From Bryobacteraceae bacterium (lineage in GTDB: Bacteria > Acidobacteriota > Terriglobia > Bryobacterales > Bryobacteraceae): a DNA stretch of 64,000 bases. The position numbers were made by a program, and so were the translations under genes. Positions within the stretch are counted from its first letter, which is position 1, and every line of letters begins with the position of its first letter. Location: assembly GCA_026002855.1 (NCBI GenBank), contig BPGD01000001.1, forward strand, positions 3,728,001-3,792,000. Reading direction: 5' to 3'. This document shows positions 1 to 64,000 of this stretch, piece after piece. Under the pieces are notes generated by a model. That model had not been told where the DNA came from and ran no database searches. It was given only the letters and a program-made list of their open reading frames with translations.

Positions 1-552
1 TTCGTAAGGCTTCGCGAACTGCTCGAGCGCAGCGGCCAGCCTCCGGAAGGCGGCTTTCGCCAAACGGTTGCTGCGGTTCAGCAGGCGCTGTACCCCGAGC
101 TGTGGCTCGACCGCGGGAAAGGAATCGTGACCGCTGGCGGCGTTGAAGTGCGCATGCGGCCTGCCGAGATGGCTTTTTATGCGATGATCGCCCGCGCCAG
201 CCGGCAGGGCCAGGGCGTGCATTGCCCCAGCGGCAGCGAGGATCAACCGCTGGCTCAGGCGTACTTGCAGGAATACGAGCAGTGCGCCGGAGGCCGCGAC
301 ATCGAGCGCACGCGCCGCGCCCTGAGACGCGGCATGGATCGCGAATATTTCCTCGAGCGGGTCTCCCGCGCCAACCGGGCACTGCGCGACGCGTTGGGGG
401 CGGAGCGCTCCTACGGGTTTGAGATCCAGTCCGTGGGCAGGCGAACGGAAACCGAATACCGGATCAGCGTCGCGCCGGACAGGATCCGCTTTGCCGGGGA
501 AAATTCCACTCCGCCGGCACAGGCTCACCCTGTGAGCCCGCGGCGGCAGTAG
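1..552 (+). CDS. CRISPR-associated protein, probable CARF/ring-nuclease (NE0113-type) family, C-terminal part
   Basis: The reading frame is open from base 1, so the start lies outside the window and about 183 C-terminal residues remain. An ATG-like start inside the window (about 127) is probably not real because the frame continues upstream with normal codon use. The last third (FLERVSRANRALRDALG, then a Y-x-I ... RxxxxY pattern) looks like the winged-helix-like tail that I recall from Cas_NE0113 / 'ring nuclease Csm6' proteins; this is from memory, not a search. If right, the missing N-terminal part would be a CARF domain that binds or cleaves cyclic oligoadenylate. It ends 22 bases before a CARF-HEPN gene and leads the type III operon on the same strand, which supports a CRISPR role. 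The last codons contain the perfect inverted repeat at 522-538. Confidence 0.55.
   Translation, partial: FVRLRELLERSGQPPEGGFRQTVAAVQQALYPELWLDRGKGIVTAGGVEVRMRPAEMAFYAMIARASRQGQGVHCPSGSEDQPLAQAYLQEYEQCAGGRDIERTRRALRRGMDREYFLERVSRANRALRDALGAERSYGFEIQSVGRRTETEYRISVAPDRIRFAGENSTPPAQAHPVSPRRQ
522..538. repeat. Palindrome GGCTCAC-CCT-GTGAGCC
   Basis: This is a perfect 7-bp inverted repeat with a 3-base loop, inside the last codons of the first gene. A near-identical element (CAGGCTCAC-GCT-GTGAGCCTG) lies at 60921-60941. No poly-T follows it, so it is not a typical intrinsic terminator. It may be a copy of a small dispersed palindromic element. Confidence 0.6.
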
Positions 553-574
553 TCGAAGGAGAGAAGAATCACCC

Positions 575-1921
575 ATGAACCAGAATCCGCTCAGCCTTCC
601 GGGCAACGGCAAGGTGCTCGTGATGACCGTGGGCGAGGGCACCGTTGACAGGCTGGAGGAGACAATCGTCACGCCCTTCCGAAAATCCTTCGAGCAGGGC
701 GAGTGGCAATGCATCGTGCTGCTGCCTTCCCGGAAGACCGAGCCCAACGCGCGACTGCTGCAAGAGCGTTTCCCGCAATTCCCGCTTCAGGTGCGGGCGC
801 TACGGCAGGAGACAGAAGAAGACAACACCGATGCCTGCTTCCGTCACTTTGATGCGGTGATCGAACGGATGCTCGAACAAGGCTGGCAACGCGAAAACAT
901 CACCGCCGACGTCACCCGTGGGACCAAAGCGATGACGGCCGCCCTCGCGATGGCGGCGATGGCTCACCGCGTCGGCCAGATCCGCTACATCACCGGCGAG
1001 CGCGACAACCGTGGCATGGTGAGGCCTGGAACGGAAGTCATCGTGGACGTGCCGCCCCAGAAGGCGCTCGAGCGTCAGGACGTCAACCTGGCGGCGCAAT
1101 ATCTGAGAACCGGCAACTACCGCGCAGTGGAAGCGCTGTTTCCCGGAGCGCCGAGGCGTCTCTACGAGGGGCATTTGAGGGAGGAGATCCGCTGGCTCGC
1201 CTGGGCGGCCCAGTTCTGGGGCGCATGGGACCGTTTCGATTACAAGGAAGCGGCGCGGCTGGCCCAGCGCAACGGCATGCCGGCCAACCCGCCCGCGACC
1301 CTGCGCGACCTGCTGCCTGCGGCCGGGCAGCAGGTCGTCCTGCAAGTCCTTGCGGGACGTTCGGCGCCGGACTCCGACGACAATGTCGGCTACTGCCGTG
1401 CTCTCGCCGCCGACCTGCTGGCCAACGCCGGCCGCCGGCTGCGCGAAGGGCAAAACGAAGAAGTGCTGGTGCGCCTGTATCGCGTGCTCGAGCTGCTGGG
1501 CCAGATGCGGCTGTTCAGCCACGGCATCGACTCGGGCCGTACGGATGCTCGGGATGAAAGAGTCCGGGCATGGCTCGAAACTCTGCCGCCTCAGCGCAGG
1601 CCGGCACCCAACGAGGATGGGTTTCTCGAGCTGTCCCGCCAGAAGGCGGCCGAACTGCTGCATTTCATCGAAGAGAAATCCGGAAATGCCGGCGGGCTCG
1701 AAATCGCCGGGAAGCTCACGAACCTGGACTGGCTGGGCGACTGGGGGCCGACGATGCGCAACACAAGCGTGCTGATCCACGGCTTCCGTGCGCGGAGCCG
1801 GGGCAGGGAAGCAGAGCTCCGGAGTCTTCTCGAAAAACTGACGCAGCTTTATTCGGGCGAATCGGACGGCAACCCGGCGCTGCTGGCGGCTTGTCAATTC
1901 GGATTTCTGCGAGGCTTATGA
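575..1921 (+). CDS. Csm6-like CARF-HEPN ribonuclease, Cas02710 family (copy 1)
   Basis: This 448-residue protein has a CARF-type N-terminal domain with the strand MTVGEGT near residue 17 and the ligand-loop motif DVTRGTKAM at 112-120. The C-terminal half is helical and carries the HEPN motif R395-N-(x5)-H402 (RNTSVLIH). Family knowledge: Cas02710/TIGR02710 proteins accompany type III systems and are predicted to be switched on by cyclic oligoadenylate made by Cas10, then cut RNA non-specifically through HEPN. It is clearly homologous along its whole length to the gene at 9004-10350, with shared blocks FWGAWDRFDY, CRALAADLLANA and SHGID. A GAAGGAG-like site lies about 13 bases before the ATG. 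It sits upstream of cas6 on the same strand. Calling it Csm6-like is by architecture; substrate and ligand ring size are unknown. Confidence 0.88.
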   Translation: MNQNPLSLPGNGKVLVMTVGEGTVDRLEETIVTPFRKSFEQGEWQCIVLLPSRKTEPNARLLQERFPQFPLQVRALRQETEEDNTDACFRHFDAVIERMLEQGWQRENITADVTRGTKAMTAALAMAAMAHRVGQIRYITGERDNRGMVRPGTEVIVDVPPQKALERQDVNLAAQYLRTGNYRAVEALFPGAPRRLYEGHLREEIRWLAWAAQFWGAWDRFDYKEAARLAQRNGMPANPPATLRDLLPAAGQQVVLQVLAGRSAPDSDDNVGYCRALAADLLANAGRRLREGQNEEVLVRLYRVLELLGQMRLFSHGIDSGRTDARDERVRAWLETLPPQRRPAPNEDGFLELSRQKAAELLHFIEEKSGNAGGLEIAGKLTNLDWLGDWGPTMRNTSVLIHGFRARSRGREAELRSLLEKLTQLYSGESDGNPALLAACQFGFLRGL

Positions 1922-2036
1922 TGGCGGGGATGACAACGTTGTCGAAGTGGCATCGCAATGGACGGGAATGCTGTTGTCGTCATCAGAATCGGATAAATCA
2001 CGTAATGTCAGGGCGAAAAAATCTGAAAAAGAAAAC

Positions 2037-3038
2037 ATGCAGACCCTGGATGCTCTGAAGGAGCAGCCCGTGGTACAAAAAGAATCAATGCCGCTGACGG
2101 CGCAATTGCCAGGAGAATTTCCAGTCCGGCGCTTCCGCCTGCGCTTTGAGGCGGAGCAGCCCTATACGGTGCGCGGCTACCGGGGTTCGGCCTGGCGCGG
2201 CCTGTTCGGCATGGCGCTGAAAAACCTGGTCTGCATCACCCGGGACCGCGAGTGTGCCCCCTGCCTGGTGCGGGCGTCCTGTGCGTACCCGTATGTGTTT
2301 GAGACTCCCGCTGGTGTAGCCGAACCGGCGCCGTCGAGCGTCGAGCAGGCGCCCCATCCGTATGTGCTCGCACCAGAGCCGGAATGGCGTCCGCGCGAGG
2401 TGCGCGGAGAGACGGTAGACGTGACGCTGATCGGCCACGGCGTCGATCAGTGGCCCTACGTGGTCCATGCCCTCCGCCAGGGCGCCGAGCGGGGCATCGG
2501 CGCCGAACGCCTTCCGTTGCGGCTTCTCTCGGTGGAGGAGCAGACACCCGAGGGCGGCTGGCGCCGGTCGATGTCGCCCGAAGGCGTTCTGCTGGCGGGC
2601 CGGGCTTGGACGCCGGCTGCACCGCCCATGCCGGCGCGCATTCGGTTGCGCATCGAAACGCCCCTGCGCGTGCGCCGCGAGCAGGACCTGGTGGAGCCCG
2701 AACGCATGGGCCTGGACGAGTTCGTGGCGGCGCTGCTGCGGAGACTTGCACTGCTGAGCCGTTTCCATACGGAGACGCCATGGCGGCTCGATCATGCAGG
2801 GCTGCGCGAGCTCGCGCGCTCGGCGCGCGTCACGCGGCGGGAGCTGAAATGGCAGGACTGGACGCGATATTCCAGCCGGCAACAGCGAAAAATCCCGATG
2901 GGCGGCGTCGTCGGCAGCTACACGCTGGAAACCGCGGGACTGGAGCCGCTCTGGCCGCTGCTCTGGGCTGGCCAGTGGGCGCATGTCGGCAAAGGCGCCG
3001 TCATGGGTCTGGGAAGGTACACGGTGGAGGCGGCATGA
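2037..3038 (+). CDS. cas6: CRISPR pre-crRNA endoribonuclease Cas6
   Basis: A RAMP-fold protein of about 333 residues with the glycine-rich C-terminal signature HVGKGAVMGLGRY, typical of Cas6 (PF10040-like C-terminal domain). Cas6 cuts the CRISPR repeat in the precursor transcript to give crRNAs for the Csm complex. A four-cysteine patch near the N-terminus (CITRDRECAPCLVRASC) is seen in many Cas6 proteins of this branch. The start is uncertain: in-frame ATGs lie at 1947, 2037 and 2088, none with a good Shine-Dalgarno sequence. Homology-like sequence begins at FPVRRFRLRF just after the 2088 ATG, so 2088 is also possible. It lies between the first CARF-HEPN gene and cas10. There is no array in the window for it to process. 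Confidence 0.88.
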   Translation: MQTLDALKEQPVVQKESMPLTAQLPGEFPVRRFRLRFEAEQPYTVRGYRGSAWRGLFGMALKNLVCITRDRECAPCLVRASCAYPYVFETPAGVAEPAPSSVEQAPHPYVLAPEPEWRPREVRGETVDVTLIGHGVDQWPYVVHALRQGAERGIGAERLPLRLLSVEEQTPEGGWRRSMSPEGVLLAGRAWTPAAPPMPARIRLRIETPLRVRREQDLVEPERMGLDEFVAALLRRLALLSRFHTETPWRLDHAGLRELARSARVTRRELKWQDWTRYSSRQQRKIPMGGVVGSYTLETAGLEPLWPLLWAGQWAHVGKGAVMGLGRYTVEAA

Positions 3039-3146
3039 CCGGGCCGGCCGCAGGACGGTCATTCGTCTGCGGGGCCAGGCGCGGCATCCGCTGGCTGCTG
3101 AAAATCAGGTCATCGGGCAACGAAATGAGATGAGGATTTTCTTCCA

Positions 3147-5651
3147 ATGGCTGACGGAACCCCCACACTGACAGAAACGGCCCTGGGCGCATTTCTGCAC
3201 GATTCGGGCAAATTCTGGCAACGGGCGTATGGCGCGCAGCGGAATGCCGATCCGGAAGTCCAGAAGGTGGCCGAGTACGCGCTGCCAAAGACGGCGGACG
3301 GACGCCCTTCGCACATCCACGCCCTGTGGACCTGGCAATTCTTTCACTGGCTCGAAAAGGAGAATCTTTCCCTGCCCGGCGTCAACCGGGACCGTGTACG
3401 GAACCTCGCCGGCTATCATCACCGTCCCGGCGGCGGACCCGCGGAGGAAGCCGGCGTGCAGTGGTTGATTGCCGAGGCCGACCAGCTCGCCGCCGGCATG
3501 GACCGCGCCGCCCGTCAGGACGATGACATGGAGCAGACCGGCGCCTGGGACAAATTCATCCGCACGCCGATGATTTCGCCCTTTTCCTCCGTGTTTCTCG
3601 GCAAGGAGCTGGGCGAGGTTCCAAAAATGTTCCTGCCACTCGACCGGCTCGCCCCGGAGGCGGAGCTGGATCCGGCAGAGTCGCTCGACACCTCGGCCTG
3701 GCAGGAACGTTACCGGCACCTGCTCGCCCGCTTCCAGCAGGAGTTCCGTGCCCTGAGCCGCCTGCGCAGCGCCTGGTTGTTCCAGAGCAGCCTGAAGTCC
3801 CTTTGCGAGCGGTACTGGCACGCCGTGCCGTCTTCGACGAAGGATCAGCCCGACGTGTCGCTCTATGATCACAGCCGGGCCGTCGCCGCCATCGCCTCGG
3901 CGCTTTATCAGTGGCACGCGGCCAACGGCGGCATCACGAAAGAGTCCCTCGAGGCCGCACGTGAGGAAAACCGGTTCGTCTGGCTGCTCGGCGATCTCTC
4001 CGGCATTCAGTCTGCGCTGTTCCGGCTCCAGCACCAGCAGGTGCGCGGCGTGGCGCGCATCCTGCGCGCCCGCTCGTTTCTCATGTCGCTGATCACCGAG
4101 AGCGCCGCACTGGACCTGCTCTGGCGGCTTGGGTTGACGCCGTTTTCGCTGGTTCAGAATGCCGGCGGGCGGTTCCTGATTCTCGCCGGCAACGTGCCCC
4201 AGACGCGGCAGGCGCTGGAGGCCGTCCGCCGCGACGTGGAGCAGTGGATGCTCGAGCGATGGAACGGCGAATTGGGCCTTCACCTGTCAATCACTGCTCC
4301 CTTCAGCGGCGAGCTGTTCCGGCGCGAACGCTTCCATGAGATGTCCGCTCTCTGGTCCGAGGCGGCCGAACAGAGCAAGCAGCGGCCGTTTTCCACCTGC
4401 TACCAGCCCGTTCTCAGGCAGGAGAGGTTTCAATTCGGCGCCTGTCCCGCCTGTGGCATTCGCGCCGCGCGGGCCGAAGGGGGCGGCGAAGAGGCCTACT
4501 GCGGTCCGTGCGCGGAAGAACGCCGGCTCGGCGGAGACCTGCCGCGGCTGCACGCCATCGGCTGGTCGCGGCAGAGCATCGGCGACCCGGAGAAAAACCT
4601 GCGCCTGTGGAACGGACTTCACCTGCACTGGCACATCCGCGGCGTCGATCCCGGGGTGCTTGAGGAAGGTTTCCTCACCGGTCCGGCGCTCGATCCGCAA
4701 CTGCCTCTCGCCCTGCGGCACACCGGGCATTTCGTCCCGGTGCTCAAAGAAGAGGAGTTCGAAAAACTCCCCTACGCGAGGCATCTCAGCGAGGACGCCC
4801 GCCAGACCCGGCCGGGCGAAACGAAAACGTTCGAGCACATCGCCCTCGATGCGCTGGAAGTTGTCAACGGCAGGATTTATGGCGAGGACCTGCTCGCCGT
4901 CATCAAGGCCGACGTCGACCGGCTGGGGGCAATTTTTTCGCAGGGAGTCCAACAGCCGAGCCTCGGCCTTGTGGCAGGCCTCTCCCGCATGCTCGACTTT
5001 TTCTTCGCCGCCCGGCTGCCGCATCTTCTGCGGACCGACCCGCGCTTCCGCAGCACGTACGTCGTCTACGCGGGCGGCGACGACCTGCTTCTGATCGGCC
5101 CATGGCGGCAGTCCCTGGAACTGCTTGGCAAGCTTCAGGAGGCGTTCGCGCGCTACGTCGGCAGTCCGCAGATCACTCTTTCGGCCGCGCTTGAACTGGT
5201 CCATCCCGATGAGCCGCTGAACCGCAGTGTACGCGCCGCCGAAGAGCGGCTCGAACGCGCCAAGAACGCCGGCCGCAACCGCGTCTGCGCCGTGGACGAG
5301 GATCCGCTCCCCTGGGACCAGTTCCGGCGCCAGCTCGACTACGCGGAAAAGCTGCTCGACTGGATGCGCAAGGGCGAGCTCAGCCAGGGCTTCGTCTACC
5401 GGATGCTAGCCTTCGACCGCGACCGCATGGCCTGCCAGCGCGGCCGGGCCGACGCCAATGCCGCTTCCTGGCGGGCGCGGTGGGGATATCAGTTCCGCCG
5501 GAACCTGAAGATCCAGAACGTGGCCTCGAATCCGCTGGCTCAGTTCCTGAACAGTCTCTTTGGCCTGAACGCGCAGTTCGGCAAGGCGGCCCAGCCGCCT
5601 TCAGCGCGAACCGCGATTTCCGTGGCCGTTTACCGCAACCGATCCTTCTGA
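3147..5651 (+). CDS. cas10: Type III-A CRISPR large subunit Cas10/Csm1
   Basis: An 834-residue protein. An N-terminal HD nuclease motif is present (LHDSGK, H18-D19). A zinc-ribbon-like cluster follows (C433, C436, C452, C455). The cyclase palm domain carries the intact GGDD at 643-646, in the context VYAGGDDLLL. The C-terminal helical part corresponds to domain D4. Family knowledge: target RNA binding activates the HD domain to cut single-stranded DNA and the GGDD palm to convert ATP to cyclic oligoadenylate. Both active sites look intact, so signalling to the two CARF-HEPN genes is expected. The gene follows cas6 after 108 bases and precedes csm2 by 13. The length is normal for Csm1. Confidence 0.95.
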   Translation: MADGTPTLTETALGAFLHDSGKFWQRAYGAQRNADPEVQKVAEYALPKTADGRPSHIHALWTWQFFHWLEKENLSLPGVNRDRVRNLAGYHHRPGGGPAEEAGVQWLIAEADQLAAGMDRAARQDDDMEQTGAWDKFIRTPMISPFSSVFLGKELGEVPKMFLPLDRLAPEAELDPAESLDTSAWQERYRHLLARFQQEFRALSRLRSAWLFQSSLKSLCERYWHAVPSSTKDQPDVSLYDHSRAVAAIASALYQWHAANGGITKESLEAAREENRFVWLLGDLSGIQSALFRLQHQQVRGVARILRARSFLMSLITESAALDLLWRLGLTPFSLVQNAGGRFLILAGNVPQTRQALEAVRRDVEQWMLERWNGELGLHLSITAPFSGELFRRERFHEMSALWSEAAEQSKQRPFSTCYQPVLRQERFQFGACPACGIRAARAEGGGEEAYCGPCAEERRLGGDLPRLHAIGWSRQSIGDPEKNLRLWNGLHLHWHIRGVDPGVLEEGFLTGPALDPQLPLALRHTGHFVPVLKEEEFEKLPYARHLSEDARQTRPGETKTFEHIALDALEVVNGRIYGEDLLAVIKADVDRLGAIFSQGVQQPSLGLVAGLSRMLDFFFAARLPHLLRTDPRFRSTYVVYAGGDDLLLIGPWRQSLELLGKLQEAFARYVGSPQITLSAALELVHPDEPLNRSVRAAEERLERAKNAGRNRVCAVDEDPLPWDQFRRQLDYAEKLLDWMRKGELSQGFVYRMLAFDRDRMACQRGRADANAASWRARWGYQFRRNLKIQNVASNPLAQFLNSLFGLNAQFGKAAQPPSARTAISVAVYRNRSF

Positions 5652-5657
5652 AGGAGG
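5651..5657 (+). promoter_or_regulatory. Strong ribosome binding site of csm2
   Basis: AAGGAGG lies seven bases before the csm2 ATG at 5665. It is the best Shine-Dalgarno match in the cas operon and fixes the csm2 start. Confidence 0.8.
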
Positions 5658-5664
5658 TTAGACC

Positions 5665-6168
5665 ATGTCTGCACCCATTTCGCAAGGGAGAACCGGTGCG
5701 CAGGGCCCGCCCAATGCCGGCCCCGGCAAGAGCCCGCTTCCGGAGGTGAAGTATCACGACAACAACGGCAAGCTGCGGCCGGAACTGCTCGACGAAGAAG
5801 CCATGCAGGTGGGCAAAGCGCTGGCTGACGCCGGCCTCGAATCGGCCCAGTTGCGGCGCTTCTACGGCGACGTTCTCAGTCTGCGGCGCCGCTTCGAGAT
5901 CCGCTCCGCAGGAATGGAGCCTGACAAACAGGAGTCCGTGTTCGCCGACATCCTGCCGGAGTTCCGCATGCTCCGCGCCAAAGCATTCTACGCCAACAAG
6001 CGGAACGAGAGAATCCTGCCGGCTGTGATGAAAGACTTCATCCAGCGGCATGTAAACGCCGTCAAAAACGCAAAAGATTTCCTTGCGTTTTGCCGCCATT
6101 TCGAGGCGGTTGTGGCCTATCACTACGCCTTTGCCAAGAAGGAATCCATTCGGGGAGCAGCACGATGA
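5665..6168 (+). CDS. csm2: CRISPR type III-A small subunit Csm2
   Basis: A 167-residue, mainly helical, basic protein. The first 25 or so residues are Gly/Pro-rich and probably disordered. The rest matches the Csm2 pattern, with a helix ending LPEFRMLRAKAFYANKR followed by a helix containing FIQRHVNAV. Csm2 forms the inner filament of the Csm complex alongside the Csm3 backbone and contacts the crRNA-target duplex. It has a strong Shine-Dalgarno sequence and its stop overlaps the csm3 start by four bases (ATGA), which implies translational coupling and a fixed subunit ratio. Confidence 0.92.
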   Translation: MSAPISQGRTGAQGPPNAGPGKSPLPEVKYHDNNGKLRPELLDEEAMQVGKALADAGLESAQLRRFYGDVLSLRRRFEIRSAGMEPDKQESVFADILPEFRMLRAKAFYANKRNERILPAVMKDFIQRHVNAVKNAKDFLAFCRHFEAVVAYHYAFAKKESIRGAAR

Positions 6169-6905
6169 AACTGGTTCGCATCTATACGATTACAGGAACG
6201 ATTGAAACGGTCACCGGGCTCCACATCGGGGCAGGCAAGGACTCGATCGAAATCGGAGGAATGGACAACCCTGTCATCAAGCATCCACACACCGGTGAAC
6301 CCTACATCCCGGGCTCCAGCCTGAAGGGCAAGGTGCGAAGCCTGCTCGAGTGGGCGCTGCACAAGGTGGATCCCAAAGGCGAAGTCTGGGGCTCCAATAA
6401 GCAGACCAAGATTGACAATATCAACGAGGACGAGGTCCTGCGCATCTTCGGGACCACGCACGAAGACTGGAGCGGCGGTCCGACCCGCGTCTCGGTGCGG
6501 GACTGCCACCTGACCGAAGCCTGCCGGAAGGCGGTTCACGAGCGCGGCCTGCCATTCACGGAGGAAAAAACCGAGGTCGTCATCGACCGCATTCAGGGAA
6601 AAGCCGCCGGCAATATTGGCCCCCGCAAGACAGAGCGCGTTCCCGCGGGAATGGAATTCGACCTCGAGATCCAGTTCCGCGTGATTGATACGGGGGACGG
6701 CGGAAAGCGCGACATGCAGTGTCTGAACCGCCTCATCGAAGGGCTGAAACTCCTGGAAAAGGACGCGCTCGGCGGGTCCGGCAGCCGCGGCTACGGCAGA
6801 ATCCGCTTCAAAAACCTCGCCGTGGACGGCAAAAGCATTCAGGAGAAATTCGACGCCATCGGCGAGGTGAAAATCGACGCCCCGGCCATGATCGTGGAGG
6901 CGTGA
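6165..6905 (+). CDS. csm3: CRISPR type III-A backbone RNase Csm3
   Basis: This 246-residue RAMP protein has the canonical Csm3 N-terminus: GLHIGAGKDS, then GGMDNPVIKHP with the catalytic aspartate at D34, then PYIPGSSLKGKVRSLLEW. A glycine-rich GGSGSRGYGRI loop lies near the C-terminus. Csm3 lines the crRNA backbone in several copies and cuts target RNA every six nucleotides using this Asp. The ATG at 6165 is chosen because the Csm3 fold begins there and it overlaps the csm2 stop as ATGA. A longer in-frame extension from 6090 lies inside csm2 and is rejected. csm4 follows after two bases. Confidence 0.96.
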   Translation: MKLVRIYTITGTIETVTGLHIGAGKDSIEIGGMDNPVIKHPHTGEPYIPGSSLKGKVRSLLEWALHKVDPKGEVWGSNKQTKIDNINEDEVLRIFGTTHEDWSGGPTRVSVRDCHLTEACRKAVHERGLPFTEEKTEVVIDRIQGKAAGNIGPRKTERVPAGMEFDLEIQFRVIDTGDGGKRDMQCLNRLIEGLKLLEKDALGGSGSRGYGRIRFKNLAVDGKSIQEKFDAIGEVKIDAPAMIVEA

Positions 6906-6907
6906 GC

Positions 6908-7870
6908 ATGCCGGCCACGTACCGCATCCGGTTCCGGCTGGCGTCGCCGCTGGCCACGCCGCTGCATTCGGGGACTCTGTTCGGCAATCTGTGCTGGGCC
7001 TGGCGTTACCTGTATGGAGAGAAAAGTCTCGCCCAGTGGCTCTGCTCGCTCCCGGACGAACCGTTCCTGATTTCGGACGGCTTTCCCGCAGACATGCTGC
7101 CCCGGCCGCTGCTCAAGCCCACTGCCCCGCGCAGGCTTTCGCTTGAAGAGCTGCAACAGCAGAAGCAACTGAAAAAGCGCCGGCTGATCCCGCGCCGGAT
7201 GTTCCTCGAGCTGCGCCAAGCATTGAGTGAGGAATCCTTGCGCCTCAGGCTGGCTCAGCTCCAAAAGGAGGAAGAAGACAAGCGCGAGCGAAAGACAGAC
7301 AAGGAGCGTGAAAAAGAGGGCCGGGAGAGCTGGGTCCGCCTGCCGCACAACCGAATCCACCGCATCACGGGCCGCACGCCGCAGGAAGGCGGTCTCTTCT
7401 TCACCGAGGAACTGTGGGCCACCGGCCTGCGCCAGTACCGCGACGTCTACGTGCAGACGTCTCTGCCGCAGGACCAGCTCAAGAAACTCTTCGATCAGGT
7501 CGCCCGCTGGGGCTACGGCAAGGACGCCACCTGGGGCCGCGGCCGCTTTGATGGCATCGAGATCTTTCCCGAAAACGACGGTCTTTTCGATGCCAGCCTG
7601 CCGCGGGCCATGTCGCTGTCGCACGGCTCGCTGACCGCGAATATGGCCAACGCCCGGTATCAACTGGAGACGCATTACGGCAGGCTCGGGGGCGTGTATT
7701 CGGCCAATTCCTCGCCCTTCAAGTTTCCGCTGCTGTTGCTGAAGCCCGGAGCGACCTTCGACACGGGCGCCGGGCCCTTCGGCGAGCTTCTCCACGAGGT
7801 GCACCCTGCCATGCCCGCGGTGCGCCACAATGCATGGCACCTGTTCGTCACTTTCCGGGAGGCGGACTGA
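6908..7870 (+). CDS. csm4: CRISPR type III-A subunit Csm4
   Basis: A 320-residue RAMP protein starting with the Csm4-like FRLASPLATPLHSGTLFGNLCWA and carrying the glycine-rich motif DATWGRGRF about two thirds along. Csm4 caps the crRNA 5' handle and binds Cas10. Residues 119-141 are a highly charged Lys/Glu/Arg stretch that breaks the domain and is probably an exposed helical insertion. The ATG is two bases after the csm3 stop, and the stop shares one base with the csm5 ATG (TGATG). The longer in-frame ORF from 6719 runs inside csm3 and is not used. Confidence 0.93.
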   Translation: MPATYRIRFRLASPLATPLHSGTLFGNLCWAWRYLYGEKSLAQWLCSLPDEPFLISDGFPADMLPRPLLKPTAPRRLSLEELQQQKQLKKRRLIPRRMFLELRQALSEESLRLRLAQLQKEEEDKRERKTDKEREKEGRESWVRLPHNRIHRITGRTPQEGGLFFTEELWATGLRQYRDVYVQTSLPQDQLKKLFDQVARWGYGKDATWGRGRFDGIEIFPENDGLFDASLPRAMSLSHGSLTANMANARYQLETHYGRLGGVYSANSSPFKFPLLLLKPGATFDTGAGPFGELLHEVHPAMPAVRHNAWHLFVTFREAD

Positions 7871-8994
7871 TGGCAGTCTACACGTGCAGACTGATTCCTT
7901 TGACGCCGATCCACGTCGGCACGGGAGAAACGATCGCGCTCGAGGACTACTTCCTCGCCAACGGCAGGCTCACGCGCTTCCACCCGCCCGCGGTGCTCCG
8001 CGCGATGTCGGAGGCGGACCGGAAACGGTACCTGGCGCTGCTTGGCGGCGGGGACACGAACATGGGCGACGCGCTGAAGCTGCTGCGCCAATGCGCGCAG
8101 AAGACCCCTGACGCGTGGATATATTCCATCGAAGTAGGCCCCGCCTCGCGGCAGTCCCTGGCCGAAGCCCTCGACAGAATCGACACGCGGCGTGGCGAAG
8201 TGCATCCGCTGTTCTGGAACGAACTCACCCGGCAGGCCGTGCTGCCTGGCTCGGCCATCAAGGGCGCCCTCCGCACGGCGCTGCTGAGCGCAGCCGTGGC
8301 CGGCCGCCTGTCCAGAGATTCGCACTGGAAGCAGACCTGGGAAAAGAAGCTGTCTGGCGAGGATAACTCCAAAGCGCTCGCCCGCCAGGCTGAGGAACTG
8401 GAACGGGAGATTTTCCGCCGGAATGAAAGGGATCTCGAATGGGATCCCTTCCGCTTCATCAAGGTGAGCGACACGGCCGTGCCTGCCGAAATGGTCCGGC
8501 TGGACCGCGCCAGGCTGCTCCAGCAGGGTAAGGAAGACGGCGCCGCAGGCAAAATTCAGATGCATTTTGAGCGCACTCTTTCCGCGTCTGACAAAAGTCC
8601 CGCTCCGCAACTGGAATTCACGCTTGTGATCGAGAAAGACGAAAAGGCGTGGCATGAGGGAATCGGCCGGTACGTACAGGGCGTTCCCACGCGAGACTGG
8701 CTGCTCAAAAGCCTGAGGTTCCATTTCATTACTCGGGCCATCGGCGAGGCCAGGCGTTTCCCCTCGCTTTACTCAGACGTCTGGAAATCCTGGATCGAGC
8801 AGGCCAAACAGCCCAACTGCGCCCTCATCCGTCTGGGCCGCTTTTCCCACTTCGAGTCGCTTTCGGTGGAGGGGCTCCGCCGCACCCTGGACCGGCGCGA
8901 CCGGTGGATCACCGAGGGAACCTCACGCACCTACTGCACGCCGGACGGCACGAGCAAGATGCCCTTCGGCTGGGCGTTGCTCCAGCTCGTCTGA
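7870..8994 (+). CDS. csm5: CRISPR type III-A subunit Csm5
   Basis: A 374-residue RAMP protein. The N-terminus reads LIPLTPIHVGTGE, the usual first RAMP strand, followed by the Csm5 signature VLPGSAIKGALRTALL near residue 130. Csm5 caps the 3' end of the crRNA in the Csm complex and recruits trimming nucleases. Its ATG overlaps the csm4 stop by one base. The second Cas02710 gene starts nine bases after its stop, so all nine genes from the left edge probably share one transcript. Confidence 0.93.
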   Translation: MAVYTCRLIPLTPIHVGTGETIALEDYFLANGRLTRFHPPAVLRAMSEADRKRYLALLGGGDTNMGDALKLLRQCAQKTPDAWIYSIEVGPASRQSLAEALDRIDTRRGEVHPLFWNELTRQAVLPGSAIKGALRTALLSAAVAGRLSRDSHWKQTWEKKLSGEDNSKALARQAEELEREIFRRNERDLEWDPFRFIKVSDTAVPAEMVRLDRARLLQQGKEDGAAGKIQMHFERTLSASDKSPAPQLEFTLVIEKDEKAWHEGIGRYVQGVPTRDWLLKSLRFHFITRAIGEARRFPSLYSDVWKSWIEQAKQPNCALIRLGRFSHFESLSVEGLRRTLDRRDRWITEGTSRTYCTPDGTSKMPFGWALLQLV

Positions 8995-9003
8995 ACGAAC
9001 ATC

Positions 9004-10350
9004 ATGCCGGATCCCTGCTCCGTACTGCTGCTGACCGTTGGCACCGGCACCCGCGACCGGCCGGTGGAGACGATCCTTGAACCCTTCCGGAAATCGCTCG
9101 AGGCCGCGCAGGCGGAACGAAACATTCTGCTGCCCTCCCAGGAGACCGTGGCGGTGGCCCGGATGATTCAGGATCGGCTGCCTCAATTCCACATGGAGAT
9201 CCATCCCCTGCCCGCCGCCGGCGATGAGAACAACGCCGACCGCTGCTTCGCTCACTACGATGCCGTTCTCGCCGCGCTGCTCGCCGCGGGCGCGGATCCG
9301 AACACGATCGTCGCGGATATTACGCGGGGCACCAAGGCGATGTCGGCGGCGCTGCTGATGGCCGCCGCCGCGCGCGGCGTGCGGCGGGTCCGCTACCTGG
9401 TGGGCGAACAGCGCGATCAGAGCGGCATGGCGGTGGCTGGCACGGAAAACGTCAGCGACATCGAACCCGCCTTTATCTTCTTCCGCCAGACGCTCAGCCG
9501 TGCGCAGGACCTGCTGCGGGCGGGCGACTTTCGGGCCGTCGAGCGCCTGCTTGCACCGCTGCTGCCCGGCCCGGCCCGCCCCAGAGACAGCTTTCAGAGC
9601 GAGGCCGCCGTGCTCCAATGGGCCGCCCGCTTCTGGGGCGCCTGGGACCGGTTTGATTACGCGCACGCCAGACGGCTCTCGCAGGAGGCCCCTTCGGAGA
9701 ACGAGGCGCTGATCACCGAATGGGCCCCGTCTCTCGAGCAGCAGAACCTGCTTGCGCGGCTCGCCGCGCCGCTGCCGGTGTCGATGGGGGATCGTGTCAA
9801 ACACTGCCGCGCACTGGCCGCGGATCTGCTGGCCAACGCGGAACGGAGGCTGGAAGAAGGCCGGCACGAAGAGGTGCTGGTGCGCGTGTCCCGGATCGTC
9901 GAACTGATGACCACTTACAGGCTGTACAGCCACGGCATCGACGCGGAGAAAATCAAAAGAGACGATCCAACGGTGCAGGAGTGGCTCCGCTCATCGGCAA
10001 ATTCCAGGGCGTCCGGGCCTCACCCGTCCCGTGCGCTTGGCCGCAAAAACGCTACTGAGCTGCTACTGTTTCTCGAAAAGAAGAAGCACCCAACTTCCCG
10101 CGGCGTGAGGATCGCGGAAAAACTCGCAGACACGAAGAGCTGGCTGGGCGAAAACGACGCGGGATTGCGCAATGGCTCCATTTTGATCCACGGCCTGTCC
10201 AGTACGGCCGCCGGTATCGCGGAAAAAATGCCGGACATCCTCAGAAAATTGCGGGATTTTTTCTACGAAGAACACGAAAAAAACCGGGACCTCCACCTGG
10301 CGGCCCGTTTCCCATTCCTCGTTTTGAGAGACGCTGTGCGGGGCGCCTGA
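9004..10350 (+). CDS. Csm6-like CARF-HEPN ribonuclease, Cas02710 family (copy 2)
   Basis: A 448-residue protein, the same length as the copy at 575-1921 and homologous throughout. The CARF loop motif DITRGTKAM lies at 105-113 and the HEPN motif R389-N-(x5)-H396 (RNGSILIH) near the C-terminus. It is predicted to bind cyclic oligoadenylate and cut RNA. The N-terminal strand LLLTVGTGTRDRPVETI matches the first copy closely, while the region around residues 160-240 is more divergent. It follows csm5 by nine bases with no clear Shine-Dalgarno sequence, so it is probably translated by coupling. It is the last gene of the cas operon; the next gene is convergent. Confidence 0.88.
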   Translation: MPDPCSVLLLTVGTGTRDRPVETILEPFRKSLEAAQAERNILLPSQETVAVARMIQDRLPQFHMEIHPLPAAGDENNADRCFAHYDAVLAALLAAGADPNTIVADITRGTKAMSAALLMAAAARGVRRVRYLVGEQRDQSGMAVAGTENVSDIEPAFIFFRQTLSRAQDLLRAGDFRAVERLLAPLLPGPARPRDSFQSEAAVLQWAARFWGAWDRFDYAHARRLSQEAPSENEALITEWAPSLEQQNLLARLAAPLPVSMGDRVKHCRALAADLLANAERRLEEGRHEEVLVRVSRIVELMTTYRLYSHGIDAEKIKRDDPTVQEWLRSSANSRASGPHPSRALGRKNATELLLFLEKKKHPTSRGVRIAEKLADTKSWLGENDAGLRNGSILIHGLSSTAAGIAEKMPDILRKLRDFFYEEHEKNRDLHLAARFPFLVLRDAVRGA

Positions 10351-10361
10351 CCGACCCGGTT

Positions 10362-11558
10362 TTATTTCGAAGCGAGAATTTCCCGCACCAGCTTCTCAAA
10401 CTCCTCCCGCAGGCGAGCGTGCTCCGCCGCATTGGCCGGCCCGGCGAAGCCGGTGTGGACGGAGCGGACCCGGTGGCTGCGGTCGAGAAACAGCGTGGTC
10501 GGAAAGCTGGCGAAGTTGGCCAGTTGCGGCAGCACGCGCAGCACCTCTCCGTCATCGGTTGTGCCGGCGTACAGCACCGTGTAGCCGATCCCGTGCCGCC
10601 GCGCGAAGGCGCGAAGCTGGTTGCGGTCGCGTTCGCTTTCGCCTGTGTATTCAAATCCGAGGGCAACCACCTCGAGCCCCTGATCGCGATAACGCCGGTC
10701 GAGCTCGACAAGCAGCTCCGCTTCATCATGGCAGTTCGGGCACCACGAGCCCATGATGCTCACGATCATCGCCTTGCCCCGGAAACGTGCGTCTTCCGAA
10801 CTGACCGGACGGCCGTCGAGATCCACTGCCTGAAAGCGCAGCGGCTCGAGCGGATTCTTCACGGACGCATACCGGGATGGGTCGGGCGGCTCGGGCAACC
10901 CGAGCCGTGCGGCGTCTTCAGCGCGCGCGGCTGTAAAGGCCGTCCTGCCGTCAATCACGCCTTTGAGCGTCCCATCCGGCAGGACTTCCGCCTCAATCAG
11001 CGTCGCCCGAACGCCGTCAAAATGCGATAGCACGAGCCGCCGGCCCTGAATGCGCCCGTTGAGCGTGCCTAAGTCCCCGTCCAGCCGCTGGATCGTGCCC
11101 GTCACCAGCGCGCCCGACTGCGCAAAATAGCCGTTCATCACCCGCACGCCGCGCTCGGCGTTCGTCTGAATGCGCCACGTGCCCGCCACGTCCGGGACGC
11201 CCTCGCCTGCACCGGCCAGCTCCGGCTGGAACGGGCGCGCCGTGAACGCGCGCCTCACACGACCGGCGCGCGTGCGGCGTTCGTAAATGCCCTGGAACGT
11301 TCCATTCCGGAGCTCCGCTTCCAGGCGCGAATCAAAATAGTCCCACACCAGCTCCAGCCGGCCATCGTGGAACGCTCCCGAAGTGGACCAGTTCCGGCGC
11401 TCGCCGTCGAGAATCGCGCCGCGCACCGCGCCGGGCGTGAACTCGAGTTCCATGCGGAAGGCCACACGCCGGCCATCCACTTCCACTTCCGCGTCCCAGA
11501 GTCCGCCAGGCGGCATTTGGAGCACGGCGAGCAGGCCCAAAAGCAGGGAAAACGTCAT
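10362..11558 (-). CDS. Secreted TlpA-like thioredoxin-fold protein with N-terminal beta domains
   Basis: A 398-residue protein. A hydrophobic N-terminus (about residues 1-18) suggests export. Residues about 20-225 contain two successive beta-rich segments of similar style (GxxxG, VRGAILDGER / LKGVIDGRT), perhaps lipocalin-like repeats. The C-terminal 165 residues form a TlpA/AhpC-type thioredoxin domain with the redox motif W272-C-P-N-C276 and a FPTTLFLDR cis-Pro region. It probably acts as an extracytoplasmic thiol oxidoreductase, for example in cytochrome maturation or reduction of periplasmic disulfides. It is convergent with the cas operon, with an 11-base gap. The partner of the N-terminal domains is unknown. 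Confidence 0.85.
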   Translation of the reverse strand: MTFSLLLGLLAVLQMPPGGLWDAEVEVDGRRVAFRMELEFTPGAVRGAILDGERRNWSTSGAFHDGRLELVWDYFDSRLEAELRNGTFQGIYERRTRAGRVRRAFTARPFQPELAGAGEGVPDVAGTWRIQTNAERGVRVMNGYFAQSGALVTGTIQRLDGDLGTLNGRIQGRRLVLSHFDGVRATLIEAEVLPDGTLKGVIDGRTAFTAARAEDAARLGLPEPPDPSRYASVKNPLEPLRFQAVDLDGRPVSSEDARFRGKAMIVSIMGSWCPNCHDEAELLVELDRRYRDQGLEVVALGFEYTGESERDRNQLRAFARRHGIGYTVLYAGTTDDGEVLRVLPQLANFASFPTTLFLDRSHRVRSVHTGFAGPANAAEHARLREEFEKLVREILASK

Positions 11559-11588
11559 CGCCCGTTATTGTACCGGCTGCCCGGGGCG

Positions 11589-12107
11589 TTAGTGACGTCC
11601 AAACCCGAAACCGATGTTGATTCCGAAGACGAGAACCTTCTCGTTCTTCAGAATGTCCACCGCAAGATCCGGCCCGATGGTAAGACCATGCGGCAGATGG
11701 AAGTCATACCCGCCTCCCACGCGAAACAGCCCGCGCACTCTCTTGCCCGTTTCGGCCGCGACGGCTTCAGCGCCGCCTTCGCGCTCCCACGGCTCCCGGT
11801 CAAAGCCAGGGCCTGCCGCCAGCCGCAGGCCTTTCCAGGGGTGGACGGCGGCGGTGAACGCCATCAGATCTTCGCGGAAGTCGCCGCCCACGTGCTCATA
11901 TGTGGCGACGATTCCGGCGCGGCGCGTAAACCGGAACTCGTAGTCGGCGCCGAACGTGTCGCCGTCTTTCTTCGTGTTATGACTTCCGGCAGTGATAAAC
12001 GCCACGTGATGCCGGTGATGCCCCTCTTCGGCGGCACGCCCCTCATGCTGACCAAACGTGCCCGGAGCGGCCAGAAGCAGGGCAAGAAGGAGAGAGGAAG
12101 GCTTCAT
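11589..12107 (-). CDS. Small secreted beta-barrel-like hypothetical protein
   Basis: A 172-residue protein with a clear signal peptide (MKPSSLLLALLLAAPGTFG, cleaved near residue 19). A His-rich stretch EEGHHRHHVAF follows. The rest alternates polar and hydrophobic residues in Gly-rich strands (DYEFRFTRRAGIVATYEHV, GPGFDREPW, FRVGGGYDFH) and ends with aromatic/Gly strands IGFGFGRH. This is typical of an eight-stranded outer-membrane beta barrel. No family is assigned. The His cluster might bind metal, but this is inference. It is on the same strand as the thioredoxin protein, 30 bases upstream of it. Confidence 0.7.
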   Translation of the reverse strand: MKPSSLLLALLLAAPGTFGQHEGRAAEEGHHRHHVAFITAGSHNTKKDGDTFGADYEFRFTRRAGIVATYEHVGGDFREDLMAFTAAVHPWKGLRLAAGPGFDREPWEREGGAEAVAAETGKRVRGLFRVGGGYDFHLPHGLTIGPDLAVDILKNEKVLVFGINIGFGFGRH

Positions 12108-12213
12108 AAACGAATTCAGGATACCAAACTCCAGATTAATGAGGCAAGCAGGAATTCGGCGCAGGACTCGTTCGGGAACTTAGCCCCACTACCGGCCGCA
12201 GCTCAACGCCGCC

Positions 12214-12801
12214 TTATGCCGCATGCGCCCGCCGGCGGTCAGCGAGTTTCACCAGCAGAAACAGAAGCACGGCCAGAATGGCCGCGCCGGCCAGGAAATG
12301 CCAGCGGTGATCCTTGAGCCATTGGGTGGAATGCTCGCCAAGCGACTTGCCCAGCCAGGCGAAGAGCAGAAAGCGCGGGATCTTGCCTGCGGCCATCACC
12401 GCCAGGAACGCGGCCGGATGCACGCCGAGCGCGCCCGCGCAGATCACAAAGACCTTCATCGGCAGCGGAATCACCGGAACCAGCGCGGGGATGAAAACAG
12501 TGATGAGTCCATAGCGCTGGAACCAGCCGCGGAACTTCATGGCGCGCGGGCCGCTGGCCTTCTTCTCCAGATACCGTTCGCCCCCCTTGCGCGCCAACCA
12601 AAACAGGCCCAGGCTCCCGGCGAGCGCTCCCACCGTGGCCAGCGCGGCACTGAGCCAGGCCCGTTCAGGATACGTCCACGCCAGGAAAAGAACCAGATAA
12701 TCCGGCCCGCCCGGATTCGGCAGACCGATGCCATCAATGAAGGCAATCAGGAGCGCGCCCGCCGGGCCCCACGTCTTCAGCAGTTCGAGGAATGAGCTCA
12801 T
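12214..12801 (-). CDS. DedA/VTT-domain membrane protein
   Basis: A 195-residue integral membrane protein with about five hydrophobic segments. It carries the DedA/SNARE-associated (VTT) pattern: FIDGIGLPNPGGPDYLV, then GSLGLFWLARKGG, RYGLITVFIPALVPVIPLPMKVFVI and AGKIPRFLLFAWLG. DedA proteins are linked to lipid scrambling or transport and membrane homeostasis. The start at 12801 gives a sensible hydrophobic N-terminus. It has no evident operon partner; dprA lies 69 bases upstream on the same strand. Confidence 0.88.
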   Translation of the reverse strand: MSSFLELLKTWGPAGALLIAFIDGIGLPNPGGPDYLVLFLAWTYPERAWLSAALATVGALAGSLGLFWLARKGGERYLEKKASGPRAMKFRGWFQRYGLITVFIPALVPVIPLPMKVFVICAGALGVHPAAFLAVMAAGKIPRFLLFAWLGKSLGEHSTQWLKDHRWHFLAGAAILAVLLFLLVKLADRRRAHAA

Positions 12802-12870
12802 GCGGCTGGTCTCCCTCTATTGTGCAGGGACGCGGGTCTCCCGCGCCGCGCCTGCCGCGGCGATGCAGCA

Positions 12871-14022
12871 TCATTCCTCCCACTTGCGGATGTAGCAGCG
12901 GCCCGGGAGCTGGCGGATGCGGCCCGCCTCTTCCAGTTCAAACAGCAGCGCAATGATCTCCGAAGAAGACAGGTGCGGCAGCCTCTCGATGAGCTCATCC
13001 AGATACACGGGCTGGTCCGGACTCAGCAGGGCCAGAATCTGCGCGGCAAAGGCCGACATCGGCCCATCCTGCGGCTTCGCCTCTGCCCCCAGCTCCAGGC
13101 GCTGTTGCCGCGCGAGCCGCGCGCGGACCTGCGGGCCGAGTCCATCGAGGATGTCCTCCGGCGATTGCACCAGTTGCGCGCCCTGCTTCAGCAACAGGTT
13201 CGGCCCGAAGCTCATCGGGTTGGTAATGTTGCCAGGCACGGCGAACACCTCGCGGTTCTGATCCAGTGCGAGCCGGGCGGTGATCAGGCTGCCGCTGTAC
13301 TGCTTGCCTTCGACCACAACGACCGCCTCGCTCAGGCCGCTCACCATGCGGTTCCGGATGGGGAAGTTCTGCGGATGCGCCGGGCTGCCAAAGGGGAACT
13401 CGCTCACGAGCAATCCCTGCCGCACAATGCGCTCGGCCAGCTTGCGGTTTTCGGCCGGATAGATCACGTCCAGGCCGCAGCCAAACACCGCCGCGGTCGC
13501 GCCAGCCTCCAGCGCTCCTTCATGCGCCGCCGTGTCCACGCCGCGCGCCATGCCGCTGACCACCGTGACGCCCGCCGCCGCCAGCTCACGGCCCAGCCGG
13601 CGCGCCACAGTCGTGCCGTAGGCTGTCGCCACCCGGCTGCCGACGATGGCCACCATCACCGAGTCCAGCAGTTCCACACGCCCCTGGACGAACAGCAGAA
13701 ACGGCGGATCGTAAATCTCCCGCAGCCTCGGCGGATACCGGGTATCGTCGATCGCCACCAGCTCAACGCCTTTCGCCCTGGCCTGCTGGATCTGCTCGGC
13801 CGCCTCTTCAAACGTGCAGCCGCTCGCCAGGCTTTGAGCCACCGCCGGTGGCACCCCAAGCGACTCCAGCTCGGCCGCGTCGGCCCGGCAGATCTCCACC
13901 GGAGACCCAAAGCGCTCATACAGCTCGAGCACCCGGCGGGTGCCGAGGCCCGGCATCAGGCGCAGGGCCATCCAGTGCAGCACGACTTCGGCCGTTGTGA
14001 CGGCGTGCCGGGGAGAACTCAT
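12871..14022 (-). CDS. dprA: DNA-processing protein DprA
   Basis: A 383-residue protein. An N-terminal SAM-like helical part (LPGLGTRRVLELYERFG style) precedes a Rossmann core with GSRVATAYGT, SGMARGVDTAAHEGAL, FGCGLDVIYPAENR, SEFPFGSPAHPQNFPIRNR and AVPGNI. A C-terminal winged-helix segment lies at about 315-383. DprA binds incoming single-stranded DNA and loads RecA during natural transformation. The length is normal. It lies 80 bases downstream of metH on the same strand. Confidence 0.95.
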   Translation of the reverse strand: MSSPRHAVTTAEVVLHWMALRLMPGLGTRRVLELYERFGSPVEICRADAAELESLGVPPAVAQSLASGCTFEEAAEQIQQARAKGVELVAIDDTRYPPRLREIYDPPFLLFVQGRVELLDSVMVAIVGSRVATAYGTTVARRLGRELAAAGVTVVSGMARGVDTAAHEGALEAGATAAVFGCGLDVIYPAENRKLAERIVRQGLLVSEFPFGSPAHPQNFPIRNRMVSGLSEAVVVVEGKQYSGSLITARLALDQNREVFAVPGNITNPMSFGPNLLLKQGAQLVQSPEDILDGLGPQVRARLARQQRLELGAEAKPQDGPMSAFAAQILALLSPDQPVYLDELIERLPHLSSSEIIALLFELEEAGRIRQLPGRCYIRKWEE

Positions 14023-14102
14023 CCATAAAATCGTGGCCGGACGGCGGCGGGATTCTCAGCCTGTTTTTCCGTTCAGGGCGGCCGTCCGCCTCCACGCACG
14101 TG

Positions 14103-17100
14103 TCAATCGGTGGCTTCCACCGAGAAGTAGGCGCAATCGGGGTGGTGGAAGACCAGGGCGCTGACGCTGGCCTCGGGCTCCATCATCATTCCCTCGGTGA
14201 GCCGGACGCCAATTTCCTCCGGCCGCAGCAGCTCCCAGATGCCCTGCTGGTCCTCCAGATTCGGGCAGGCCGGGTATCCAAAACTGTAACGCTTGCCTCG
14301 GTAGCGCGAAGTGAACCGCTGTTGCATGGTCATGCCCGGTGGGTCGGGGAAGCCCCATTCTTCGCGGAGCCGCCGGTGGAGCCACTCGGCGGCCGCCTCG
14401 GCCGTCTCGATGGCCAGCGCCTGAAGGCAGTGGGCCTCAAAGAACCGGCCTGCCTGCTTGGCCTCTTCGGCGGCTTCGCGGATTCCCTCGCCGGCGGTGA
14501 CCACGAACAGCGCAATGTGGTCGCGGCGCCCGGCCGGGTCGGGATCGAGCACATAATCGCTCAGGCAGAGCCCGTCCTTCTTGCGCTGGCGCTCAAACGT
14601 GAAGATGTGCAGCGGCTCGGCCGCGCCGGGCGCATACAGCGCAATCGAGTTGCCGTGCCGTTCGGCCTCAAAGAACTGCCACACGGCCCTCACCTTCATC
14701 CACCGCGCTGCCTTCTCCTTCACCGCCTCGATGTCGTGATACAGCGCCAGCGCTTTTTCGTCGCGCTCTTTCAGCGCTTTTTCAAAGTGGCCCTTGAATC
14801 CAAGATGGCGCCCGTAGAGCATGTGCGGGTTGATGTAGCTCCAGATCTCGGCGAGGTTCGGAATCGTGCGCACGCGCCGGTCGAGATAGGGCGCCGGCGG
14901 GATGGGAATGTCAGTGCGCACCTTCGGCGAGCGCTGTGTGCCGGCATCAGCGGCAGGGGCTGTTTCCTCTGCTGATGCTGGCACGGGGCCTGCGACGGGC
15001 TGGTTCACGGCCTGCATCAGCCGCTCGCGCTGCTCCGGGTCCATCAGCATGTTGATGATCTGAAGCCCGGTCATCGCGTCTTTTGCGTAGAAGGTGGGCG
15101 CCTGATAGGCCGGCGCGATCTTCGTCACCGTGAACTTTTCGCTCAGCGCCGCGCCGCCCACCAACAGCGGGACGCGGATGCCCGCTTCCCGCAGGTCTTC
15201 GGCGGTGACCACCATCTGCTGCGCTGATTTCACCAGCAGCCCCGAGAGCCCAATCGCATCCGGTTTGTGCTCTTCATAGGCGCGAATCAGCTCTTCGGGC
15301 GGCACCTTGATGCCCAGATTGATCACTTCGTAGCCGTTGTTCGAAAAAATGATCTCGACGAGGTTCTTGCCGATGTCATGGACGTCGCCCTTCACCGTGG
15401 CCAGCAGAAAACGGCCGCGGGTGTGGACATCGCTCTTCTCCATGAACTGCTGGAGGTGCGCCACTGCCGCCTTCATCGCCTCGGCCGACTGCAACACTTC
15501 GGCCACAATCAGCTCATTGTTGTTGAACAGCCGTCCCACCTCGTCCATGCCGCGCATCAGCGGGCCGTTGATGATCTCCAGCGGCGAGGCGCCCTCGGCG
15601 AGTTTGCGGTTCAGGTCTTCGATGAGCCCGTCCTTGCTGCCTTCGATGATGTAACGCGCCAGCCGCTCGTCCAGCGGCAGTTCGCTGGCCTGCTTTTTTT
15701 CCTTTCGTGTCGCCTGGCGGAAGTACTCGGTGATCGCCGCGATGTTGTGCTGGTTGATGGCGGTCCGTTCCTCGCGCGTCTGCTCGCGCCAGTCCTCCGG
15801 CGCGCCGGGGAATTTCTCCGGGTCGGGCCAGTTGAACAGCAGCCGCTCGGCCAGCACGCGCTCCGTCTCGGGGATGGATGCGAAACGCTCCAGCTTCTCC
15901 GTGTTCACGATCGCCAGATCGAGCCCCGCCTTGGTGGCGTGGTACAGGAAGACCGAGTTGACCACCTCGCGCGCCGCCGGCGGCAGTCCGAAGCTCACGT
16001 TGGAGATGCCGAGGATCGTGCGGACGTACGGAATGTTCTCCTTGACCAGACGCAAGCCCTCGATCGTTTCCACCGCGCCGCCGATATAGTTCTCGTCGCC
16101 TGTGGCCACCGGGAACACCAGCGGGTCGATGATCAGGTCCTCAGGGCGCATTCCATACTTGTTCACCAGCAGATCCACGCTGCGCTGCGCGATGGCGAGC
16201 TTGCGTTCGCGCGTGAACGCCTGCGCCTGCACCGGGTCCTCGTCGATCGTGCCCACCACCAGCGCCGCCCCGTAAGCCCGAGCGAGCGGTGCAATGCGGG
16301 CGAACTTTTCCTCGCCGTCCTCCAGATTGACCGAGTTGATGATGCTGCGCCCCTGGCAGTAGGTGAGCGCCAGCTCCACGGCGCGCGCGTCGGTCGTGTC
16401 GATCATCAGCGGCGCCTTCACCTTGCGGATCAGCAGCCCATAGAAGGGCGGAATGTCGGCCAGTTCGTCGCGGTCGGACGATTGCAGGCAGACATCGATG
16501 ATGTGCGCTCCGGCGCGCACCTGCCGCCGCGCGATCTCGGTCGCTTCCTCCCACTTCTCCTCGGCGATCAGCCGCTTGAACGCCCGCGAGCCGATCACGT
16601 TGGTGCGCTCGCCCACCAGCAGCGGCCGCGTCGATTCGTCGGCTTCCACCACCTCGATGCCCGAGAAGAAGACGCGGTGCGAAGGCGCCGGCAGCGGGCG
16701 CGGGGGCTTTCCCTGGGTCATTTGCGCAATGGCGCGGATATGCGCCGGCGTGGTGCCGCAGCAGCCGCCGACGATGTTCAGCCAGCCGTGATCAGCGAAT
16801 TTTTCGAGCTGCGCTGCCAGCGAATCCGGCGTCTCCAGATATCGGCCTTCCTCGTCGGGCAGCCCGGCGTTCGGGTAACAGGAGACGCGCGTTGAGGCGA
16901 GCTCATGGATCGTCCGGATGTGATCGGTCATGAACTCGGGCCCGGTGGCGCAGTTGAGGCCCACCGCAAGCAGGTCGGCGTGGGCAATGGAGACGTAGAA
17001 GGCGTCCGCGGTCTGTCCGGCCAGCATCGTGCCCATCGGCTCGATGGTGCCGCTCACGATCACCGGAATGCGGCGCCCCATTTCTTCCGACAGCCGCCGG

Positions 17101-17642
17101 ATGGCGAGCAGCGCAGCTTTCACGTTGCGTGTGTCCTGGCAGGTCTCCACGAGCAGCAGATCCGCGCCGCCGTCGATGAGGCCGCGGGCCTGTTCGTAAT
17201 AGCCATCGCGAAGCTCGGAAAAGGTGACCCCGCCGGTCACCGTGATCGCCTTCGTCGTCGGCCCCATCGAGCCGGCGACGAAGCGCGGCCGGCCGGGGCG
17301 CTCGAATTCCGCCGCCGCCTGCCGCGCCAGTTGCGCGGCGCGGAAATTGATCTCGTAACACCGTTGCTCAAGGCCGAATTCGGCCAGCGTCACTGGCGAG
17401 CCGCCAAACGAATTCGTCTCCACAATGTCGGCGCCGGCGTCGTAATAGGCCCGGTGGATGTCAGCGATCCAGTCCGGATGCGTGAACAGCAGATTTTCGG
17501 TGCAGTTTTCAAACTGCGGCCCGCCCCAGTCCTCAATGGCCGGGTTGCGCTGTTGCAGCATCGTGCCCATCGCGCCATCCAGCACGAGAATGCGCTCTTC
17601 CAGCGCCGCCAGCAGTTCCTGAAGACGGGATTCCCAGCTCAT
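14103..17642 (-). CDS. metH: Cobalamin-dependent methionine synthase
   Basis: An 1179-residue protein with the full MetH order. A homocysteine-binding barrel (about 1-330, DGAMGTMLQ and zinc motif GGCCGTTP) is followed by a pterin-binding barrel (about 350-620, VGERTNVIGSRAFKRL), a cobalamin cap and binding domain (DVHDIGKN with cobalt ligand H755) and an AdoMet reactivation domain to the end. It methylates homocysteine using methyl-tetrahydrofolate. The ATG at 17642 is preferred because the family pattern begins just after it. A TTG at 17699 that overlaps the nadD stop would add 19 residues. A second homocysteine methyltransferase, fused to MTHFR, lies at 31210-33087. I saw no cobalamin riboswitch upstream. 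Confidence 0.96.
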   Translation of the reverse strand: MSWESRLQELLAALEERILVLDGAMGTMLQQRNPAIEDWGGPQFENCTENLLFTHPDWIADIHRAYYDAGADIVETNSFGGSPVTLAEFGLEQRCYEINFRAAQLARQAAAEFERPGRPRFVAGSMGPTTKAITVTGGVTFSELRDGYYEQARGLIDGGADLLLVETCQDTRNVKAALLAIRRLSEEMGRRIPVIVSGTIEPMGTMLAGQTADAFYVSIAHADLLAVGLNCATGPEFMTDHIRTIHELASTRVSCYPNAGLPDEEGRYLETPDSLAAQLEKFADHGWLNIVGGCCGTTPAHIRAIAQMTQGKPPRPLPAPSHRVFFSGIEVVEADESTRPLLVGERTNVIGSRAFKRLIAEEKWEEATEIARRQVRAGAHIIDVCLQSSDRDELADIPPFYGLLIRKVKAPLMIDTTDARAVELALTYCQGRSIINSVNLEDGEEKFARIAPLARAYGAALVVGTIDEDPVQAQAFTRERKLAIAQRSVDLLVNKYGMRPEDLIIDPLVFPVATGDENYIGGAVETIEGLRLVKENIPYVRTILGISNVSFGLPPAAREVVNSVFLYHATKAGLDLAIVNTEKLERFASIPETERVLAERLLFNWPDPEKFPGAPEDWREQTREERTAINQHNIAAITEYFRQATRKEKKQASELPLDERLARYIIEGSKDGLIEDLNRKLAEGASPLEIINGPLMRGMDEVGRLFNNNELIVAEVLQSAEAMKAAVAHLQQFMEKSDVHTRGRFLLATVKGDVHDIGKNLVEIIFSNNGYEVINLGIKVPPEELIRAYEEHKPDAIGLSGLLVKSAQQMVVTAEDLREAGIRVPLLVGGAALSEKFTVTKIAPAYQAPTFYAKDAMTGLQIINMLMDPEQRERLMQAVNQPVAGPVPASAEETAPAADAGTQRSPKVRTDIPIPPAPYLDRRVRTIPNLAEIWSYINPHMLYGRHLGFKGHFEKALKERDEKALALYHDIEAVKEKAARWMKVRAVWQFFEAERHGNSIALYAPGAAEPLHIFTFERQRKKDGLCLSDYVLDPDPAGRRDHIALFVVTAGEGIREAAEEAKQAGRFFEAHCLQALAIETAEAAAEWLHRRLREEWGFPDPPGMTMQQRFTSRYRGKRYSFGYPACPNLEDQQGIWELLRPEEIGVRLTEGMMMEPEASVSALVFHHPDCAYFSVEATD

Positions 17643-17695
17643 GTTTGGCGAGACCGCGCTTCTTTTATCGTACCGGAGCCCGCCGATACGCTCAT

Positions 17696-18262
17696 TCAAC
17701 GGTACAGCCTGTGCTCGCGGATGTAGGCGAGCACGTCCGGGTGGAGCCCCTCGGCCGTCCCCGTTGCCTCCAGTTGCCTCCGGATGTCAGAAGAGGAAAG
17801 TGGCAGGGCGACCGTTTCCAGCCGGTGGACGCGCGCTCCCTCAGGCACGCGCAGCTGGTATCCCGGGCGGGAGACGACAATGAAATCCACCATCCGGATC
17901 ACATCCTGGCTCCGGTGCCAGCTCCCGATTTCAGCGAACGCATCAGCGCCGATCAGAAAGTACAGCTCGTCGCCGGGATCGAGCGTCGACCTCAGCCTTT
18001 CGAGAGTGTGAACCGTGTAGCTTTTTCCGTTTCCTTCCTCGATTCGGGAGGCCTCGAAGCGCGGGTCCTCGCGGCAGGCCAGCTCCACCATGCGGTAGCG
18101 GTGTTCGAACGGCGTCGTCTGGCCTTCCTGCTTGTGCGGCGGATGCGCCGCCGGCACAAAAAGCACCCTGTCGAGGCCGAAGCGGTCGGCCGCCTCACGG
18201 GCGACACGCGTGTGCGCCAGGTGGATGGGATCGAACGTGCCGCCAAAGACCGCAATCCGCAA
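17696..18262 (-). CDS. nadD: Nicotinate-nucleotide adenylyltransferase
   Basis: A 188-residue nucleotidyltransferase with the N-terminal GGTFDPIHLAH signature (7-17), YFLIGADAF in the middle and the LSSSDIRRQL motif near the C-terminus. It joins ATP to nicotinate mononucleotide to give deamido-NAD. Length and motifs are normal. It lies between rnhA and metH on the same strand, so the dus-rnhA-nadD-metH run is probably co-transcribed. Confidence 0.95.
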   Translation of the reverse strand: MRIAVFGGTFDPIHLAHTRVAREAADRFGLDRVLFVPAAHPPHKQEGQTTPFEHRYRMVELACREDPRFEASRIEEGNGKSYTVHTLERLRSTLDPGDELYFLIGADAFAEIGSWHRSQDVIRMVDFIVVSRPGYQLRVPEGARVHRLETVALPLSSSDIRRQLEATGTAEGLHPDVLAYIREHRLYR

Positions 18263-18294
18263 AACGCTATGGTAGCCGAGCCGTCAGGCGGCTG

Positions 18295-18738
18295 TCATCC
18301 GCGCTCACGCTGCGCGGCCGCCGAGGCGCGGGCCAGCTCGTCGCAGCGATTGTTGTCTTCGTGGTCCGCGTGGCCGCGCGTCCACACCCAGTGCACCTTG
18401 TGCCGCGCGAGCGCAGCGTCGAGCGCCTGCCAGAGGTCCTGGTTCAGCACCGGCTTGCGGTCGGCCGTCTTCCAGCCGTTCCGCTTCCAGCGCGGGAGCC
18501 AGCTCTGGACGCCATTTTTCAGATATTGGGAGTCCGTCACCAGCTCCACTTCGCACGGCTCGCGCAGCGCCTCCAGCGCCTGGATTGCCGCCGTCAACTC
18601 CATCCGGTTGTTCGTCGTGCGGGGCTCGCCGCCGGAGGCTTCCTTCACGTGCGGCCCATAGCGCAGGATAAAGGCCCAGCCGCCGGGGCCCGGGTTGCCC
18701 AGGCAGCTTCCGTCAGTAATCGCGACCACTTTCTTCAT
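18295..18738 (-). CDS. rnhA: Ribonuclease HI
   Basis: A 147-residue protein with the complete DEDD catalytic set D9, E47, D69 and D133, plus H123 in [16 protein letters not shown]. It removes the RNA strand of RNA-DNA hybrids. The ATG at 18738 is chosen because [11 protein letters not shown] is the usual RNase HI start. An ORF extending to 18888 runs back into the dus gene and has low-complexity Ser/Pro/Lys sequence. The start is seven bases after the dus stop. Confidence 0.95.
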
Positions 18739-18745
18739 CGGTCGC

Positions 18746-19789
18746 TCAGGCGGCGGGGATGGCCGTTTGGGGCGCTTCTCCGCGCCGGAGCTCTTCTTCG
18801 AAGAAGCGGTCGACGAGGTCGAGGATTTCGCGCGCCTGGCGGGCATGATAAATGGCCGTGCGGAGCCTGGAACCGTTGCGCACGCCATGCGTGAAATACG
18901 TGGCGAACTGTTTCATCTTGCCCACGGTGTCCAGGCTCTGATGCTCTATGAGCATGGAGTAGTAGGTGTGCATGATCCGCCACCGGTCCTCTTCCGTGGG
19001 CCGGAAATAGGCGCCCGTGGCCAGGTACTCCGAGATCTGGCGGAAGATCCACGGGTTGGAGGCCGCCGCGCGGCCGATCATCACCGCGTCGCATCCGGTC
19101 TGCTCCACCATCCGGACCGCGTCTTCGGGCGTCACAATATCGCCGTTGCCGATCACCGGGATCCTCACTGCCGCCTTGACCTCGGCGATGCGCGTCCAGT
19201 CGGCGCGCCCGCTGTAGCCCTGTTCGCGCGTGCGCGGGTGCAGCGCGATGGCGTTCAGGCCGCAGTCTTCGGCCAGGCGTGCGACCTGCACGTGCACCAG
19301 CTCCCGGTCGTTCCACCCGGCCCGCGTCTTCAGGGTCAGTGGAATGCGGATGGCGGCGCGCACCGTCCGCAGGATCTTCTCGACCAGCGGCAGGTCGCGC
19401 AGCAGCCCGCTGCCCCCATTGCAGCGCACGACTTTCTTCACCGGGCAGCCGAAATTGATGTCCACCGCGTCGAAGCCCGAGTCTTCACAGATTCGCGCCG
19501 CCTCGGCCAGCACCTCCGGGTCGGCGCCAAACAGTTGCGCTGTGATGGGATGCTCGTCCGGCTCGAAATAGAGGTAATGGAAGCTCTGAAGCCGCTTGCG
19601 GTTGGGATGCCGCTGCGCGGCGACGACGCCGTGCGAGCTGGTGAACTCCGTCATCAACAGCCCGCAGCCACCCTGGGCGCGGATCAGCCGCCGGAAGACG
19701 GTGTCGGTGACGCCGGCCATGGGCGCAAGCACCGTAGCCGGCCGCACGACAACAGACCCGATCCTGAGCTCCGCGGGAAATACAGACAT
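18746..19789 (-). CDS. dus: tRNA-dihydrouridine synthase
   Basis: A 347-residue flavoenzyme of the Dus family. It begins with the flavin-binding strand [16 protein letters not shown] and carries the catalytic motif [37 protein letters not shown] and VIGNGDI. It reduces uridines in the tRNA D-loop using NADPH and FMN. The ATG at 19789 gives the normal length. The frame stays open to 20629, but that extension is antisense to the gene at 19874-20869, is rich in Arg/Gly/His, and is not part of this protein. Confidence 0.94.
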
Positions 19790-19873
19790 CCGCTTCCATT
19801 TTACCCGGATACGGGAATTTCGCCGTAACAGCGGCCCGCGCTGGCACGTCCAATGTGTGCGAGGATCGGGTTC

Positions 19874-20869
19874 ATGTGGCAGAAGATCACGCTCGCGTTC
19901 CTGGCCGGAGGAGTGGCCGTGGGCACGGCCGTCTATTTCGGTATGAACAGCCGCCAGGAAAGGCCGCCCGAGCCCGCCCCATACAAGGCAGCGGCCCCGC
20001 CGGTGGCGGCTCAGCCTCCCGTGAGCCAGCCGCAGCCGGCTGAAAGCGCCGTCCCGGTCGAACCCGCTCTGCCTGCCGCGACGCAGGCAACCCGGCCGCG
20101 GCCGTCCGTGCATCCTGCCGTTTCCATGCCGGCCCGGAAGGCTCAGCCGCAGCCGAAGCCCGCCGTCACCGCGCAGGCGAAGCCGCAGGAAGATGTGATC
20201 GTGGTGCCCCCGCCCGTGCCGGCCCCGCCGCCGGAGATCCGGCCCGCTCCCTCGCCGGCGCCGCCGACCGGGCAGCCGGAGCCTCTGAAACCGGCACCTC
20301 AGGCGGAGCCAGCTGCGGCGAAGCCTGTGCCGAAGCGCGAGCCGCGCACGGTGACCATTCCCGCCGGCACGCTCATCACCGTGCGGTTGCGCGACACGCT
20401 CAGCAGCGCGCGGCAGTCCACGGACGACTCTTTTGTGGCCACGCTGGATGCCCCGCTCATCGTCGAGGGGCTCGTGATCGCCGAACGCGGCGCCACGGTG
20501 CGCGGGCGCATCGTCGAGGCTGTCGAAGCGGGCCGGGTGAAGGGCCGGGCCGCGCTTGTGCTTCAACTCACCGAGCTCAACACGTCCGACGGGCAGAAGG
20601 TCGAAATCCGCACTGATTCGTTCCGTCATGAAGCCGAAAGCGGCGTCAAGGGCGACGTCGCCAAGGCCGGCGTCGCCGCAGGCATTGGCGCTGCCATCGG
20701 CGCCATCGCCGGCGGTGGCCGGGGGGCTGCGATCGGCGCCGTCATTGGCGGCGCGGCTGGCGCTGGCGGCGCCATGGCAACGCGCGGCAAGCCTGCCGAG
20801 CTGCCCAGCGAGACGCGTCTCACCTTCCGGCTGAGCGAACCGGTGACGCTGACCGAACGGCTCCCCTAG
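19874..20869 (+). CDS. Membrane-anchored glycine-zipper protein with proline-rich linker
   Basis: A protein of about 331 residues. An N-terminal hydrophobic segment (ITLAFLAGGVAVGTAVYFG) is an anchor or signal. About 130 residues of Pro/Ala/Gln-rich linker follow. The C-terminal part has a conserved unit beginning IPAGTLITVRLRDTLSSA, a central strand region, a long Gly/Ala zipper (VAAGIGAAIGAIAGGGRGA) and the ending TRLTFRLSEPVTL. The same unit makes up the protein at 25941-26543. Linker and zipper suggest a periplasm-spanning or outer-membrane-associated protein. No function is known to me. The ATG at 19874 has GAGG upstream; 19853 is an alternative start. Confidence 0.75.
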   Translation: MWQKITLAFLAGGVAVGTAVYFGMNSRQERPPEPAPYKAAAPPVAAQPPVSQPQPAESAVPVEPALPAATQATRPRPSVHPAVSMPARKAQPQPKPAVTAQAKPQEDVIVVPPPVPAPPPEIRPAPSPAPPTGQPEPLKPAPQAEPAAAKPVPKREPRTVTIPAGTLITVRLRDTLSSARQSTDDSFVATLDAPLIVEGLVIAERGATVRGRIVEAVEAGRVKGRAALVLQLTELNTSDGQKVEIRTDSFRHEAESGVKGDVAKAGVAAGIGAAIGAIAGGGRGAAIGAVIGGAAGAGGAMATRGKPAELPSETRLTFRLSEPVTLTERLP

Positions 20870-20875
20870 CCGCCC

Positions 20876-21391
20876 TCATCGCGGCGCCGCGGAAAAGCCC
20901 GTCTCGCGCTTCCATTCTTCCAGCGTGTTGTAAACGATCGGGCAGTAACAGGCGCGGTCGATGAACTGCCACATCCGCGAAGGAATGGACCCGGCGCCGC
21001 GCACCGTGTGCGGAAAATCGACGCACGCAGCCGGACGCACGTCATACACCGTGCATTCGGTTCCCGAAAGAAAGACGCAGCCTTTTTCCGGATCCCGGCG
21101 CAAAATCAGCCCTTCTTCTTCGCTCTCTTCGGTGAATTCGCGCCGGAATTTCTCCACGCTCATCCGGAAATGCTTCGCCAGCCGCTCGAGATCGCGGTCA
21201 AGCAGCCGCGCCGTAGCCACCTTGCAGCAGTTGGCGCAGGCGAGGCAGTCGATCTGCGCCTCCACTTCCGCGGCGATCTGCCGCAGCCGCCGCTCCACAT
21301 AACGGTACGTCTTCAGATGGCGGCGGAAGCGCTCGTTTTCGGCCCGCTTGTGCTCGCCAAGCCGGTGGATCTGGACCAGATCAGTGATCAC
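20876..21391 (-). CDS. YkgJ-type cysteine cluster protein
   Basis: A 171-residue protein with the CLACANCC motif, typical of the YkgJ/UPF0153 (CxxCxxCC) family, and further cysteines in GCVFLSGTECTVYDVRPAACVDFP and DRACYCP. The cysteines probably bind a zinc or iron-sulfur centre. The family function is unresolved. Its ATG overlaps the stop of the M16 protease gene by four bases, so the two are translationally coupled. The 3' end meets the convergent glycine-zipper gene with a six-base gap. Confidence 0.88.
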   Translation of the reverse strand: MITDLVQIHRLGEHKRAENERFRRHLKTYRYVERRLRQIAAEVEAQIDCLACANCCKVATARLLDRDLERLAKHFRMSVEKFRREFTEESEEEGLILRRDPEKGCVFLSGTECTVYDVRPAACVDFPHTVRGAGSIPSRMWQFIDRACYCPIVYNTLEEWKRETGFSAAPR

Positions 21392-24135
21392 CAGTGAACG
21401 TTCACCTTGCGGAAATCGCCGGCCCGCATGTAGGTGAGGCCGGCGGGATTGAGGTATTTTGCCAGCGCCGCCCGCACCTGGTCCGGCGTCAACGCCTTCA
21501 CCTTCTCCTCCAGGCCGGCATCAAAGGCCATCGTGCGCCGCTCGTAGGTGCGGCTCGCCAGCCGGCCCACCAGCTCATCGTCGTTTTCCCGGCTTACCTG
21601 CCGGCTCTGCAACCAGCTCTTCTTGCCGGCCTCGATCTCTTGCGCCGTAAAGCCTTCCTTCAGGATCTTCGCCAGCTCGTCCTTGAAGGACGCCTCCACC
21701 TTCGGCGCGTTTTCAGGCGCGCAGATGGCAAATGCAATGAACAGCGCATGGTCGCTTTCCGGATCGACCATCACCTGCGAGCCGACGCCGTAGCTGAGCC
21801 CTTCCCGGTTGCGGATGCGCGCAAACAGGCGCGAATTCATGCCCTGGCCGAGAAGATAGTTCCCGAAAATCAGGGCCGGATAGTCCGGGTCGCTATCTTT
21901 CATCCGGAACGCCGTGCCGGCCATCCATGTGGCATTGGCCTTGTCGGGGGTCTCAAAGGCCCCCGCGGCGGGCTGGACTGGCGTGAAGCGGCGCAGGACG
22001 CGCGCGTAGTGTTCGCGGCTCTTCCAGTCCTGGACGTGCCTGGCCACCTGCTGCCGCACCGCGTCCGGGTCAAAATCGCCAATGATGGCGAGCTCGCCCT
22101 CGGCCAGCCCGTAAAACTGCGCATAAAACTGCTTCGCCTGGTCGAGCGTGGCCGCCTGGATTCCCTCGATCTGTTCCTCGATCGTGGGCACCCAGCGAAC
22201 GTCGCCTTTGGGCCAGGGCATCAGATGCCGCTGCAAGGCGACCGAGGCAATGGTCTGCGGCTGGCTCCTGGCCGACTCGAGCGACGCCAGCACCTGACGC
22301 TTCAACTGATCGAATTCGCTTTCCGGAAAGACGGACTCCTTCAGCATCTCGAAGACGAGATCGATTGCCGCCGGCAGGTTCTCGCGCGTCGTCGTGATGC
22401 GCGCCGAAGCGCCGTTGGCATTGCCGCTGACATTGATCTGCGCCTTGATGCGGTCAATCTCGTCGCGGATCTGCTGGCGCGTCTTCTTCGCCGTGCCCCG
22501 CATCAGCATCTGCCCGGCCAGTCCGCCGGCAAAGACTTTCTCGCGCAGGTTGTTCTCGTCGCCGAAATGGAGGTTCAGCACCGCTGTGACCTGCCCGCCG
22601 CGCGTCTTCTTGGGCAGCAGCGCCAGATGCAGGCCGCCGCCGACTTCGCCCCGGATGGTCCGCCGGTCGATGTTGGCGGGCGTGGCCTCGAAGGCTTCTC
22701 CCTGCGAAACCGTGGCCCGGCCGGTGTAGCCTGCCACGAGCTTTTCCACATCGGGCGGTTCCGGCACCTGCGCCCGCACCGGTTCCTTTTCCGGAATGAA
22801 CAGCCCCACGGTGCAGTTGGAGGGGATGAGGTATTTCTCCGCCGCTTTCTGCACCTGTTCGAGCGTGACCTTTTCAATCCGGTCGCGCTGGAGGAACATC
22901 AGCCGCCAGTCGCCCATCGCCTGCCACTCGCTCAGCTCCAGTGCGACGTCCTGCGGATCGTTCATCTCGAGCTCAAAATTCTTCAGCCACCGCGTGCGCT
23001 GCCGCTCGAGTTCTTCCTTCGTGAAGGGCTTTGACCGGATCTCGGCGATTGTGTCGAGCAGCGTCTTGCGCGCGTCTTCGAGCGAACTGTCCATCCGCAC
23101 CATCGCCTGCGCGTAGGCGAAGCCCGGCTCGGCGAGCTGAAACGCATTCATGCTCACCGTGGCCGCCTTTTTCGTTTCGACCAGCGCCTTGTAGAGCCTG
23201 CCCGAGGGCTGATCGCCGAGAATCGCCGCGGCCATCTCCACGGCCGGGAACTCTTCGTGAGACCCCGGCGGAATGTGCCAGGCCGCGCCCACATACTGCA
23301 CGTCGCCCACGCGCCGCACCGTCACCAGCCGTTCGCCGTCCTGCGGCGGCTCGACCGTGTAGGTGCGGCGGAGCTGCCGCTGCGGCTTTGGAATCGCGCC
23401 AAACGTTTTCTGGATCAGCGCCAGCGTCTTCTGCTCGTCGAATTTGCCGGCCACGACCAGCATCGCGTTGTCCGGCTGATAGAAGTGCCGGTAAAACGCC
23501 TGGAGCCGCTCAATGGGAACGCGTTCCACGTCGCTCCGCGCGCCGATGGTGAGCTTGCCGTAGTTGTGCCATTCGAACGCCGTGGCCAGCACGCGCTGGA
23601 GCAGCACTCGCGGCGGCGAGTTCTCGCCCGCCTCCATCTCGTTGCGCACCACCGTCATCTCGCTGTCGAGGTCCTTCTTCGCGATGAAGCTGTTCACCAT
23701 GCGGTCGGCTTCCATCGACAGCGCCCAGGCGAGGTTTTCATCGGTGGCCTCGAACGTCTCGAAATAGTTCGTCCGGTCGTACCAGGTGGTGCCGTTGGGC
23801 CGTGTGCCGTGGTCCTGGAGCTCTTTCTTGATGTCCGGGTGGTTCTTCGAACCCATGAACAGCAGGTGCTCGAGCAGGTGGGCCATGCCGGTTTCGCCGT
23901 AGTCCTCATGGCGCGACCCCACCATGTAGGTCACGTTCACCGTAATGGTGGACTTCGTCGGGTCAGGGAAAAGCACCACGCGAAGCCCGTTGTCCAGACG
24001 GTATTCGGTGATGCCTTCCACCGTGGCCACTTTTTTCGGCGCCGCCGGCTGCGCCGACAGCGGCGCGGCCAACGGCAGCATCAGGAGAGCGGCAAGCACA
24101 GACAAAGGCCGGGTGCGGAAGAAGAATGGGCTCAT
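21388..24135 (-). CDS. Secreted M16-family (pitrilysin-like) zinc peptidase
   Basis: A 915-residue protein with a signal peptide (about residues 1-28, ending PLSAQ). It has two tandem M16 halves. The N-terminal half carries the inverted zinc motif H86-L-L-E89-H90 and a downstream acidic ligand region (LAWALSMEADRMV). The C-terminal half lacks the motif, as is normal. These periplasmic or outer-membrane peptidases cut short peptides. The length fits a two-half single-chain enzyme. It is coupled to the YkgJ-like gene downstream. Confidence 0.93.
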   Translation of the reverse strand: MSPFFFRTRPLSVLAALLMLPLAAPLSAQPAAPKKVATVEGITEYRLDNGLRVVLFPDPTKSTITVNVTYMVGSRHEDYGETGMAHLLEHLLFMGSKNHPDIKKELQDHGTRPNGTTWYDRTNYFETFEATDENLAWALSMEADRMVNSFIAKKDLDSEMTVVRNEMEAGENSPPRVLLQRVLATAFEWHNYGKLTIGARSDVERVPIERLQAFYRHFYQPDNAMLVVAGKFDEQKTLALIQKTFGAIPKPQRQLRRTYTVEPPQDGERLVTVRRVGDVQYVGAAWHIPPGSHEEFPAVEMAAAILGDQPSGRLYKALVETKKAATVSMNAFQLAEPGFAYAQAMVRMDSSLEDARKTLLDTIAEIRSKPFTKEELERQRTRWLKNFELEMNDPQDVALELSEWQAMGDWRLMFLQRDRIEKVTLEQVQKAAEKYLIPSNCTVGLFIPEKEPVRAQVPEPPDVEKLVAGYTGRATVSQGEAFEATPANIDRRTIRGEVGGGLHLALLPKKTRGGQVTAVLNLHFGDENNLREKVFAGGLAGQMLMRGTAKKTRQQIRDEIDRIKAQINVSGNANGASARITTTRENLPAAIDLVFEMLKESVFPESEFDQLKRQVLASLESARSQPQTIASVALQRHLMPWPKGDVRWVPTIEEQIEGIQAATLDQAKQFYAQFYGLAEGELAIIGDFDPDAVRQQVARHVQDWKSREHYARVLRRFTPVQPAAGAFETPDKANATWMAGTAFRMKDSDPDYPALIFGNYLLGQGMNSRLFARIRNREGLSYGVGSQVMVDPESDHALFIAFAICAPENAPKVEASFKDELAKILKEGFTAQEIEAGKKSWLQSRQVSRENDDELVGRLASRTYERRTMAFDAGLEEKVKALTPDQVRAALAKYLNPAGLTYMRAGDFRKVNVHW

Positions 24136-24212
24136 ACGGAAAATCCCTGACCTCCATCGTAAAGCATGCGCCGGCGCTTTTTCTGTAAATTTCCCGGCGC
24201 TACCCTGAAGGC

Positions 24213-24908
24213 GTGGGGCGCGCTCGTTTCCGCTTCCACGGCGACCTGAACGATTTTCTCCCCTCCCAGCGGCGCAGCGTCTGGCTGGACTACGAGTTCC
24301 GCGACAGGCCGTCGCTCAAGCACGCCATCGAAACCTTCGGCGTGCCGCATCCGGAGGTGGGCGAACCGTCGGACCTCAACCGGCCACTGCGGGACGGCGA
24401 GGAAATTGAAGTCCGCCCGCGGCTCTATCCGGCGCCCCCCAATGGCCAATGGCGCTTTGTCCTTGACGGACACCTCGGGCGGCTGGCCAAATATCTCCGC
24501 ATCCTGGGTTTTGACACCCTCTATGAAGCCGGCGCCGACGACCGCCGCCTGGCCGATGCTGCCGCCGCCGGGCACTTCCTGCTCACCCGCGACCGCTCTT
24601 TGCTGATGCGCCGCACCGTCGTCCACGGCCTGCTCGTGCGTCACGACGAGCCGCGGCGGCAGCTCGAATGGCTCGCCGCGCGGCTCGGCCTCTGGAGCGC
24701 CGCCGAGCCGCTGCGCCGCTGTCTCCGCTGCAATGCGATGCTGGAGCCGGTCGCCAAAGAGACGGTCTGGGACCGCATCCCGCCGAAGACCCGGCTCTGG
24801 TGCAACGAGTACATGACTTGCACCGGCTGCGGCCAGCTCTACTGGCCCGGATCGCATTACGAGCGCATGCAGGCATGGATCCGCGCCCTGCGAGCGAAGA
24901 ACGAATAA
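24213..24908 (+). CDS. Mut7-C RNase-domain protein with N-terminal ubiquitin-like domain
   Basis: A 231-residue protein. Residues about 1-80 match the ubiquitin-like domain often fused to Mut7-C (FRFHGDLNDFLP, then RPLRDGEEIEVRPRL). The rest is the Mut7-C PIN-like domain, with DGHLGRLAKYLRILGFDTLY, LLTRDRSLL and a zinc ribbon (CLRCN ... CTGC). Predicted to be a small RNase or toxin-like nuclease of unknown target. It starts with GTG at 24213. It is divergent from the M16 gene. Confidence 0.85.
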   Translation: MGRARFRFHGDLNDFLPSQRRSVWLDYEFRDRPSLKHAIETFGVPHPEVGEPSDLNRPLRDGEEIEVRPRLYPAPPNGQWRFVLDGHLGRLAKYLRILGFDTLYEAGADDRRLADAAAAGHFLLTRDRSLLMRRTVVHGLLVRHDEPRRQLEWLAARLGLWSAAEPLRRCLRCNAMLEPVAKETVWDRIPPKTRLWCNEYMTCTGCGQLYWPGSHYERMQAWIRALRAKNE

Positions 24909-25221
24909 ACCAGGTTGCGGCTGTCTTGTTCTGGCCCGGATTCGCCGCCAGCCTGCCTGAGCCCGGTCACCGGGGCAACCCGGATGGCTGCCTGCCGGCA
25001 TAGCAGACTGGCCACCGACAGGCGCCTCTGGCAGGCTCCCAGTGCGGCTCATCGACGGATTCACGGAAAAAGGAAAGGCGCGCAGACCGCGTTTCAGCGG
25101 TTGTGCGCGCCTTGGATGCGTGCCTGAGCTGCCCCACCCACGCCCTCGACCGGCCCGCTTCCCGGCTGCGTCTTCCCGGCGCCTCCGGCGCGATGCTGGA
25201 CCAGGGCTGAACCTCGGGCGG
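24909..25221. other. 313-base convergent intergenic region with inverted repeats
   Basis: No gene is supported here. The region separates two convergent genes. It holds a palindrome around 24963-24973 (CCGGTCACCGG) and matched arms GCCTGCC (24990-24996) and GGCAGGC (25030-25036). These could fold in RNA and help termination, but no T-run follows. I recognise no known riboswitch. Confidence 0.4.
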
Positions 25222-25938
25222 CTACTTCTTCTTGCCCATCACTGCCTTCACGCGTGCGGCGAGAATCCCGCTCTGCGTTACCGTGCCGCTCACCTCCACC
25301 ATCATCCCGGGCTGGAGGTCTGCGAGGCTCTTCAGCGTGCCTAGAAACTTCGTGTTCTGATCCACCAGGACCGGCTGGGTGACGCTGCTTATGATGAAGA
25401 AATTGGACCCAATCGAGGCGACCTCGCCCTTCACCTCGATCTCCGCTGCCGGCGGCGTGCCCGGAACCGGCGGCGTCCCGGCGGGCATGGTGAAGCCGGA
25501 GACGTACATTGTCATGCCGTTGCGCTGAAGCACGAAGAACACGCTATGCGCGCCCGTGGCAGCCGCAGGCCAGTCCAAAAGCGCTTTGACGTCGCCGTTG
25601 CTGTCTGTCTCGACGGTGCCCAGCACAGCACAGCGGTCTGCCGCCGCGCTCAGCCGGCAGGCCAGAACGTTGTACGTGGTGTTGGGCGCGGCGCTTTCCA
25701 GATCCAGCTTCACCTGGCCTTTGCCGCGGACTTCCACGCTGCCATCAGCGAGCGGGTCATTGCCCCAGGGCAACGGAATGATCGATGCCGGATCCGCCGG
25801 CAGCCGGTCCACGCGGAGGATCTCGGCCTGCCACAGCTTCGGCCCGAGGTCCCTGTGGTCCTTGGCGGTCACTGCAAGGGAAAGTACGGCGGCGCTCACA
25901 ATGACGGCCGCCTGCCAGCGCTTCAGACTGTTTTTCAT
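25222..25938 (-). CDS. Secreted DUF5666-like hypothetical protein
   Basis: A 238-residue protein with a signal peptide (KRWQAAVIVSAAVLSLAVTA). The central part (about 60-150) looks like a beta-sandwich repeat (VEVRGKGQVKLDLESAAPNTTYNVLACRL). The last 75 residues match the DUF5666 style: GEVASIGSNFFII, LVDQNTKFLG, LQPGMMVEVSG, ILAARVKA. DUF5666 domains are OB-like extracytoplasmic folds of unknown role. The ATG at 25938 has an excellent site, GGGAGG five bases upstream, which rules out the longer ORF to 26238. It starts two bases after the stop of the glycine-zipper gene upstream, so the two form an operon. Confidence 0.8.
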   Translation of the reverse strand: MKNSLKRWQAAVIVSAAVLSLAVTAKDHRDLGPKLWQAEILRVDRLPADPASIIPLPWGNDPLADGSVEVRGKGQVKLDLESAAPNTTYNVLACRLSAAADRCAVLGTVETDSNGDVKALLDWPAAATGAHSVFFVLQRNGMTMYVSGFTMPAGTPPVPGTPPAAEIEVKGEVASIGSNFFIISSVTQPVLVDQNTKFLGTLKSLADLQPGMMVEVSGTVTQSGILAARVKAVMGKKK

Positions 25939-25940
25939 GA

Positions 25941-26543
25941 TTACCTCCCGGAACTCTGTTTCGATGGACATACCGTCACCGGCGCACGCAGCCGGAATGT
26001 CAGAAGCGTCTCCGCCGGCACCGAAACCTGCCTTCGCCCGGTGGCCGCAGCCCCGGCCAGACCGGCTGCGGCTCCGGCCCCGGCGCCGATCGCTGCCCCC
26101 GCGCCCCCGCCGGCCAACGCGCCAATCAGCGCGCCCGCCCCGCTGCCTCCCCCGATCCAGGTCATGTTCCGGCGGCGGTGCGGGCTGCTGGCGCGCGTCC
26201 AGCCACGCGCGGCCACCTCCACCGAGTGGCCCGCCCACTCGACCCGCTCGGGGGCCAGCGTGAGCACCGCCTGTCCCTTCAACCGCCCGGACGGCGCCGC
26301 CTGCCGCACCCGGCCAAGGATCCTCGCTCCCTTCGGAATCAGGACCCGGTCGCCTTCACGCAACGGCTCAACGAGCGTCGCGGTGAACGAATCGCCTGCG
26401 CGGTGCGTGGCCGTGGAGACGGCATGGTCCAGCCGGACCCGCAACAGCGTCCCATCGGGCAGCACCGGACATCCCTTCCGGGCCTGCGGTTCGGCGGCGA
26501 GCCCCGCCGCCAGCAGCATCCAGATCGTGGTAAGTCGCATCAT
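25941..26543 (-). CDS. Secreted glycine-zipper protein, paralogue of the 19874-20869 product
   Basis: A protein of about 200 residues. A signal peptide (LTTIWMLLAAGLAAEPQA) is followed by the unit LPDGTLLRVRLDHAVSTA, IPKGARILGRV, a Gly/Ala-rich zipper (GAGALIGALAGGGAGAAIG) and LLTFRLRAPVTV. It corresponds segment by segment to the C-terminal domain of the protein at 19874-20869, without the anchor and proline linker. Function unknown; an envelope location is likely. Adjacent ATGs at 26543 and 26540 are both possible. The longer ORF to 26786 lacks signal-like sequence and is rejected. Confidence 0.72.
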   Translation of the reverse strand: MMRLTTIWMLLAAGLAAEPQARKGCPVLPDGTLLRVRLDHAVSTATHRAGDSFTATLVEPLREGDRVLIPKGARILGRVRQAAPSGRLKGQAVLTLAPERVEWAGHSVEVAARGWTRASSPHRRRNMTWIGGGSGAGALIGALAGGGAGAAIGAGAGAAAGLAGAAATGRRQVSVPAETLLTFRLRAPVTVCPSKQSSGR

Positions 26544-26784
26544 TGGCGCCTGAGTCGCACCCTGTGGGTGAGCACGTATCCTGCCAACCGCAGTTGTTTG
26601 AAAACAGGCATCCAGGCTGGGGCCGTACCCGGTAAAGTTGACACACTCCTGGTAAAAATTTCCAGTGTCGGCCGGACGGGCCGCCCACAGGGCAATAGGC
26701 GACAACCGCATCTGATGCTGCCGGAAATCCAGCAACTCTCTCCGCTCTGCTAGACTCACTGTCAATCCGACTGTCGAGGCAACC

Positions 26785-28713
<1,929 letters not shown>

Positions 28714-28723
28714 GCCGCATCTC

Positions 28724-29524
28724 TCACACCGGTTCGCCGAGCTGGTCCTGGGTGATCACCAGCGGCCGGATGGCCCGCGCCAGTCCCGTGTCTTCATCGG
28801 CATCCACCACCGTTGCGTGCAGTTCCACCATGCCGGTGGCGGCTTCAAAGCGCGCCGGCAACTGCGTCAGGAACCGGTGCAGGATCGTTTTCTTGTCGAC
28901 GCCAATCACGCTGTCATAGGGCCCGGTCATCCCGCAGTCGGTCTGGTAGGCGGTGCCGCCGGGCAGGATGCGCGCGTCCGCCGTCGCGATGTGCGTGTGC
29001 GTGCCGATCACTGCGGTGACGCGCCCGTCCAGATGCCAGCCCATCGCCATCTTCTCGCTGGTGGCTTCGGCATGAAAATCGACAAACCGGATGCGCGTCT
29101 CCTCCGGCAGTCCGGCCAGAATCTGGTCGGCCGTGCGGAAGGGACACTCAATGGCGGGCATGTGCACGCGCCCTTGCAGGCAGAGCACCGCATAGGGCGC
29201 TCCGTTGCGCGCCTTGCCCATGTAGAGGCCGGAGCCGGGCACCGCGGCCCCGTAATTGGCCGGCCGGAGCAGCCGGGGCTCGTGGTCCAGATAATCGTAA
29301 ACCTCGCGCTTGTCCCAGATGTGATTGCCGGAGGTCATCACGTCGATGCCCAGACTGAAAAGCTCCTGCGCCAGCGGCGGCGTAATGCCAAAACCGCCCG
29401 CCGCGTTTTCGACGTTGGCAATCACCAGGTCAGCCTTTTCGTCCTGGATCAGCTTCCCCAGGCATGCGGCCACAATGCGGCGGCCGGGCGAGGCGAAGAT
29501 ATCGCCGATAAAAAGGATTCGCAT
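28724..29524 (-). CDS. YmdB-like metallophosphoesterase (TIGR00282 family)
   Basis: A 266-residue protein starting MRILFIGDIFASPGR, with ANVENAAGGFG, TSGNHIWDK and GTHTHIATAD, the metal-binding pattern of the YmdB/TIGR00282 phosphodiesterases. In Bacillus YmdB is a 2',3'-cyclic-nucleotide phosphodiesterase that affects RNA levels and development. The ATG at 29524 is the family start; the 11 residues upstream in the ORF are not conserved-looking. It is convergent with acs, with a 10-base gap. Confidence 0.92.
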   Translation of the reverse strand: MRILFIGDIFASPGRRIVAACLGKLIQDEKADLVIANVENAAGGFGITPPLAQELFSLGIDVMTSGNHIWDKREVYDYLDHEPRLLRPANYGAAVPGSGLYMGKARNGAPYAVLCLQGRVHMPAIECPFRTADQILAGLPEETRIRFVDFHAEATSEKMAMGWHLDGRVTAVIGTHTHIATADARILPGGTAYQTDCGMTGPYDSVIGVDKKTILHRFLTQLPARFEAATGMVELHATVVDADEDTGLARAIRPLVITQDQLGEPV

Positions 29525-29773
29525 GAAATTCGGGAATGGAGGAGCGCACCACAACAACCGTTCCAGCCTCGGAATCGACCCCGATCGACCACGGGGGGAG
29601 CCCGCCGGGCGCCTTCAGGCTTCTCCTTGCGGAGCGTGCTCACCAGCGCCTGAGTTTCGAGCCAGGCTCCAGATTCATTTGCATCGGATCAATTATGGAG
29701 ACCAGTGACGCGTTTCGCAGGAACGCTCCTACCCGCCCAGCATAACCCGCGGCCGCCCTCGCCGCCAAATCGT

Positions 29774-30562
29774 CTACTTCTCGATCACCGCCTCCCAGCG
29801 GCAGCCGGCGTCCTGCCCGCAGCTCTGCGCCGTACCCTTTATCGTCCTGCCATCGGGCTGGACCCACCCCTCGTAGGTTTCTCTGGCGCCCGGATTGTAG
29901 ATGCGGACGTATGCCCCGTCCCATGTGCGCAGGTCCATCAAGCCCTCCGTGCGCGCCCCCGATTTCCGGTCACGGTAGGAGAAGCGCACGGACTGCCCCT
30001 CGAACGTCCACGTGCCTTCCCACTGGTAGCCTGGCGTCGTCAGATCCAGGACCCGCCACACCCTGCCGGGGTTGGCCCGCACGCCGTCGCTGCGCCCCGG
30101 CCCAGAAGGCCGCGGCGCAGGCGTTGCCGTCGCCACCTGGGCCACGCCTTTGGCCGCCGGCTTCCAGTCGGCCACCACCCGGAATCCGCATGCGACCGCC
30201 TTGCCGCACCACTCCGCCTTGCCCCGGATCGTCCGCCCGTCGCTCTGAATGACGCCCGTCGCCGCGTAGGTCCGCACCGTCCCGTCCAAAGGCACCAGGA
30301 CCCTCATTCGCACGTCGTTTCCCTCAATCGAGAGGATTTCCACCGTCCAGGTGGCCGGGCGTCCTTTGGCATCGGAATAAAAAACGCGGAAGCGCGCCGA
30401 CTCGCCCTCGCGCACCCACTTGCCCTTCAGCACCAGCGACGTGGAATTCCACTCCTCGGCCTGCCATTCGCGGCCCAGGTCGCCGCCGCGGGGCATGGAA
30501 GGGTTCTGCGCCCCGGCCAGCAGGCAGGCCAGCAGAAGGCAGCTCAGGCCCCGTCCAGGCAT
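29774..30562 (-). CDS. Secreted protein with two tandem DUF-like repeats
   Basis: A 262-residue protein with a signal peptide (GRGLSCLLLACLLAGAQ). Two domains of about 95 residues share the pattern W..E/K..W, R.FR.FYSDAKGR / RFSYRDRKSGA, then VQ/IQ-DGRTI-KG and a cysteine pair (WCGKAVACGFR versus SCGQDAGCRWE). A Pro/Gly-rich linker joins them. The conserved cysteines may form a disulfide in each repeat. No function recognised. The start at 30562 lies inside the end of the upstream Sua5-like gene, a 19-base overlap. Confidence 0.7.
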   Translation of the reverse strand: MPGRGLSCLLLACLLAGAQNPSMPRGGDLGREWQAEEWNSTSLVLKGKWVREGESARFRVFYSDAKGRPATWTVEILSIEGNDVRMRVLVPLDGTVRTYAATGVIQSDGRTIRGKAEWCGKAVACGFRVVADWKPAAKGVAQVATATPAPRPSGPGRSDGVRANPGRVWRVLDLTTPGYQWEGTWTFEGQSVRFSYRDRKSGARTEGLMDLRTWDGAYVRIYNPGARETYEGWVQPDGRTIKGTAQSCGQDAGCRWEAVIEK

Positions 30563-31182
30563 TCTGCGATCTCCCGTTCCGGAATGCTGCCTTCGCGGAT
30601 GATGCGCCATGCCGGTTCGGTAATGTCCACCGTGGTCGCGCCGCTGCCCACGCAGGTTCCGCCGTCCAGCACCAGGTCGATGCGCCCATCCAGCACGGCA
30701 AATGTTTCAATGCCGGACCGGCATGTCGGCTGGCCGCTGACATTGGCCGACGTGCCGATCAGAGGCTGTCCGAGCCATTCGATCAGCGCCTCCGCCACCC
30801 GCGACCGCGGCTGCCGCAGGGCAAGCCGCCCGGTGTTGCCTGTTACCTTCAGCGGGACCCGCGCCGACGCCGGCACGATGATCGACAGCGGGCCCGGCCA
30901 GAACCGCCGCGCCAGCAGATAGAACCGCGCCGGCAGCTCAGCGGCCAGCTCTTCGGCCATGAAAAAATCGCTCACCAGCAGCGGCAGCGAACGCTGCGTC
31001 TCGCGTCCCTTGGCCGCAAAGACGCGGCCCACCGCATGCAGGTTGAAGGGGTCGGCCACCAGCGTGTAGAGCGCATCCGTGGGAATGGCGACGATCTGCC
31101 CGCGCCGGATGGCGATGGCCGCGCGTTCCACCGCCTCCACGGCGGGTTGCTCGGGGTCGATTTCAATCAGGTCGGTGGCCAC
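30544..31182 (-). CDS. Sua5/YrdC-type L-threonylcarbamoyladenylate synthase
   Basis: A 212-residue YrdC-fold protein: GQIVAIPTDALYTLVADP, AAKGRETQRSLPLLV, FWPGPLSIIV, ALRQPRS and GTSANVSGQPT. It makes threonylcarbamoyl-AMP for the t6A37 modification of ANN-decoding tRNAs. It is of short TsaC type without the C-terminal Sua5 domain, although some YrdC paralogues of this size (YciO) have other roles. It is 28 bases downstream of the MTHFR fusion gene. Confidence 0.9.
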   Translation of the reverse strand: MATDLIEIDPEQPAVEAVERAAIAIRRGQIVAIPTDALYTLVADPFNLHAVGRVFAAKGRETQRSLPLLVSDFFMAEELAAELPARFYLLARRFWPGPLSIIVPASARVPLKVTGNTGRLALRQPRSRVAEALIEWLGQPLIGTSANVSGQPTCRSGIETFAVLDGRIDLVLDGGTCVGSGATTVDITEPAWRIIREGSIPEREIAECLDGA

Positions 31183-31209
31183 GGGATGCTCCGGTGCAAA
31201 TCTGCCAGT

Positions 31210-33087
31210 CTAGCGCGGCCCTGTTGCGCGGGCAACCTCGATGGCGAGCTCGTAGCGGCCGAACGGCGCGCTCAATTGCACGCCTTGAACCATCGGCCGC
31301 ACCCGCCGCACCATCTCCTGCGCAATCGCCACGCCCTCCCGCCGGGCCTGCTCCGGGTCCTTCGCCGCGCGCATCCTCTCCATGAACTCCTCCGGCACCG
31401 GCACACGCAGCTCGTTCACCATGAACTCGGCATTGCGCAGCGACGTCAGCGGCCAGATGCCGGCGATCACCGGAATGCGAAACGGCGCGATGCGCTCGAG
31501 AAACCTCTCGAGCAGCGTCACGTCAAACACCGGCTGCGTGATGATGAACTCCGCCCCGGCCAGCACCTTCCACTCCGTCCGCCGGATCTCCTCCTCGATG
31601 TTCAGCGCGCCCGGGTTGGCGCCCACGCCCAGCACCAGCCCCGTCTGGCTGCCGAACGGATGTCCGCCGATGTCCAGCCCCTGGTTCAGGTTGTTGACAA
31701 TGTTGCACAGGCCGATGGAATCGACATCGAACACGGCCGTTGCGTTCGGATAGGCGCCCATCCGCGGCGGGTCGCCGGTGATGCACAGAATGTTGCGCAG
31801 CCCGGCCGCATAGGCCCCCAGCAATTCGCTCTGGATTCCAAGAATATTCCGGTCCCGGCAGCAGAAATGGAGCACCGTTTCGATGCCCGCCTCGCGTTCA
31901 ATGAGCTGGCAGGTCACCTGGGCGCTCATCCGCGCGCTGGCGCGCGGGCCGTCCGGCACGTTGATGGCGTCGATCCCCGCCTCCCGGCACATTTTTGCGC
32001 CGGCGATTTCGCGCGAGGCATCCACGCCCCGCGGCGGTAGAATTTCCACGAAAACGACGAATTTTCCCGCAGCGATTTTCGCGCCCAGCGGCGATTTTTC
32101 CGCGAGGGGAATTTTCGGCAGCGCCTGCTTTTTCTCCGCCGGCGCCTGCGCCGGGACCACCGCTTCCCGCAGCCCCGGCTGAAGGCTGCGCGCCTCGCTG
32201 GCGATCGCCTTGATGTGCTCCGGCGTCGTCCCGCAGCAACCGCCGACGATCTTCACGCCTGCCCAGAGCATCCGCCGCGCGTACTGCGCCATGTACTCGG
32301 GCGAGCTCAGGTAGATGTTGCGGCCCTCGATCCGCACCGGCAGCCCGGCATTGGGCATCGCCGAAAGCGGCTTCTTCGTCAGCGGCAGCATCCGCTCCAG
32401 CGTCTCCAGCGTCGGTTTCGGCCCCACCGAACAGTTCAGGCCGATCACGTCCGCCGGCAGCTCGTCCAGAAAACGCGTGAACGTCTCCGTGTCGGCCCCA
32501 TCCGGCAGCCGCCCCTCCTCGTCCGCCGTCACCTGGGCGATGATCACCATCTCCGGCCCGGCCGCTTCGCGCCCGGCAAGCACCGCTTCGCGCAGCTCGG
32601 CCAGGTTCGAGAACGTCTCGAAGATCAGCAGGTCGACGCCCTCATCGAGCAGCGCGTCAATCTGCTCGCGGAACATCGCACGCGCTTCCTCATATGAGGT
32701 GGGCCCCAGCGGCTCGATGTGAATTCCCAACGGTCCCACCGCACCGGCCACGAACACGCGTCTCCCTTCCGCCGCCGCCTGCCGCGCCAGCCGCACGCCG
32801 GCCCGGTTGATCTCCGTCACCCTGCCGGCCAGCCCGAAGCCGCCCAGATGGGCCCGCGTCGCGCCAAATGTGTTCGTCTCCAGGATCTCCGCGCCCGCCC
32901 GCACGTAGTCCAGGTGCACGCCCAGCACCATCTGCGGCGCGCTCAGGTTCAGCTCGTCGAAGCAGCGGTTGATGAAAGCGCCCCGCGCGTACAGCATCGT
33001 GCCCATGGCCCCGTCGGCCACCAGAGCGCGCCGCCCGAGAAGCTCGCGAAATTCGGCTGTGCGGGAAATTCTGGAGGTACTGCCCAT
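31210..33087 (-). CDS. Bifunctional homocysteine S-methyltransferase/methylenetetrahydrofolate reductase
   Basis: A 625-residue fusion. Residues about 15-300 are a homocysteine methyltransferase barrel (DGAMGTMLY, ETNTFGA, zinc motif GGCCGTTPEH). Residues about 335-625 are MetF-like, with FVEILPPRGVD, INVPDGPRAS, ITGDPPR and FIITQPVFD. It resembles Bacillus YitJ. It should reduce methylene-THF to methyl-THF and transfer a methyl group to homocysteine. It would feed methyl-THF to the separate MetH at 14103-17642, since I saw no stand-alone metF in the window. An fpg gene lies ten bases upstream on the same strand. Confidence 0.94.
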   Translation of the reverse strand: MGSTSRISRTAEFRELLGRRALVADGAMGTMLYARGAFINRCFDELNLSAPQMVLGVHLDYVRAGAEILETNTFGATRAHLGGFGLAGRVTEINRAGVRLARQAAAEGRRVFVAGAVGPLGIHIEPLGPTSYEEARAMFREQIDALLDEGVDLLIFETFSNLAELREAVLAGREAAGPEMVIIAQVTADEEGRLPDGADTETFTRFLDELPADVIGLNCSVGPKPTLETLERMLPLTKKPLSAMPNAGLPVRIEGRNIYLSSPEYMAQYARRMLWAGVKIVGGCCGTTPEHIKAIASEARSLQPGLREAVVPAQAPAEKKQALPKIPLAEKSPLGAKIAAGKFVVFVEILPPRGVDASREIAGAKMCREAGIDAINVPDGPRASARMSAQVTCQLIEREAGIETVLHFCCRDRNILGIQSELLGAYAAGLRNILCITGDPPRMGAYPNATAVFDVDSIGLCNIVNNLNQGLDIGGHPFGSQTGLVLGVGANPGALNIEEEIRRTEWKVLAGAEFIITQPVFDVTLLERFLERIAPFRIPVIAGIWPLTSLRNAEFMVNELRVPVPEEFMERMRAAKDPEQARREGVAIAQEMVRRVRPMVQGVQLSAPFGRYELAIEVARATGPR

Positions 33088-33097
33088 GCCCCTGTCT

Positions 33098-33889
33098 CTA
33101 TTTTTGGCACTTCGGACAATGGTATGTCGAGCGGCCGCCCTGTGGCGTGCGCCGCACCGCCGTGCCGCAGCGCCGGCAGGGCGCGCCCTCCCGCCCGTAC
33201 ACGGCCACCGGATAAAATTCCCCCTCGGCGAAGCCGCCCGGCCGCTCGTAGGCGGCCCGCACCGACTCGAGCGCCGCCGTCAGCACCTTCCGGATCGCGC
33301 GGTGCAGCCGTTCCACGCGCGCCCGGGACAGGCTCCGCGCCGGCCGCAACGGACTGATGCCCGCCTCAAACAGCGCTTCCGCCGCATAAATGTTGCCCAG
33401 CCCGGCTACGGTGCGCTGATCCATCAGCCAGATCTTCGCCGCACGCGCCGTGCGCTGCGCCGACTCGTACAGGTACGCGGAAGTAAACGCTTCGCTGAAA
33501 GGTTCCGGCCCCAGATCCCGGAACAATTCGGCTTCTTCCTGTTCTGGATGGACCGAGATCCGCGCCAGCGCCCGCGGGTCGTCGAGCACGACGGCGCGCC
33601 CGTCGTCGAGTTCAAACCACGCCCGCACCGTGTGCGGCCGCAGCCGCGCGTCCGGCAGCAGGCGCAGGTCGCCGCTCAGCCGCAGGTGCGCCCGCGCAAA
33701 CCAGCCGCCTTCCAGCCGCAGCAGCAGGTTCTTGCCCCGGCGTTCCACCGCCGTGATCACGCGCCCCACCGCGCGGCGGCCGTGGATCATCGCCGTCGGC
33801 CGCTCCTGCCGCGCGCGCACGATCCGCGCCCACGGCGCCGCCGCCCGCAGCCGGTCCGCCACTGCTTCCACCTCCGGCAGCTCAGGCAC
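33098..33889 (-). CDS. mutM: Formamidopyrimidine-DNA glycosylase family protein (Fpg/MutM)
   Basis: A 263-residue protein with the catalytic N-terminus (M)PELPEVE (P2, E3), the lysine K53 in RRGKN, and the C-terminal zinc finger with CRRCG and YHCPKC. DQRTVAGLGNIYAAEALF is the helix-two-turn-helix segment. It removes oxidised purines such as 8-oxoguanine. An Nei-type specificity is possible, but the motif set favours Fpg. Its ATG directly abuts the stop of the SAM hydrolase-family gene at 33890. Confidence 0.93.
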   Translation of the reverse strand: MPELPEVEAVADRLRAAAPWARIVRARQERPTAMIHGRRAVGRVITAVERRGKNLLLRLEGGWFARAHLRLSGDLRLLPDARLRPHTVRAWFELDDGRAVVLDDPRALARISVHPEQEEAELFRDLGPEPFSEAFTSAYLYESAQRTARAAKIWLMDQRTVAGLGNIYAAEALFEAGISPLRPARSLSRARVERLHRAIRKVLTAALESVRAAYERPGGFAEGEFYPVAVYGREGAPCRRCGTAVRRTPQGGRSTYHCPKCQK

Positions 33890-34684
33890 TCACCACACCT
33901 CCACGTCCACTGGCGCGCCGATGCCCACGCCCAGCTTCTTCGCCGCCGAGCCCCGCTTCACTGACACTTCCACCGTTCCCGAGCTTCCCGCAATCAGGAA
34001 TGCCTCTCCGTCCGGCGCCTCCTCGTAGAACCGGCACACCCGCGTGATCCGCTCAAAACCCACCGCCGCCTGAATGCCCCGTACCGCCGGCGGAAGAAAT
34101 TCTTCCGAAGGCAGGTTGGTGATCAGGTTGCCAAAGCGGTCAATGTGCATGACCCGGCCCAGCCAGAACCGCCGCCCGGTCCGCACTGGGTCGAGCGGCG
34201 GCAGCCGCACCGGGTCGCGCACCAACCGCCCGAGCTTTGACGCCGGCACGCCGGCGGCCAGGTGGGCCGCCGCCGGGGCAAAAACATCCCGCCCGTGAAA
34301 TGTCTGGCTCACCGCTGCCAACCGGTGCTTTTCGCTTGTGATCGCCCGCGCCTTCGCGCCCTTTTCAGCCAGGACCTCCGTGAACAGCCCGTTGTCCGGC
34401 CCGATGAAGACCTGCCCGCCCGCCTCCACGCACAGCGCCCGCCGCGCGCTGCCGACGCCCGGGTCCACCACGCAGACAAAGATCGTGCCCTTCGGAAAAT
34501 ACGGGCGCGACACCCGCAGCAGAAACCGCGCCTGGTCGATCTCCTGCGGCTGCACCTCGTGACACAGGTCCACCACACGCGCCGCCGGCGCAATGCCCGC
34601 AATCACGCCCTTCATCACACCCACAAATGGATCCTGCCAGCCAAAATCCGTCAGCAGTGCGATCAGGCGTCCGCCGCGCATCAT
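33890..34684 (-). CDS. SAM hydroxide adenosyltransferase (DUF62) family protein
   Basis: A 264-residue protein starting RLIALLTDFGWQDPFVGVMKGVI, with VVDPGVGS, FIGPDNGLF and HIDRFGNLITNLP, the DUF62/SAM hydrolase signature. Known members split S-adenosylmethionine into adenosine and methionine using hydroxide; relatives are the halogenases. Adjacent ATGs at 34684 and 34681 fit the family start; a longer ORF overlaps the cysteine desulfurase start and is rejected. It is divergent from the desulfurase (24-base gap), and the next gene downstream is fpg. Confidence 0.9.
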   Translation of the reverse strand: MMRGGRLIALLTDFGWQDPFVGVMKGVIAGIAPAARVVDLCHEVQPQEIDQARFLLRVSRPYFPKGTIFVCVVDPGVGSARRALCVEAGGQVFIGPDNGLFTEVLAEKGAKARAITSEKHRLAAVSQTFHGRDVFAPAAAHLAAGVPASKLGRLVRDPVRLPPLDPVRTGRRFWLGRVMHIDRFGNLITNLPSEEFLPPAVRGIQAAVGFERITRVCRFYEEAPDGEAFLIAGSSGTVEVSVKRGSAAKKLGVGIGAPVDVEVW

Positions 34685-34708
34685 AAAATCAGAATAGCTG
34701 GGGTTTCC

Positions 34709-35806
34709 ATGCGGTATTTCGATCACAACGCCACCACCCCTGTTGCGCCCGAGGCGCTCGCCGCCTTTTCGCGCGCCTGCCTGGAAACCTTCGGCAACCC
34801 CTCCTCCATTCATACTCCCGGACAGCAGGCGCGCCACGCGCTGGAGGCGGCGCGCGAGTCCCTGGCCCGAATGCTCGGCTGCGCTTCGCGCGAAGTCGTC
34901 TTCACTTCCGGCGGCACCGAGTCAGATAACCTCGCCATCCTCGGCGCGCCCGAAGGCCACATGATCACGACCGCCATCGAGCACCCGGCCGTGCTCGCTG
35001 CGGCCGCCCTCCGCCAGGCCACCATTGTGCGCGTGGATGGCAGCGGCCGCGTGGATCCGGACGAAATCCGCCGCGCGCTGCGTCCGGACACGAAGCTCAT
35101 CTCTGTGATGCACGCCAACAACGAGACCGGCGTCCTCCAGCCCGTCGAAGAGATCGCCGCCATCGCGCGCGAGGCCGGCGCGCTGTTCCACTCCGATGGC
35201 GTGCAGGCCGCCGGCCGCATCCCGGTCAACGTGCGCGCGCTCGGCGTGGATCTGTACACGATCAGTGGCCATAAGTTCAACGCGCCGAAAGGCGTCGGCG
35301 CACTCTATGTCCGCGAGGGCATTCGGCTCCGGCCGCGCCAGGTGGGCGGCCGCCATGAGCGCGAGCGCCGCGCCGGCACCGAGAACGTCCCGGGCGCCGT
35401 GGCCATGGCCACCGCAGCCGAACTCCCACGGCCGGAGACGGGCCCGCTGCGGGACCGCTTCGAGCAGATGGTGCTCGAGCGGATCCCCGACGTCATCATC
35501 CACGGCCGCCACGTGCCGCGCGTGCCGAACACGAGCTGCCTCGCCTTTGCCGGCATCGAGGCCGAAGCACTGGTGATCGCCCTCGATCTGGCGGGCTTCG
35601 CCGTCAGCACCGGCGCAGCGTGCTCGTCAGGCGCCACACGCCCGTCGCATGTGCTGGAAGCCATGGGCGTGCCGGCGCCGCTGGCCCGCGCCACCATCCG
35701 CGTCTCCATGGGACGCGGCACCACGCTCGAAGACGTCACCGCGCTTGTCGGCGCCCTCGAGGCCGCTGTAGCGCGTCTCCGAAAGCTGAGCCCGGCCTAT
35801 GCGTGA
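34709..35806 (+). CDS. Cysteine desulfurase (NifS/IscS/YrvO type)
   Basis: A 365-residue PLP enzyme: N-terminus [20 protein letters not shown], the PLP lysine K189 in [10 protein letters not shown], and the catalytic cysteine C305 in GAACSSGAT. It takes sulfur from cysteine onto C305 for transfer. It overlaps the mnmA start by eight bases, which suggests a dedicated sulfur donor for tRNA thiolation, as with Bacillus YrvO-MnmA. The ATG at 34709 is the family start. The ORF upstream to 34262 is antisense to the SAM hydrolase gene and is ignored. Confidence 0.94.
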
Positions 35807-36935
35807 TATCCCTCCCGGCGCCCTGATTGCGGTGGCGATGTCCGGCGGCGTCGACTCGTCCACCACTGCGGCGCTGCTCCGCGAGCAGGGCCACCGCGTC
35901 ATCGGACTCACCATGCAGCTCTGGAACCAGCGGCGGCTGCCCGGACTCCAGGGCGAAGCCGCCACCGGGCGCTGCTGCTCGCTCGATGACGTCTACGATG
36001 CCCGCTCCGTCGCCGCCCGCCTCGGCATCCCCCATTACGTCGTCAATCTCGAAGAGGACTTCGAACGCACCGTCGTCCAGCCGTTTGTCGAAGAATATCT
36101 CTCCGGCCGCACGCCCATTCCGTGCACCCGCTGCAACCACTACATCAAGTTCGACCGCTTCCTCGAACTCGCCGCCGGCGCAGGCGCTGACTTCATCGCC
36201 ACCGGCCACTATGCGCGCATCGACTACGATGCCCGCACCGGCAGATACCGTCTGCTGCGCGGCGTGGACGCCACCAAGGACCAGACCTATTTTCTCTGGG
36301 GCCTGAAGCAGGAGCAGATGGCGAAGACGCTGTTTCCGCTGGGCGGCCTCACCAAGCCTCAGGTTCGCGAGCTGGCCGCGCGGCTGGGCGTCCCGGTGGC
36401 GCAGAAAGAAGACTCTCAGGAGATCTGCTTCGTTCCCAACGGCGACTATGCCGCCTTTATCGAGGCCTACTACGCCGAGCGCGGCCAGTCGCTGCCCCAG
36501 GTGGAAGGCGAGATCGTCGATTTGAGCGGCCGCGTCCTGGCCCGCCATCGCGGCGTGCACCGCTTCACCGTCGGCCAGCGCAAGGGCCTCGGCGTCGCGG
36601 CCGGCGAACCGCTTTATGTGATCCAGACGGACCCGGCCGCACAGCGCGTCGTCGTCGGCCGCGAGGAAGAGCTGCTGCGCCGTCGGCTCGCCGCGTGCGA
36701 AGTCAACTGGGTGTCGATTGAGCCCATCCGCGAGCCGCGCCGCGCGCAGGTCAAGATCCGCTACAAGCACGAGGCGGCGCCCGCCACGGTCTATCCTACC
36801 GGCGACGACACGCGCGTTGAAATCGTCTTCGACGAGCCCCAGCGCGCCATCACCCCCGGCCAGGCCGCCGTACTCTATGACGGCGACATCCTCCTCGCTG
36901 GCGGCTGGATCGAGAGCGCGGACGGGACAGCCTGA
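35799..36935 (+). CDS. mnmA: tRNA-specific 2-thiouridylase MnmA
   Basis: A 378-residue protein with the PP-loop SGGVDSS at 15-21, GLTMQLWNQ, the catalytic cysteine motif [12 protein letters not shown], the second cysteine in [12 protein letters not shown], and the C-terminal beta domains. It installs the 2-thio group on U34 of Lys, Glu and Gln tRNAs, using sulfur from a cysteine desulfurase. Full length. It is coupled to the desulfurase gene by an eight-base overlap. Confidence 0.96.
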
Positions 36936-37098
36936 CCAGGGGCTTCCCGAAATGGGGCAGGCCCCGCGTGAGAGTTCGTTCTCGTACCGCTTCCCGCTGC
37001 TTCGGTCGCGGCTCTGACGCGCACGCTTCGCGCCATCCCACACGCGGCTCAGAAGGGCAGCGCCCGGCGACTTTCCCTTGCCGCCCGCACGTCTTCCT

Positions 37099-37974
37099 CT
37101 ACGCTCGAAGGGCGGCGCGGCGCCGCGCTGTGGCCACGTACTGCGCCTGATAATCGGCGACCGCTTTGGCCAGCTCGTGCGCGACGGTCCAGTCCGTGCG
37201 GATCGAGAGTCCTTCGACGGAGGCTACCGGGAGGACATCGCGGGTGGTGGAGGTGACAAAAAGCCCGTCGGCGCGTTCGAGGTCTTCCAGCGTCAGGGCC
37301 CGCTCGCTCAGGCGGATGCCGGGGACGCGGATCACCTCCAGCAGCAGCTCGCGGGTAATGCCGGGCAGGCAGCCGGAATCGAGCGGCGGCGTGACCGCCT
37401 CGCGGCCGAAGACGGCGAAGATGTTGGCGGAGGTGCACTCGCTCACCTCGCCCCGTTCGTTCAGCAGGATCACTTCATCGAGTCCGCGGGCGTGCGCCTC
37501 CTCGTACCAGACCAGGTTCATGGCCCACGAGGCCGACTTGGTTCCGGCAAAGGGCGAAGCCGCGTGGCGGCCTTGCGGGACGATGCCGAGCCGGGCGCTT
37601 TCGCCCCAGGGCTGAAGCGGGGCAGTGAAGGCGACGAGATCGAAGTCGCGCGCAATGCCAGGCCCTTCCCAGACGGTGCCGCGGTTGCGCATCACCAGCA
37701 CGCGCATGGCGGCGTCATAAGCGTGGTTGGCCTCGACCAGGCGCAGGAGTTGCTGTTCGAGTTCAGCCGGAGGCCAAGGGAAGGGAACGCGCAGCAGGTC
37801 GGCATCGCGGCGCATGCGCGCCCAGTGGCGGTCGAAGGCGAACAGAACGCCACTGATGACGCGCAGCGTCGAGAAGATGCCCCAGCCGGTGAACAGGCCC
37901 ACCTGTCCGGGGCGAAGGGCGACCTGATCGGCAGGAAGTATTTCGCCAGAGATGAGAACGCTGGGGTGGATCAC
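37099..37974 (-). CDS. Class IV PLP aminotransferase (branched-chain/ADC-lyase type)
   Basis: A protein of about 291 residues starting with GTG at 37974 (VIHPSVLISGEILPADQ). It carries the class IV pattern GLFTGWGIFSTLRV, the PLP lysine in GTKSASWAMN, EVILLNERGEVSECTSANIFAV and PPLDSGCLPGITRELLLE. Members are branched-chain aminotransferases, D-amino acid aminotransferases or 4-amino-4-deoxychorismate lyases; I cannot pick one by eye. The ORF continues to 38592, but that extension overlaps a + strand gene and is Arg/Ser-rich. Confidence 0.88.
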   Translation of the reverse strand: MIHPSVLISGEILPADQVALRPGQVGLFTGWGIFSTLRVISGVLFAFDRHWARMRRDADLLRVPFPWPPAELEQQLLRLVEANHAYDAAMRVLVMRNRGTVWEGPGIARDFDLVAFTAPLQPWGESARLGIVPQGRHAASPFAGTKSASWAMNLVWYEEAHARGLDEVILLNERGEVSECTSANIFAVFGREAVTPPLDSGCLPGITRELLLEVIRVPGIRLSERALTLEDLERADGLFVTSTTRDVLPVASVEGLSIRTDWTVAHELAKAVADYQAQYVATARRRAALRA

Positions 37975-38068
37975 GAACCCAGTGTATCGGACGCAGCCTG
38001 TGGACAGGCGCGTTCGACGGAATGCGACTGTCCGGACCGGCGGGCTGCAGTGCGCGAATCGGAGTAGA

Positions 38069-38386
38069 ATGTCGATTGCCATGGCCAAAGGCGAGACGTT
38101 CGAGCTTGAGTGCCCGTGCTGCGGAGCGACGCTGCGGGTAAACGCCGCGCTGAAATCGGTGATCAGCTTCCAGGAGAAGCCGAAGCCCAAGGCGATTGAA
38201 GATCTCCAACAGGGCCTGAGCCTGATCAAGGAAGCCGAACGGCGCCGCGAAGAAGCCTTCCAGAAGTCCTTCGAGCAGATGAAGGCTTCGAAGGACGTGC
38301 TTTCGGCGAAATTCGATGAGCTGCTGAAGAAGGCGAAAGAAGACGATCCCTCCAAACCGCCGCCGAAGCCGGTGGGGCTGGAGTGA
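38069..38386 (+). CDS. Small zinc-ribbon-like coiled-coil protein
   Basis: A protein of about 105 residues. The N-terminus has a lone ECPCCGATLRV motif, half of a zinc ribbon. The rest is a charged helix (EDLQQGLSLIKEAERRREEAFQKS to FDELLKKAKE), probably a coiled coil, with a Pro/Lys tail. GGAG lies five bases before the ATG at 38069; a second ATG lies at 38081. No family recognised. It is divergent from the aminotransferase gene. Confidence 0.7.
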   Translation: MSIAMAKGETFELECPCCGATLRVNAALKSVISFQEKPKPKAIEDLQQGLSLIKEAERRREEAFQKSFEQMKASKDVLSAKFDELLKKAKEDDPSKPPPKPVGLE

Positions 38387-38699
38387 GGAGCGCGGCTCCG
38401 TTCTGGCCGAGTTGCGGGTTGGCAGGATCCCTGCTCGGTGAAACCGGAAGGATGGCCGGGCGACGTGTGTGTCCAGCATCCGGCGCTACGGAGGTGAAAC
38501 CGGCCGTGCGAGTCCCGCCCACGCTCGAAGTCCGGATACCGCCAAGCCCGCTGCGGACTGATCCGGGTTGCTAGAAGGCGGCACGGGCGCACAACGGGGA
38601 GCGCGGCAGGCCGAGGGCGTGTTGAGGCAGGCCTGCCGGTTGCACAAAGCCGGTTTCCCGGCCAGAATCGAGCCGGACCTGGTATAGAATAAACCCAAC
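38387..38699. other. 313-base intergenic region with short repeats
   Basis: No gene is supported. It contains a direct repeat GGTGAAACCGG at 38438-38448 and 38493-38503, and a perfect 12-base palindrome GGCAGGCCTGCC at 38626-38637. TATAGAAT at 38683-38690 could be a -10 box for the next gene, but no well-spaced -35 is visible. Confidence 0.4.
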
Positions 38700-41246
38700 A
38701 TGAGGGGCTGGGCCGGGTTGCTGTCCCTGTTGTCTGCGGGCGTCCTCCATGGGCAGACGGGAGCAGACTATGCCCGCGACGTCGAGCCGATCCTCGCCAG
38801 GCGATGTGTTCCCTGCCACAATGCGTCGCTGTCGAACAACGGCTTGCGGCTGGACGACCCGCAGGCGATGCTGGCGGGAAGCTATTCGGGCGCGGTGATT
38901 GTCCCTGGCAAGCCGGACGAGTCGAAGTTGATCCAGCGCGTCAGCAGCACGAAGAAGGGATTTATGATGCCGCCGGCCGGGCCGCCGCTGACGCCGGCCG
39001 AAGTGGCGGTGCTGCGTAGCTGGATTGAGGAGGGCGCGCGAGTGCCGGTGCGCGAGAGCAAAGCGTCCGCACCGGCAGGCGCGGCCGCCACGCCGGCGGC
39101 CGGGCCGAAGCACTGGTCGTGGCGGCCAATCCAGCGGCCGGAGCCGCCCGATGTGGCGCTCCGTTCCTGGATAAGGAACCCGATTGACCGCTTTGTCCTG
39201 GCGCGCCTGGAGCGGGAGGGAATCCAGCCGTCGCCGGAGGCGCCGAAACCGGTTCTCCTGAGGCGTCTCTGGCTGGACATGACGGGTCTGCCGCCGCCGC
39301 CGGAAGAGGTGCGGGCGTTCCTGGCCGATTCGCGGCCGAGCGCGTACGAGGAGATAGTGGAGCGGCTGCTCGCCTCGCCCCATTATGCCGAGCAGCGCGC
39401 CCGCGCCTGGCTGGACGTGGCGCGCTATGGCGACAGCGACGGGCTGGAGAAAGATCTGGTGCGGCCGTATGCGTGGCGGTGGCGCAACTGGGTGATCGAG
39501 GCGTTCCACCGTGACATGCCGTTTGACCAGTTCACGGTCGAGCAGCTTGCGGGCGACCTGCTGCCGGACGCGACAGTGGAGCAGCGCGTGGCGACGGGCT
39601 TCCATCGCAACACGCTGACCAACCGGGAAGGAGGCACCGATCCGGAGGAGAGCCGCTTCGAACAGCTTGTGAACCGGGTAAACACAACGGCGACGGCATG
39701 GCTGGGGCTGACGGCAGGCTGCGCCCAGTGCCACGATCACAAATACGATCCGCTGAAACAGAGGGAATATTATCAGCTTCTTGCCTTCTTCAACCGCAGC
39801 GAAGAAATCAATATTGACGCACCATTGCCGGGCGAATTCGGCGAATGGATGAGGAAACGGCCGGAGTATCTGGCGCGGCGGCAGGCGCTGATCCGGGAGT
39901 TTGACGTCGAAGCCCTTCAGGAAGAATGGGAGGAAAAAATCCGGCAGGCGATGGACAATCCCGGCAGAGATCCGGACTGGGATTTCGCTGTCGCCAACAA
40001 CCGGCCGATGCTGGACCGTTTCGAATATCTGCTGCGGAAGGGAAAACAGCGGCGGACGGAGCGGGAAAATGAGGCAGTCTTTTATCAATTCATCAACAAT
40101 CCGGGTCCGCTGACGCCCGGGCGCGACGTGGACAAAATCCTTTGCCTGCGGGAATTCCGGCGGCGGCTGGCGGCGCTGGACCGCGAATATCCGAAGCTGA
40201 CGCAGGCGATGACGATGATGGAGCTGGAGGAACCGCCCCAGACATATATCGCGCTGCGGGGCGACTTCCGCGCCCGCGGGCTGGCGGTGGAACCGGACGT
40301 GCCGGCCTTCCTGCCGCCGCTGCCGAAGGACGCGCCGCGGAACCGTCTGGGGCTGGCGCGATGGCTGGTTTCGCGGGAAAATCCCCTGACGGCGCGTGTG
40401 ACGGTGAACCGGATCTGGCAGGAATTTTTCGGCAAGGGACTGGTGAAAACCAGCGAGGATTTCGGCACGCAGGGCGACGCGCCCTCGCACCCGGAGCTGC
40501 TGGACTGGCTGGCGAGCGAGTTCCGCGACCGGGGCTGGAGCGTGAAGCACATCGTCCGGCTGATCGTGACCTCGGCCACTTACCGGCAGAGCTCGCACGT
40601 GCGGCGCGATCTTCTGGAAAAAGACCCGGACAACACGCTGCTGGCGCGGCAGTCGCGGCTGCGGCTGCCGGCGGAAAACATCCGGGATTCGGCGCTGGCC
40701 GCGGCGGGGCTGCTGAATCTTCAGGTGGGCGGGCCGAGCGTGCGGCCGCCGCAGCCGGCGGGCGTGGCCGAGCTTGGCTATGCGGGAAGCGTGAAATGGG
40801 TGGAGGACGACGGGCCGGCTCGATACCGGCGCGGGATGTACATTCTGTTCCAGCGCACGGCGCCATATCCGATGCTGATGAATTTCGACATGCCGGACTC
40901 GTTCACCTCCTGCGCGCGGCGGCGGCGTTCCAACTCGCCGTTGCAGGCGCTGAACCTGCTCAATGACCCGGTGTTTTTTGAGGCCGCGCAGGCACTGGCG
41001 CTTCGGGTATTGCGGGAGGCGCCGGCCGCGGCGCGGGTCGACCATGCATTTCTGCTGACGCTGGGAAGGCCGCCTTCGGGACGGGAGCGGGAACGGATGG
41101 AGCGGTTTTTCAGCGAGCAGCGCGCGGCGCTGGCGGCGAAGCCGGAGCTGGCGCGGCAGGTGCTGCCGCTTGATCCGGACAACGCGGAATGGGTGGGAGC
41201 GGCGCGGGCGCTGCTGAACCTGGAGGAATTCATCACGAGGGAGTAG
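38700..41246 (+). CDS. Planctomycete-type cytochrome c / DUF1549 / DUF1553 protein
   Basis: An 848-residue exported protein. After a signal peptide (GLLSLLSAGVLHGQ) comes a PSCyt1-type domain with one haem motif CVPCH and a distal Met region (KKGFMMPPAGPPLT). DUF1549 follows (NPIDRFVLARLEREG, ASPHYAEQRARAWLDVARYGDSDG), with CAQCHDHKYDP in the middle, then DUF1553 (NRLGLARWLVSRENPLTARVTVNRIWQEFFG). Such proteins are abundant in Planctomycetes and Solibacter relatives and pair with DUF1501 proteins; they are thought to act in polysaccharide or sulfated-glycan breakdown. The DUF1501 partner starts five bases after the stop. Confidence 0.9.
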   Translation: MRGWAGLLSLLSAGVLHGQTGADYARDVEPILARRCVPCHNASLSNNGLRLDDPQAMLAGSYSGAVIVPGKPDESKLIQRVSSTKKGFMMPPAGPPLTPAEVAVLRSWIEEGARVPVRESKASAPAGAAATPAAGPKHWSWRPIQRPEPPDVALRSWIRNPIDRFVLARLEREGIQPSPEAPKPVLLRRLWLDMTGLPPPPEEVRAFLADSRPSAYEEIVERLLASPHYAEQRARAWLDVARYGDSDGLEKDLVRPYAWRWRNWVIEAFHRDMPFDQFTVEQLAGDLLPDATVEQRVATGFHRNTLTNREGGTDPEESRFEQLVNRVNTTATAWLGLTAGCAQCHDHKYDPLKQREYYQLLAFFNRSEEINIDAPLPGEFGEWMRKRPEYLARRQALIREFDVEALQEEWEEKIRQAMDNPGRDPDWDFAVANNRPMLDRFEYLLRKGKQRRTERENEAVFYQFINNPGPLTPGRDVDKILCLREFRRRLAALDREYPKLTQAMTMMELEEPPQTYIALRGDFRARGLAVEPDVPAFLPPLPKDAPRNRLGLARWLVSRENPLTARVTVNRIWQEFFGKGLVKTSEDFGTQGDAPSHPELLDWLASEFRDRGWSVKHIVRLIVTSATYRQSSHVRRDLLEKDPDNTLLARQSRLRLPAENIRDSALAAAGLLNLQVGGPSVRPPQPAGVAELGYAGSVKWVEDDGPARYRRGMYILFQRTAPYPMLMNFDMPDSFTSCARRRRSNSPLQALNLLNDPVFFEAAQALALRVLREAPAAARVDHAFLLTLGRPPSGRERERMERFFSEQRAALAAKPELARQVLPLDPDNAEWVGAARALLNLEEFITRE

Positions 41247-41251
41247 CAGCC

Positions 41252-42682
41252 ATGAACGAACGGGACGTGTACGGACTGCACTGCCGCCGCCGGTTTCTGC
41301 GCGAGGTCGCCTGTGGCATCGGCATGCTGGGGCTGGCCGATCTGCTGGCCGCCGAAGGGCGCACGGCGGACACGGCGAACCCGCTGGCGCCGAAGAAGCC
41401 GCATTTTCCGGGCAAGGCGAAAAACGTCATTTTCATGTTCATGGAAGGCGCACCGAGCCAGATGGATCTTTACGATCCGAAGCCGGCGTTGCAGAAATAT
41501 GCGGGCCAGCCGCTGCCGGAGTCGATGGCGTCGCAATTACGGCTGGCATTCACCAAAAAGGATGCGAAAATTCTGCCGTCGCCGCGGCAATTCCGTCCCT
41601 ACGGGCAGAGCGGAATCGAGTTTTCCGACTATATTCCGCACATCGCCTCCTGCGCTGACGACATCTGCCTGGTGCGTTCGATGGTGACCGACGCCTTCAA
41701 CCATCACCCCGGACAGGCGCTGCTTTTCACCGGGTCGATTCAGCTCGGCCGGCCGACGATGGGGGCCTGGGTGCTGTACGGGCTGGGGAGCGAGTCGAAG
41801 AACCTGCCGGGATTCGTGGTGCTGAGCTCAGGCGTGGGGACCAGCGGGGGCGCGTCGAACTTTTCCTGTGGCTTTCTGCCGTCCCATTATCAGGGAACGC
41901 TGTTCCGCAACGCCGGAGATCCGATTCTGTATCTGTCGAATCCGCCGGGCGTGACGCCGGAGATGCAGCGGGCCGCGCTGGACCTGGCGGGCGACCTGAA
42001 CCGGGAGCATCTGGCCGAGACGGGCGACCAGGAAATTGCCTCGCGCATCGCCAACTATGAGCTCGCGTGGCGGATGCAGTCGGCGGCGCCGGAGCTGTCC
42101 GATCTGTCCAATGAGCCGAAGCACATCCGCGAGATGTACGGGCTGGACGATCCGACAACGCGGCAGTTCGCCACCAACTGCATCCTGGCGCGGCGGCTGG
42201 TGGAGCGGGGCGTGCGGTTTGTGCTGATGATGGACGCAAGCTGGGACCAGCACACCTTCCTGAACCGCGACCTGAAGAAAAACTGCGACCGGACGGACAA
42301 GCCGGCGGCGGCGCTCATCCGGGACCTGAAGCAGCGCGGGCTGCTGGACTCGACGCTGGTGGTGTGGGGCGGGGAATTCGGGCGCACGCCGATCGTGGAG
42401 ATCCGCAACAGCGCGAACCCGGAAAGCATCGGGCGGGATCATCACCCGAACGCCTATTCGATGTGGCTGGCCGGAGGCGGCATCCGGGGCGGGCAGGTGA
42501 TTGGGAAGACGGACGAGCTGGGCTTTGCCGTGGTGGAAGACCCGGTGCACGTGCACGACCTCCAGGCCACCATCCTGCATTGCCTCGGCTTCGACCACAC
42601 GCGGCTCACCTACCGGCACATGGGGCGGGACTTCCGGCTGACGGACGTGCACGGGGAAGTCGTGAAGAAAATGCTGGCCTGA
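41252..42682 (+). CDS. DUF1501 family (sulfatase-like) exported protein
   Basis: A 476-residue protein. The N-terminus CRRRFLREVACGIGMLGLADLLA is a Tat-like signal with paired arginines. The DUF1501 pattern follows: KNVIFMFMEGAPSQMDLYDPKP, VRSMVTDAFNHHPGQ, VWGGEFGRTP and GRDHHPNAYSMWLAGGGI. This alkaline-phosphatase-superfamily fold is usually encoded with DUF1549/DUF1553 proteins, as here. The biochemical role is not settled. The start at 41252 is the family start. Confidence 0.92.
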   Translation: MNERDVYGLHCRRRFLREVACGIGMLGLADLLAAEGRTADTANPLAPKKPHFPGKAKNVIFMFMEGAPSQMDLYDPKPALQKYAGQPLPESMASQLRLAFTKKDAKILPSPRQFRPYGQSGIEFSDYIPHIASCADDICLVRSMVTDAFNHHPGQALLFTGSIQLGRPTMGAWVLYGLGSESKNLPGFVVLSSGVGTSGGASNFSCGFLPSHYQGTLFRNAGDPILYLSNPPGVTPEMQRAALDLAGDLNREHLAETGDQEIASRIANYELAWRMQSAAPELSDLSNEPKHIREMYGLDDPTTRQFATNCILARRLVERGVRFVLMMDASWDQHTFLNRDLKKNCDRTDKPAAALIRDLKQRGLLDSTLVVWGGEFGRTPIVEIRNSANPESIGRDHHPNAYSMWLAGGGIRGGQVIGKTDELGFAVVEDPVHVHDLQATILHCLGFDHTRLTYRHMGRDFRLTDVHGEVVKKMLA

Positions 42683-42684
42683 TT

Positions 42685-43485
42685 TTAACCCGATATCCGG
42701 CGAAAATCGAAAAGAATTTCGTCGGGCGCCTGAAGAATATCGGCGGGCAGATCCGCCCGCGGCCGGTATTCGGCCACACCGTCAATGAAGACTTCCGGGC
42801 CGGCATGGAAGACGAGCGTTCCGCGGCCGGGCGTGGCGCGCGTCATTCCCATGAACGCGTCGCAAAGGACGGGCCGGGCCAGGGGAACCGTGACACGGTA
42901 GCCGCCGGGATCGTTCAGGCCGTGGAAGACGGCGCGGTAGTGTTCGAAGATGCGCACGCCGAGTTCAAGGTCCGGGCTCTGCCGGCCGTGGAACTGGACG
43001 GCCTGGACAAGGAGGCTTTCCCGGAGATCCTCGCGCGAGCGCGGCCTGCCCACCTGCTGCCCGTTGGCGCTAAACACCAGGTCGCGATTGATGAAATACG
43101 GCTTGATGTCAATGACCGGAGTGCCGTCGAGGAAGTCGAGCCGGTCGACATCGAGGCGCCGCCCGTCGCGGCCAAGCAGGCGGGCAACGGTCAGCCCGAT
43201 GGGATTGGGCCGCGCCGGGGAGCGCACGGCGAAGACGCCGTGGAGGCCTTCGGGGCCGGAGTCCGTGACGCCGCGGGGCGTGACCTGGAGCACCTCGCGC
43301 TCGTTGAGCCCGCGGTCAAACCACCCGAGGACCCAGATGTGGGAGTGCTTTTCGATTCGGTGCAGTCCGGCCTCGAATTCCGGAAAGACTTCGATGCTCG
43401 CAGGCACGCCCCAGACGGGCATCTGTTTGCGTTCGGTGATGCCGCAGCGGACCGCGCCGATGGGTTTCAGGGTCCAGGGATCCAT
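42685..43485 (-). CDS. TrmO-type tRNA methyltransferase with C-terminal FmdE-like domain
   Basis: A 266-residue protein. Residues 1-140 match TrmO/UPF0066: KPIGAVRCG, WVLGWFDRG, GVFAVRSPARPNPIGLTVARL (84-103) and GTPVIDIKPY. TrmO methylates t6A37 in tRNA using SAM. Residues about 155-266 do not look like the usual TrmO tail. They resemble FmdE (formylmethanofuran dehydrogenase subunit E): VQFHGRQSPDLELGVRI at 163-179, then C208-D209 and ATPGRGTL, but the second His and first Cys of the FmdE metal site are replaced (R168, S170). The fusion call is inference. It is convergent with the DUF1501 gene, two bases apart. Confidence 0.8.
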   Translation of the reverse strand: MDPWTLKPIGAVRCGITERKQMPVWGVPASIEVFPEFEAGLHRIEKHSHIWVLGWFDRGLNEREVLQVTPRGVTDSGPEGLHGVFAVRSPARPNPIGLTVARLLGRDGRRLDVDRLDFLDGTPVIDIKPYFINRDLVFSANGQQVGRPRSREDLRESLLVQAVQFHGRQSPDLELGVRIFEHYRAVFHGLNDPGGYRVTVPLARPVLCDAFMGMTRATPGRGTLVFHAGPEVFIDGVAEYRPRADLPADILQAPDEILFDFRRISG

Positions 43486-43488
43486 GGG

Positions 43489-43779
43489 CTAGAGTCCGGC
43501 TGGCCTGACGACAAGCTGGTTTTCCACGCCCTTGACGCCCTTGATTTTTTTTACGAGCTTTTCGGCTTTCTTTTTGGCTTTTTCGGTGCGCACGTTCCCC
43601 TTGAGGGTGACGACGCCGTTCTGGACGCTGATGTCGAATGCGCCGCCCTTGACGTCGGGATCGCCGGCGAGGCGGCGCCGGACAAGGTCATAGATCTGGT
43701 CGTCAGTGGAAGGCTGCTGGGCGGCGGCGAAGGTAATGCCGAGCAGCACGAGCAGAAGTGCGAGCGCGACGGCTTTCAT
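43489..43779 (-). CDS. Secreted BON-domain protein
   Basis: A 96-residue protein with a signal peptide (KAVALALLLVLLGITFAAA) followed by a single BON domain: DDQIYDLVRRRLAGDPDVKGG, VQNGVVTLKGNV and VKGVKGVENQLVV. BON domains bind phospholipid or stabilise the envelope under osmotic stress. The ATG at 43779 directly begins the signal peptide. It ends three bases before the start of the TrmO gene on the same strand. Confidence 0.88.
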   Translation of the reverse strand: MKAVALALLLVLLGITFAAAQQPSTDDQIYDLVRRRLAGDPDVKGGAFDISVQNGVVTLKGNVRTEKAKKKAEKLVKKIKGVKGVENQLVVRPAGL

Positions 43780-43886
43780 AAGGCACCAATCCTCATTATG
43801 CACTCATAAGGATTCTGAAAACGGCATAGTGTGACAGAGCCGCCCGCTGTGCTTGAGACCGCGCCCGATGGAGCAGAGGCAGGCAC

Positions 43887-43922
43887 AAAAAAGTGCGGAC
43901 GCCCCGCCCCGGGCGTCCGCAC
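43887..43922 (-). terminator. Rho-independent terminator of the TonB receptor gene
   Basis: Perfect 12-base arms GTGCGGACGCCC (43893-43904) and GGGCGTCCGCAC (43911-43922) enclose a six-base loop. Six A residues (43887-43892) give a U-run when read on the - strand. It lies 21 bases past the receptor stop codon. Confidence 0.9.
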
Positions 43923-43943
43923 TGGCGGAGGATGGATGCTTCC

Positions 43944-46900
43944 TCAGAAGAAGAAGCGGATGCCGAACTGCGCCTGGAAGGGGTTGCCGACCTGCGACGT
44001 GGTCGCCTGGTTGTAGTCGCCGGCGGCGTTGCGCAGGAGCATGAAGCGAGAATCAACGGGCGCGGCGGCGCCGGTGGCCGGGTTGATGCCCGGACCGTAG
44101 ATGTTGGCCTGGCCTGCGTAGACGACGTTGTCGAGGTTGAACAGGTTGAAGAACTCGGCCGAGAGCTGGAGGCGGTAGCGCTCGCGGAAACTGAAGTTCT
44201 TCAGGATGCGCAGGTCGTTATTGGTAACGACGCCACGGTTGCGGAAGGAGTTGCGGAGGAACGGAACGCCGACGGCCTGATACGGGCGGTCCGTATTGGT
44301 GGCGTTGCCATCGGTGTCACTGCCGACCAGAGGGTTCAGCGGCAGGCCGCTGCGGGCGCGGAGAATGCCGGAGAGTTCGATGCCCCAAGGCAGCGTCCAG
44401 ACGGCGTAGGACGAAAGCAGGTGGCGGGCGTCGAGGTCCGAGTAGTTGTATTCGCTGCGCAGATCATACGGGTTCATGGCGTTCATGCCGGTGGCGTTGC
44501 GTTCGTTGTCGTCGTCGGAGTAATTCGTCGACAGAGTGTAGAAGACGCCGCCGGTGAACTTGCGGCCGCGATATTGGGTCTGGAGCACAAGGGCGCGGTA
44601 TAGCGCCTTGGCGTTGCTTTCGCGCGTGTTGTACTGGCCCTGCTGGGGCACGGGCCGGAGGGCGCGGTTGAAGACAGGACGGCCGTCGGTGGCGCGAATG
44701 GTGGGCACGGGGAGGTTCCAGTCCCGGTTGCGTTGCAGGTGGACGGCCTTGACGTGCTGGTACTGCGCGCCGGCGATCCAGTTGCCGGTGAGCTGGTGTT
44801 CGAAGCCAATGCCCCACTGATAGGAGCGCGGGTTGTAGAACTCGGGGGCCATCATCGTGAGCGCCGCGCCGAGCAGGGGATCCGGCGCCGTGCCGCCGGC
44901 GGCGAGCGCGGCTGCCTGCTGCACCTTTTCGACGGAAATGACCGGCAGCGCGCCGAGCTGGGCGGAGTTCAGGTCAATGCCGACCTGCTGGAAGAGCTTG
45001 TAGACGCTCTGCGTGCTGTTTGCGGCGAAAGGCCCGAGCTGAATGCTGACGTCGCCGGGCGGTGTGCGGAAGTTGTTCGTCGGACCGGAGAACAGCAGCA
45101 ACGGCGTGGCGGCGTAGAAGATGCCGCCGTGGCCGCGGACCACGGTGCGCTTGTTGCTGAAGGGGGTCCAGGCGAAGCCGCCGCGGGGCATGACCTGGTT
45201 CAGGTTGTCCTTGAGGCGGGTGACGTCGAGACGGCCGAGCGGATAATCGATGTTGACGCGGTTGACAAGCGTCGTGTTATTGGCGGTGATGTTCGGGTTC
45301 CACTGGCCCTCCCAGCGGAGGCCGAAGTCCAGCGTCAGGCTGTTGGAAACGCGCCAGGAATCCTGGGCGAACAGGGCCAGCTGTTTGGCGTTGAAATCGG
45401 CGATGAGGTTGCCGATCTGGCGGCGGTAGATGACACCGGGATGGTCGAATCGATTGGGGAAGGCGCCGCCGGTTCCGAGGATGTCGAGGATGCCGGCGAC
45501 GTCGGCGCTGTTCTGAAACGAGAAGGCCCCGAACTGGTTGAAGCCGAACAACTGGGCAGTGGTGAGGTAGCTGAAGTCCATGCCGAACTTGAGGCTGTGG
45601 CGGCCGGCGAGGACGGTGAGCGAGTCCGTGATCTGGGTGCGGTAGTCGTCCTGGGTGGTCGGCAGGAAGCTGCGGGCGCCGTAGCTGCCGATGACGCCGG
45701 CCAAGACGGACGGCAGGGCCGAATTCGACAGGCGCGGGCGGATTTCGTAAGACTGACTGAATTTGACGTCGTTGACGACCCGCGGGGAAAACAGGTGCGT
45801 GTACTGAACGGTGCCGAAGTGGGTGCGGTCGATCTCCGTTCCTTCGTTGGAAAGCGCAAGGTTGGTAAAGGGGTTCAGCGCGCCGCCGACGGTAACCGAG
45901 TTCGGCTCCTTCGAGCGGGAGTGGTTGTAGCGCAGCGTCAGGCGATGTCCGCCCGAGAAAGCGTAGTCCATCTTGCCGGTGACGGCGGTGGCGCGGTTCA
46001 GCCGTTCGAATTTCTGTTCAAGGCTCCTGAAGAAGCCATAAGCCTCCTGCGTGGCAGGAGTGGGCGTGATGCCCTGCAAGGCGGTGAAGACGACCTGCGC
46101 CGGGGTATCGGCCCGCTGGTATTCGGCGGCGGCGAAGAAGAACATGCGGTCGCGGAGTACCGGCCCGCCGATGTTGCCACCGAGCTGTTGCAGGGACTCC
46201 GAAGGCTGGCGCTTGAAGATCGGATTGTCAGCGCTGAGGCTGCGGTCGCGGTTCTGGTAGAAGCCGCCGCCGTGGAATTCGTTGGTTCCGCTGCGGGTGA
46301 TCACGTTCAGGACGCCGCCGGTGGAGCGGCCGTATTCGGCGGCGTAGCCGGAGCTGACGGTCTGAAATTCCTGGATGGCGCCCTGCGGAATGGTGAAGTT
46401 GAAGTTGGACCGCTCGCCGCCGCGGATGCCGCCGAAGAAGGGCTGGTTATAGTCGGCGCCGTCGACCATGATGTTGCCATTGATGCCGCGCTGGCCGGCG
46501 AAGGAAAGTTGCCCGCGGGCTGGTTCCACCTGAACGGTGGGGGTGAGGGCGGCGAAGTCCTGAAAGCGGCGGCCGTTGATGGGGAGGTTCACGATGGCCG
46601 TCTCGGTGATGCTGGCGGAGGGCGCCGGGAGGGCGACGTTGATCATCGTGTCGGCGACCTCGATGGTCTGCGTCGTGGCCTGGAGCTGGAGCGTGACATC
46701 GAGGCTGACGGCGGCACCGACGCTGAGATCAATGCCGGCGATGGTGGTGGGAGCAAAGCCGGGACTTTCGGCGACGAGCTCATAGGTGCCAGGGTCGAGC
46801 TGGACGGCGCGGAACTGGCCCGTGTCGTTGGACTTCAGCTCGCGCTGGAAGCCGGTGCGGACGTTGCGGATCTTGATGGTTGCGCCCGGTACAACGGCAC

Positions 46901-47012
46901 CTTTGGGGTCGAGAATCGTGCCGGACAATTGCGCCTTGTTGGCATCCGCCTGGCCCCAGACGATGAGGGCGCAGGCGAGAATCAGAAGTCCCACGCGAGG
47001 GATTCGAGACAT
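43944..47012 (-). CDS. TonB-dependent receptor with N-terminal carboxypeptidase-regulatory domain
   Basis: A 1022-residue outer-membrane protein. After a signal peptide (VGLLILACALIVWGQ) comes a CarboxypepD_reg-like domain (LSGTILDPKGAVVPGATI, ... FRAVQLDPGTYELVAESPGF), then a plug domain (INGRRFQDFAALTP, NIMVDGADYNQPFFGG, GRSTGGVLNVITRSGTNEFHG) and a beta barrel ending in a terminal aromatic strand (FGIRFFF). This Oar-like type is much expanded in Acidobacteria and probably imports or binds glycans or peptides. The substrate cannot be told. The ATG at 47012 has AGGAA upstream. It is monocistronic, with its own terminator. Confidence 0.92.
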   Translation of the reverse strand: MSRIPRVGLLILACALIVWGQADANKAQLSGTILDPKGAVVPGATIKIRNVRTGFQRELKSNDTGQFRAVQLDPGTYELVAESPGFAPTTIAGIDLSVGAAVSLDVTLQLQATTQTIEVADTMINVALPAPSASITETAIVNLPINGRRFQDFAALTPTVQVEPARGQLSFAGQRGINGNIMVDGADYNQPFFGGIRGGERSNFNFTIPQGAIQEFQTVSSGYAAEYGRSTGGVLNVITRSGTNEFHGGGFYQNRDRSLSADNPIFKRQPSESLQQLGGNIGGPVLRDRMFFFAAAEYQRADTPAQVVFTALQGITPTPATQEAYGFFRSLEQKFERLNRATAVTGKMDYAFSGGHRLTLRYNHSRSKEPNSVTVGGALNPFTNLALSNEGTEIDRTHFGTVQYTHLFSPRVVNDVKFSQSYEIRPRLSNSALPSVLAGVIGSYGARSFLPTTQDDYRTQITDSLTVLAGRHSLKFGMDFSYLTTAQLFGFNQFGAFSFQNSADVAGILDILGTGGAFPNRFDHPGVIYRRQIGNLIADFNAKQLALFAQDSWRVSNSLTLDFGLRWEGQWNPNITANNTTLVNRVNIDYPLGRLDVTRLKDNLNQVMPRGGFAWTPFSNKRTVVRGHGGIFYAATPLLLFSGPTNNFRTPPGDVSIQLGPFAANSTQSVYKLFQQVGIDLNSAQLGALPVISVEKVQQAAALAAGGTAPDPLLGAALTMMAPEFYNPRSYQWGIGFEHQLTGNWIAGAQYQHVKAVHLQRNRDWNLPVPTIRATDGRPVFNRALRPVPQQGQYNTRESNAKALYRALVLQTQYRGRKFTGGVFYTLSTNYSDDDNERNATGMNAMNPYDLRSEYNYSDLDARHLLSSYAVWTLPWGIELSGILRARSGLPLNPLVGSDTDGNATNTDRPYQAVGVPFLRNSFRNRGVVTNNDLRILKNFSFRERYRLQLSAEFFNLFNLDNVVYAGQANIYGPGINPATGAAAPVDSRFMLLRNAAGDYNQATTSQVGNPFQAQFGIRFFF

Positions 47013-47287
47013 AAACTGGTTGTTCCTCACTGAGAAGTGGATTGAAGCGGTGAAGCACCCGATACGGCTTTAGGGTAGCGCAGGATTATGAAGGATGGAT
47101 AACAAATCTGCGGTTGCCGATTGATCAGCTCTGGCTCAGTGGACTAGCGCGCGCGGCGGCCGGTTCATAGCCCAGCGATGCGCGATGAAACTACGAAGAG
47201 AGCCGGGTGTGCCGCAGACGTTCGGGCCACCGAGTAGGCGGCTCGTGGGGAAAGGGGCGCGAATCGCGGATAGAAGGGGAATCAGGG

Positions 47288-47637
47288 TGGTGGAGGCGGC
47301 GGGAGTCGAACCCGCGTCCGAAATGGTTCTCCGAAGCGAGCCTACGTGCGTATCCGGCCCATGATCTCGACGCCGCGCGCCGGACCGGCGCGGCCTCGCG
47401 ACGTCCAGCCTGGTTGCTGTCGGGCCTCGGCCTCAGGCGGCGGCCTGCGCCCCAGCCTGCTGTGGATGACGCTTCCCGGCAGCCCGCAGGCCGGCTACCG
47501 TTCAGCGGCTGCCTTTAATTAGGCAGCGTAGGCAAACTGCTGATTGGCAGTTTTGGTTTTCCGATCGTTTTACGGGAGCTCGGAACCCGGCACGCCTCAC
47601 TTCGTCGATCCCATCCCGTCGAAGCCGTTACGCCCCC
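47288..47637 (-). ncRNA. ssrA: Transfer-messenger RNA (tmRNA)
   Basis: The 5' end GGGGGCGTAACGGCTTCGAC and the 3' end GGTTCGA...CGCCTCCACCA pair as a seven-base acceptor stem, and the CCA is encoded. The tag frame GCC AAT CAG CAG TTT GCC TAC GCT GCC TAA lies at 47519-47548 and gives ANQQFAYAA, a normal proteolysis tag ending in AYAA. At about 350 bases it is a one-piece tmRNA. It rescues stalled ribosomes together with SmpB, which is not in this window. Pseudoknot sequences fill the region between tag and 3' end. Confidence 0.96.
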
Positions 47638-47729
47638 ACACGGAGAGGGATGGGTGCGGCCCGACAGTGCAGGCCACCCCATACCTACAGGATACCGCGG
47701 GCGGGGAAAAGGTTTCATTCGGGCGCGGG

Positions 47730-49067
47730 TCAGGTGCCGGGATAGCCGACGTGGAGTTTTTCGGGAGCGAAGCCGCCTCCGCCACGGCGCGCGTCGCGCA
47801 TGAGGCGAAGGGCCTGGTGCATGTCATCGGCGGAGACATCGCGGCCCTGCTCATAGGCAAGCTGGCCGGCCAGCACATAGGCCTCGCGGAGCTGGGCGAA
47901 GCTGAAGCCGGCCGAGAGGCGGAGCATGTCGTCGAGGTCCTTTTCGGGGCAGCCGTTGCGGAGCGACTTCCGGATGAAGCGGGCGCGGAGCTCGGGGCCC
48001 GGGTTGCGGAACTCGACCACGCGATCGAAACGGCCAGGGCGGCGGAGGATGGCGTCGTCGAGCAGGCCGGCGTCGTTGGCCGTGGCGACGACGATGACGC
48101 CCTCGGCGGTGGACAGGCCGTCGAGAGAGTTCATCAGGTGGGAGAGAGTGATCTGGTGCCGCTTCTCCTTGCTGCCGTCGGAAGGGAAATGGCGGTCGAG
48201 ATCTTCCATGACGATCATGGCAGGAGCGTGATCGGCGGCCCACTGGAACAGGTGAGTGAGCATGCTGTCATCGACATCCGAGTCGCCCCATTGCAGGGAG
48301 CAGATGGAGAGCTCCGGGCGCGCGGCGAGGACACGGACGACGCTGGTCTTGCCGTTGCCCGGGGGACCGTGGAAAAGGTAGCCGCGGCGGTACGGGATGC
48401 GGTTTTCGCGGAACCACTGGCGGCGCTGGAAGAAAGTCTCGAAGTCGGAGCGGACGAGGCGGACGACGTGGTCTTCGAGGACCAGGTCGTCCCAGCCGAG
48501 CGCGGTGGAAATTTCCTGGTCCGGCCCGTTGAGGATAAAGACGTTCTTGCGGTTTTTTTCGCGCCGAAGGTGTTTGGCGAGCAGCGCCGTCAGGGCGGGC
48601 AGATCCTCGCGCCGTGCGATGACGAAGTGGCCGGTGGTGGTGCCGCCGCGCTCGTCCGGATCCACCCAGCGGAGGCGGACGAAGACGACGGGGCGGTCGA
48701 GGCCGCGAAACCACAGTGCGGCGGGCTGGCCGATCCATTCCGCGCGCCAGACGACGCGGGAGCGGCCCGTGGGATAGCGCCGTTCGGCGGCGGAGAGCTG
48801 GAGCAGGCAGGGCTCGCCGTCGCGGAGCTGGAAGCGCTCGACGCGGAAGCCAGTGCCCCAGTGGCTGCGGTTGCCGCTGGCCAGGCCGCTGGGGCCGAAG
48901 ATTTCACGAATTACCAGATGATGGAGCGGCGCCTGGGACAGGTCCGCGATGACGGCCTCGCCGTAAGGGACGCCGAGAACCTGTTCGATCCACGCGCGGT
49001 GCGGCTCGAGCGTCGCGCGGACATAGTCGTTGGGCAGTTCCGTGCGGATGGTCTGGATGGTCGGCAC
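47730..49067 (-). CDS. Bcs1-like AAA ATPase
   Basis: A 445-residue protein. Residues 1-190 are a family-specific N-terminal part with no transmembrane segment that I can see. The AAA core has Walker A GPPGNGKT (234-241), Walker B MIVMEDLD (about 283-290), the sensor segment VIVVATANDAGLLDDAI and the arginine-finger region RRPGRFDRVV. It is most similar in style to Bcs1/FtsH-class AAA proteins. Bacterial Bcs1-like proteins are little characterised; a chaperone, membrane-remodelling or defence role is possible. It is divergent from the HNH endonuclease gene and directly upstream of ssrA on the same strand. Confidence 0.82.
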   Translation of the reverse strand: MPTIQTIRTELPNDYVRATLEPHRAWIEQVLGVPYGEAVIADLSQAPLHHLVIREIFGPSGLASGNRSHWGTGFRVERFQLRDGEPCLLQLSAAERRYPTGRSRVVWRAEWIGQPAALWFRGLDRPVVFVRLRWVDPDERGGTTTGHFVIARREDLPALTALLAKHLRREKNRKNVFILNGPDQEISTALGWDDLVLEDHVVRLVRSDFETFFQRRQWFRENRIPYRRGYLFHGPPGNGKTSVVRVLAARPELSICSLQWGDSDVDDSMLTHLFQWAADHAPAMIVMEDLDRHFPSDGSKEKRHQITLSHLMNSLDGLSTAEGVIVVATANDAGLLDDAILRRPGRFDRVVEFRNPGPELRARFIRKSLRNGCPEKDLDDMLRLSAGFSFAQLREAYVLAGQLAYEQGRDVSADDMHQALRLMRDARRGGGGFAPEKLHVGYPGT

Positions 49068-49315
49068 GCCTGGCAGGATTCCCTGCTCTCACACTAGCAC
49101 GGACTCGCGCCCGAAAAAAGAGACCGCGAAGAAAAATCACTCCGGCGGCGGCCACCCGTGTCCGCCGGCAATCATGGCAGGAAATCGGGTTCTGGACAGG
49201 GAAATTCGGCCAACTTATTGACGACGCATGGAACCCTGGACGCCGGAACCGGCCTGCCACGAGGCCAGCTCGCGCCTGCCCGAATCGGGCAAAAGGCAGC
49301 CTGTGCGCGCCGGTC

Positions 49316-49344
49316 TTGACCCCACAGACGGGCGCGGGTAGAAT
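49316..49344 (+). promoter_or_regulatory. Sigma70-type promoter of the HNH endonuclease gene
   Basis: TTGACC (49316-49321) and TAGAAT (49339-49344) are separated by 17 bases, 15 bases before the ATG at 49360. The short leader implies a transcript with little or no 5' UTR. Confidence 0.65.
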
Positions 49345-49359
49345 GACCAGAACTCTGCC

Positions 49360-50271
49360 ATGGAATCCGCCGTCGCCGGAAAAATCCGGCAAAGCGTCGA
49401 GACCCTGGCCGTGTGGAAGCGCGGCGATGAGCGCGCTCCGCACAAGCCGCTGCTAATTCTCTGGAACCTCGGCAGGGTGCAGCGCGGCGAAGCGCGTTTG
49501 GTGCTGTTCCGCGATGCGGAGCCCGCGCTGCGCCACCTGCTGGAAGAATTCGGTCCTCCGCGGAAATCCATTCACCCGGAGTATCCTTTCTGGCACCTGC
49601 AATCCGACGGGCTGTGGGAGGTGATGGAGGAAAAGGCCGCGCGGGCGCCGGGGAAAAGTCCAACGAAAAAGGATCTTATGGATCCGGGAATTCAGGGCGG
49701 ATTTCCGGCCGAGATCGATGCCGAGCTGCGCAACCATCCGGCGCTCCTGTCCGAGATCGCCTTCCGGCTTCTGTCCGGACACTTTCCGGAGTCCCTGCAC
49801 GGCGACATTCTGGAAGCAGTTGGCCTGAGGGTGGCGCCATGGTCTGCGGCGAGGCAGGATGCGGCGCCATTCCGGCAGCAGGTGCTCGACGCCTATGGCC
49901 ACGCCTGTGCGCTGTGCGGTTACAGCGTGCGTCTGGGACGGGGCGATCTGGCGCTGGGCGCGGCGCACCTCCGCTGGCGAATGTCGGGCGGGGCCGATGC
50001 TGTGGATAACGGCCTTGCCGTCTGCGCCATCCACCACAAGGCGCTGGACCGCGGCGCGGTGTCTCTGGATGAAGAGTTCCGCATTCTGGTGTCAGACCAG
50101 GTAGAAGGGGGGCGGGGCCTGGAGGAATGGTTCCTCGGCCTGGCGGGCCGCCGGGCTCACATCCCGGAGCGGCCCGATTGGAGGCCTGCGGGGGCGCACC
50201 TGGCCTGGCACCGGAAGAATGTTTTCCGCGGCAGCGCGGATCCGCCCATGCATCAATCCGCCAGCGCCTGA
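49360..50271 (+). CDS. HNH endonuclease, phosphorothioate-DNA-dependent restriction type
   Basis: A 303-residue protein. The N-terminal half has RAPHKPLLILWNLGR (25-39) and YPFWHLQSDGLWEV (75-88), a pattern I recall from the sulfur-binding domain of ScoMcrA-type enzymes that recognise phosphorothioated DNA. The C-terminal half is an HNH nuclease: C183 and C186, GAAHLRWRMSGG with H203, DNGLAVCAIHHKALDRG with N217, H225/H226 and D230. All nuclease residues appear intact. It has its own promoter and a convergent 19-base overlap with the serine hydrolase gene. No dnd genes lie nearby, so it would act as a stand-alone type IV restriction enzyme against modified foreign DNA. Confidence 0.82.
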   Translation: MESAVAGKIRQSVETLAVWKRGDERAPHKPLLILWNLGRVQRGEARLVLFRDAEPALRHLLEEFGPPRKSIHPEYPFWHLQSDGLWEVMEEKAARAPGKSPTKKDLMDPGIQGGFPAEIDAELRNHPALLSEIAFRLLSGHFPESLHGDILEAVGLRVAPWSAARQDAAPFRQQVLDAYGHACALCGYSVRLGRGDLALGAAHLRWRMSGGADAVDNGLAVCAIHHKALDRGAVSLDEEFRILVSDQVEGGRGLEEWFLGLAGRRAHIPERPDWRPAGAHLAWHRKNVFRGSADPPMHQSASA

Positions 50272-51467
50272 TAGACGAGCGTCTCGAACAGGTTCAGCGT
50301 GGCCGCGTCAAAGGGCATCCACTGCATGAACACAAGCAGGGCGAGCTTCTCCCTGCGGTCGATGCGGAAGAAGGTGGAGGCAGCGCCGTTCCAGCCGAAC
50401 AAACCTTCGGAAGCGGGGCGGCCGGAGCGGGCGACGTCAATTCGCACGGCACCGCCGAGTCCGAACCCGTCGGCATCATCGCCGCCGATGGTCGGGCGCG
50501 GGAGCCCGGCGAGGTGGTTCATCGTCATCAGGTCGACCGTTTTCCGCCCGAGCAGGCGGACGCCGTCGAGCTGACCGCCGTTCAGAAGCATCTGGGCGAA
50601 GCGCGCGTAGTCGCCGATGGTCGAATACAGCCCCATGCCGCCGTACGGCACGCCGCCGGTCTGGAGCCCTGGCTGCGTGACGAGCTTGCCCTCGCGGCGC
50701 GAGTAGATTTTTGCCAGCCGCGGCCGCTTGGCCTCGGGCAGGCGGAAATGCGTGTCCGTCATTTTCAGCGGCCCGGTGATGCGCTTTTCCACGAATTGAT
50801 CGAAGGGCTCGCCCGCGACGACCTCGACAAGGTAGCCGAGCACGTCAATGGAGACCGAGTACTCATAACGCTCTCCGGGCTGGAAGGCCAGCGGAAGCCG
50901 TGAGAGCCGTTCAATGAACTCCTTGAGGCTGCGGGCGCCGAGCGGGTCCGCCTTGCGGTAGAGCGCGGAGACATTGTCGTTGCCCCACCCGTAGGTGAAG
51001 CCGCTCGTGTGCGTCAGCAGATGCCTGATGGTGATCGGCCGGGCCAGATCCTCGAGCTCGGGCCGTTCGACGGTGCCGCCCTTGTAGACCTTGAGTCCCT
51101 TGAACTCGGGGATGTATTTTTCGACGCGGTCGTCGAGCGAAAGCCTGCCCTCCTCGACGAGCATCATCACGGCGACGCTGGTGATGGTCTTGGTCATCGA
51201 GTAGATGTGAACGATGGTGTCGCGCTCCATCGGCAGGCGGTTTTCGACGTCGCGGAGTCCGTAGGCGCGCCAGTCGACGATGCGGCCGTTGCGCACGATC
51301 ATCGTGATGGCGCCGGGGCGCTCGCCGGATGAAGTGAGTGATTCGAAATGGCGGTGGAGACGCCCGAGACGCTCGCTCGAAAAGCCCTCCTTTTCAGGAG
51401 TGGAAACGGCAAGAGGCTGGGCAAGGCCGGCACAGGCGGCCAGCGTGACAAGAAGCAATGCGCGCAT
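50253..51467 (-). CDS. Secreted serine hydrolase, class C beta-lactamase fold
   Basis: A 404-residue protein with a signal peptide (RALLLVTLAACAGLAQ) and the catalytic S90-M-T-K93 of the beta-lactamase/DD-peptidase fold. A tyrosine motif YEYSVS and a C-terminal Gly-rich segment (FGWNGAASTFF) take the place of the HxG/KTG strand. These enzymes are usually esterases or D-aminopeptidases rather than resistance genes. It ends inside the 3' end of the HNH gene and lies eight bases downstream of the xylanase stop, so it may be co-transcribed with the xylanase. Confidence 0.9.
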   Translation of the reverse strand: MRALLLVTLAACAGLAQPLAVSTPEKEGFSSERLGRLHRHFESLTSSGERPGAITMIVRNGRIVDWRAYGLRDVENRLPMERDTIVHIYSMTKTITSVAVMMLVEEGRLSLDDRVEKYIPEFKGLKVYKGGTVERPELEDLARPITIRHLLTHTSGFTYGWGNDNVSALYRKADPLGARSLKEFIERLSRLPLAFQPGERYEYSVSIDVLGYLVEVVAGEPFDQFVEKRITGPLKMTDTHFRLPEAKRPRLAKIYSRREGKLVTQPGLQTGGVPYGGMGLYSTIGDYARFAQMLLNGGQLDGVRLLGRKTVDLMTMNHLAGLPRPTIGGDDADGFGLGGAVRIDVARSGRPASEGLFGWNGAASTFFRIDRREKLALLVFMQWMPFDAATLNLFETLVYQALAD

Positions 51468-51475
51468 GGCGCCGA

Positions 51476-53284
51476 TTATAACGGGCGCGGGCGGCGCGGC
51501 GCCGGAGCGGTTCCGGGTACGGTGACGAGAAACACGGGACTGCCTTTTCTGAGCGTGAAGGTCTTTTTGATGACCGTATCGCCGGCCTGGACAGTGATCT
51601 CGTAATCACCGAGGAAGCCGCGCGCGACGAACGTGCCGGCGGAGGACGTGAGGCCGCCCGTGTCAGTGCGCCAGCGCTGCCACACGAGTTCGCGCCAGAT
51701 GCGGTAGGCCGGTTTTTCGCTCCAGTCGCGGCGGATCATCGCGCCATCAGGTTTCCAGTGGCTGCCTTCCCAAAAGCCCCACATCAGAAAGTCTGTCACC
51801 GCAGGATGACTGAAGGCTGCGATGAGCAGATCGTGGAAAAATTGCGCCTGCAATTCCTCGTCTTTTGTGGCGAAATCGAATTCCGTAATGACGATGGGGA
51901 GGCCGAGCCGTGCGAAGCGGTCAAGGATCTCAAGCATCCGTTCGGGCGGGGTGGCCGAACTGAAATGGCCCTGCATTCCGATGCCCTCAATGGGGGCGCC
52001 GCGTTCCTGGAGCATGCGGATCATGCCGTAGTAGGCATTCTGCTTGCGCAGGTTGGCGCCGTTTGCGGAAAGGATGTCGTATTCGTTGATGAACAGGCGC
52101 GGCGCCGGATCAGCATCCTTGGCGGCGCGGAACCAGTCCGCCATGACCGCGTCGCCGAGGATGTTGAGGACGTCGCGGTTGGCGACGGGCTCGTTGACTA
52201 CGTCCCAGTCGACGACGAGGCCCCGGGTGGCGGCAGCGGTGTTGCGGATGCGCTCGAGGATGCGCTGCGCAAGCGCAGCCGGGTTGGAGGCAAGGTTGCG
52301 GACGTCGGCCGGCATCCACTGCCAGCCGGGCCACACGAGGTTGTGGCCGCGGACGCGGGCGATGCCGTTGTCGCGCAGCCAGTGAAGGGCGTCGAGCGCG
52401 CGGTTCGGATTCTGCTCGAAGGGGCCCCATTTGAGGTCGTTTTCGAGCACGGCGAAAGTGAAGTTGGCGCGGATGAAGTCGCGGTAGCGGTCGCTGTCCG
52501 GGCCGGTTCCCAAAAGGCGTTCGGCGGCGACGGCGGTGCCCCAGCCGAAGGCGGGGCGGATCAGCCGGGCGCGCACCAGCGCGCCGCGCACGGGAACGCC
52601 GGCGGGAGTGAGGACGCGAATCTTCAGGTCGGCCTTGCGGATCTGCTCGATTCTCTGTCCGGCTGCCCTGCGCCAGGCGGCATCGGGTTCGGCGCCCTCG
52701 TAGAAGCGGTTCAGGCCAAGCTGTTCGGCCCTGACTCCCGGGCCGTAGTTGAGCAGTGAGATGCCGCCGACTTCGGCCACCTGCACCTGCTGGCCCATCC
52801 AGAAGTCGACCCAGTAACCGCCGGCCGGGTAGGATTCGGCCATCGGGAACAGGACGCGGAAGCGGCGCCACTCGCGGCCCACGGGGTAGGGGGTGCTGAT
52901 GGATTTGGTATAGGGCGAACCGTCGCGCTCGACGTTGAGGCGCAGGATGCAGTCGCCGTCCTCGGGCTCGAGGCAGCGCATCCAGAATTCGGCGAGGATC
53001 ATGTCGCCGGCAGACACCGGGGCGGCGCCGCGGGCGCGGATCCGTACGTCCCACTCGTTGCCGCCGGAGTCCGGCAGCGAGAGCGTGCGCAGCCGCCAGG
53101 CTTTCGGAAATGCCATGCCGCCGACATCGACGATTTCGGCGGCACCCGCCGTCGGGCCCTGCGCCGGACCCGAGTAGCGGAATGCGGTCAGGGGATCGGA
53201 GCCGAGCAGGGGCACGGGATTTTCGAGAGACTGAGCTGCCGCGGAGGTGAGAAGGAGAATTATCAGCGCGCCTCGGGCCAACAT
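51476..53284 (-). CDS. Secreted GH10 endo-1,4-beta-xylanase
   Basis: A 602-residue protein with a signal peptide (GALIILLLTSAAAQ). Residues about 30-190 form a carbohydrate-binding-like beta domain. A GH10 barrel follows with the acid/base glutamate E365 in WDVVNEPVAN and the nucleophile E468 in VITEFDFAT; HNLVWPGWQWMP is the substrate-cleft motif. A short C-terminal beta tail (SAGTFVARGFLGDYEITVQ) follows, as seen in related secreted proteins. It cuts xylan backbones, fitting a plant-polymer degrader. Confidence 0.93.
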   Translation of the reverse strand: MLARGALIILLLTSAAAQSLENPVPLLGSDPLTAFRYSGPAQGPTAGAAEIVDVGGMAFPKAWRLRTLSLPDSGGNEWDVRIRARGAAPVSAGDMILAEFWMRCLEPEDGDCILRLNVERDGSPYTKSISTPYPVGREWRRFRVLFPMAESYPAGGYWVDFWMGQQVQVAEVGGISLLNYGPGVRAEQLGLNRFYEGAEPDAAWRRAAGQRIEQIRKADLKIRVLTPAGVPVRGALVRARLIRPAFGWGTAVAAERLLGTGPDSDRYRDFIRANFTFAVLENDLKWGPFEQNPNRALDALHWLRDNGIARVRGHNLVWPGWQWMPADVRNLASNPAALAQRILERIRNTAAATRGLVVDWDVVNEPVANRDVLNILGDAVMADWFRAAKDADPAPRLFINEYDILSANGANLRKQNAYYGMIRMLQERGAPIEGIGMQGHFSSATPPERMLEILDRFARLGLPIVITEFDFATKDEELQAQFFHDLLIAAFSHPAVTDFLMWGFWEGSHWKPDGAMIRRDWSEKPAYRIWRELVWQRWRTDTGGLTSSAGTFVARGFLGDYEITVQAGDTVIKKTFTLRKGSPVFLVTVPGTAPAPRRPRPL

Positions 53285-53368
53285 CAGGACCTCCTTCCTG
53301 CATCATGACGCAGAAGCGTGCGCCGTGCCAGAGCGCCAGAGCGGTTCTGGGATAATCGTGTGAGCGCG

Positions 53369-54199
53369 ATGTTTCGATTTTTTGCGCGGCTTGGGCGCGC
53401 GTCCGCCGCGGCTTACCGGCACGGAGCGCTGGGACAGGCCAAGGGAGCGGCCTATTCGGCGCTGCTGGCCTTCTTCCCGATGCTGGCCACAATGACGGCG
53501 ATTCTGGTGCAGATGAATGCGGCGGCGGTGTCGCGGAGGATCACGGCGCTGCTGTTCCGCGCCGCGCCGCCGGGTGTGGAAGATCTGATCCGCTACTATG
53601 TCGCCGAGCGGGGTTCGCGGCCGCTGGCGCTCCCGATTGCGGCCTCGGTGCTGGCGCTGTGGGCCGCCAGCGGCGTGATGACGACGCTGATGGAGGCGTT
53701 CAACGCCGCCCACGGGCGGCAGCCGCGGCGCGGAGTGGTGGCCACGCGCGTGGTGGCGATGTGGCTGGTGCTGGTTTCACTGCTGCCGCTCGTGGGGGCG
53801 AGCGCCCTGATGATCGCCGGAGACCGCGCCGAGACCTGGCTGCTGCACTGGCTCGGCGTGCTTGAGGCGGGCGAGACGCTTCAGGGCGGCGTCCGCGTGC
53901 TGGGATCGCTTGTGCGGCATGCGCTGGTGGCGGGCACGATGGTGCTGGTGGCGGCCATGCAGTATTACTTCGGGCCGGAAGACCGCGGGCGGTGTCCGGT
54001 GTGGCCCGGAGCGATTCTGGCCACGGCGCTGTGGGCGCTGCTGACCGGGGCGTTCGCCTGGTATGTGAGGAACATCGCGAATTACAATGTCTTATACGGG
54101 AGCATCGGCGCCGTCATCGCACTTTGCGTGTGGATGTATCTGCTGGCTCTGACGGCGATTCTGGGGTGCGAATTCAACGCACAGGCCAGGCGAAAATGA
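53369..54199 (+). CDS. YihY/BrkB-family membrane protein
   Basis: A 276-residue integral membrane protein with about six hydrophobic segments. It carries the YihY pattern [63 protein letters not shown] and [19 protein letters not shown]. Possibly a transporter; the function is unproven. The ATG at 53369 is preferred; a GTG at 53360 is also possible. Its stop overlaps the uvrB start (ATGA), so it is coupled to uvrB. Confidence 0.9.
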
Positions 54200-56229
54200 G
54201 CGTGTACAAACTGGGCATCGACTACCGTCCGCGGGGCGACCAGGGCAGAGCCATCCGCGAGCTGGTGCGCGGCGTGGAGCGTGGCGAGCAGCATCAGGTG
54301 CTGCTCGGCGTCACGGGCAGCGGCAAGACGTTCACGATCGCCAAGGTGATCGAGGAGACCGGGCGGCCGGCGCTGATCATGGCGCACAACAAGATTCTCG
54401 CCGCCCAGCTTTACCAGGAATTCAAAACCTTTTTTCCACACAACGCGGTGGAATATTTTGTCAGTTATTACGATTATTACCAGCCGGAAGCCTACATTCC
54501 TTCCACCGATACCTACATTGAAAAAGAGGCGACCATCAACGACGAGCTGGACAAGTTGCGGATGTCGGCGACGCGGAGCCTGTTCGAGCGGCGCGACTGC
54601 ATCATCGTCGCCAGCGTGAGCTGCATCTACGGGCTCGGGTCTCCCGAGGCCTACTACGGGATGCTGCTGATGCTCGAGAAGGGCCAGCGGATCCGCCGCG
54701 AGCAGATTCTGGCGAAACTCGTCGAGATCCTCTACGAGCGCAACCACGCTGATTTCCGCCGCGGCGCCTTCCGCGTGCGCGGCGACGTGATCGAGGTGTG
54801 GCCCACCTACGAGGACGACGCCTTCCGCATCGAGATGTGGGGCGACGAGATCGAGGCGATCAGCCGGATCGATCCGCTGCTCGGCCAGGTGAAGGAGCGG
54901 CTGGTGCGGCTGCCCATCTACCCGAAGACCCACTACGTGATGAGCGCGGAGACGAAGGAGAGGGCGCTCGCAAGCATCGAGGAGGAGCTCGTCTGGTGGA
55001 AGAAGGAGCTGGAAAAGCAGGGCAAGATGGTGGAGGCGCAGCGGGTGTGGCAGCGGACGATGTTCGACCTGGAGATGATCCGCCAGGTGGGCTACTGCCA
55101 CGGGATTGAGAACTACTCGCGCCATTTCAGCGGGCGGCTGCCTGGCGAGCCGCCGCCTACGCTGCTCGACTATCTGCCGCAGGACGCGCTGCTGATCATC
55201 GATGAAAGCCACCAGACGGTGCCGCAGATTGGCGGCATGTACCACGGCGACCGCTCGCGCAAGGAGACGCTGGTGAAATACGGCTTCCGTCTTCCGAGCG
55301 CGCTGGACAACCGGCCACTGACGTTTGAGGAGTTTGAGAACCGCGTCCACCAGACGATCTACGTCTCGGCGACGCCCGGCCCCTACGAGCTGACAAAGAC
55401 GGGCGGTGTGGTGGTGGAGCAGATCATCCGGCCGACGGGCCTGGTGGATCCGGAGGTGGAAGTGCGGCCGGTGCGCGGGCAGGTGGACGACCTGCTGGGC
55501 GAGATCCGCAAGCGCATCTCGAAGGGGCAGCGGGTACTGATCACCACGCTCACCAAGCGCATGGCCGAGGACCTGCGGGAATACTACGCCGAGCTGGGGA
55601 TCCGCTGCGCCTACATGCACTCGGAGGTCTCGACGCTGGACCGCGTGAAGATCCTCCGCGACCTGCGCCGCGGCGACATCGACGTGCTGGTGGGCGTGAA
55701 TCTGCTGCGCGAGGGGCTGGATCTGCCGGAGGTTTCGCTGGTCGCCATCCTGGACGCCGACAAGGAGGGGTTCCTGCGCTCGACGGGCTCGCTGATTCAG
55801 ACCATCGGGCGCGCGGCGCGCAACGTGGAAGGCAAGGCCATCCTGTACGCCGATGTGATGACCGACAGCATGCGGCGCGCGATGGACGAGACCGAAAGAC
55901 GGCGGCGCATTCAGCTTGAATACAACCGCGAACATGGCATCACGCCGGAGACGATCGTCAAGCCGATCGACATGACGCTGGCCATGATCGCCGAGGCCGA
56001 CTATGTGACGCCGCCGCTCGAAGAAGAGGCGGCGGCGCCGGAGCTGATGACGCCCGAAGAGCGCGAGCGGCTGATCGCCGAGCTGGAGACGAAAATGAAA
56101 GAGGCGGCGCGGGCGTTTGAATTCGAGAAGGCGGCGCAGTATCGTGACCGTATCAAGGAGCTGCGGACGCCGAAACCCTATGAGCCCGTGGAAGCCGTTG
56201 GGACTGATCGCCTCCGGGAGGATGGCTGA
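54196..56229 (+). CDS. uvrB: Excinuclease ABC subunit B
   Basis: A 677-residue DNA-repair helicase: Walker A GVTGSGKT, the beta-hairpin segment [26 protein letters not shown], the helicase motifs [10 protein letters not shown] and GRAARN, and a C-terminal UVR domain ([20 protein letters not shown]) that binds UvrC. It verifies and loads damage for nucleotide excision repair. The ATG at 54196 overlaps the yihY stop. The longer ORF from 53992 lies inside yihY. Confidence 0.97.
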
Positions 56230-57022
56230 CTCTCTCTTGCTGCGCCGTCCGGCGCTCGGGCGCCATCTGGGCCCGGTGGCGGCCGCCGATGCGCGGCTGG
56301 CCTCGCGTTACTCGAACCGCCTGCGGGCCGGGTATCCGGCCCGGCCGGAGGATCTGCGGAGCTGTGGGCTGATTGTCCTGCACACGGACACGGCCGGGCT
56401 GGAGCGGCTGCTGGAGTTGCTACGGCGAAGCGGGCCATGGCGCGGCGCCCACTTCGTGCTGCTGCATGCGGAGCTCGACTCGAGCGCGCTTGAAGAGTTG
56501 CGCGCGGCCGGGTCGCGGGTGTGTTCGGCGGCGCCGGCGCCGGCGCCGAGCCGGGACCTGGTGGTTGTCGAAGGCGACCGGAGCGCCCTGCGGCGGGCAG
56601 CGGCCTGGCTGGAAGACGCGCACCTGCGCTGCCTGGAGCTGGCCCCGGGCGGCAAGCCGTTGTTCCTTGTGGGTGCGCAGATGCCGGGCTGGCTGCTGAT
56701 TCCGGTGTTCGATGCGGCCTTTCAAACGCTGAAGGCCGCCGGCCTGAGCCCGGCGGAGGCGCGGCGCATGCTGCGCTTCCTCGGGGAAGCGGCGGTGCGG
56801 GATTTTGCCGCCCACGGGCGGCGTCGATGGGAGGACCCGGCAGCCGCACCGCGCGCGACCGCGACGGCGGCGGCGAGGAAGGCGCTCGGGGAAACCAGTC
56901 CGCGGCTGGCCCGGTTCGAGGAGGCGATGCTGGCGGCCGTGGCTGAATTCTACGGCGGTGCGGCCGGGCAACGGCCGGAGGGCGAATCGCGCGTCCTGCG
57001 CGTCCGGCTGAGCATCCCATAA
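56180..57022 (+). CDS. DUF2520/Rossmann-like protein
   Basis: A protein of about 280 residues. It opens with a weak nucleotide-binding strand [14 protein letters not shown], and has [11 protein letters not shown] and [15 protein letters not shown]-terminal helical part ([26 protein letters not shown]) is of the DUF2520 style. The usual Rossmann GxGxxG is degraded, so cofactor binding is doubtful. It starts inside uvrB, a 50-base overlap, if 56180 is right; an ATG at 56222 would remove the first strand. Function unknown. Confidence 0.65.
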
Positions 57023-57082
57023 CTGTAGGTGTTTGCGGCCCGGACGGGTTAGAATCGGGATTGTAGTCCCCCGACTGGTCTC

Positions 57083-59773
57083 ATGCTGAAAACCAAGATT
57101 GAAAAACCCGAGGACTTGAATCCTGTCGAGACGCAGGAGTGGCTGGAGGCGCTGGACCAGGTCATCGAGGATGGCGGCCCGGAGCGCGCGCGCTATCTGC
57201 TGGAACGGCTGGCGACGAGCGCGGCGCTGAAGGGCGTGCCCCCGGTGCTTGGCGTCAACACGCCCTACCTGAACACGATTCCGGCCGAAGAGGAGGTTCC
57301 CTATCCGGGGGACCGCGAACTGGAGCGGCGCATCAAGAGCCTGGTGCGCTGGAACGCGGTGGCGATGGTGGTCCGCGCCAACAAGTATGACGACGGCATT
57401 GGCGGACACATTTCCACCTTCGCCTCGGCGGCGACGCTGTACGAGGTGGGCTTCAACCACTTCTTCCGCGCAGTGATTGAAACGCCGGAGGGCAGGCAGC
57501 CGGGCGATCTGGTCTATTTTCAGGGCCACGCCTCGCCGGGCATGTACGCGCGGGCGTATCTGGAAGGGCGGTTGACGGAAGAGCATCTGAAGAATTTCCG
57601 CCACGAGCTGCGCGACACGCCCGGGCTGAGCTCCTATCCGCATCCGTGGCTGATGCCGGATTTCTGGCAGTTTCCCACGGTGAGCATGGGACTGGGGCCG
57701 ATCAACGCGATCTACCAGGCGCGGTTCATGCGGTATCTGGAGAACCGCGGGCTGCTGGTGCCGACCGACCGCAAGGTCTGGGCGTTCCTCGGCGACGGGG
57801 AAATGGACGAGCCCGAAGCGCGCGGGGCGCTGCAAATTGCGGCCAACGAAAAGCTGGACAACCTGATTTTCGTCATCAACTGCAACCTCCAGCGGCTGGA
57901 CGGGCCGGTGCGGGGCAATGCGAACATCATCCAGGAGCTGGAGGCGTGGTTCCGCGGGGCGCGCTGGAACGTCATCAAGGTGATCTGGGGCAGCGCCTGG
58001 GACCGGCTGCTCCAGAAAGACAAGACCGGTCTGCTGGTGCGCCGCATGCAGGAGTGTGTTGACGGCGAATATCAGAACTTCAAGGCGCGCGGCGGGGCCT
58101 ACGTGCGCCAGGAGTTCTTCGGGAAATATCCCGAGCTGCTCGAGCTGGTGGCCGACATGAGCGACGATGAGCTGGCCAACCTGCCCCGCGGCGGCCACGA
58201 CCCGGTGAAGGTCTACAACGCCTACAAGCGCGCCTTCGAGCACACGGGCTCGCCGACGGTGATCCTGGCCAAGACGGTGAAGGGCTACGGACTCGGCGAG
58301 GCGGCCGAAGGGCGCAACACCACGCACCAGCAGAAGAAGCTGAACGAGAACGAGCTGCTGAAGCTGCGCGAGCGGTTCCGCATCCCGATTCCCGAATCCA
58401 CCGTGCACACGGTTTCCTTTTACCGCCCGCCGGAGGACTCGCCCGAGATCCAGTACCTGAAGAAGCGGCGCGAGGCGCTGGGCGGCTATCTGCCGGCGCG
58501 CGCCTCGCGGCCGGTGCGGCTGGAGGTGCCGGGGCTGGATTTCTTCCAGGAGTCGCTGAAGGGCAGCGGCGGACGGCCGGTTTCGACGACGATGGCTTTC
58601 GTCGCCATCCTGAAGCAGCTTCTGAAGCATCCGGAAATTGGCCGGCGCATCGTGCCGATCATACCGGACGAGGCGCGGACGTTCGGCATGGAGAGCCTGT
58701 TCCGCCAGATCTCGATTTACGCGCCGGGCGGCCAGCTTTACAAACCGGTCGACAGCGAGCAGTTCCTCTACTACAAGGAGTCGCGCGACGGCCAGATTCT
58801 GGAAGAAGGCATCACCGAAGCCGGCTCGATGGCCAGCTTTACGGCGGCGGGCACGTCGCATGTCAACTACGGCGTGCCGATGATTCCCTTCTACACCTAC
58901 TATTCGATGTTCGGCTTCCAGCGCGTGGGCGACATGGTGTGGGCGTTCGGCGACTCACGGGGCCGCGGCTTCCTGATGGGGGCCACCGCCGGGCGGACGA
59001 CCCTGAACGGCGAAGGCCTTCAGCACGAAGACGGCCACAGCCATGTGCTGTTTTCAGTGGTTCCTAACTGTGTGACTTATGACCCGGCTTACGCCTACGA
59101 ACTGGCCGTGATCATTCAGGACGGGCTGCGGCGGATGTACGCCGAAGACGAGGACGTCTTCTACTACATCACGATCTGCAACGAAAACTACGCCCAGCCG
59201 CCGATGCCTGGGGGCGAGGGAGTGGTGGAGGGAATCCTGCGCGGATTGTACAGGGTGAGCGCCTCGGCGGACGGGCCCGCGCGGGTGCAGCTTTGGGGCA
59301 GTGGAACGATTCTCAACGAGGCGCTGCGGGCCCAGAAGATCCTGTGGGAGAGGTTCCAGATTCCGGCCGACGTCTGGAGCGTGACCAGCTACAACACGCT
59401 GCGCGCCGAGGCGCTGGAGACGGAGCGATGGAACCGGTTGCATCCGGCGGCGCCCCTGCGCAAGCCATATGTCCAGCAGGTGATGGAACAGACCGAAGGC
59501 CCCATCATCGCCGCATCCGACTACATGAAGGTGCTGGCCGATCAGCTTTCGCCCTGGCTGAGCGGGCGGCTCGTGTCGCTGGGTACGGACGGCTTCGGCC
59601 GCAGCGATTCCCGGCCCTATCTGAGGCGGTTCTTCGAGGTGGATGCGGAGTCGATTGCCGCCGCGGCCCTGGAGCGGCTGGCGCGCTGGGGCGAGATCGC
59701 GCCGGGAAAGGCGCAGCAGGCCATCATCGAGCTGGGCATCGACCCGGAGAAGCCTTACGCAGTGAAGCGTTGA
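57083..59773 (+). CDS. aceE: Pyruvate dehydrogenase E1 component, homodimeric type
   Basis: An 896-residue thiamine-diphosphate enzyme: RWNAVAMVVRANK, GGHISTFASAATLYEVGFNHFF, the ThDP motif GDGEMDEPEARGAL to NCNLQRLDGPV, then the pyrimidine-domain pattern YAPGGQLYKPVDSEQFLYYKE. It decarboxylates pyruvate and acetylates E2 lipoyl groups. Length and motifs are normal for AceE. No aceF or lpd lie in the window, so its partners are elsewhere. TAGAAT at 57050-57055 might be a -10 box. Confidence 0.96.
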   Translation: MLKTKIEKPEDLNPVETQEWLEALDQVIEDGGPERARYLLERLATSAALKGVPPVLGVNTPYLNTIPAEEEVPYPGDRELERRIKSLVRWNAVAMVVRANKYDDGIGGHISTFASAATLYEVGFNHFFRAVIETPEGRQPGDLVYFQGHASPGMYARAYLEGRLTEEHLKNFRHELRDTPGLSSYPHPWLMPDFWQFPTVSMGLGPINAIYQARFMRYLENRGLLVPTDRKVWAFLGDGEMDEPEARGALQIAANEKLDNLIFVINCNLQRLDGPVRGNANIIQELEAWFRGARWNVIKVIWGSAWDRLLQKDKTGLLVRRMQECVDGEYQNFKARGGAYVRQEFFGKYPELLELVADMSDDELANLPRGGHDPVKVYNAYKRAFEHTGSPTVILAKTVKGYGLGEAAEGRNTTHQQKKLNENELLKLRERFRIPIPESTVHTVSFYRPPEDSPEIQYLKKRREALGGYLPARASRPVRLEVPGLDFFQESLKGSGGRPVSTTMAFVAILKQLLKHPEIGRRIVPIIPDEARTFGMESLFRQISIYAPGGQLYKPVDSEQFLYYKESRDGQILEEGITEAGSMASFTAAGTSHVNYGVPMIPFYTYYSMFGFQRVGDMVWAFGDSRGRGFLMGATAGRTTLNGEGLQHEDGHSHVLFSVVPNCVTYDPAYAYELAVIIQDGLRRMYAEDEDVFYYITICNENYAQPPMPGGEGVVEGILRGLYRVSASADGPARVQLWGSGTILNEALRAQKILWERFQIPADVWSVTSYNTLRAEALETERWNRLHPAAPLRKPYVQQVMEQTEGPIIAASDYMKVLADQLSPWLSGRLVSLGTDGFGRSDSRPYLRRFFEVDAESIAAAALERLARWGEIAPGKAQQAIIELGIDPEKPYAVKR

Positions 59774-59789
59774 ACGGCAGGGCGCGGAT

Positions 59790-59819
59790 TTGTCAGCAGG
59801 CGGGCGCGCCCTGTATACT
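59790..59819 (+). promoter_or_regulatory. Sigma70-type promoter of rpmB-rpmG
   Basis: TTGTCA (59790-59795) and TATACT (59814-59819) are 18 bases apart, 57 bases before the rpmB ATG. It lies between aceE and rpmB and would drive the ribosomal protein pair separately from aceE. Confidence 0.75.
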
Positions 59820-59875
59820 CAATGGAAGGGATCGTCTGCATTCCCCATTTCCCCGGAAACGATCTGGAGACGAAC

Positions 59876-60112
59876 ATGTCGAAGTACTGCCCTGTGACAG
59901 GAAAAAGGCCCGCCAGCGGGAACAGGGTTTCCCACGCCAACAACCGCGCCAAGCGCGTCTTCGAGCCGAACCTGCATGTCAAACGGCTCTGGTCGCCGCA
60001 GCTCAAACGGTTTGTGCGCCTGCGGCTGAGCGCGCGCGCCCTGCGCATCATCGACAAGAAGGGCGTCGACGCCGTGCTGGCGGAGCTCAGGAAGAAGGGC
60101 GTCAGGTTTTAG
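59876..60112 (+). CDS. rpmB: 50S ribosomal protein L28
   Basis: A 78-residue basic protein with the L28 pattern [35 protein letters not shown] and [19 protein letters not shown] precedes the ATG at 59876. The first ORF ATG at 59822 would overlap the promoter and is rejected. It is followed nine bases later by rpmG. Confidence 0.96.
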
Positions 60113-60121
60113 GAGGGATTC

Positions 60122-60277
60122 ATGCCGCGCATCACCGTGAAACTGGTCTCTTCGGCGGGCACGGGGCACTTCTACACGACGACGAAGAACCCGAAGGCGA
60201 AGACCGAGAAGCTCGTGCTGAAGAAGTACGACCCGAAGATCCGCAAGCACGTCGAATACAAAGAAGCCAAGATCTGA
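60122..60277 (+). CDS. rpmG: 50S ribosomal protein L33
   Basis: A 51-residue protein ([18 protein letters not shown] ... [29 protein letters not shown]). It is the cysteine-free L33 form, without zinc ligands. AGGAGGG lies five bases before the ATG. The rpmB-rpmG order is common in bacteria. It is followed directly by a strong terminator. Confidence 0.96.
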
Positions 60278-60305
60278 CGGAAACACTTCCCTTTGTTTCC
60301 GAGGT

Positions 60306-60335
60306 AAGGCCGCCCGCCGCTGCGGGCGGCCTTTT
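60306..60335 (+). terminator. Rho-independent terminator after rpmG
   Basis: Perfect arms GGCCGCCCGC (60308-60317) and GCGGGCGGCC (60322-60331) with a four-base loop, followed by TTTT. It begins 28 bases after the rpmG stop. Confidence 0.93.
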
Positions 60336-60438
60336 GCATTTCTGCCGCCCGGCCGGCGGGTATCTTTCCCGGTACTGGAACCAGCGAGCCCGGCAGGGGC
60401 ATAATGTCCAGCGGCGGGTCCGCCGATGAGAAGGTGTG

Positions 60439-60612
60439 ATGACGCCTTCCAACGATCCCAGGGAACTGGCACGGATTCTCCGGTTCCAGCAGAGCCTGTT
60501 GAAGCTCGCCGCTCACTGTCAGCAGCCGCAGCCGCCGGCCAAGGGGGCGCGATCGGAGCCTTCGCGGCGGCTGGAGCAACTGGTGCGGAAGGTGCGCGTG
60601 CAGAACGGGTAA
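60439..60612 (+). CDS. Possible small hypothetical protein (57 residues)
   Basis: ATG at 60439 (alternative GTG at 60436) with GAGAAGG nearby. The product MTPSNDPRELARILRFQQS... has an amphipathic helix, a Gln/Pro stretch and a basic C-terminal helix (SRRLEQLVRKVRV). It follows the L33 terminator and has plausible codon use, but it is short and unrecognised. It may be a chance ORF. Confidence 0.4.
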   Translation: MTPSNDPRELARILRFQQSLLKLAAHCQQPQPPAKGARSEPSRRLEQLVRKVRVQNG

Positions 60613-60962
60613 GGGGCTGCCGCAACCGCCCACGCAGCGGATCCGCGCCGGACGCACGTAGGATTGTCCTTCTCGGGGCGCAGTCAGCACTGTACCGGAC
60701 GCCCCGCAGGCGCCACGTCAAGGTTCGGGGCGCGGGCTGACCGGATGCTGAAGCACGCCGGGTTGCAGCTCATGGTTCAGGAAATGCCAATGGAGCGTGG
60801 CGTCCATGTCACGCTTCAGCAGTCTGTTTCACGATCCTGACCAGCGGGCCGCCTCGCGGTGGGGCGCCCCCAGGCGCCCTCGGCAGCCGGCGTTCGGATC
60901 AGGTTTTTACCCGATGAAGGCAGGCTCACGCTGTGAGCCTGGCGGGCGGGTAAGAAGAGGGC
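60613..60962. other. 350-base intergenic region with a second copy of the GTGAGCC palindrome
   Basis: No gene is supported; a short + frame here is Arg/Pro/Ser-rich and unconvincing. The region leads to the M48 peptidase gene. Its last 45 bases hold the inverted repeat at 60921-60941. Confidence 0.4.
60921..60941. repeat. Palindrome CAGGCTCAC-GCT-GTGAGCCTG
   Basis: A perfect nine-base inverted repeat with a three-base loop, ending 21 bases before the M48 peptidase ATG. Its core GGCTCAC-N3-GTGAGCC is identical to the element at 522-538, about 60 kb away. It could be an operator, a processing hairpin, or a copy of a dispersed element. Confidence 0.65.
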
Positions 60963-62402
60963 ATGAAGTTCCATCGGGATCGACTGCTTTCTCTGATCGT
61001 GTCTTTGGCTGCCTTGGGTCTCGTGTCAGACCGTGCAGCCGCTCAGCGCCACCCTGTCTCCGCTCACGTCAACCTGTACTTCGCACAGGTCGCCGACGGG
61101 CAATTTGAAGGCGGCCGCTGGCAGACTGCCTTCAGTTTTGTCAACACGAACGACACCGATGCCACCGCCGAGATCCGGCTCTTCGGTCAGGACGGCGGCC
61201 CCTTGCTGGTGGATTTTGGTCAGGGCCTTTCTTCCCGGTTTACGGTCGTAGTTCCCGCGAAGAGATCGCTCCTGCTGGCCAGCCGTCCCACGTCGCTTCC
61301 CGTCCGCTCCGGTTGGGCCCGCGTCTATTCCGATGTTCCGCTTACCGGCAGTGCGTCCTTCCGGTTGTGGCTCGGCGGGCGTGCCGTGCAGGAGGTCACG
61401 GCGCCTCCGGTTTTGCCGGTCATCGACTATGTCTCCTACGCCAACCGTGAACTCGGAGTGGCCATTGCGAACCCCAACAATCGAACCCTCTCCGTCATCG
61501 CGCAGTTGACCATGGCGGACGGCACCAGCCTTGGTCCGGCGCTGATTACGGTGCCTCCCCTTGGGCAGACCGCCTTTAATGTCCGCGACAGGTTTCCCGC
61601 GGCGGATTTCCGGGATTCTGTGCTGTTGCTGACCGGTGTAGACCTCCCGCGAGATGAATTCCTCGCCTGGACGATGAATGCTGATGCGAGCGGGACGTTC
61701 TCCAGCCTGCCTCCGGGCGGTGTCACGCCACCCATTTCTCACTGGGACAGGATCTGGAACGTGTACCTCCGGGTGCTGAGCGCAGCCAAAAAATCCGGGT
61801 TCCTCAACTCTGATCCGCAGCTCAATATCCGGTACGAGAAAACGGTGAATGCCTACGCCATGGGCGGCAGAGAAGTGGGCATTTTCATTGGACTTTCCGA
61901 GCTTCTCGGCGACAGCGACAGTGAGCTGGCATTTGTCGTGGGTCACGAACTCGGCCACATCTACCAGCAAAGAACAGGGAGTTTCGTGTTCAACTCGAAC
62001 CCGGAGTTCGACGCTGACGTCTGGGGGACGATGTTGGCCTTGATATCCGGATACGACGCTTACGCAGGCGCAGGCGCGCTTGCGAAACTGGCCATGGCCA
62101 CCGGCACCGCCGGGCTGGCAACTCAGTTCGAGCAACAGCTCTCATCGGATGCGCACAAGTCGTTCAACACGAGGATCAGCGAGGTGTACACGATGCTCCA
62201 GTTCACGTGCAGTCTCCCTGAGGTGAAGCCGGCCTGCGCGCTTTACAAGGGGATCCTGCATCCGCACCTGCCCGACTCGGCGCCGCTGAAGTGGGACGAT
62301 CTGGCGAGCCGGGGTTACCGAATCCCGGAATCGCTGAGCAGGCTTGCGGCGGCAGGAGAGGGACGGAGTTCGCCCCAGCCACTGAAGCGGGAGCGTGAAT
62401 AG
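60963..62402 (+). CDS. Secreted M48-family zinc metallopeptidase with N-terminal beta domain
   Basis: A 479-residue protein. A signal peptide (LLSLIVSLAALGLVSDRAAA) is followed by about 220 residues of beta-rich sequence (FVNTNDTDATAEIRLFGQDG, VAIANPNNRTLSVIAQLTM) like the cell-surface sandwich domains common in Solibacter proteins. The peptidase part has the zinc motif H328-E-L-G-H332 and a third ligand at E348 (NPEFDADVWG), typical of M48. It probably degrades proteins outside the inner membrane. The fusion of this beta domain to an M48 core is not one I recognise as standard. Confidence 0.85.
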   Translation: MKFHRDRLLSLIVSLAALGLVSDRAAAQRHPVSAHVNLYFAQVADGQFEGGRWQTAFSFVNTNDTDATAEIRLFGQDGGPLLVDFGQGLSSRFTVVVPAKRSLLLASRPTSLPVRSGWARVYSDVPLTGSASFRLWLGGRAVQEVTAPPVLPVIDYVSYANRELGVAIANPNNRTLSVIAQLTMADGTSLGPALITVPPLGQTAFNVRDRFPAADFRDSVLLLTGVDLPRDEFLAWTMNADASGTFSSLPPGGVTPPISHWDRIWNVYLRVLSAAKKSGFLNSDPQLNIRYEKTVNAYAMGGREVGIFIGLSELLGDSDSELAFVVGHELGHIYQQRTGSFVFNSNPEFDADVWGTMLALISGYDAYAGAGALAKLAMATGTAGLATQFEQQLSSDAHKSFNTRISEVYTMLQFTCSLPEVKPACALYKGILHPHLPDSAPLKWDDLASRGYRIPESLSRLAAAGEGRSSPQPLKRERE

Positions 62403-62553
62403 GCGACCAAAGCCGAGCGTGCCCCTGTCTCCCGGGCGATCCCGTCGAGGCCGTCGGTCGCGAGCCTTGCGGGCGGGGTTTCCCGCCTTCCACCCGTGGC
62501 CCGTGGCGGCGGGCTGGGCTGGCGGGGCGGGCCGGGCGCCCGCCCCGCCGCGG

Positions 62554-63888
62554 TCATTGTTTGATGATGGTTCCATCGCGGCGGCGCACTTCGCCCCAAC
62601 CGCCGTTCAACTGCTGCCGCTCGCCTTTTTCGCCGTAGCCGTAGGGGTATTTCTTTGCGGCGGCTTCATTGACCTCGATGCCCCAGCCGGGCGCTTCGTT
62701 CGCATAGAAATACCCATTCTTGAGAACCGGGCAGCCCTGGAAGACCTCGCGCACGGCTTCGGGGAAGAAGACGCTTTCCTGAATGCCGAAGTTGTAGCAG
62801 GCCAGGTCCAGCGTGATGTTGGCCATGTGGCCCACCGGGGAGACGTCGCCCGGCCCGTGCCAGGCCGTCTTGACGCCCATCAGTTCGGCCATGGCGGCGA
62901 TCTTGCGGCAGGGGGTGAGGCCGCCGGCCTGGGAGACGTGGATGCGGAGGTAGTCGATCAGGCGGTCGCGGATGAGCGGCGTCCATTCGTGCGGACTGTT
63001 GAACAGCTCGCCCATGGCGATGGGAGTGGAGCACTGCTGGCGGATGATGCGGAACCACTCAATGTCTTCGGGCGAGAGCGGGTCTTCGAGGAAGAAGAGG
63101 CGGAAGCGCTCACACTCTTTGCAGAAGCGCACCGCCTGAATGGGAGAGATGCGTTCGTGAACATCGTGGAGGAGTTCGACCTCATCGCCGAGCTCCTTGC
63201 GCGCTGTCTCCAGCAGCCTGAGCGCACGGCGGAGATAATCCTCGGGTTCGAAGACGGGCGCATCATGCAGCTTTTCGACCTGCGCCGCGCCGCCGCCGGC
63301 GCCGTAGGCGGCCTGGCCGGGCACGCCCACCTGGACGCGGATGTGGCGGAAGCCCTGGGCCATCAGTCTGCGCGCGTTGTCGATCACTTCCGGGATCTCG
63401 CGGCCGCTGGCGTGGGCGTAGCAGTCGGCCGCTTCGCGGCACTTGCCGCCCAGCAACTGGTAGACGGGCATGCCGGCCATGCGGCCCTTGATGTCCCAGA
63501 GGGCCTGGTCAACGCCGCTGATGGCGTTGTTGAGCACCGGGCCGTTGCGCCAGTAAGAGGAGTTGTACATCGCCTGCCAGAGGTCGTCGATGCGGTCCAC
63601 CGGCTTGCCGGTGCAGAAGGGCCGCAGGTAGCGCTCGACGGCGGCGACCACGAGGTCGGCGCGCTGGGTGAACGTGGCGCAGCCGTAGCCGTAGAGTCCA
63701 TCCTGGTCCGTGAGAACCTTGACGACGGTGAGCCGCAGCCCCTGCGGGGCGGTGGCGATCACCTGGAGGTCGCGGATGCGCGGGGCGGGGAGCCCGCGCG
63801 TGGCGCGGGCGGCGGCCTCCTGAGCCCGGATTTCGCGAGCGGCCAGCGGGGTCGCGGCCAGCGCGCCCAGCAGATGTCTGCGCCTCAT
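62554..63888 (-). CDS. Enolase-superfamily dehydratase, D-mannonate dehydratase (ManD/RspA)-like, Tat-exported
   Basis: A 444-residue protein. The N-terminus MRRRHLLGALAATPLAAREI looks like a Tat signal. The enolase-superfamily pattern follows: YWRNGPVLNNAISGVDQALWDIKG, HVSQAGGLTPCRKIAAMAE, and TAWHGPGDVSPVGHMANI, the HGPGD loop seen in ManD. Known ManD enzymes dehydrate D-mannonate to 2-keto-3-deoxygluconate; substrate choice varies. An exported form is unusual for a sugar-acid dehydratase. A CcmD-like gene ends four bases upstream of its ATG. Confidence 0.85.
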   Translation of the reverse strand: MRRRHLLGALAATPLAAREIRAQEAAARATRGLPAPRIRDLQVIATAPQGLRLTVVKVLTDQDGLYGYGCATFTQRADLVVAAVERYLRPFCTGKPVDRIDDLWQAMYNSSYWRNGPVLNNAISGVDQALWDIKGRMAGMPVYQLLGGKCREAADCYAHASGREIPEVIDNARRLMAQGFRHIRVQVGVPGQAAYGAGGGAAQVEKLHDAPVFEPEDYLRRALRLLETARKELGDEVELLHDVHERISPIQAVRFCKECERFRLFFLEDPLSPEDIEWFRIIRQQCSTPIAMGELFNSPHEWTPLIRDRLIDYLRIHVSQAGGLTPCRKIAAMAELMGVKTAWHGPGDVSPVGHMANITLDLACYNFGIQESVFFPEAVREVFQGCPVLKNGYFYANEAPGWGIEVNEAAAKKYPYGYGEKGERQQLNGGWGEVRRRDGTIIKQ

Positions 63889-63892
63889 CGCC

Positions 63893-64000
63893 TCACCTGC
63901 CTCCGCGGTCTTCGAGCATGCGCTTGAGGCTTTCGATCTCGCGCGCGATCTTCTTTTCGCGGCTGACGAGCGTCAGCACGTAGGCCGCGAGGATGGCCCA
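63893..64000 (-). CDS. Small membrane protein, CcmD-like (C-terminal part)
   Basis: An open frame enters from the right edge and stops at 63893-63895. The 35 residues seen are the end of a hydrophobic helix (WAILAAYVLTLVS) then a charged helix (REKKIAREIESLKRML), the layout of CcmD-type cytochrome c biogenesis proteins. Only the C-terminus is visible, so the call is tentative. It lies four bases upstream of the mannonate dehydratase-like gene. Confidence 0.5.
   Translation of the reverse strand, partial: WAILAAYVLTLVSREKKIAREIESLKRMLEDRGGR

Follow-up and report, generated by a model that had tools for sequence, protein, structure and literature searches.

Why should a single type III-A CRISPR operon keep two full-length Csm6-family RNases, one on either side of its interference genes? 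This question is raised by a locus of a Bryobacteraceae bacterium (source genome, G000), for which a window of 64 kb (G000:C1:3728001-3792000) inside the complete 4.44 Mb chromosome was analyzed. The operon has the order cas2'-cas1-cas1'-cas2-CARF5-csm6A-cas6-cas10-csm2-csm3-csm4-csm5-csm6B and covers G000:C1:3724996-3738350, thereby starting about 3.6 kb upstream of the first csm6 copy (copy A) and beyond the left edge of the window (Table 1). The original prediction of two 448-residue proteins bracketing cas6-cas10-csm2-csm3-csm4-csm5 was borne out, as both reading frames are present and the genes between them were identified via NCBIfam, Pfam or PADLOC models. The type III-A set is complete, with TIGR02578, TIGR01870, TIGR02582, TIGR01903 and TIGR01899 (NCBIfam; cas10/csm1 and csm2-csm5) all above cut-off. 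The pair had also been placed at both ends of the operon, which holds for copy B; at the other end, five same-strand genes (cas2', cas1, cas1', cas2 and CARF5/NE0113), separated by no more than 40 bp, precede copy A, which starts 22 bp past the end of the CARF5 protein. Therefore, only the interference genes, and not the operon as a whole, are enclosed by the pair, and copy A is internal. For the CARF5 protein, no sequence match was found in the PDB.

Table 1. Features of the type III-A operon; positions refer to the 64-kb window.
Feature	Position	Strand	Remarks
cas2'	upstream of window	+ (same strand as csm6A)	94 aa
cas1	upstream of window	+	327 aa
cas1', diverged Cas1-like	upstream of window	+	249 aa; best match PADLOC 'Cas1, diverged variant, second in the loci'
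cas2	upstream of window	+	105 aa
CARF5 / NE0113-family (PF09623) protein, C-terminal part	1..552	+	full length 400 aa, start 650 bp before window
csm6A, copy A, CARF-6H/HTH-HEPN Csm6-family RNase	575..1921	+	TIGR02710
cas6, crRNA-processing endoribonuclease	1947..3038	+	library models
cas10/csm1	3147..5651	+	HD at residue 18, GGDD cyclase motif at residue 643
csm2	5665..6168	+	library models
csm3 (Cas7), 246 aa	6165..6905	+	library models
csm4 (Cas5)	6908..7870	+	start = first in-frame ATG after csm3
csm5	7834..8994	+	library models
csm6B, copy B, second Csm6-family RNase	9004..10350	+	TIGR02710; begins 9 bp 3' of csm5

Both copies consist of 448 codons and share 43% identity across an alignment of 447 positions (E 2e-90). 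Their assignment to the Cas02710-type family was confirmed by scores above the cut-offs of TIGR02710 (101.7 bits for A and 89.7 bits for B; cut-off 83.9) and PF09670 (57.4 and 57.0 bits; cut-off 27). As predicted, the CARF loop D-x-TRGTKAM is found in A and B alike, and both carry the HEPN motif R-N-X5-H (R-X6-H), at R395-N-X5-H402 in A and R389-N-X5-H396 in B, within the same architecture of CARF domain, 6H/HTH linker and HEPN domain. Both copies are thus full-length, undecayed Csm6-type effectors within one III-A operon. The claim that they differ most around residues 160-240 did not hold: identity there is 35-50%, and the lowest values lie in the blocks 321-360 (22%), 401-440 (28%) and 41-80 (32%).

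The same operon order, and with it the bracketing for which a check of neighbouring genomes had been proposed, was found in two further genomes of the genus, G149 (L051) and G165 (L052 = JANWVO010000032.1, Bryobacteraceae isolate SKYG119; also L040); a contig scan recovered only two genus relatives, the same two as the genome search. In G089, the left half of the operon is present up to a contig end within cas6, and the assembly yielded no Cas10. In G109 of the same genus, neither the csm6 pair nor this Cas10 had a match. Within the family, only single csm6 copies were found in other genera, located 3' of csm5 in G181 and G474 and 3' of cas2 in G036. Among 396 sampled genomes of the phylum, 17 contained TIGR02710, and a second match occurred only in the source genome and in G570, where it is a tandem partial one. 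No relatives were found in plasmid and phage records at the limits used.

In the phylogenetic tree, the copies of the three paired genomes form a copy A clade (support 98/96) and a copy B clade (support 100/100), and a third, unlinked TIGR02710 protein of the source genome (G000:C1:2196715) falls elsewhere. Between orthologs, pN/pS ranges from 0.32 to 0.50 for A and from 0.37 to 0.38 for B; synonymous sites are close to saturation. The separate, well-supported clades together with the recurring gene order show the pair to be an ancient duplicate maintained by purifying selection, and the duplication is older than the divergence of the paired genomes sampled. A recent tandem duplication or decay is rejected in view of the deep separation of the A and B clades and of purifying selection in the ortholog pairs. 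Topology tests also rejected the idea that two systems had merged, one like that of G036 supplying A and one like that of G181 supplying B (A with G036, p-AU 0.0004; B with G181, p-AU 0.007). Of the remaining pairings, A with G181 was rejected (p-AU 0.02) and B with G036 was borderline (p-AU 0.055); for the single-copy protein of G474, these tests do not separate a grouping with A from one with B.

One of the paired genomes bears directly on the question of whether A and B depend on each other. In G149, copy B is split by a 405-aa transposase ORF (L051:15808-17025) that separates a frame of 106 codons from one of 357 codons; copy A as well as the remaining operon genes are open. The transposase is presumably of the IS4 type. 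The insert is flanked on both sides by GCCTCCGGGGC, which is consistent with a target-site duplication. Since A is kept in G149 despite the broken B, its retention is independent of B, which argues against an obligate heterodimer. A heterodimer of A and B with an asymmetric ligand pocket has a precedent in the fused Csm6-2, in which two different CARF-HEPN halves form an asymmetric pocket that prefers cA5 (PMC13187428). However, other genera manage with a single copy, and Csm6 and Csm6' of S. thermophilus are each homodimeric (PMC10702470), so that together with the G149 case we regard such a heterodimer as very unlikely.

The GGDD cyclase motif of Cas10 is intact in the source genome and in both paired relatives, and Cas10 is therefore predicted from its sequence to be able to make cyclic oligoadenylate. 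No CRISPR array is found near the operon in the source genome; in G149, an array of 29 repeats adjoins it. The G149 repeat, with one substitution, makes up a 286-repeat array of the source genome at 3395231-3416445 (a pattern scan for the repeat with up to three mismatches gave 287). The array lies about 309 kb ahead of the operon, contains 283 spacers, of which 278 are distinct, and is likely the guide source for the operon.

For the ligand, PDB searches with single sequences gave nothing useful, while a profile of 30 relatives matched T. thermophilus HB8 Csm6 (TtCsm6; 5fsh, 8jbb, 8jbc, 8jh1) over its full length with E ~9e-31; the same profile matched the cA4 ring nuclease Sso2081 with E ~5e-7 and the cA6-type E. 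italicus Csm6 with E 0.095. Structure prediction and alignment, which had been proposed as a check, showed that both copies resemble TtCsm6, with the divergence maximum elsewhere than proposed as described above. The AlphaFold2 models (mean pLDDT 90.4 for A and 90.9 for B) match the CARF-HTH(6H)-HEPN structures of TtCsm6 over 385-398 residues with Z 17-20, and the best solved structure for both is the cA4-bound 8jh1 (Z 19.0 and 19.8, ~390 residues). S. thermophilus Csm6' and E. italicus Csm6 come close behind, with Z 17.8/17.9 and 17.6/18.5 for the cA6-type proteins, so that the fold alone leaves the ligand unfixed and Z-scores of these models give only a weak distinction between cA4-type and cA6-type Csm6.

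In TtCsm6, cA4 is bound by K137 and T81, Y161 and N164 are required to cleave it, E179 is part of a loop relaying binding, and E332 latches the catalytic R415 at rest, while R415, N416 and H422 cut RNA (PMC10897365). By alignment, A and B both retain T133, G135, K137, Y161, E179, E332, R415, N416 and H422, thereby including the T-x-G-x-K motif, and T81 is replaced by S in both. Differences from TtCsm6 are also evident: A and B are only ~20% identical to it, the mobile loop appears to be another one, with sequence-alignment mismatches in both copies at Y167, R172 and R173 as well as at N164, and motif-I (T59/S60) aligns in shifted position across a 9-residue insertion. Above all from the CARF motif, which is of the TtCsm6/Crn1 type, we infer that A and B are both cA4-activated, self-limiting RNases.

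It had been suggested that the two proteins might instead answer different cyclic oligoadenylates, and an identity of 43% with fixed differences, with 33 group-specific positions of which many fall within the CARF domain, could be read in this way. Yet both copies share the cA4-type CARF motif and the equivalents of Y161, K137 and E179, and among 1,113 type III loci the effectors of one locus nearly always share their activator, different cyclic oligoadenylate activators being very rare together (PMC11229360). This reading is thus disfavoured and, of those weighed here, the least probable.

We consider it probable that the locus is a III-A operon with two anciently duplicated TtCsm6-type effectors that act as separate homodimers on one messenger, most likely cA4. 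A crRNA-guided Csm complex would bind a foreign transcript, upon which the GGDD palm of Cas10 would make this messenger, a cyclic oligoadenylate. By binding to the CARF dimer in each Csm6, the ring would switch on the HEPN RNase, and cleavage of the ring by the CARF domain would let each Csm6 inactivate itself. With A and B as separate homodimers answering the same messenger, two copies could make the response redundant, for instance where an inhibitor hits one of them, and/or differ in activation and shut-off kinetics. The homodimers Csm6 and Csm6' of S. thermophilus, which are 34% identical, are both activated by cA6 with differing sensitivity, and anti-CRISPR escape, a wider kinetic range or redundancy have been offered as reasons for keeping them (PMC10702470). 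By analogy, the same three reasons would fit the A/B pair, and the graded responses of the original prediction are plausible, having likewise been put forward for the S. thermophilus pair.

The two copies might nevertheless differ in how they respond. Among positions at which 85% or more of the 23 outgroup homologs agree, the equivalent of A Q310 (TtCsm6 Q336) was the one where B alone departs throughout, with Q in 4/4 A rows and 23/23 other homologs and T in 3/3 B rows. In addition, the equivalent of A Y302 is S in B of the source genome only; all remaining rows carry Y, including those of the other two B proteins. Both sites lie on the HEPN helix bearing the E332 equivalent, within one or two helical turns of that E. 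As B replaces an otherwise invariant HEPN glutamine, it may be specialised, and the Q-to-T change could tune its activation. A division of labour on the same ligand, with A as the main RNase and B, its HEPN attenuated or differently gated, acting mainly as a ring nuclease or slower RNase, would fit these changes close to the glutamate that latches the catalytic arginine in TtCsm6 (E332; PMC10897365), and likewise the IS-broken B beside an intact A in G149. However, B keeps R, N, H and the latch E, its orthologs are under purifying selection, Q-to-T does not necessarily mean weaker catalysis, and the Y-to-S change is confined to the source genome; we therefore hold this division of labour to be possible but rather unlikely. 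With similarly low probability, B may have been re-purposed, the loss of the glutamine altering the activation latch so that one messenger would act on two Csm6 with different RNase activity or self-shut-off. An example of such divergence within one III-A operon would be a fast RNase combined with a messenger sink or timer.

The favoured reading of two homodimers on one messenger can be set beside known systems. III-A systems with two Csm6 are already known from S. thermophilus, where two diverged paralogs accompany one Csm complex (34% identity there, 43% here; PMC10702470); theirs are activated by cA6 and encoded together beside the cas genes, whereas the present case is set apart by a cA4-type CARF and by having one copy on either side of the interference genes. 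Csm6-2 likewise consists of duplicated, diverged CARF-HEPN units (PMC11229360, PMC13187428), but as a fused CARF-HEPN-CARF-HEPN chain with an asymmetric pocket (cA6/cA5) in type III-D loci. The original prediction had asked whether the pair might be a fixed arrangement already described: it is fixed in at least three genomes of the genus, and dual Csm6 is known as such, while the exact flanking layout was not found in the literature searched (open-licence papers only). We know of no such flanking csm6 pair in T. thermophilus.

The locus thus adds a second lineage that retains two Csm6 paralogs in one III-A operon; it is distant from Streptococcus, and its CARF is of the cA4 type. With a second dual-Csm6 lineage, the question of why two Csm6 are kept becomes testable by comparison, for which the natural relative with a broken B and the single fixed B-specific substitution offer starting points.

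The 286-repeat CRISPR array, which comprises 283 spacers (278 distinct), carries a repeat matching that of the array adjoining the operon in the genus relative G149. Adjoining the 75-copy array are a further Cas1, encoded in a 620-aa frame, and a Cas2-like match. Further Cas-related sequences were detected elsewhere in the chromosome: one of the two additional Cas10-type genes has csm3- and csm5-like neighbors, and the two partial Cas1-family matches score identically and may represent copies of a single repeated element.

No homolog of the III-A operon's cas genes was seen within the 20 kb surrounding the third TIGR02710 gene of the source chromosome. A relative of this protein is present in a second genus relative (G165:C50:86753). 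In G149, the insertion in csm6B is flanked by an 11-bp sequence repeated at its two ends.

Locations of the features (G000:C1, source chromosome; L, extracted DNA stretches)
Feature	Coordinates	Stretch	Remark
cas2'-cas1-cas1'-cas2 adaptation block	G000:C1:3724996-3727309	L004:11997-14310	~3.0 to 0.7 kb upstream of window
Additional Cas10-type genes	G000:C1:2887038; 3639720		same chromosome as operon
Partial Cas1-family matches	G000:C1:227666-228124; 4320491-4320949		
Third TIGR02710 CARF-HEPN protein	G000:C1:2196715-2197866	L001	unlinked to operon
CRISPR array, 286 repeats	G000:C1:3395231-3416445	L098, L099	309 kb from operon
Second CRISPR array, 75 copies	G000:C1:3092519-3097930	L018	different 36-nt repeat
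Transposase-bearing insertion within csm6B of G149		L051:15808-17025	

The adaptation block encodes two Cas2 proteins and, besides Cas1, the cas1' product, a diverged Cas1 from which the Cas1 catalytic residues appear to be missing. The same block was also found in four other genomes (G149, G165, G089, and G222), and it is conceivable that its products form a heteromeric integrase.

Follow-up and report, generated by a model that had tools for sequence, protein, structure and literature searches.

A gene for a Bcs1/YjoB-like AAA+ ATPase and a gene for a predicted phosphorothioate (PT)-dependent HNH endonuclease, which stand divergently beside the tmRNA gene (ssrA) of a Bryobacteraceae bacterium, form a link that recurs in related genomes and is real, but not obligate. 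The novelty lies in this recurring link and in a larger gene cluster of which the window, by which we mean the whole 64-kb stretch of DNA analysed, seems to hold a reduced copy; a literature search at the level of titles and abstracts returned no description of either the pair or the six-gene cluster. The nuclease itself is an added acidobacterial member of an already known restriction class. We consider it likely that the nuclease is a type IV PT-dependent HNH enzyme and the ATPase a separately working remodeller, the two being linked by descent from one multi-gene locus.

The genome that holds the window (G000) is a single 4.44-Mb contig. A check of the open reading frames bore out the layout given in the original prediction, with the ATPase gene (GTG start) and the nuclease gene (ATG start) diverging across 292 bp near ssrA (Table 1), and both proteins are conserved over their full length in relatives. 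Besides the nuclease gene, the neighbours of the ATPase gene are those for the tmRNA, a TonB-type receptor, a beta-lactamase-family protein and a GH10 glycosidase. The promoter-like site ahead of the nuclease gene is a weak signal, with one such site in 3.4 kb compared with 0.4 expected from shuffles.

Table 1. Features of the ATPase–nuclease locus and positions compared in relatives (window coordinates unless a locus is named)
Feature	Position	Strand	Remarks
Bcs1/YjoB-like AAA+ ATPase	47730..49067	-	445 aa; PF00004, Foldseek, alignment, dN/dS
AAA N-terminal domain	48498-49067	-	residues 1 to ~190
AAA Walker A GPPGNGKT	48345-48368	-	key residues invariant in 13 aligned sequences
AAA Walker B VMEDLDR	48192-48212	-	key residues invariant in 13 aligned sequences
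SBD-HNH endonuclease (predicted)	49360..50271	+	303 aa; NF045808, PDB matches, alignments, fold
Sulfur-binding domain (SBD) of HNH protein	49375-49839	+	residues 6-160; pocket H28, K29, Y75, P76
HNH domain	49855-50253	+	residues 166-298; C183/C186, H203, N217, C222/H225/H226
Divergent intergenic region	49068..49359	.	292 bp
Promoter-like TTGACC-17-TAGAAT	49316-49344	+	ends 15 bases ahead of HNH start codon
tmRNA (ssrA)	47288..47637	-	tag ANQQFAYAA; Rfam 157.5 bits; neighbour of AAA gene
TonB-type outer-membrane receptor gene	43944-47030		conserved flank
Beta-lactamase-family protein gene	50253-51467		conserved flank
Variable segment between the TonB-type receptor and beta-lactamase-family genes	47031..50252	.	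not at that place in G002, G003, G004
67-aa repeat protein gene	L020 9005-9208; L021 12606-12809; L023 11141-11344		
tmRNA places compared	window 47288-47637; L306, L307, L308, L312		

The family model, the pocket residues and the fold together support the nuclease as a PT-dependent restriction-type enzyme, a resemblance already noted in the original prediction. The protein scored 317.3 bits against the NCBIfam model NF045808 (‘phosphorothioated DNA-binding restriction endonuclease’; cut-off 180, 7.7e-95, residues 9-290 of 303) and matched Pfam HNH_2 (PF13391) at 1.8e-5, and sequence and profile searches of the PDB returned the SBDs of ScoMcrA and SprMcrA, followed by the HNH enzyme TagI. It shares with the SBD-HNH enzymes (EcoWI, SprMcrA; NF045808) the order of SBD then HNH, the length of about 300 aa, and, for the NF045808 class, the HK and YP pocket motifs and the CxxC/CxxH site, EcoWI itself lying outside the alignments. 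Identity reaches 37-45% to the five best plasmid-borne homologs and 36-39% to homologs on viral contigs. The HNH residues and zinc ligands listed in Table 1 do not vary in alignments of 6 and of 11 sequences. In the SBD, residues H28, K29, Y75 and P76 align with H116, R117, Y164 and P165, which PMC6224610 names as the pocket residues of ScoMcrA; the same source gives lysine in place of R117 in most homologs. At the fifth pocket position, A168 of ScoMcrA is replaced by H79. The structural model (pLDDT 74.2) adopts the SBD fold, matching the ScoMcrA SBD with a Z of 20.0 (rmsd 2.5, 153 aligned residues) and the HNH domain of TagI with a Z of 10.7 (117 aligned).

The similarity to ScoMcrA (SBD-SRA-HNH) extends to the SBD and its pocket, but the SRA domain of that enzyme has no Pfam match in the 303-aa window protein, and the base-reading loops differ. 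The ScoMcrA loop S187-R191 corresponds to A96-S100 here, with K99/S100 in place of R190/R191; the target may therefore differ from GpsGCC, and the window enzyme possibly reads another sequence; with the change at A168, its affinity may differ as well. The original prediction had also remarked on the lack of dnd genes nearby, and this now holds genome-wide for DndC (TIGR03183): none of 16 genomes, namely the 14 with a full-length HNH protein together with G001 and G003, had a match at E 0.001, in a search that covered the Dnd-type writer only and ran without a positive control, 14 control genomes likewise having none over the cut-off. By its sequence and model, the nuclease would most likely be an ordinary type IV enzyme acting against PT-modified foreign DNA. 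In such a process, the N-terminal domain would take the PT sulfur of foreign DNA into its pocket and the C-terminal HNH domain would cut near the PT site; the host’s own DNA would be spared, since no PT writer of the Dnd type was found in it.

Across 257 genomes of the order, the profile of the ATPase N-terminus found 13 carriers, a count that includes G023 (a 67-residue match missed by tblastn with the window protein). The HNH profile found 17; 14 of these matches are full length, and the three partial ones (G175, G177, G235) are left out of the 14. Both genes occur in three genomes, those of the window, G004 and G033, compared with a chance expectation of 0.71 (P 0.027, or 0.046 with partial HNH matches, uncorrected for kinship). 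Each of the three has them divergently arranged at one locus, within 3 kb of each other; the spacing of 292 bp in the window becomes 2.8 kb in G004 and G033, where two genes lie between them. The three linked nucleases form one clade (98/99, assuming a root outside it), with the window on a long branch, and the ATPases of the window, G001, G003, G004, G033 and G082 likewise form one clade (99/98, under the same assumption). Since the pair recurs and the sulfur-binding pocket is retained, the original prediction stands on the two points by which it had proposed to be judged. Each gene is also found alone: the ATPase carriers G001, G003 and G082 have no HNH match at E 1e-30 anywhere in their genomes, and 11 of the 14 genomes with a full-length HNH protein have no match to the ATPase.

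So few independent cases leave some room for the reading that the two genes are unrelated and stand side by side by chance, the shared neighbourhood going back to a single old event that has no bearing on function. The clusters of G004 and G033 are homologous, hence there are perhaps only two lineages with the linked genes; moreover, the ATPase and nuclease genes have the base composition of their surroundings (GC 0.678 and 0.663, window 0.657), giving no signal of foreign origin. However, the link has been kept across divergence down to 46% identity in the ATPase and 55% in the nuclease, and it is found at differing genomic places within one genus. We therefore regard mere chance proximity as doubtful, though to be taken seriously, and continue to favour descent from one multi-gene locus.

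The ATPase belongs to a known kind of AAA ring, its front end being specific to the family. The AAA module (PF00004, 5.1e-21) is intact, with conserved motifs in 13 aligned sequences that we take to be Walker A, Walker B, a sensor TAN and an RPGRFDR arginine finger. The N-terminus was described as unknown in the original prediction, and this stood for sequence comparison: Pfam yielded nothing up to E 1 for residues 1 to ~190, and a 15-row profile of that part found nothing credible in the PDB, only one chance-level match (E 1.5). It stood less well for structure, as Foldseek placed Bcs1 or YjoB chains at ranks 1-15 for the whole model, 11 of these 15 spanning 432-441 alignment columns, at rmsd 8-15 and with low model confidence at the N-terminus; the model is modest overall (pLDDT 71.5, pTM 0.53). 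Bcs1 and Bacillus YjoB also match by sequence, yet the scores of p97/VCP-type proteins equal or exceed theirs: VCP-like proteins came first in the sequence ranking, and in a second look with VIA p97- and proteasome-type AAA proteins filled the list at about equal Z. Because it is the AAA domain that fills the VIA list, the missing named fold for the N-terminus carries no meaning. A literature search for YjoB together with Bcs1 and AAA found nothing.

On plasmids, none of the 279 records matching the ATPase had a place that covers 80% of the query, and among 20 matches listed no alignment begins before residue 158. IMG/VR contigs of 48-112 kb (L205 7722-9038, L206 7302-8744, L207 7539-8843) carry genes for more distant AAA proteins, which are 434-480 aa in length and have a long N-terminal part; two of these genes are near a DnaG/DnaB-type replication gene.

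Seventeen ATPase loci could be compared, the 13 from the profile search of the order (G023 again included) and four more, one from another search and three from the phylum sample. A WYL regulator gene lies beside the ATPase gene in seven of them (G034, G173, G134, G023, bog_321, G431 and G579, all Pfam-confirmed), although these are not all independent, since the neighbourhoods of bog_321 and G431 are similar; a weak WYL-like match in G082 (27.8%, ~3 kb from the fusion gene described below) is left out of this count. The fusion gene accompanies the ATPase gene in four (G003, G004, G033, G082), the window is the one locus with the HNH gene only, and in the remaining five (G001, G105, G087, G086, G651) neither WYL, fusion nor HNH was detected beside the ATPase. 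A GmrSD-type gene follows the WYL gene in G034, and G134 has two genes with UvrD-helicase and PD-(D/E)XK nuclease domains.

These neighbourhoods bear on whether the ATPase belongs to defence at all, or is a Bcs1- or YjoB-like housekeeping chaperone beside a nuclease that would be the only defence gene. The Foldseek ranking fits a chaperone, as does the history of the gene in the sister species: dN/dS between G000 and G001 is 0.071 for the ATPase (0.104 and 0.109 for two neighbour genes), so that purifying selection acts although G001 lacks the HNH gene, and the ATPase must be useful without the nuclease. Membership in the defence family IetA is rejected by score, the AAA domain matching IetA models (5.8e-15 in PADLOC) at only 44.9 bits for NF042959, far under the cut-off of 510. 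Against a housekeeping role speak the patchy distribution of the gene, with 13 of 257 genomes in the order and four of 396 in the phylum sample (window genome included), the WYL regulator next door in 7/17 loci and the distant relatives beside a replication gene on viral contigs. A purely housekeeping ATPase thus seems unlikely. As a Bcs1/YjoB-type ring ATPase it would be a protein remodeller able to work without the nuclease, and its membership in defence appears plausible from its surroundings.

AAA partners license or strengthen cleavage in other defence pairs, and the ATPase and nuclease could by analogy be one working unit, the ring sensing an infection product or remodelling the nuclease and so licensing or strengthening its cleavage. 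The divergent arrangement within 3 kb wherever both occur, its excess over chance expectation and the single clade of linked nucleases all speak for such a unit. Against this, the ATPase persists without the nuclease in three genomes and most full-length nucleases occur without the ATPase, two other genes intervene in G004 and G033, and SBD-HNH enzymes were assayed successfully as single enzymes, as stated in the consulted part of PMC7461809, which mentions no AAA partner of the kind found near the window nuclease. Each gene often occurs without the other, and a working unit of the kind outlined, though possible, strikes us as unlikely.

Our favoured explanation, descent from one multi-gene locus, draws on the six-gene cluster of G004 and G033, which runs HNH, a 67-aa protein and a 617-645-aa fusion protein on one side and, divergently, the ATPase, a ~330-aa protein and a ~243-aa protein on the other. 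The fusion protein joins an inositol-monophosphatase/CysQ-like part (5.6e-26) to an ADP-ribosylglycohydrolase part (9.7e-59). In the ~243-aa protein there are two DTG motifs, and its aspartyl-protease matches are weak and under cut-off (0.0068, and 0.0014 for the longer G033 frame). No credible family was found for the ~330-aa protein, which was matched in three of 399 genomes of the class sample (G003, G004 and, in two pieces, G117); G033 carries it without appearing among these matches, presumably because it was not drawn into that sample. Its gene is doubled in tandem in G033 (L021 6737-8706). The 67-aa protein consists of two YVYDERGR-type repeats (Pfam RHS_repeat, 2.9e-6), and in three genomes its gene adjoins that of the fusion protein. 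The succession of AAA gene, ~330-aa gene and aspartic-protease-like gene in relatives resembles IetAS, an AAA–protease pairing in which IetA is adjoined by the subtilisin-like protease IetS; beside the window ATPase there is no protease gene, neither of the IetS type nor the aspartic-protease-like one of the cluster.

The cluster varies among relatives: G003 has it without the HNH gene, only the fusion and ATPase genes were found in G082, and in G144 and G146 the HNH and fusion genes are both present on different contigs. Among 11 full-length fusions in the order, four lie beside an ATPase of this family, and seven are without one in the stretches viewed. The fusion gene (L020 9257-11194) occurs in Acidobacteria and on proteobacterial plasmids (L183-L186); two of five plasmid regions viewed have it near WYL and TM0106 RecB-like nuclease genes, and the other three comprise one without annotation, one that has a restriction endonuclease gene and one in which just the glycohydrolase part is present, together with sugar-uptake genes. 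Two short peptide patterns found no fusion protein on viral contigs. The phosphatase–ADP-ribosylglycohydrolase fusion is a candidate defence gene in its own right.

Set against this cluster, the window pair looks like a reduced version. The ancestral locus would have held the ATPase, the ~330-aa and the aspartic-protease-like genes and, divergently, the fusion, 67-aa repeat and SBD-HNH genes, of which the window would keep two; the proposal is that the ATPase and nuclease genes are linked because both descend from this one locus. This reading is a matter of parsimony on a small tree in which the window branch is long, and the order of events may have been the reverse, with the pair first and the other cluster genes added later. 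The far-reaching version, in which the pair is a remnant of a new Bryobacteraceae defence system with a Bcs1-like AAA ring and aspartic-protease-like partner, a fusion handling an ADP-ribosyl or nucleotide signal and a modification-dependent nuclease that can be exchanged (SBD-HNH here, perhaps GmrSD elsewhere), is improbable in our estimation.

The original prediction had further proposed the tmRNA gene as an integration hot spot, which did not hold up at this locus. The tmRNA is the only match over the Rfam cut-off in the window genome; the ATPase gene stops a short way upstream of the tmRNA 5' end, both genes lying on that side, a search of the 64-kb window for the 29-base tmRNA 3' end, allowing up to 3 mismatches, gave a single site, and the direct repeats around the locus are short (16-28 nt) and imperfect. 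The variable unit is instead the whole segment, tmRNA included. The beta-lactamase-family gene is present in all five genomes of the genus, and in G002, G003 and G004 a gap of ~225 bp separates it from the TonB-type receptor gene, with no tmRNA, ATPase or HNH gene between, so that these three congeners are without the segment at that place. The sister species G001 has the tmRNA and ATPase genes, and an unrelated 355 bp at the HNH position; the tmRNA adjoins the ATPase gene only in G000 and G001. Each genome of the genus has one tmRNA over the cut-off. That of G002-G004 lies elsewhere, and the tmRNA has therefore moved within the genus, in either direction; one flank of the other place is also found in G000/G001, to ~0.2 kb from the tmRNA (in the G002 view), and the other flank was not found in the G000/G001 stretches viewed. 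Duplication of the tmRNA 3' part does occur in the genus, at a place other than the ATPase–nuclease locus: in G004 (L308 7446-9187) part of the 3' half is present a second time, as a 177-bp stretch ~1.2 kb away from the intact tmRNA, and a frame for a 263-aa CmcI-type methyltransferase lies between the two.

The larger cluster may be an undescribed defence locus. The PT-dependent SBD-HNH class has been proposed for mapping sulfur-modified DNA, according to the part of PMC7461809 drawn on here, and the window nuclease would be an acidobacterial addition to it, whose base-reading loop is unlike that of ScoMcrA and whose target sequence is possibly a different one. A functional linkage, if there is one, would mean that these bacteria combine PT-dependent restriction with an AAA ATPase and the chemistry of ADP-ribose, a combination of which a search of titles and abstracts found no description.
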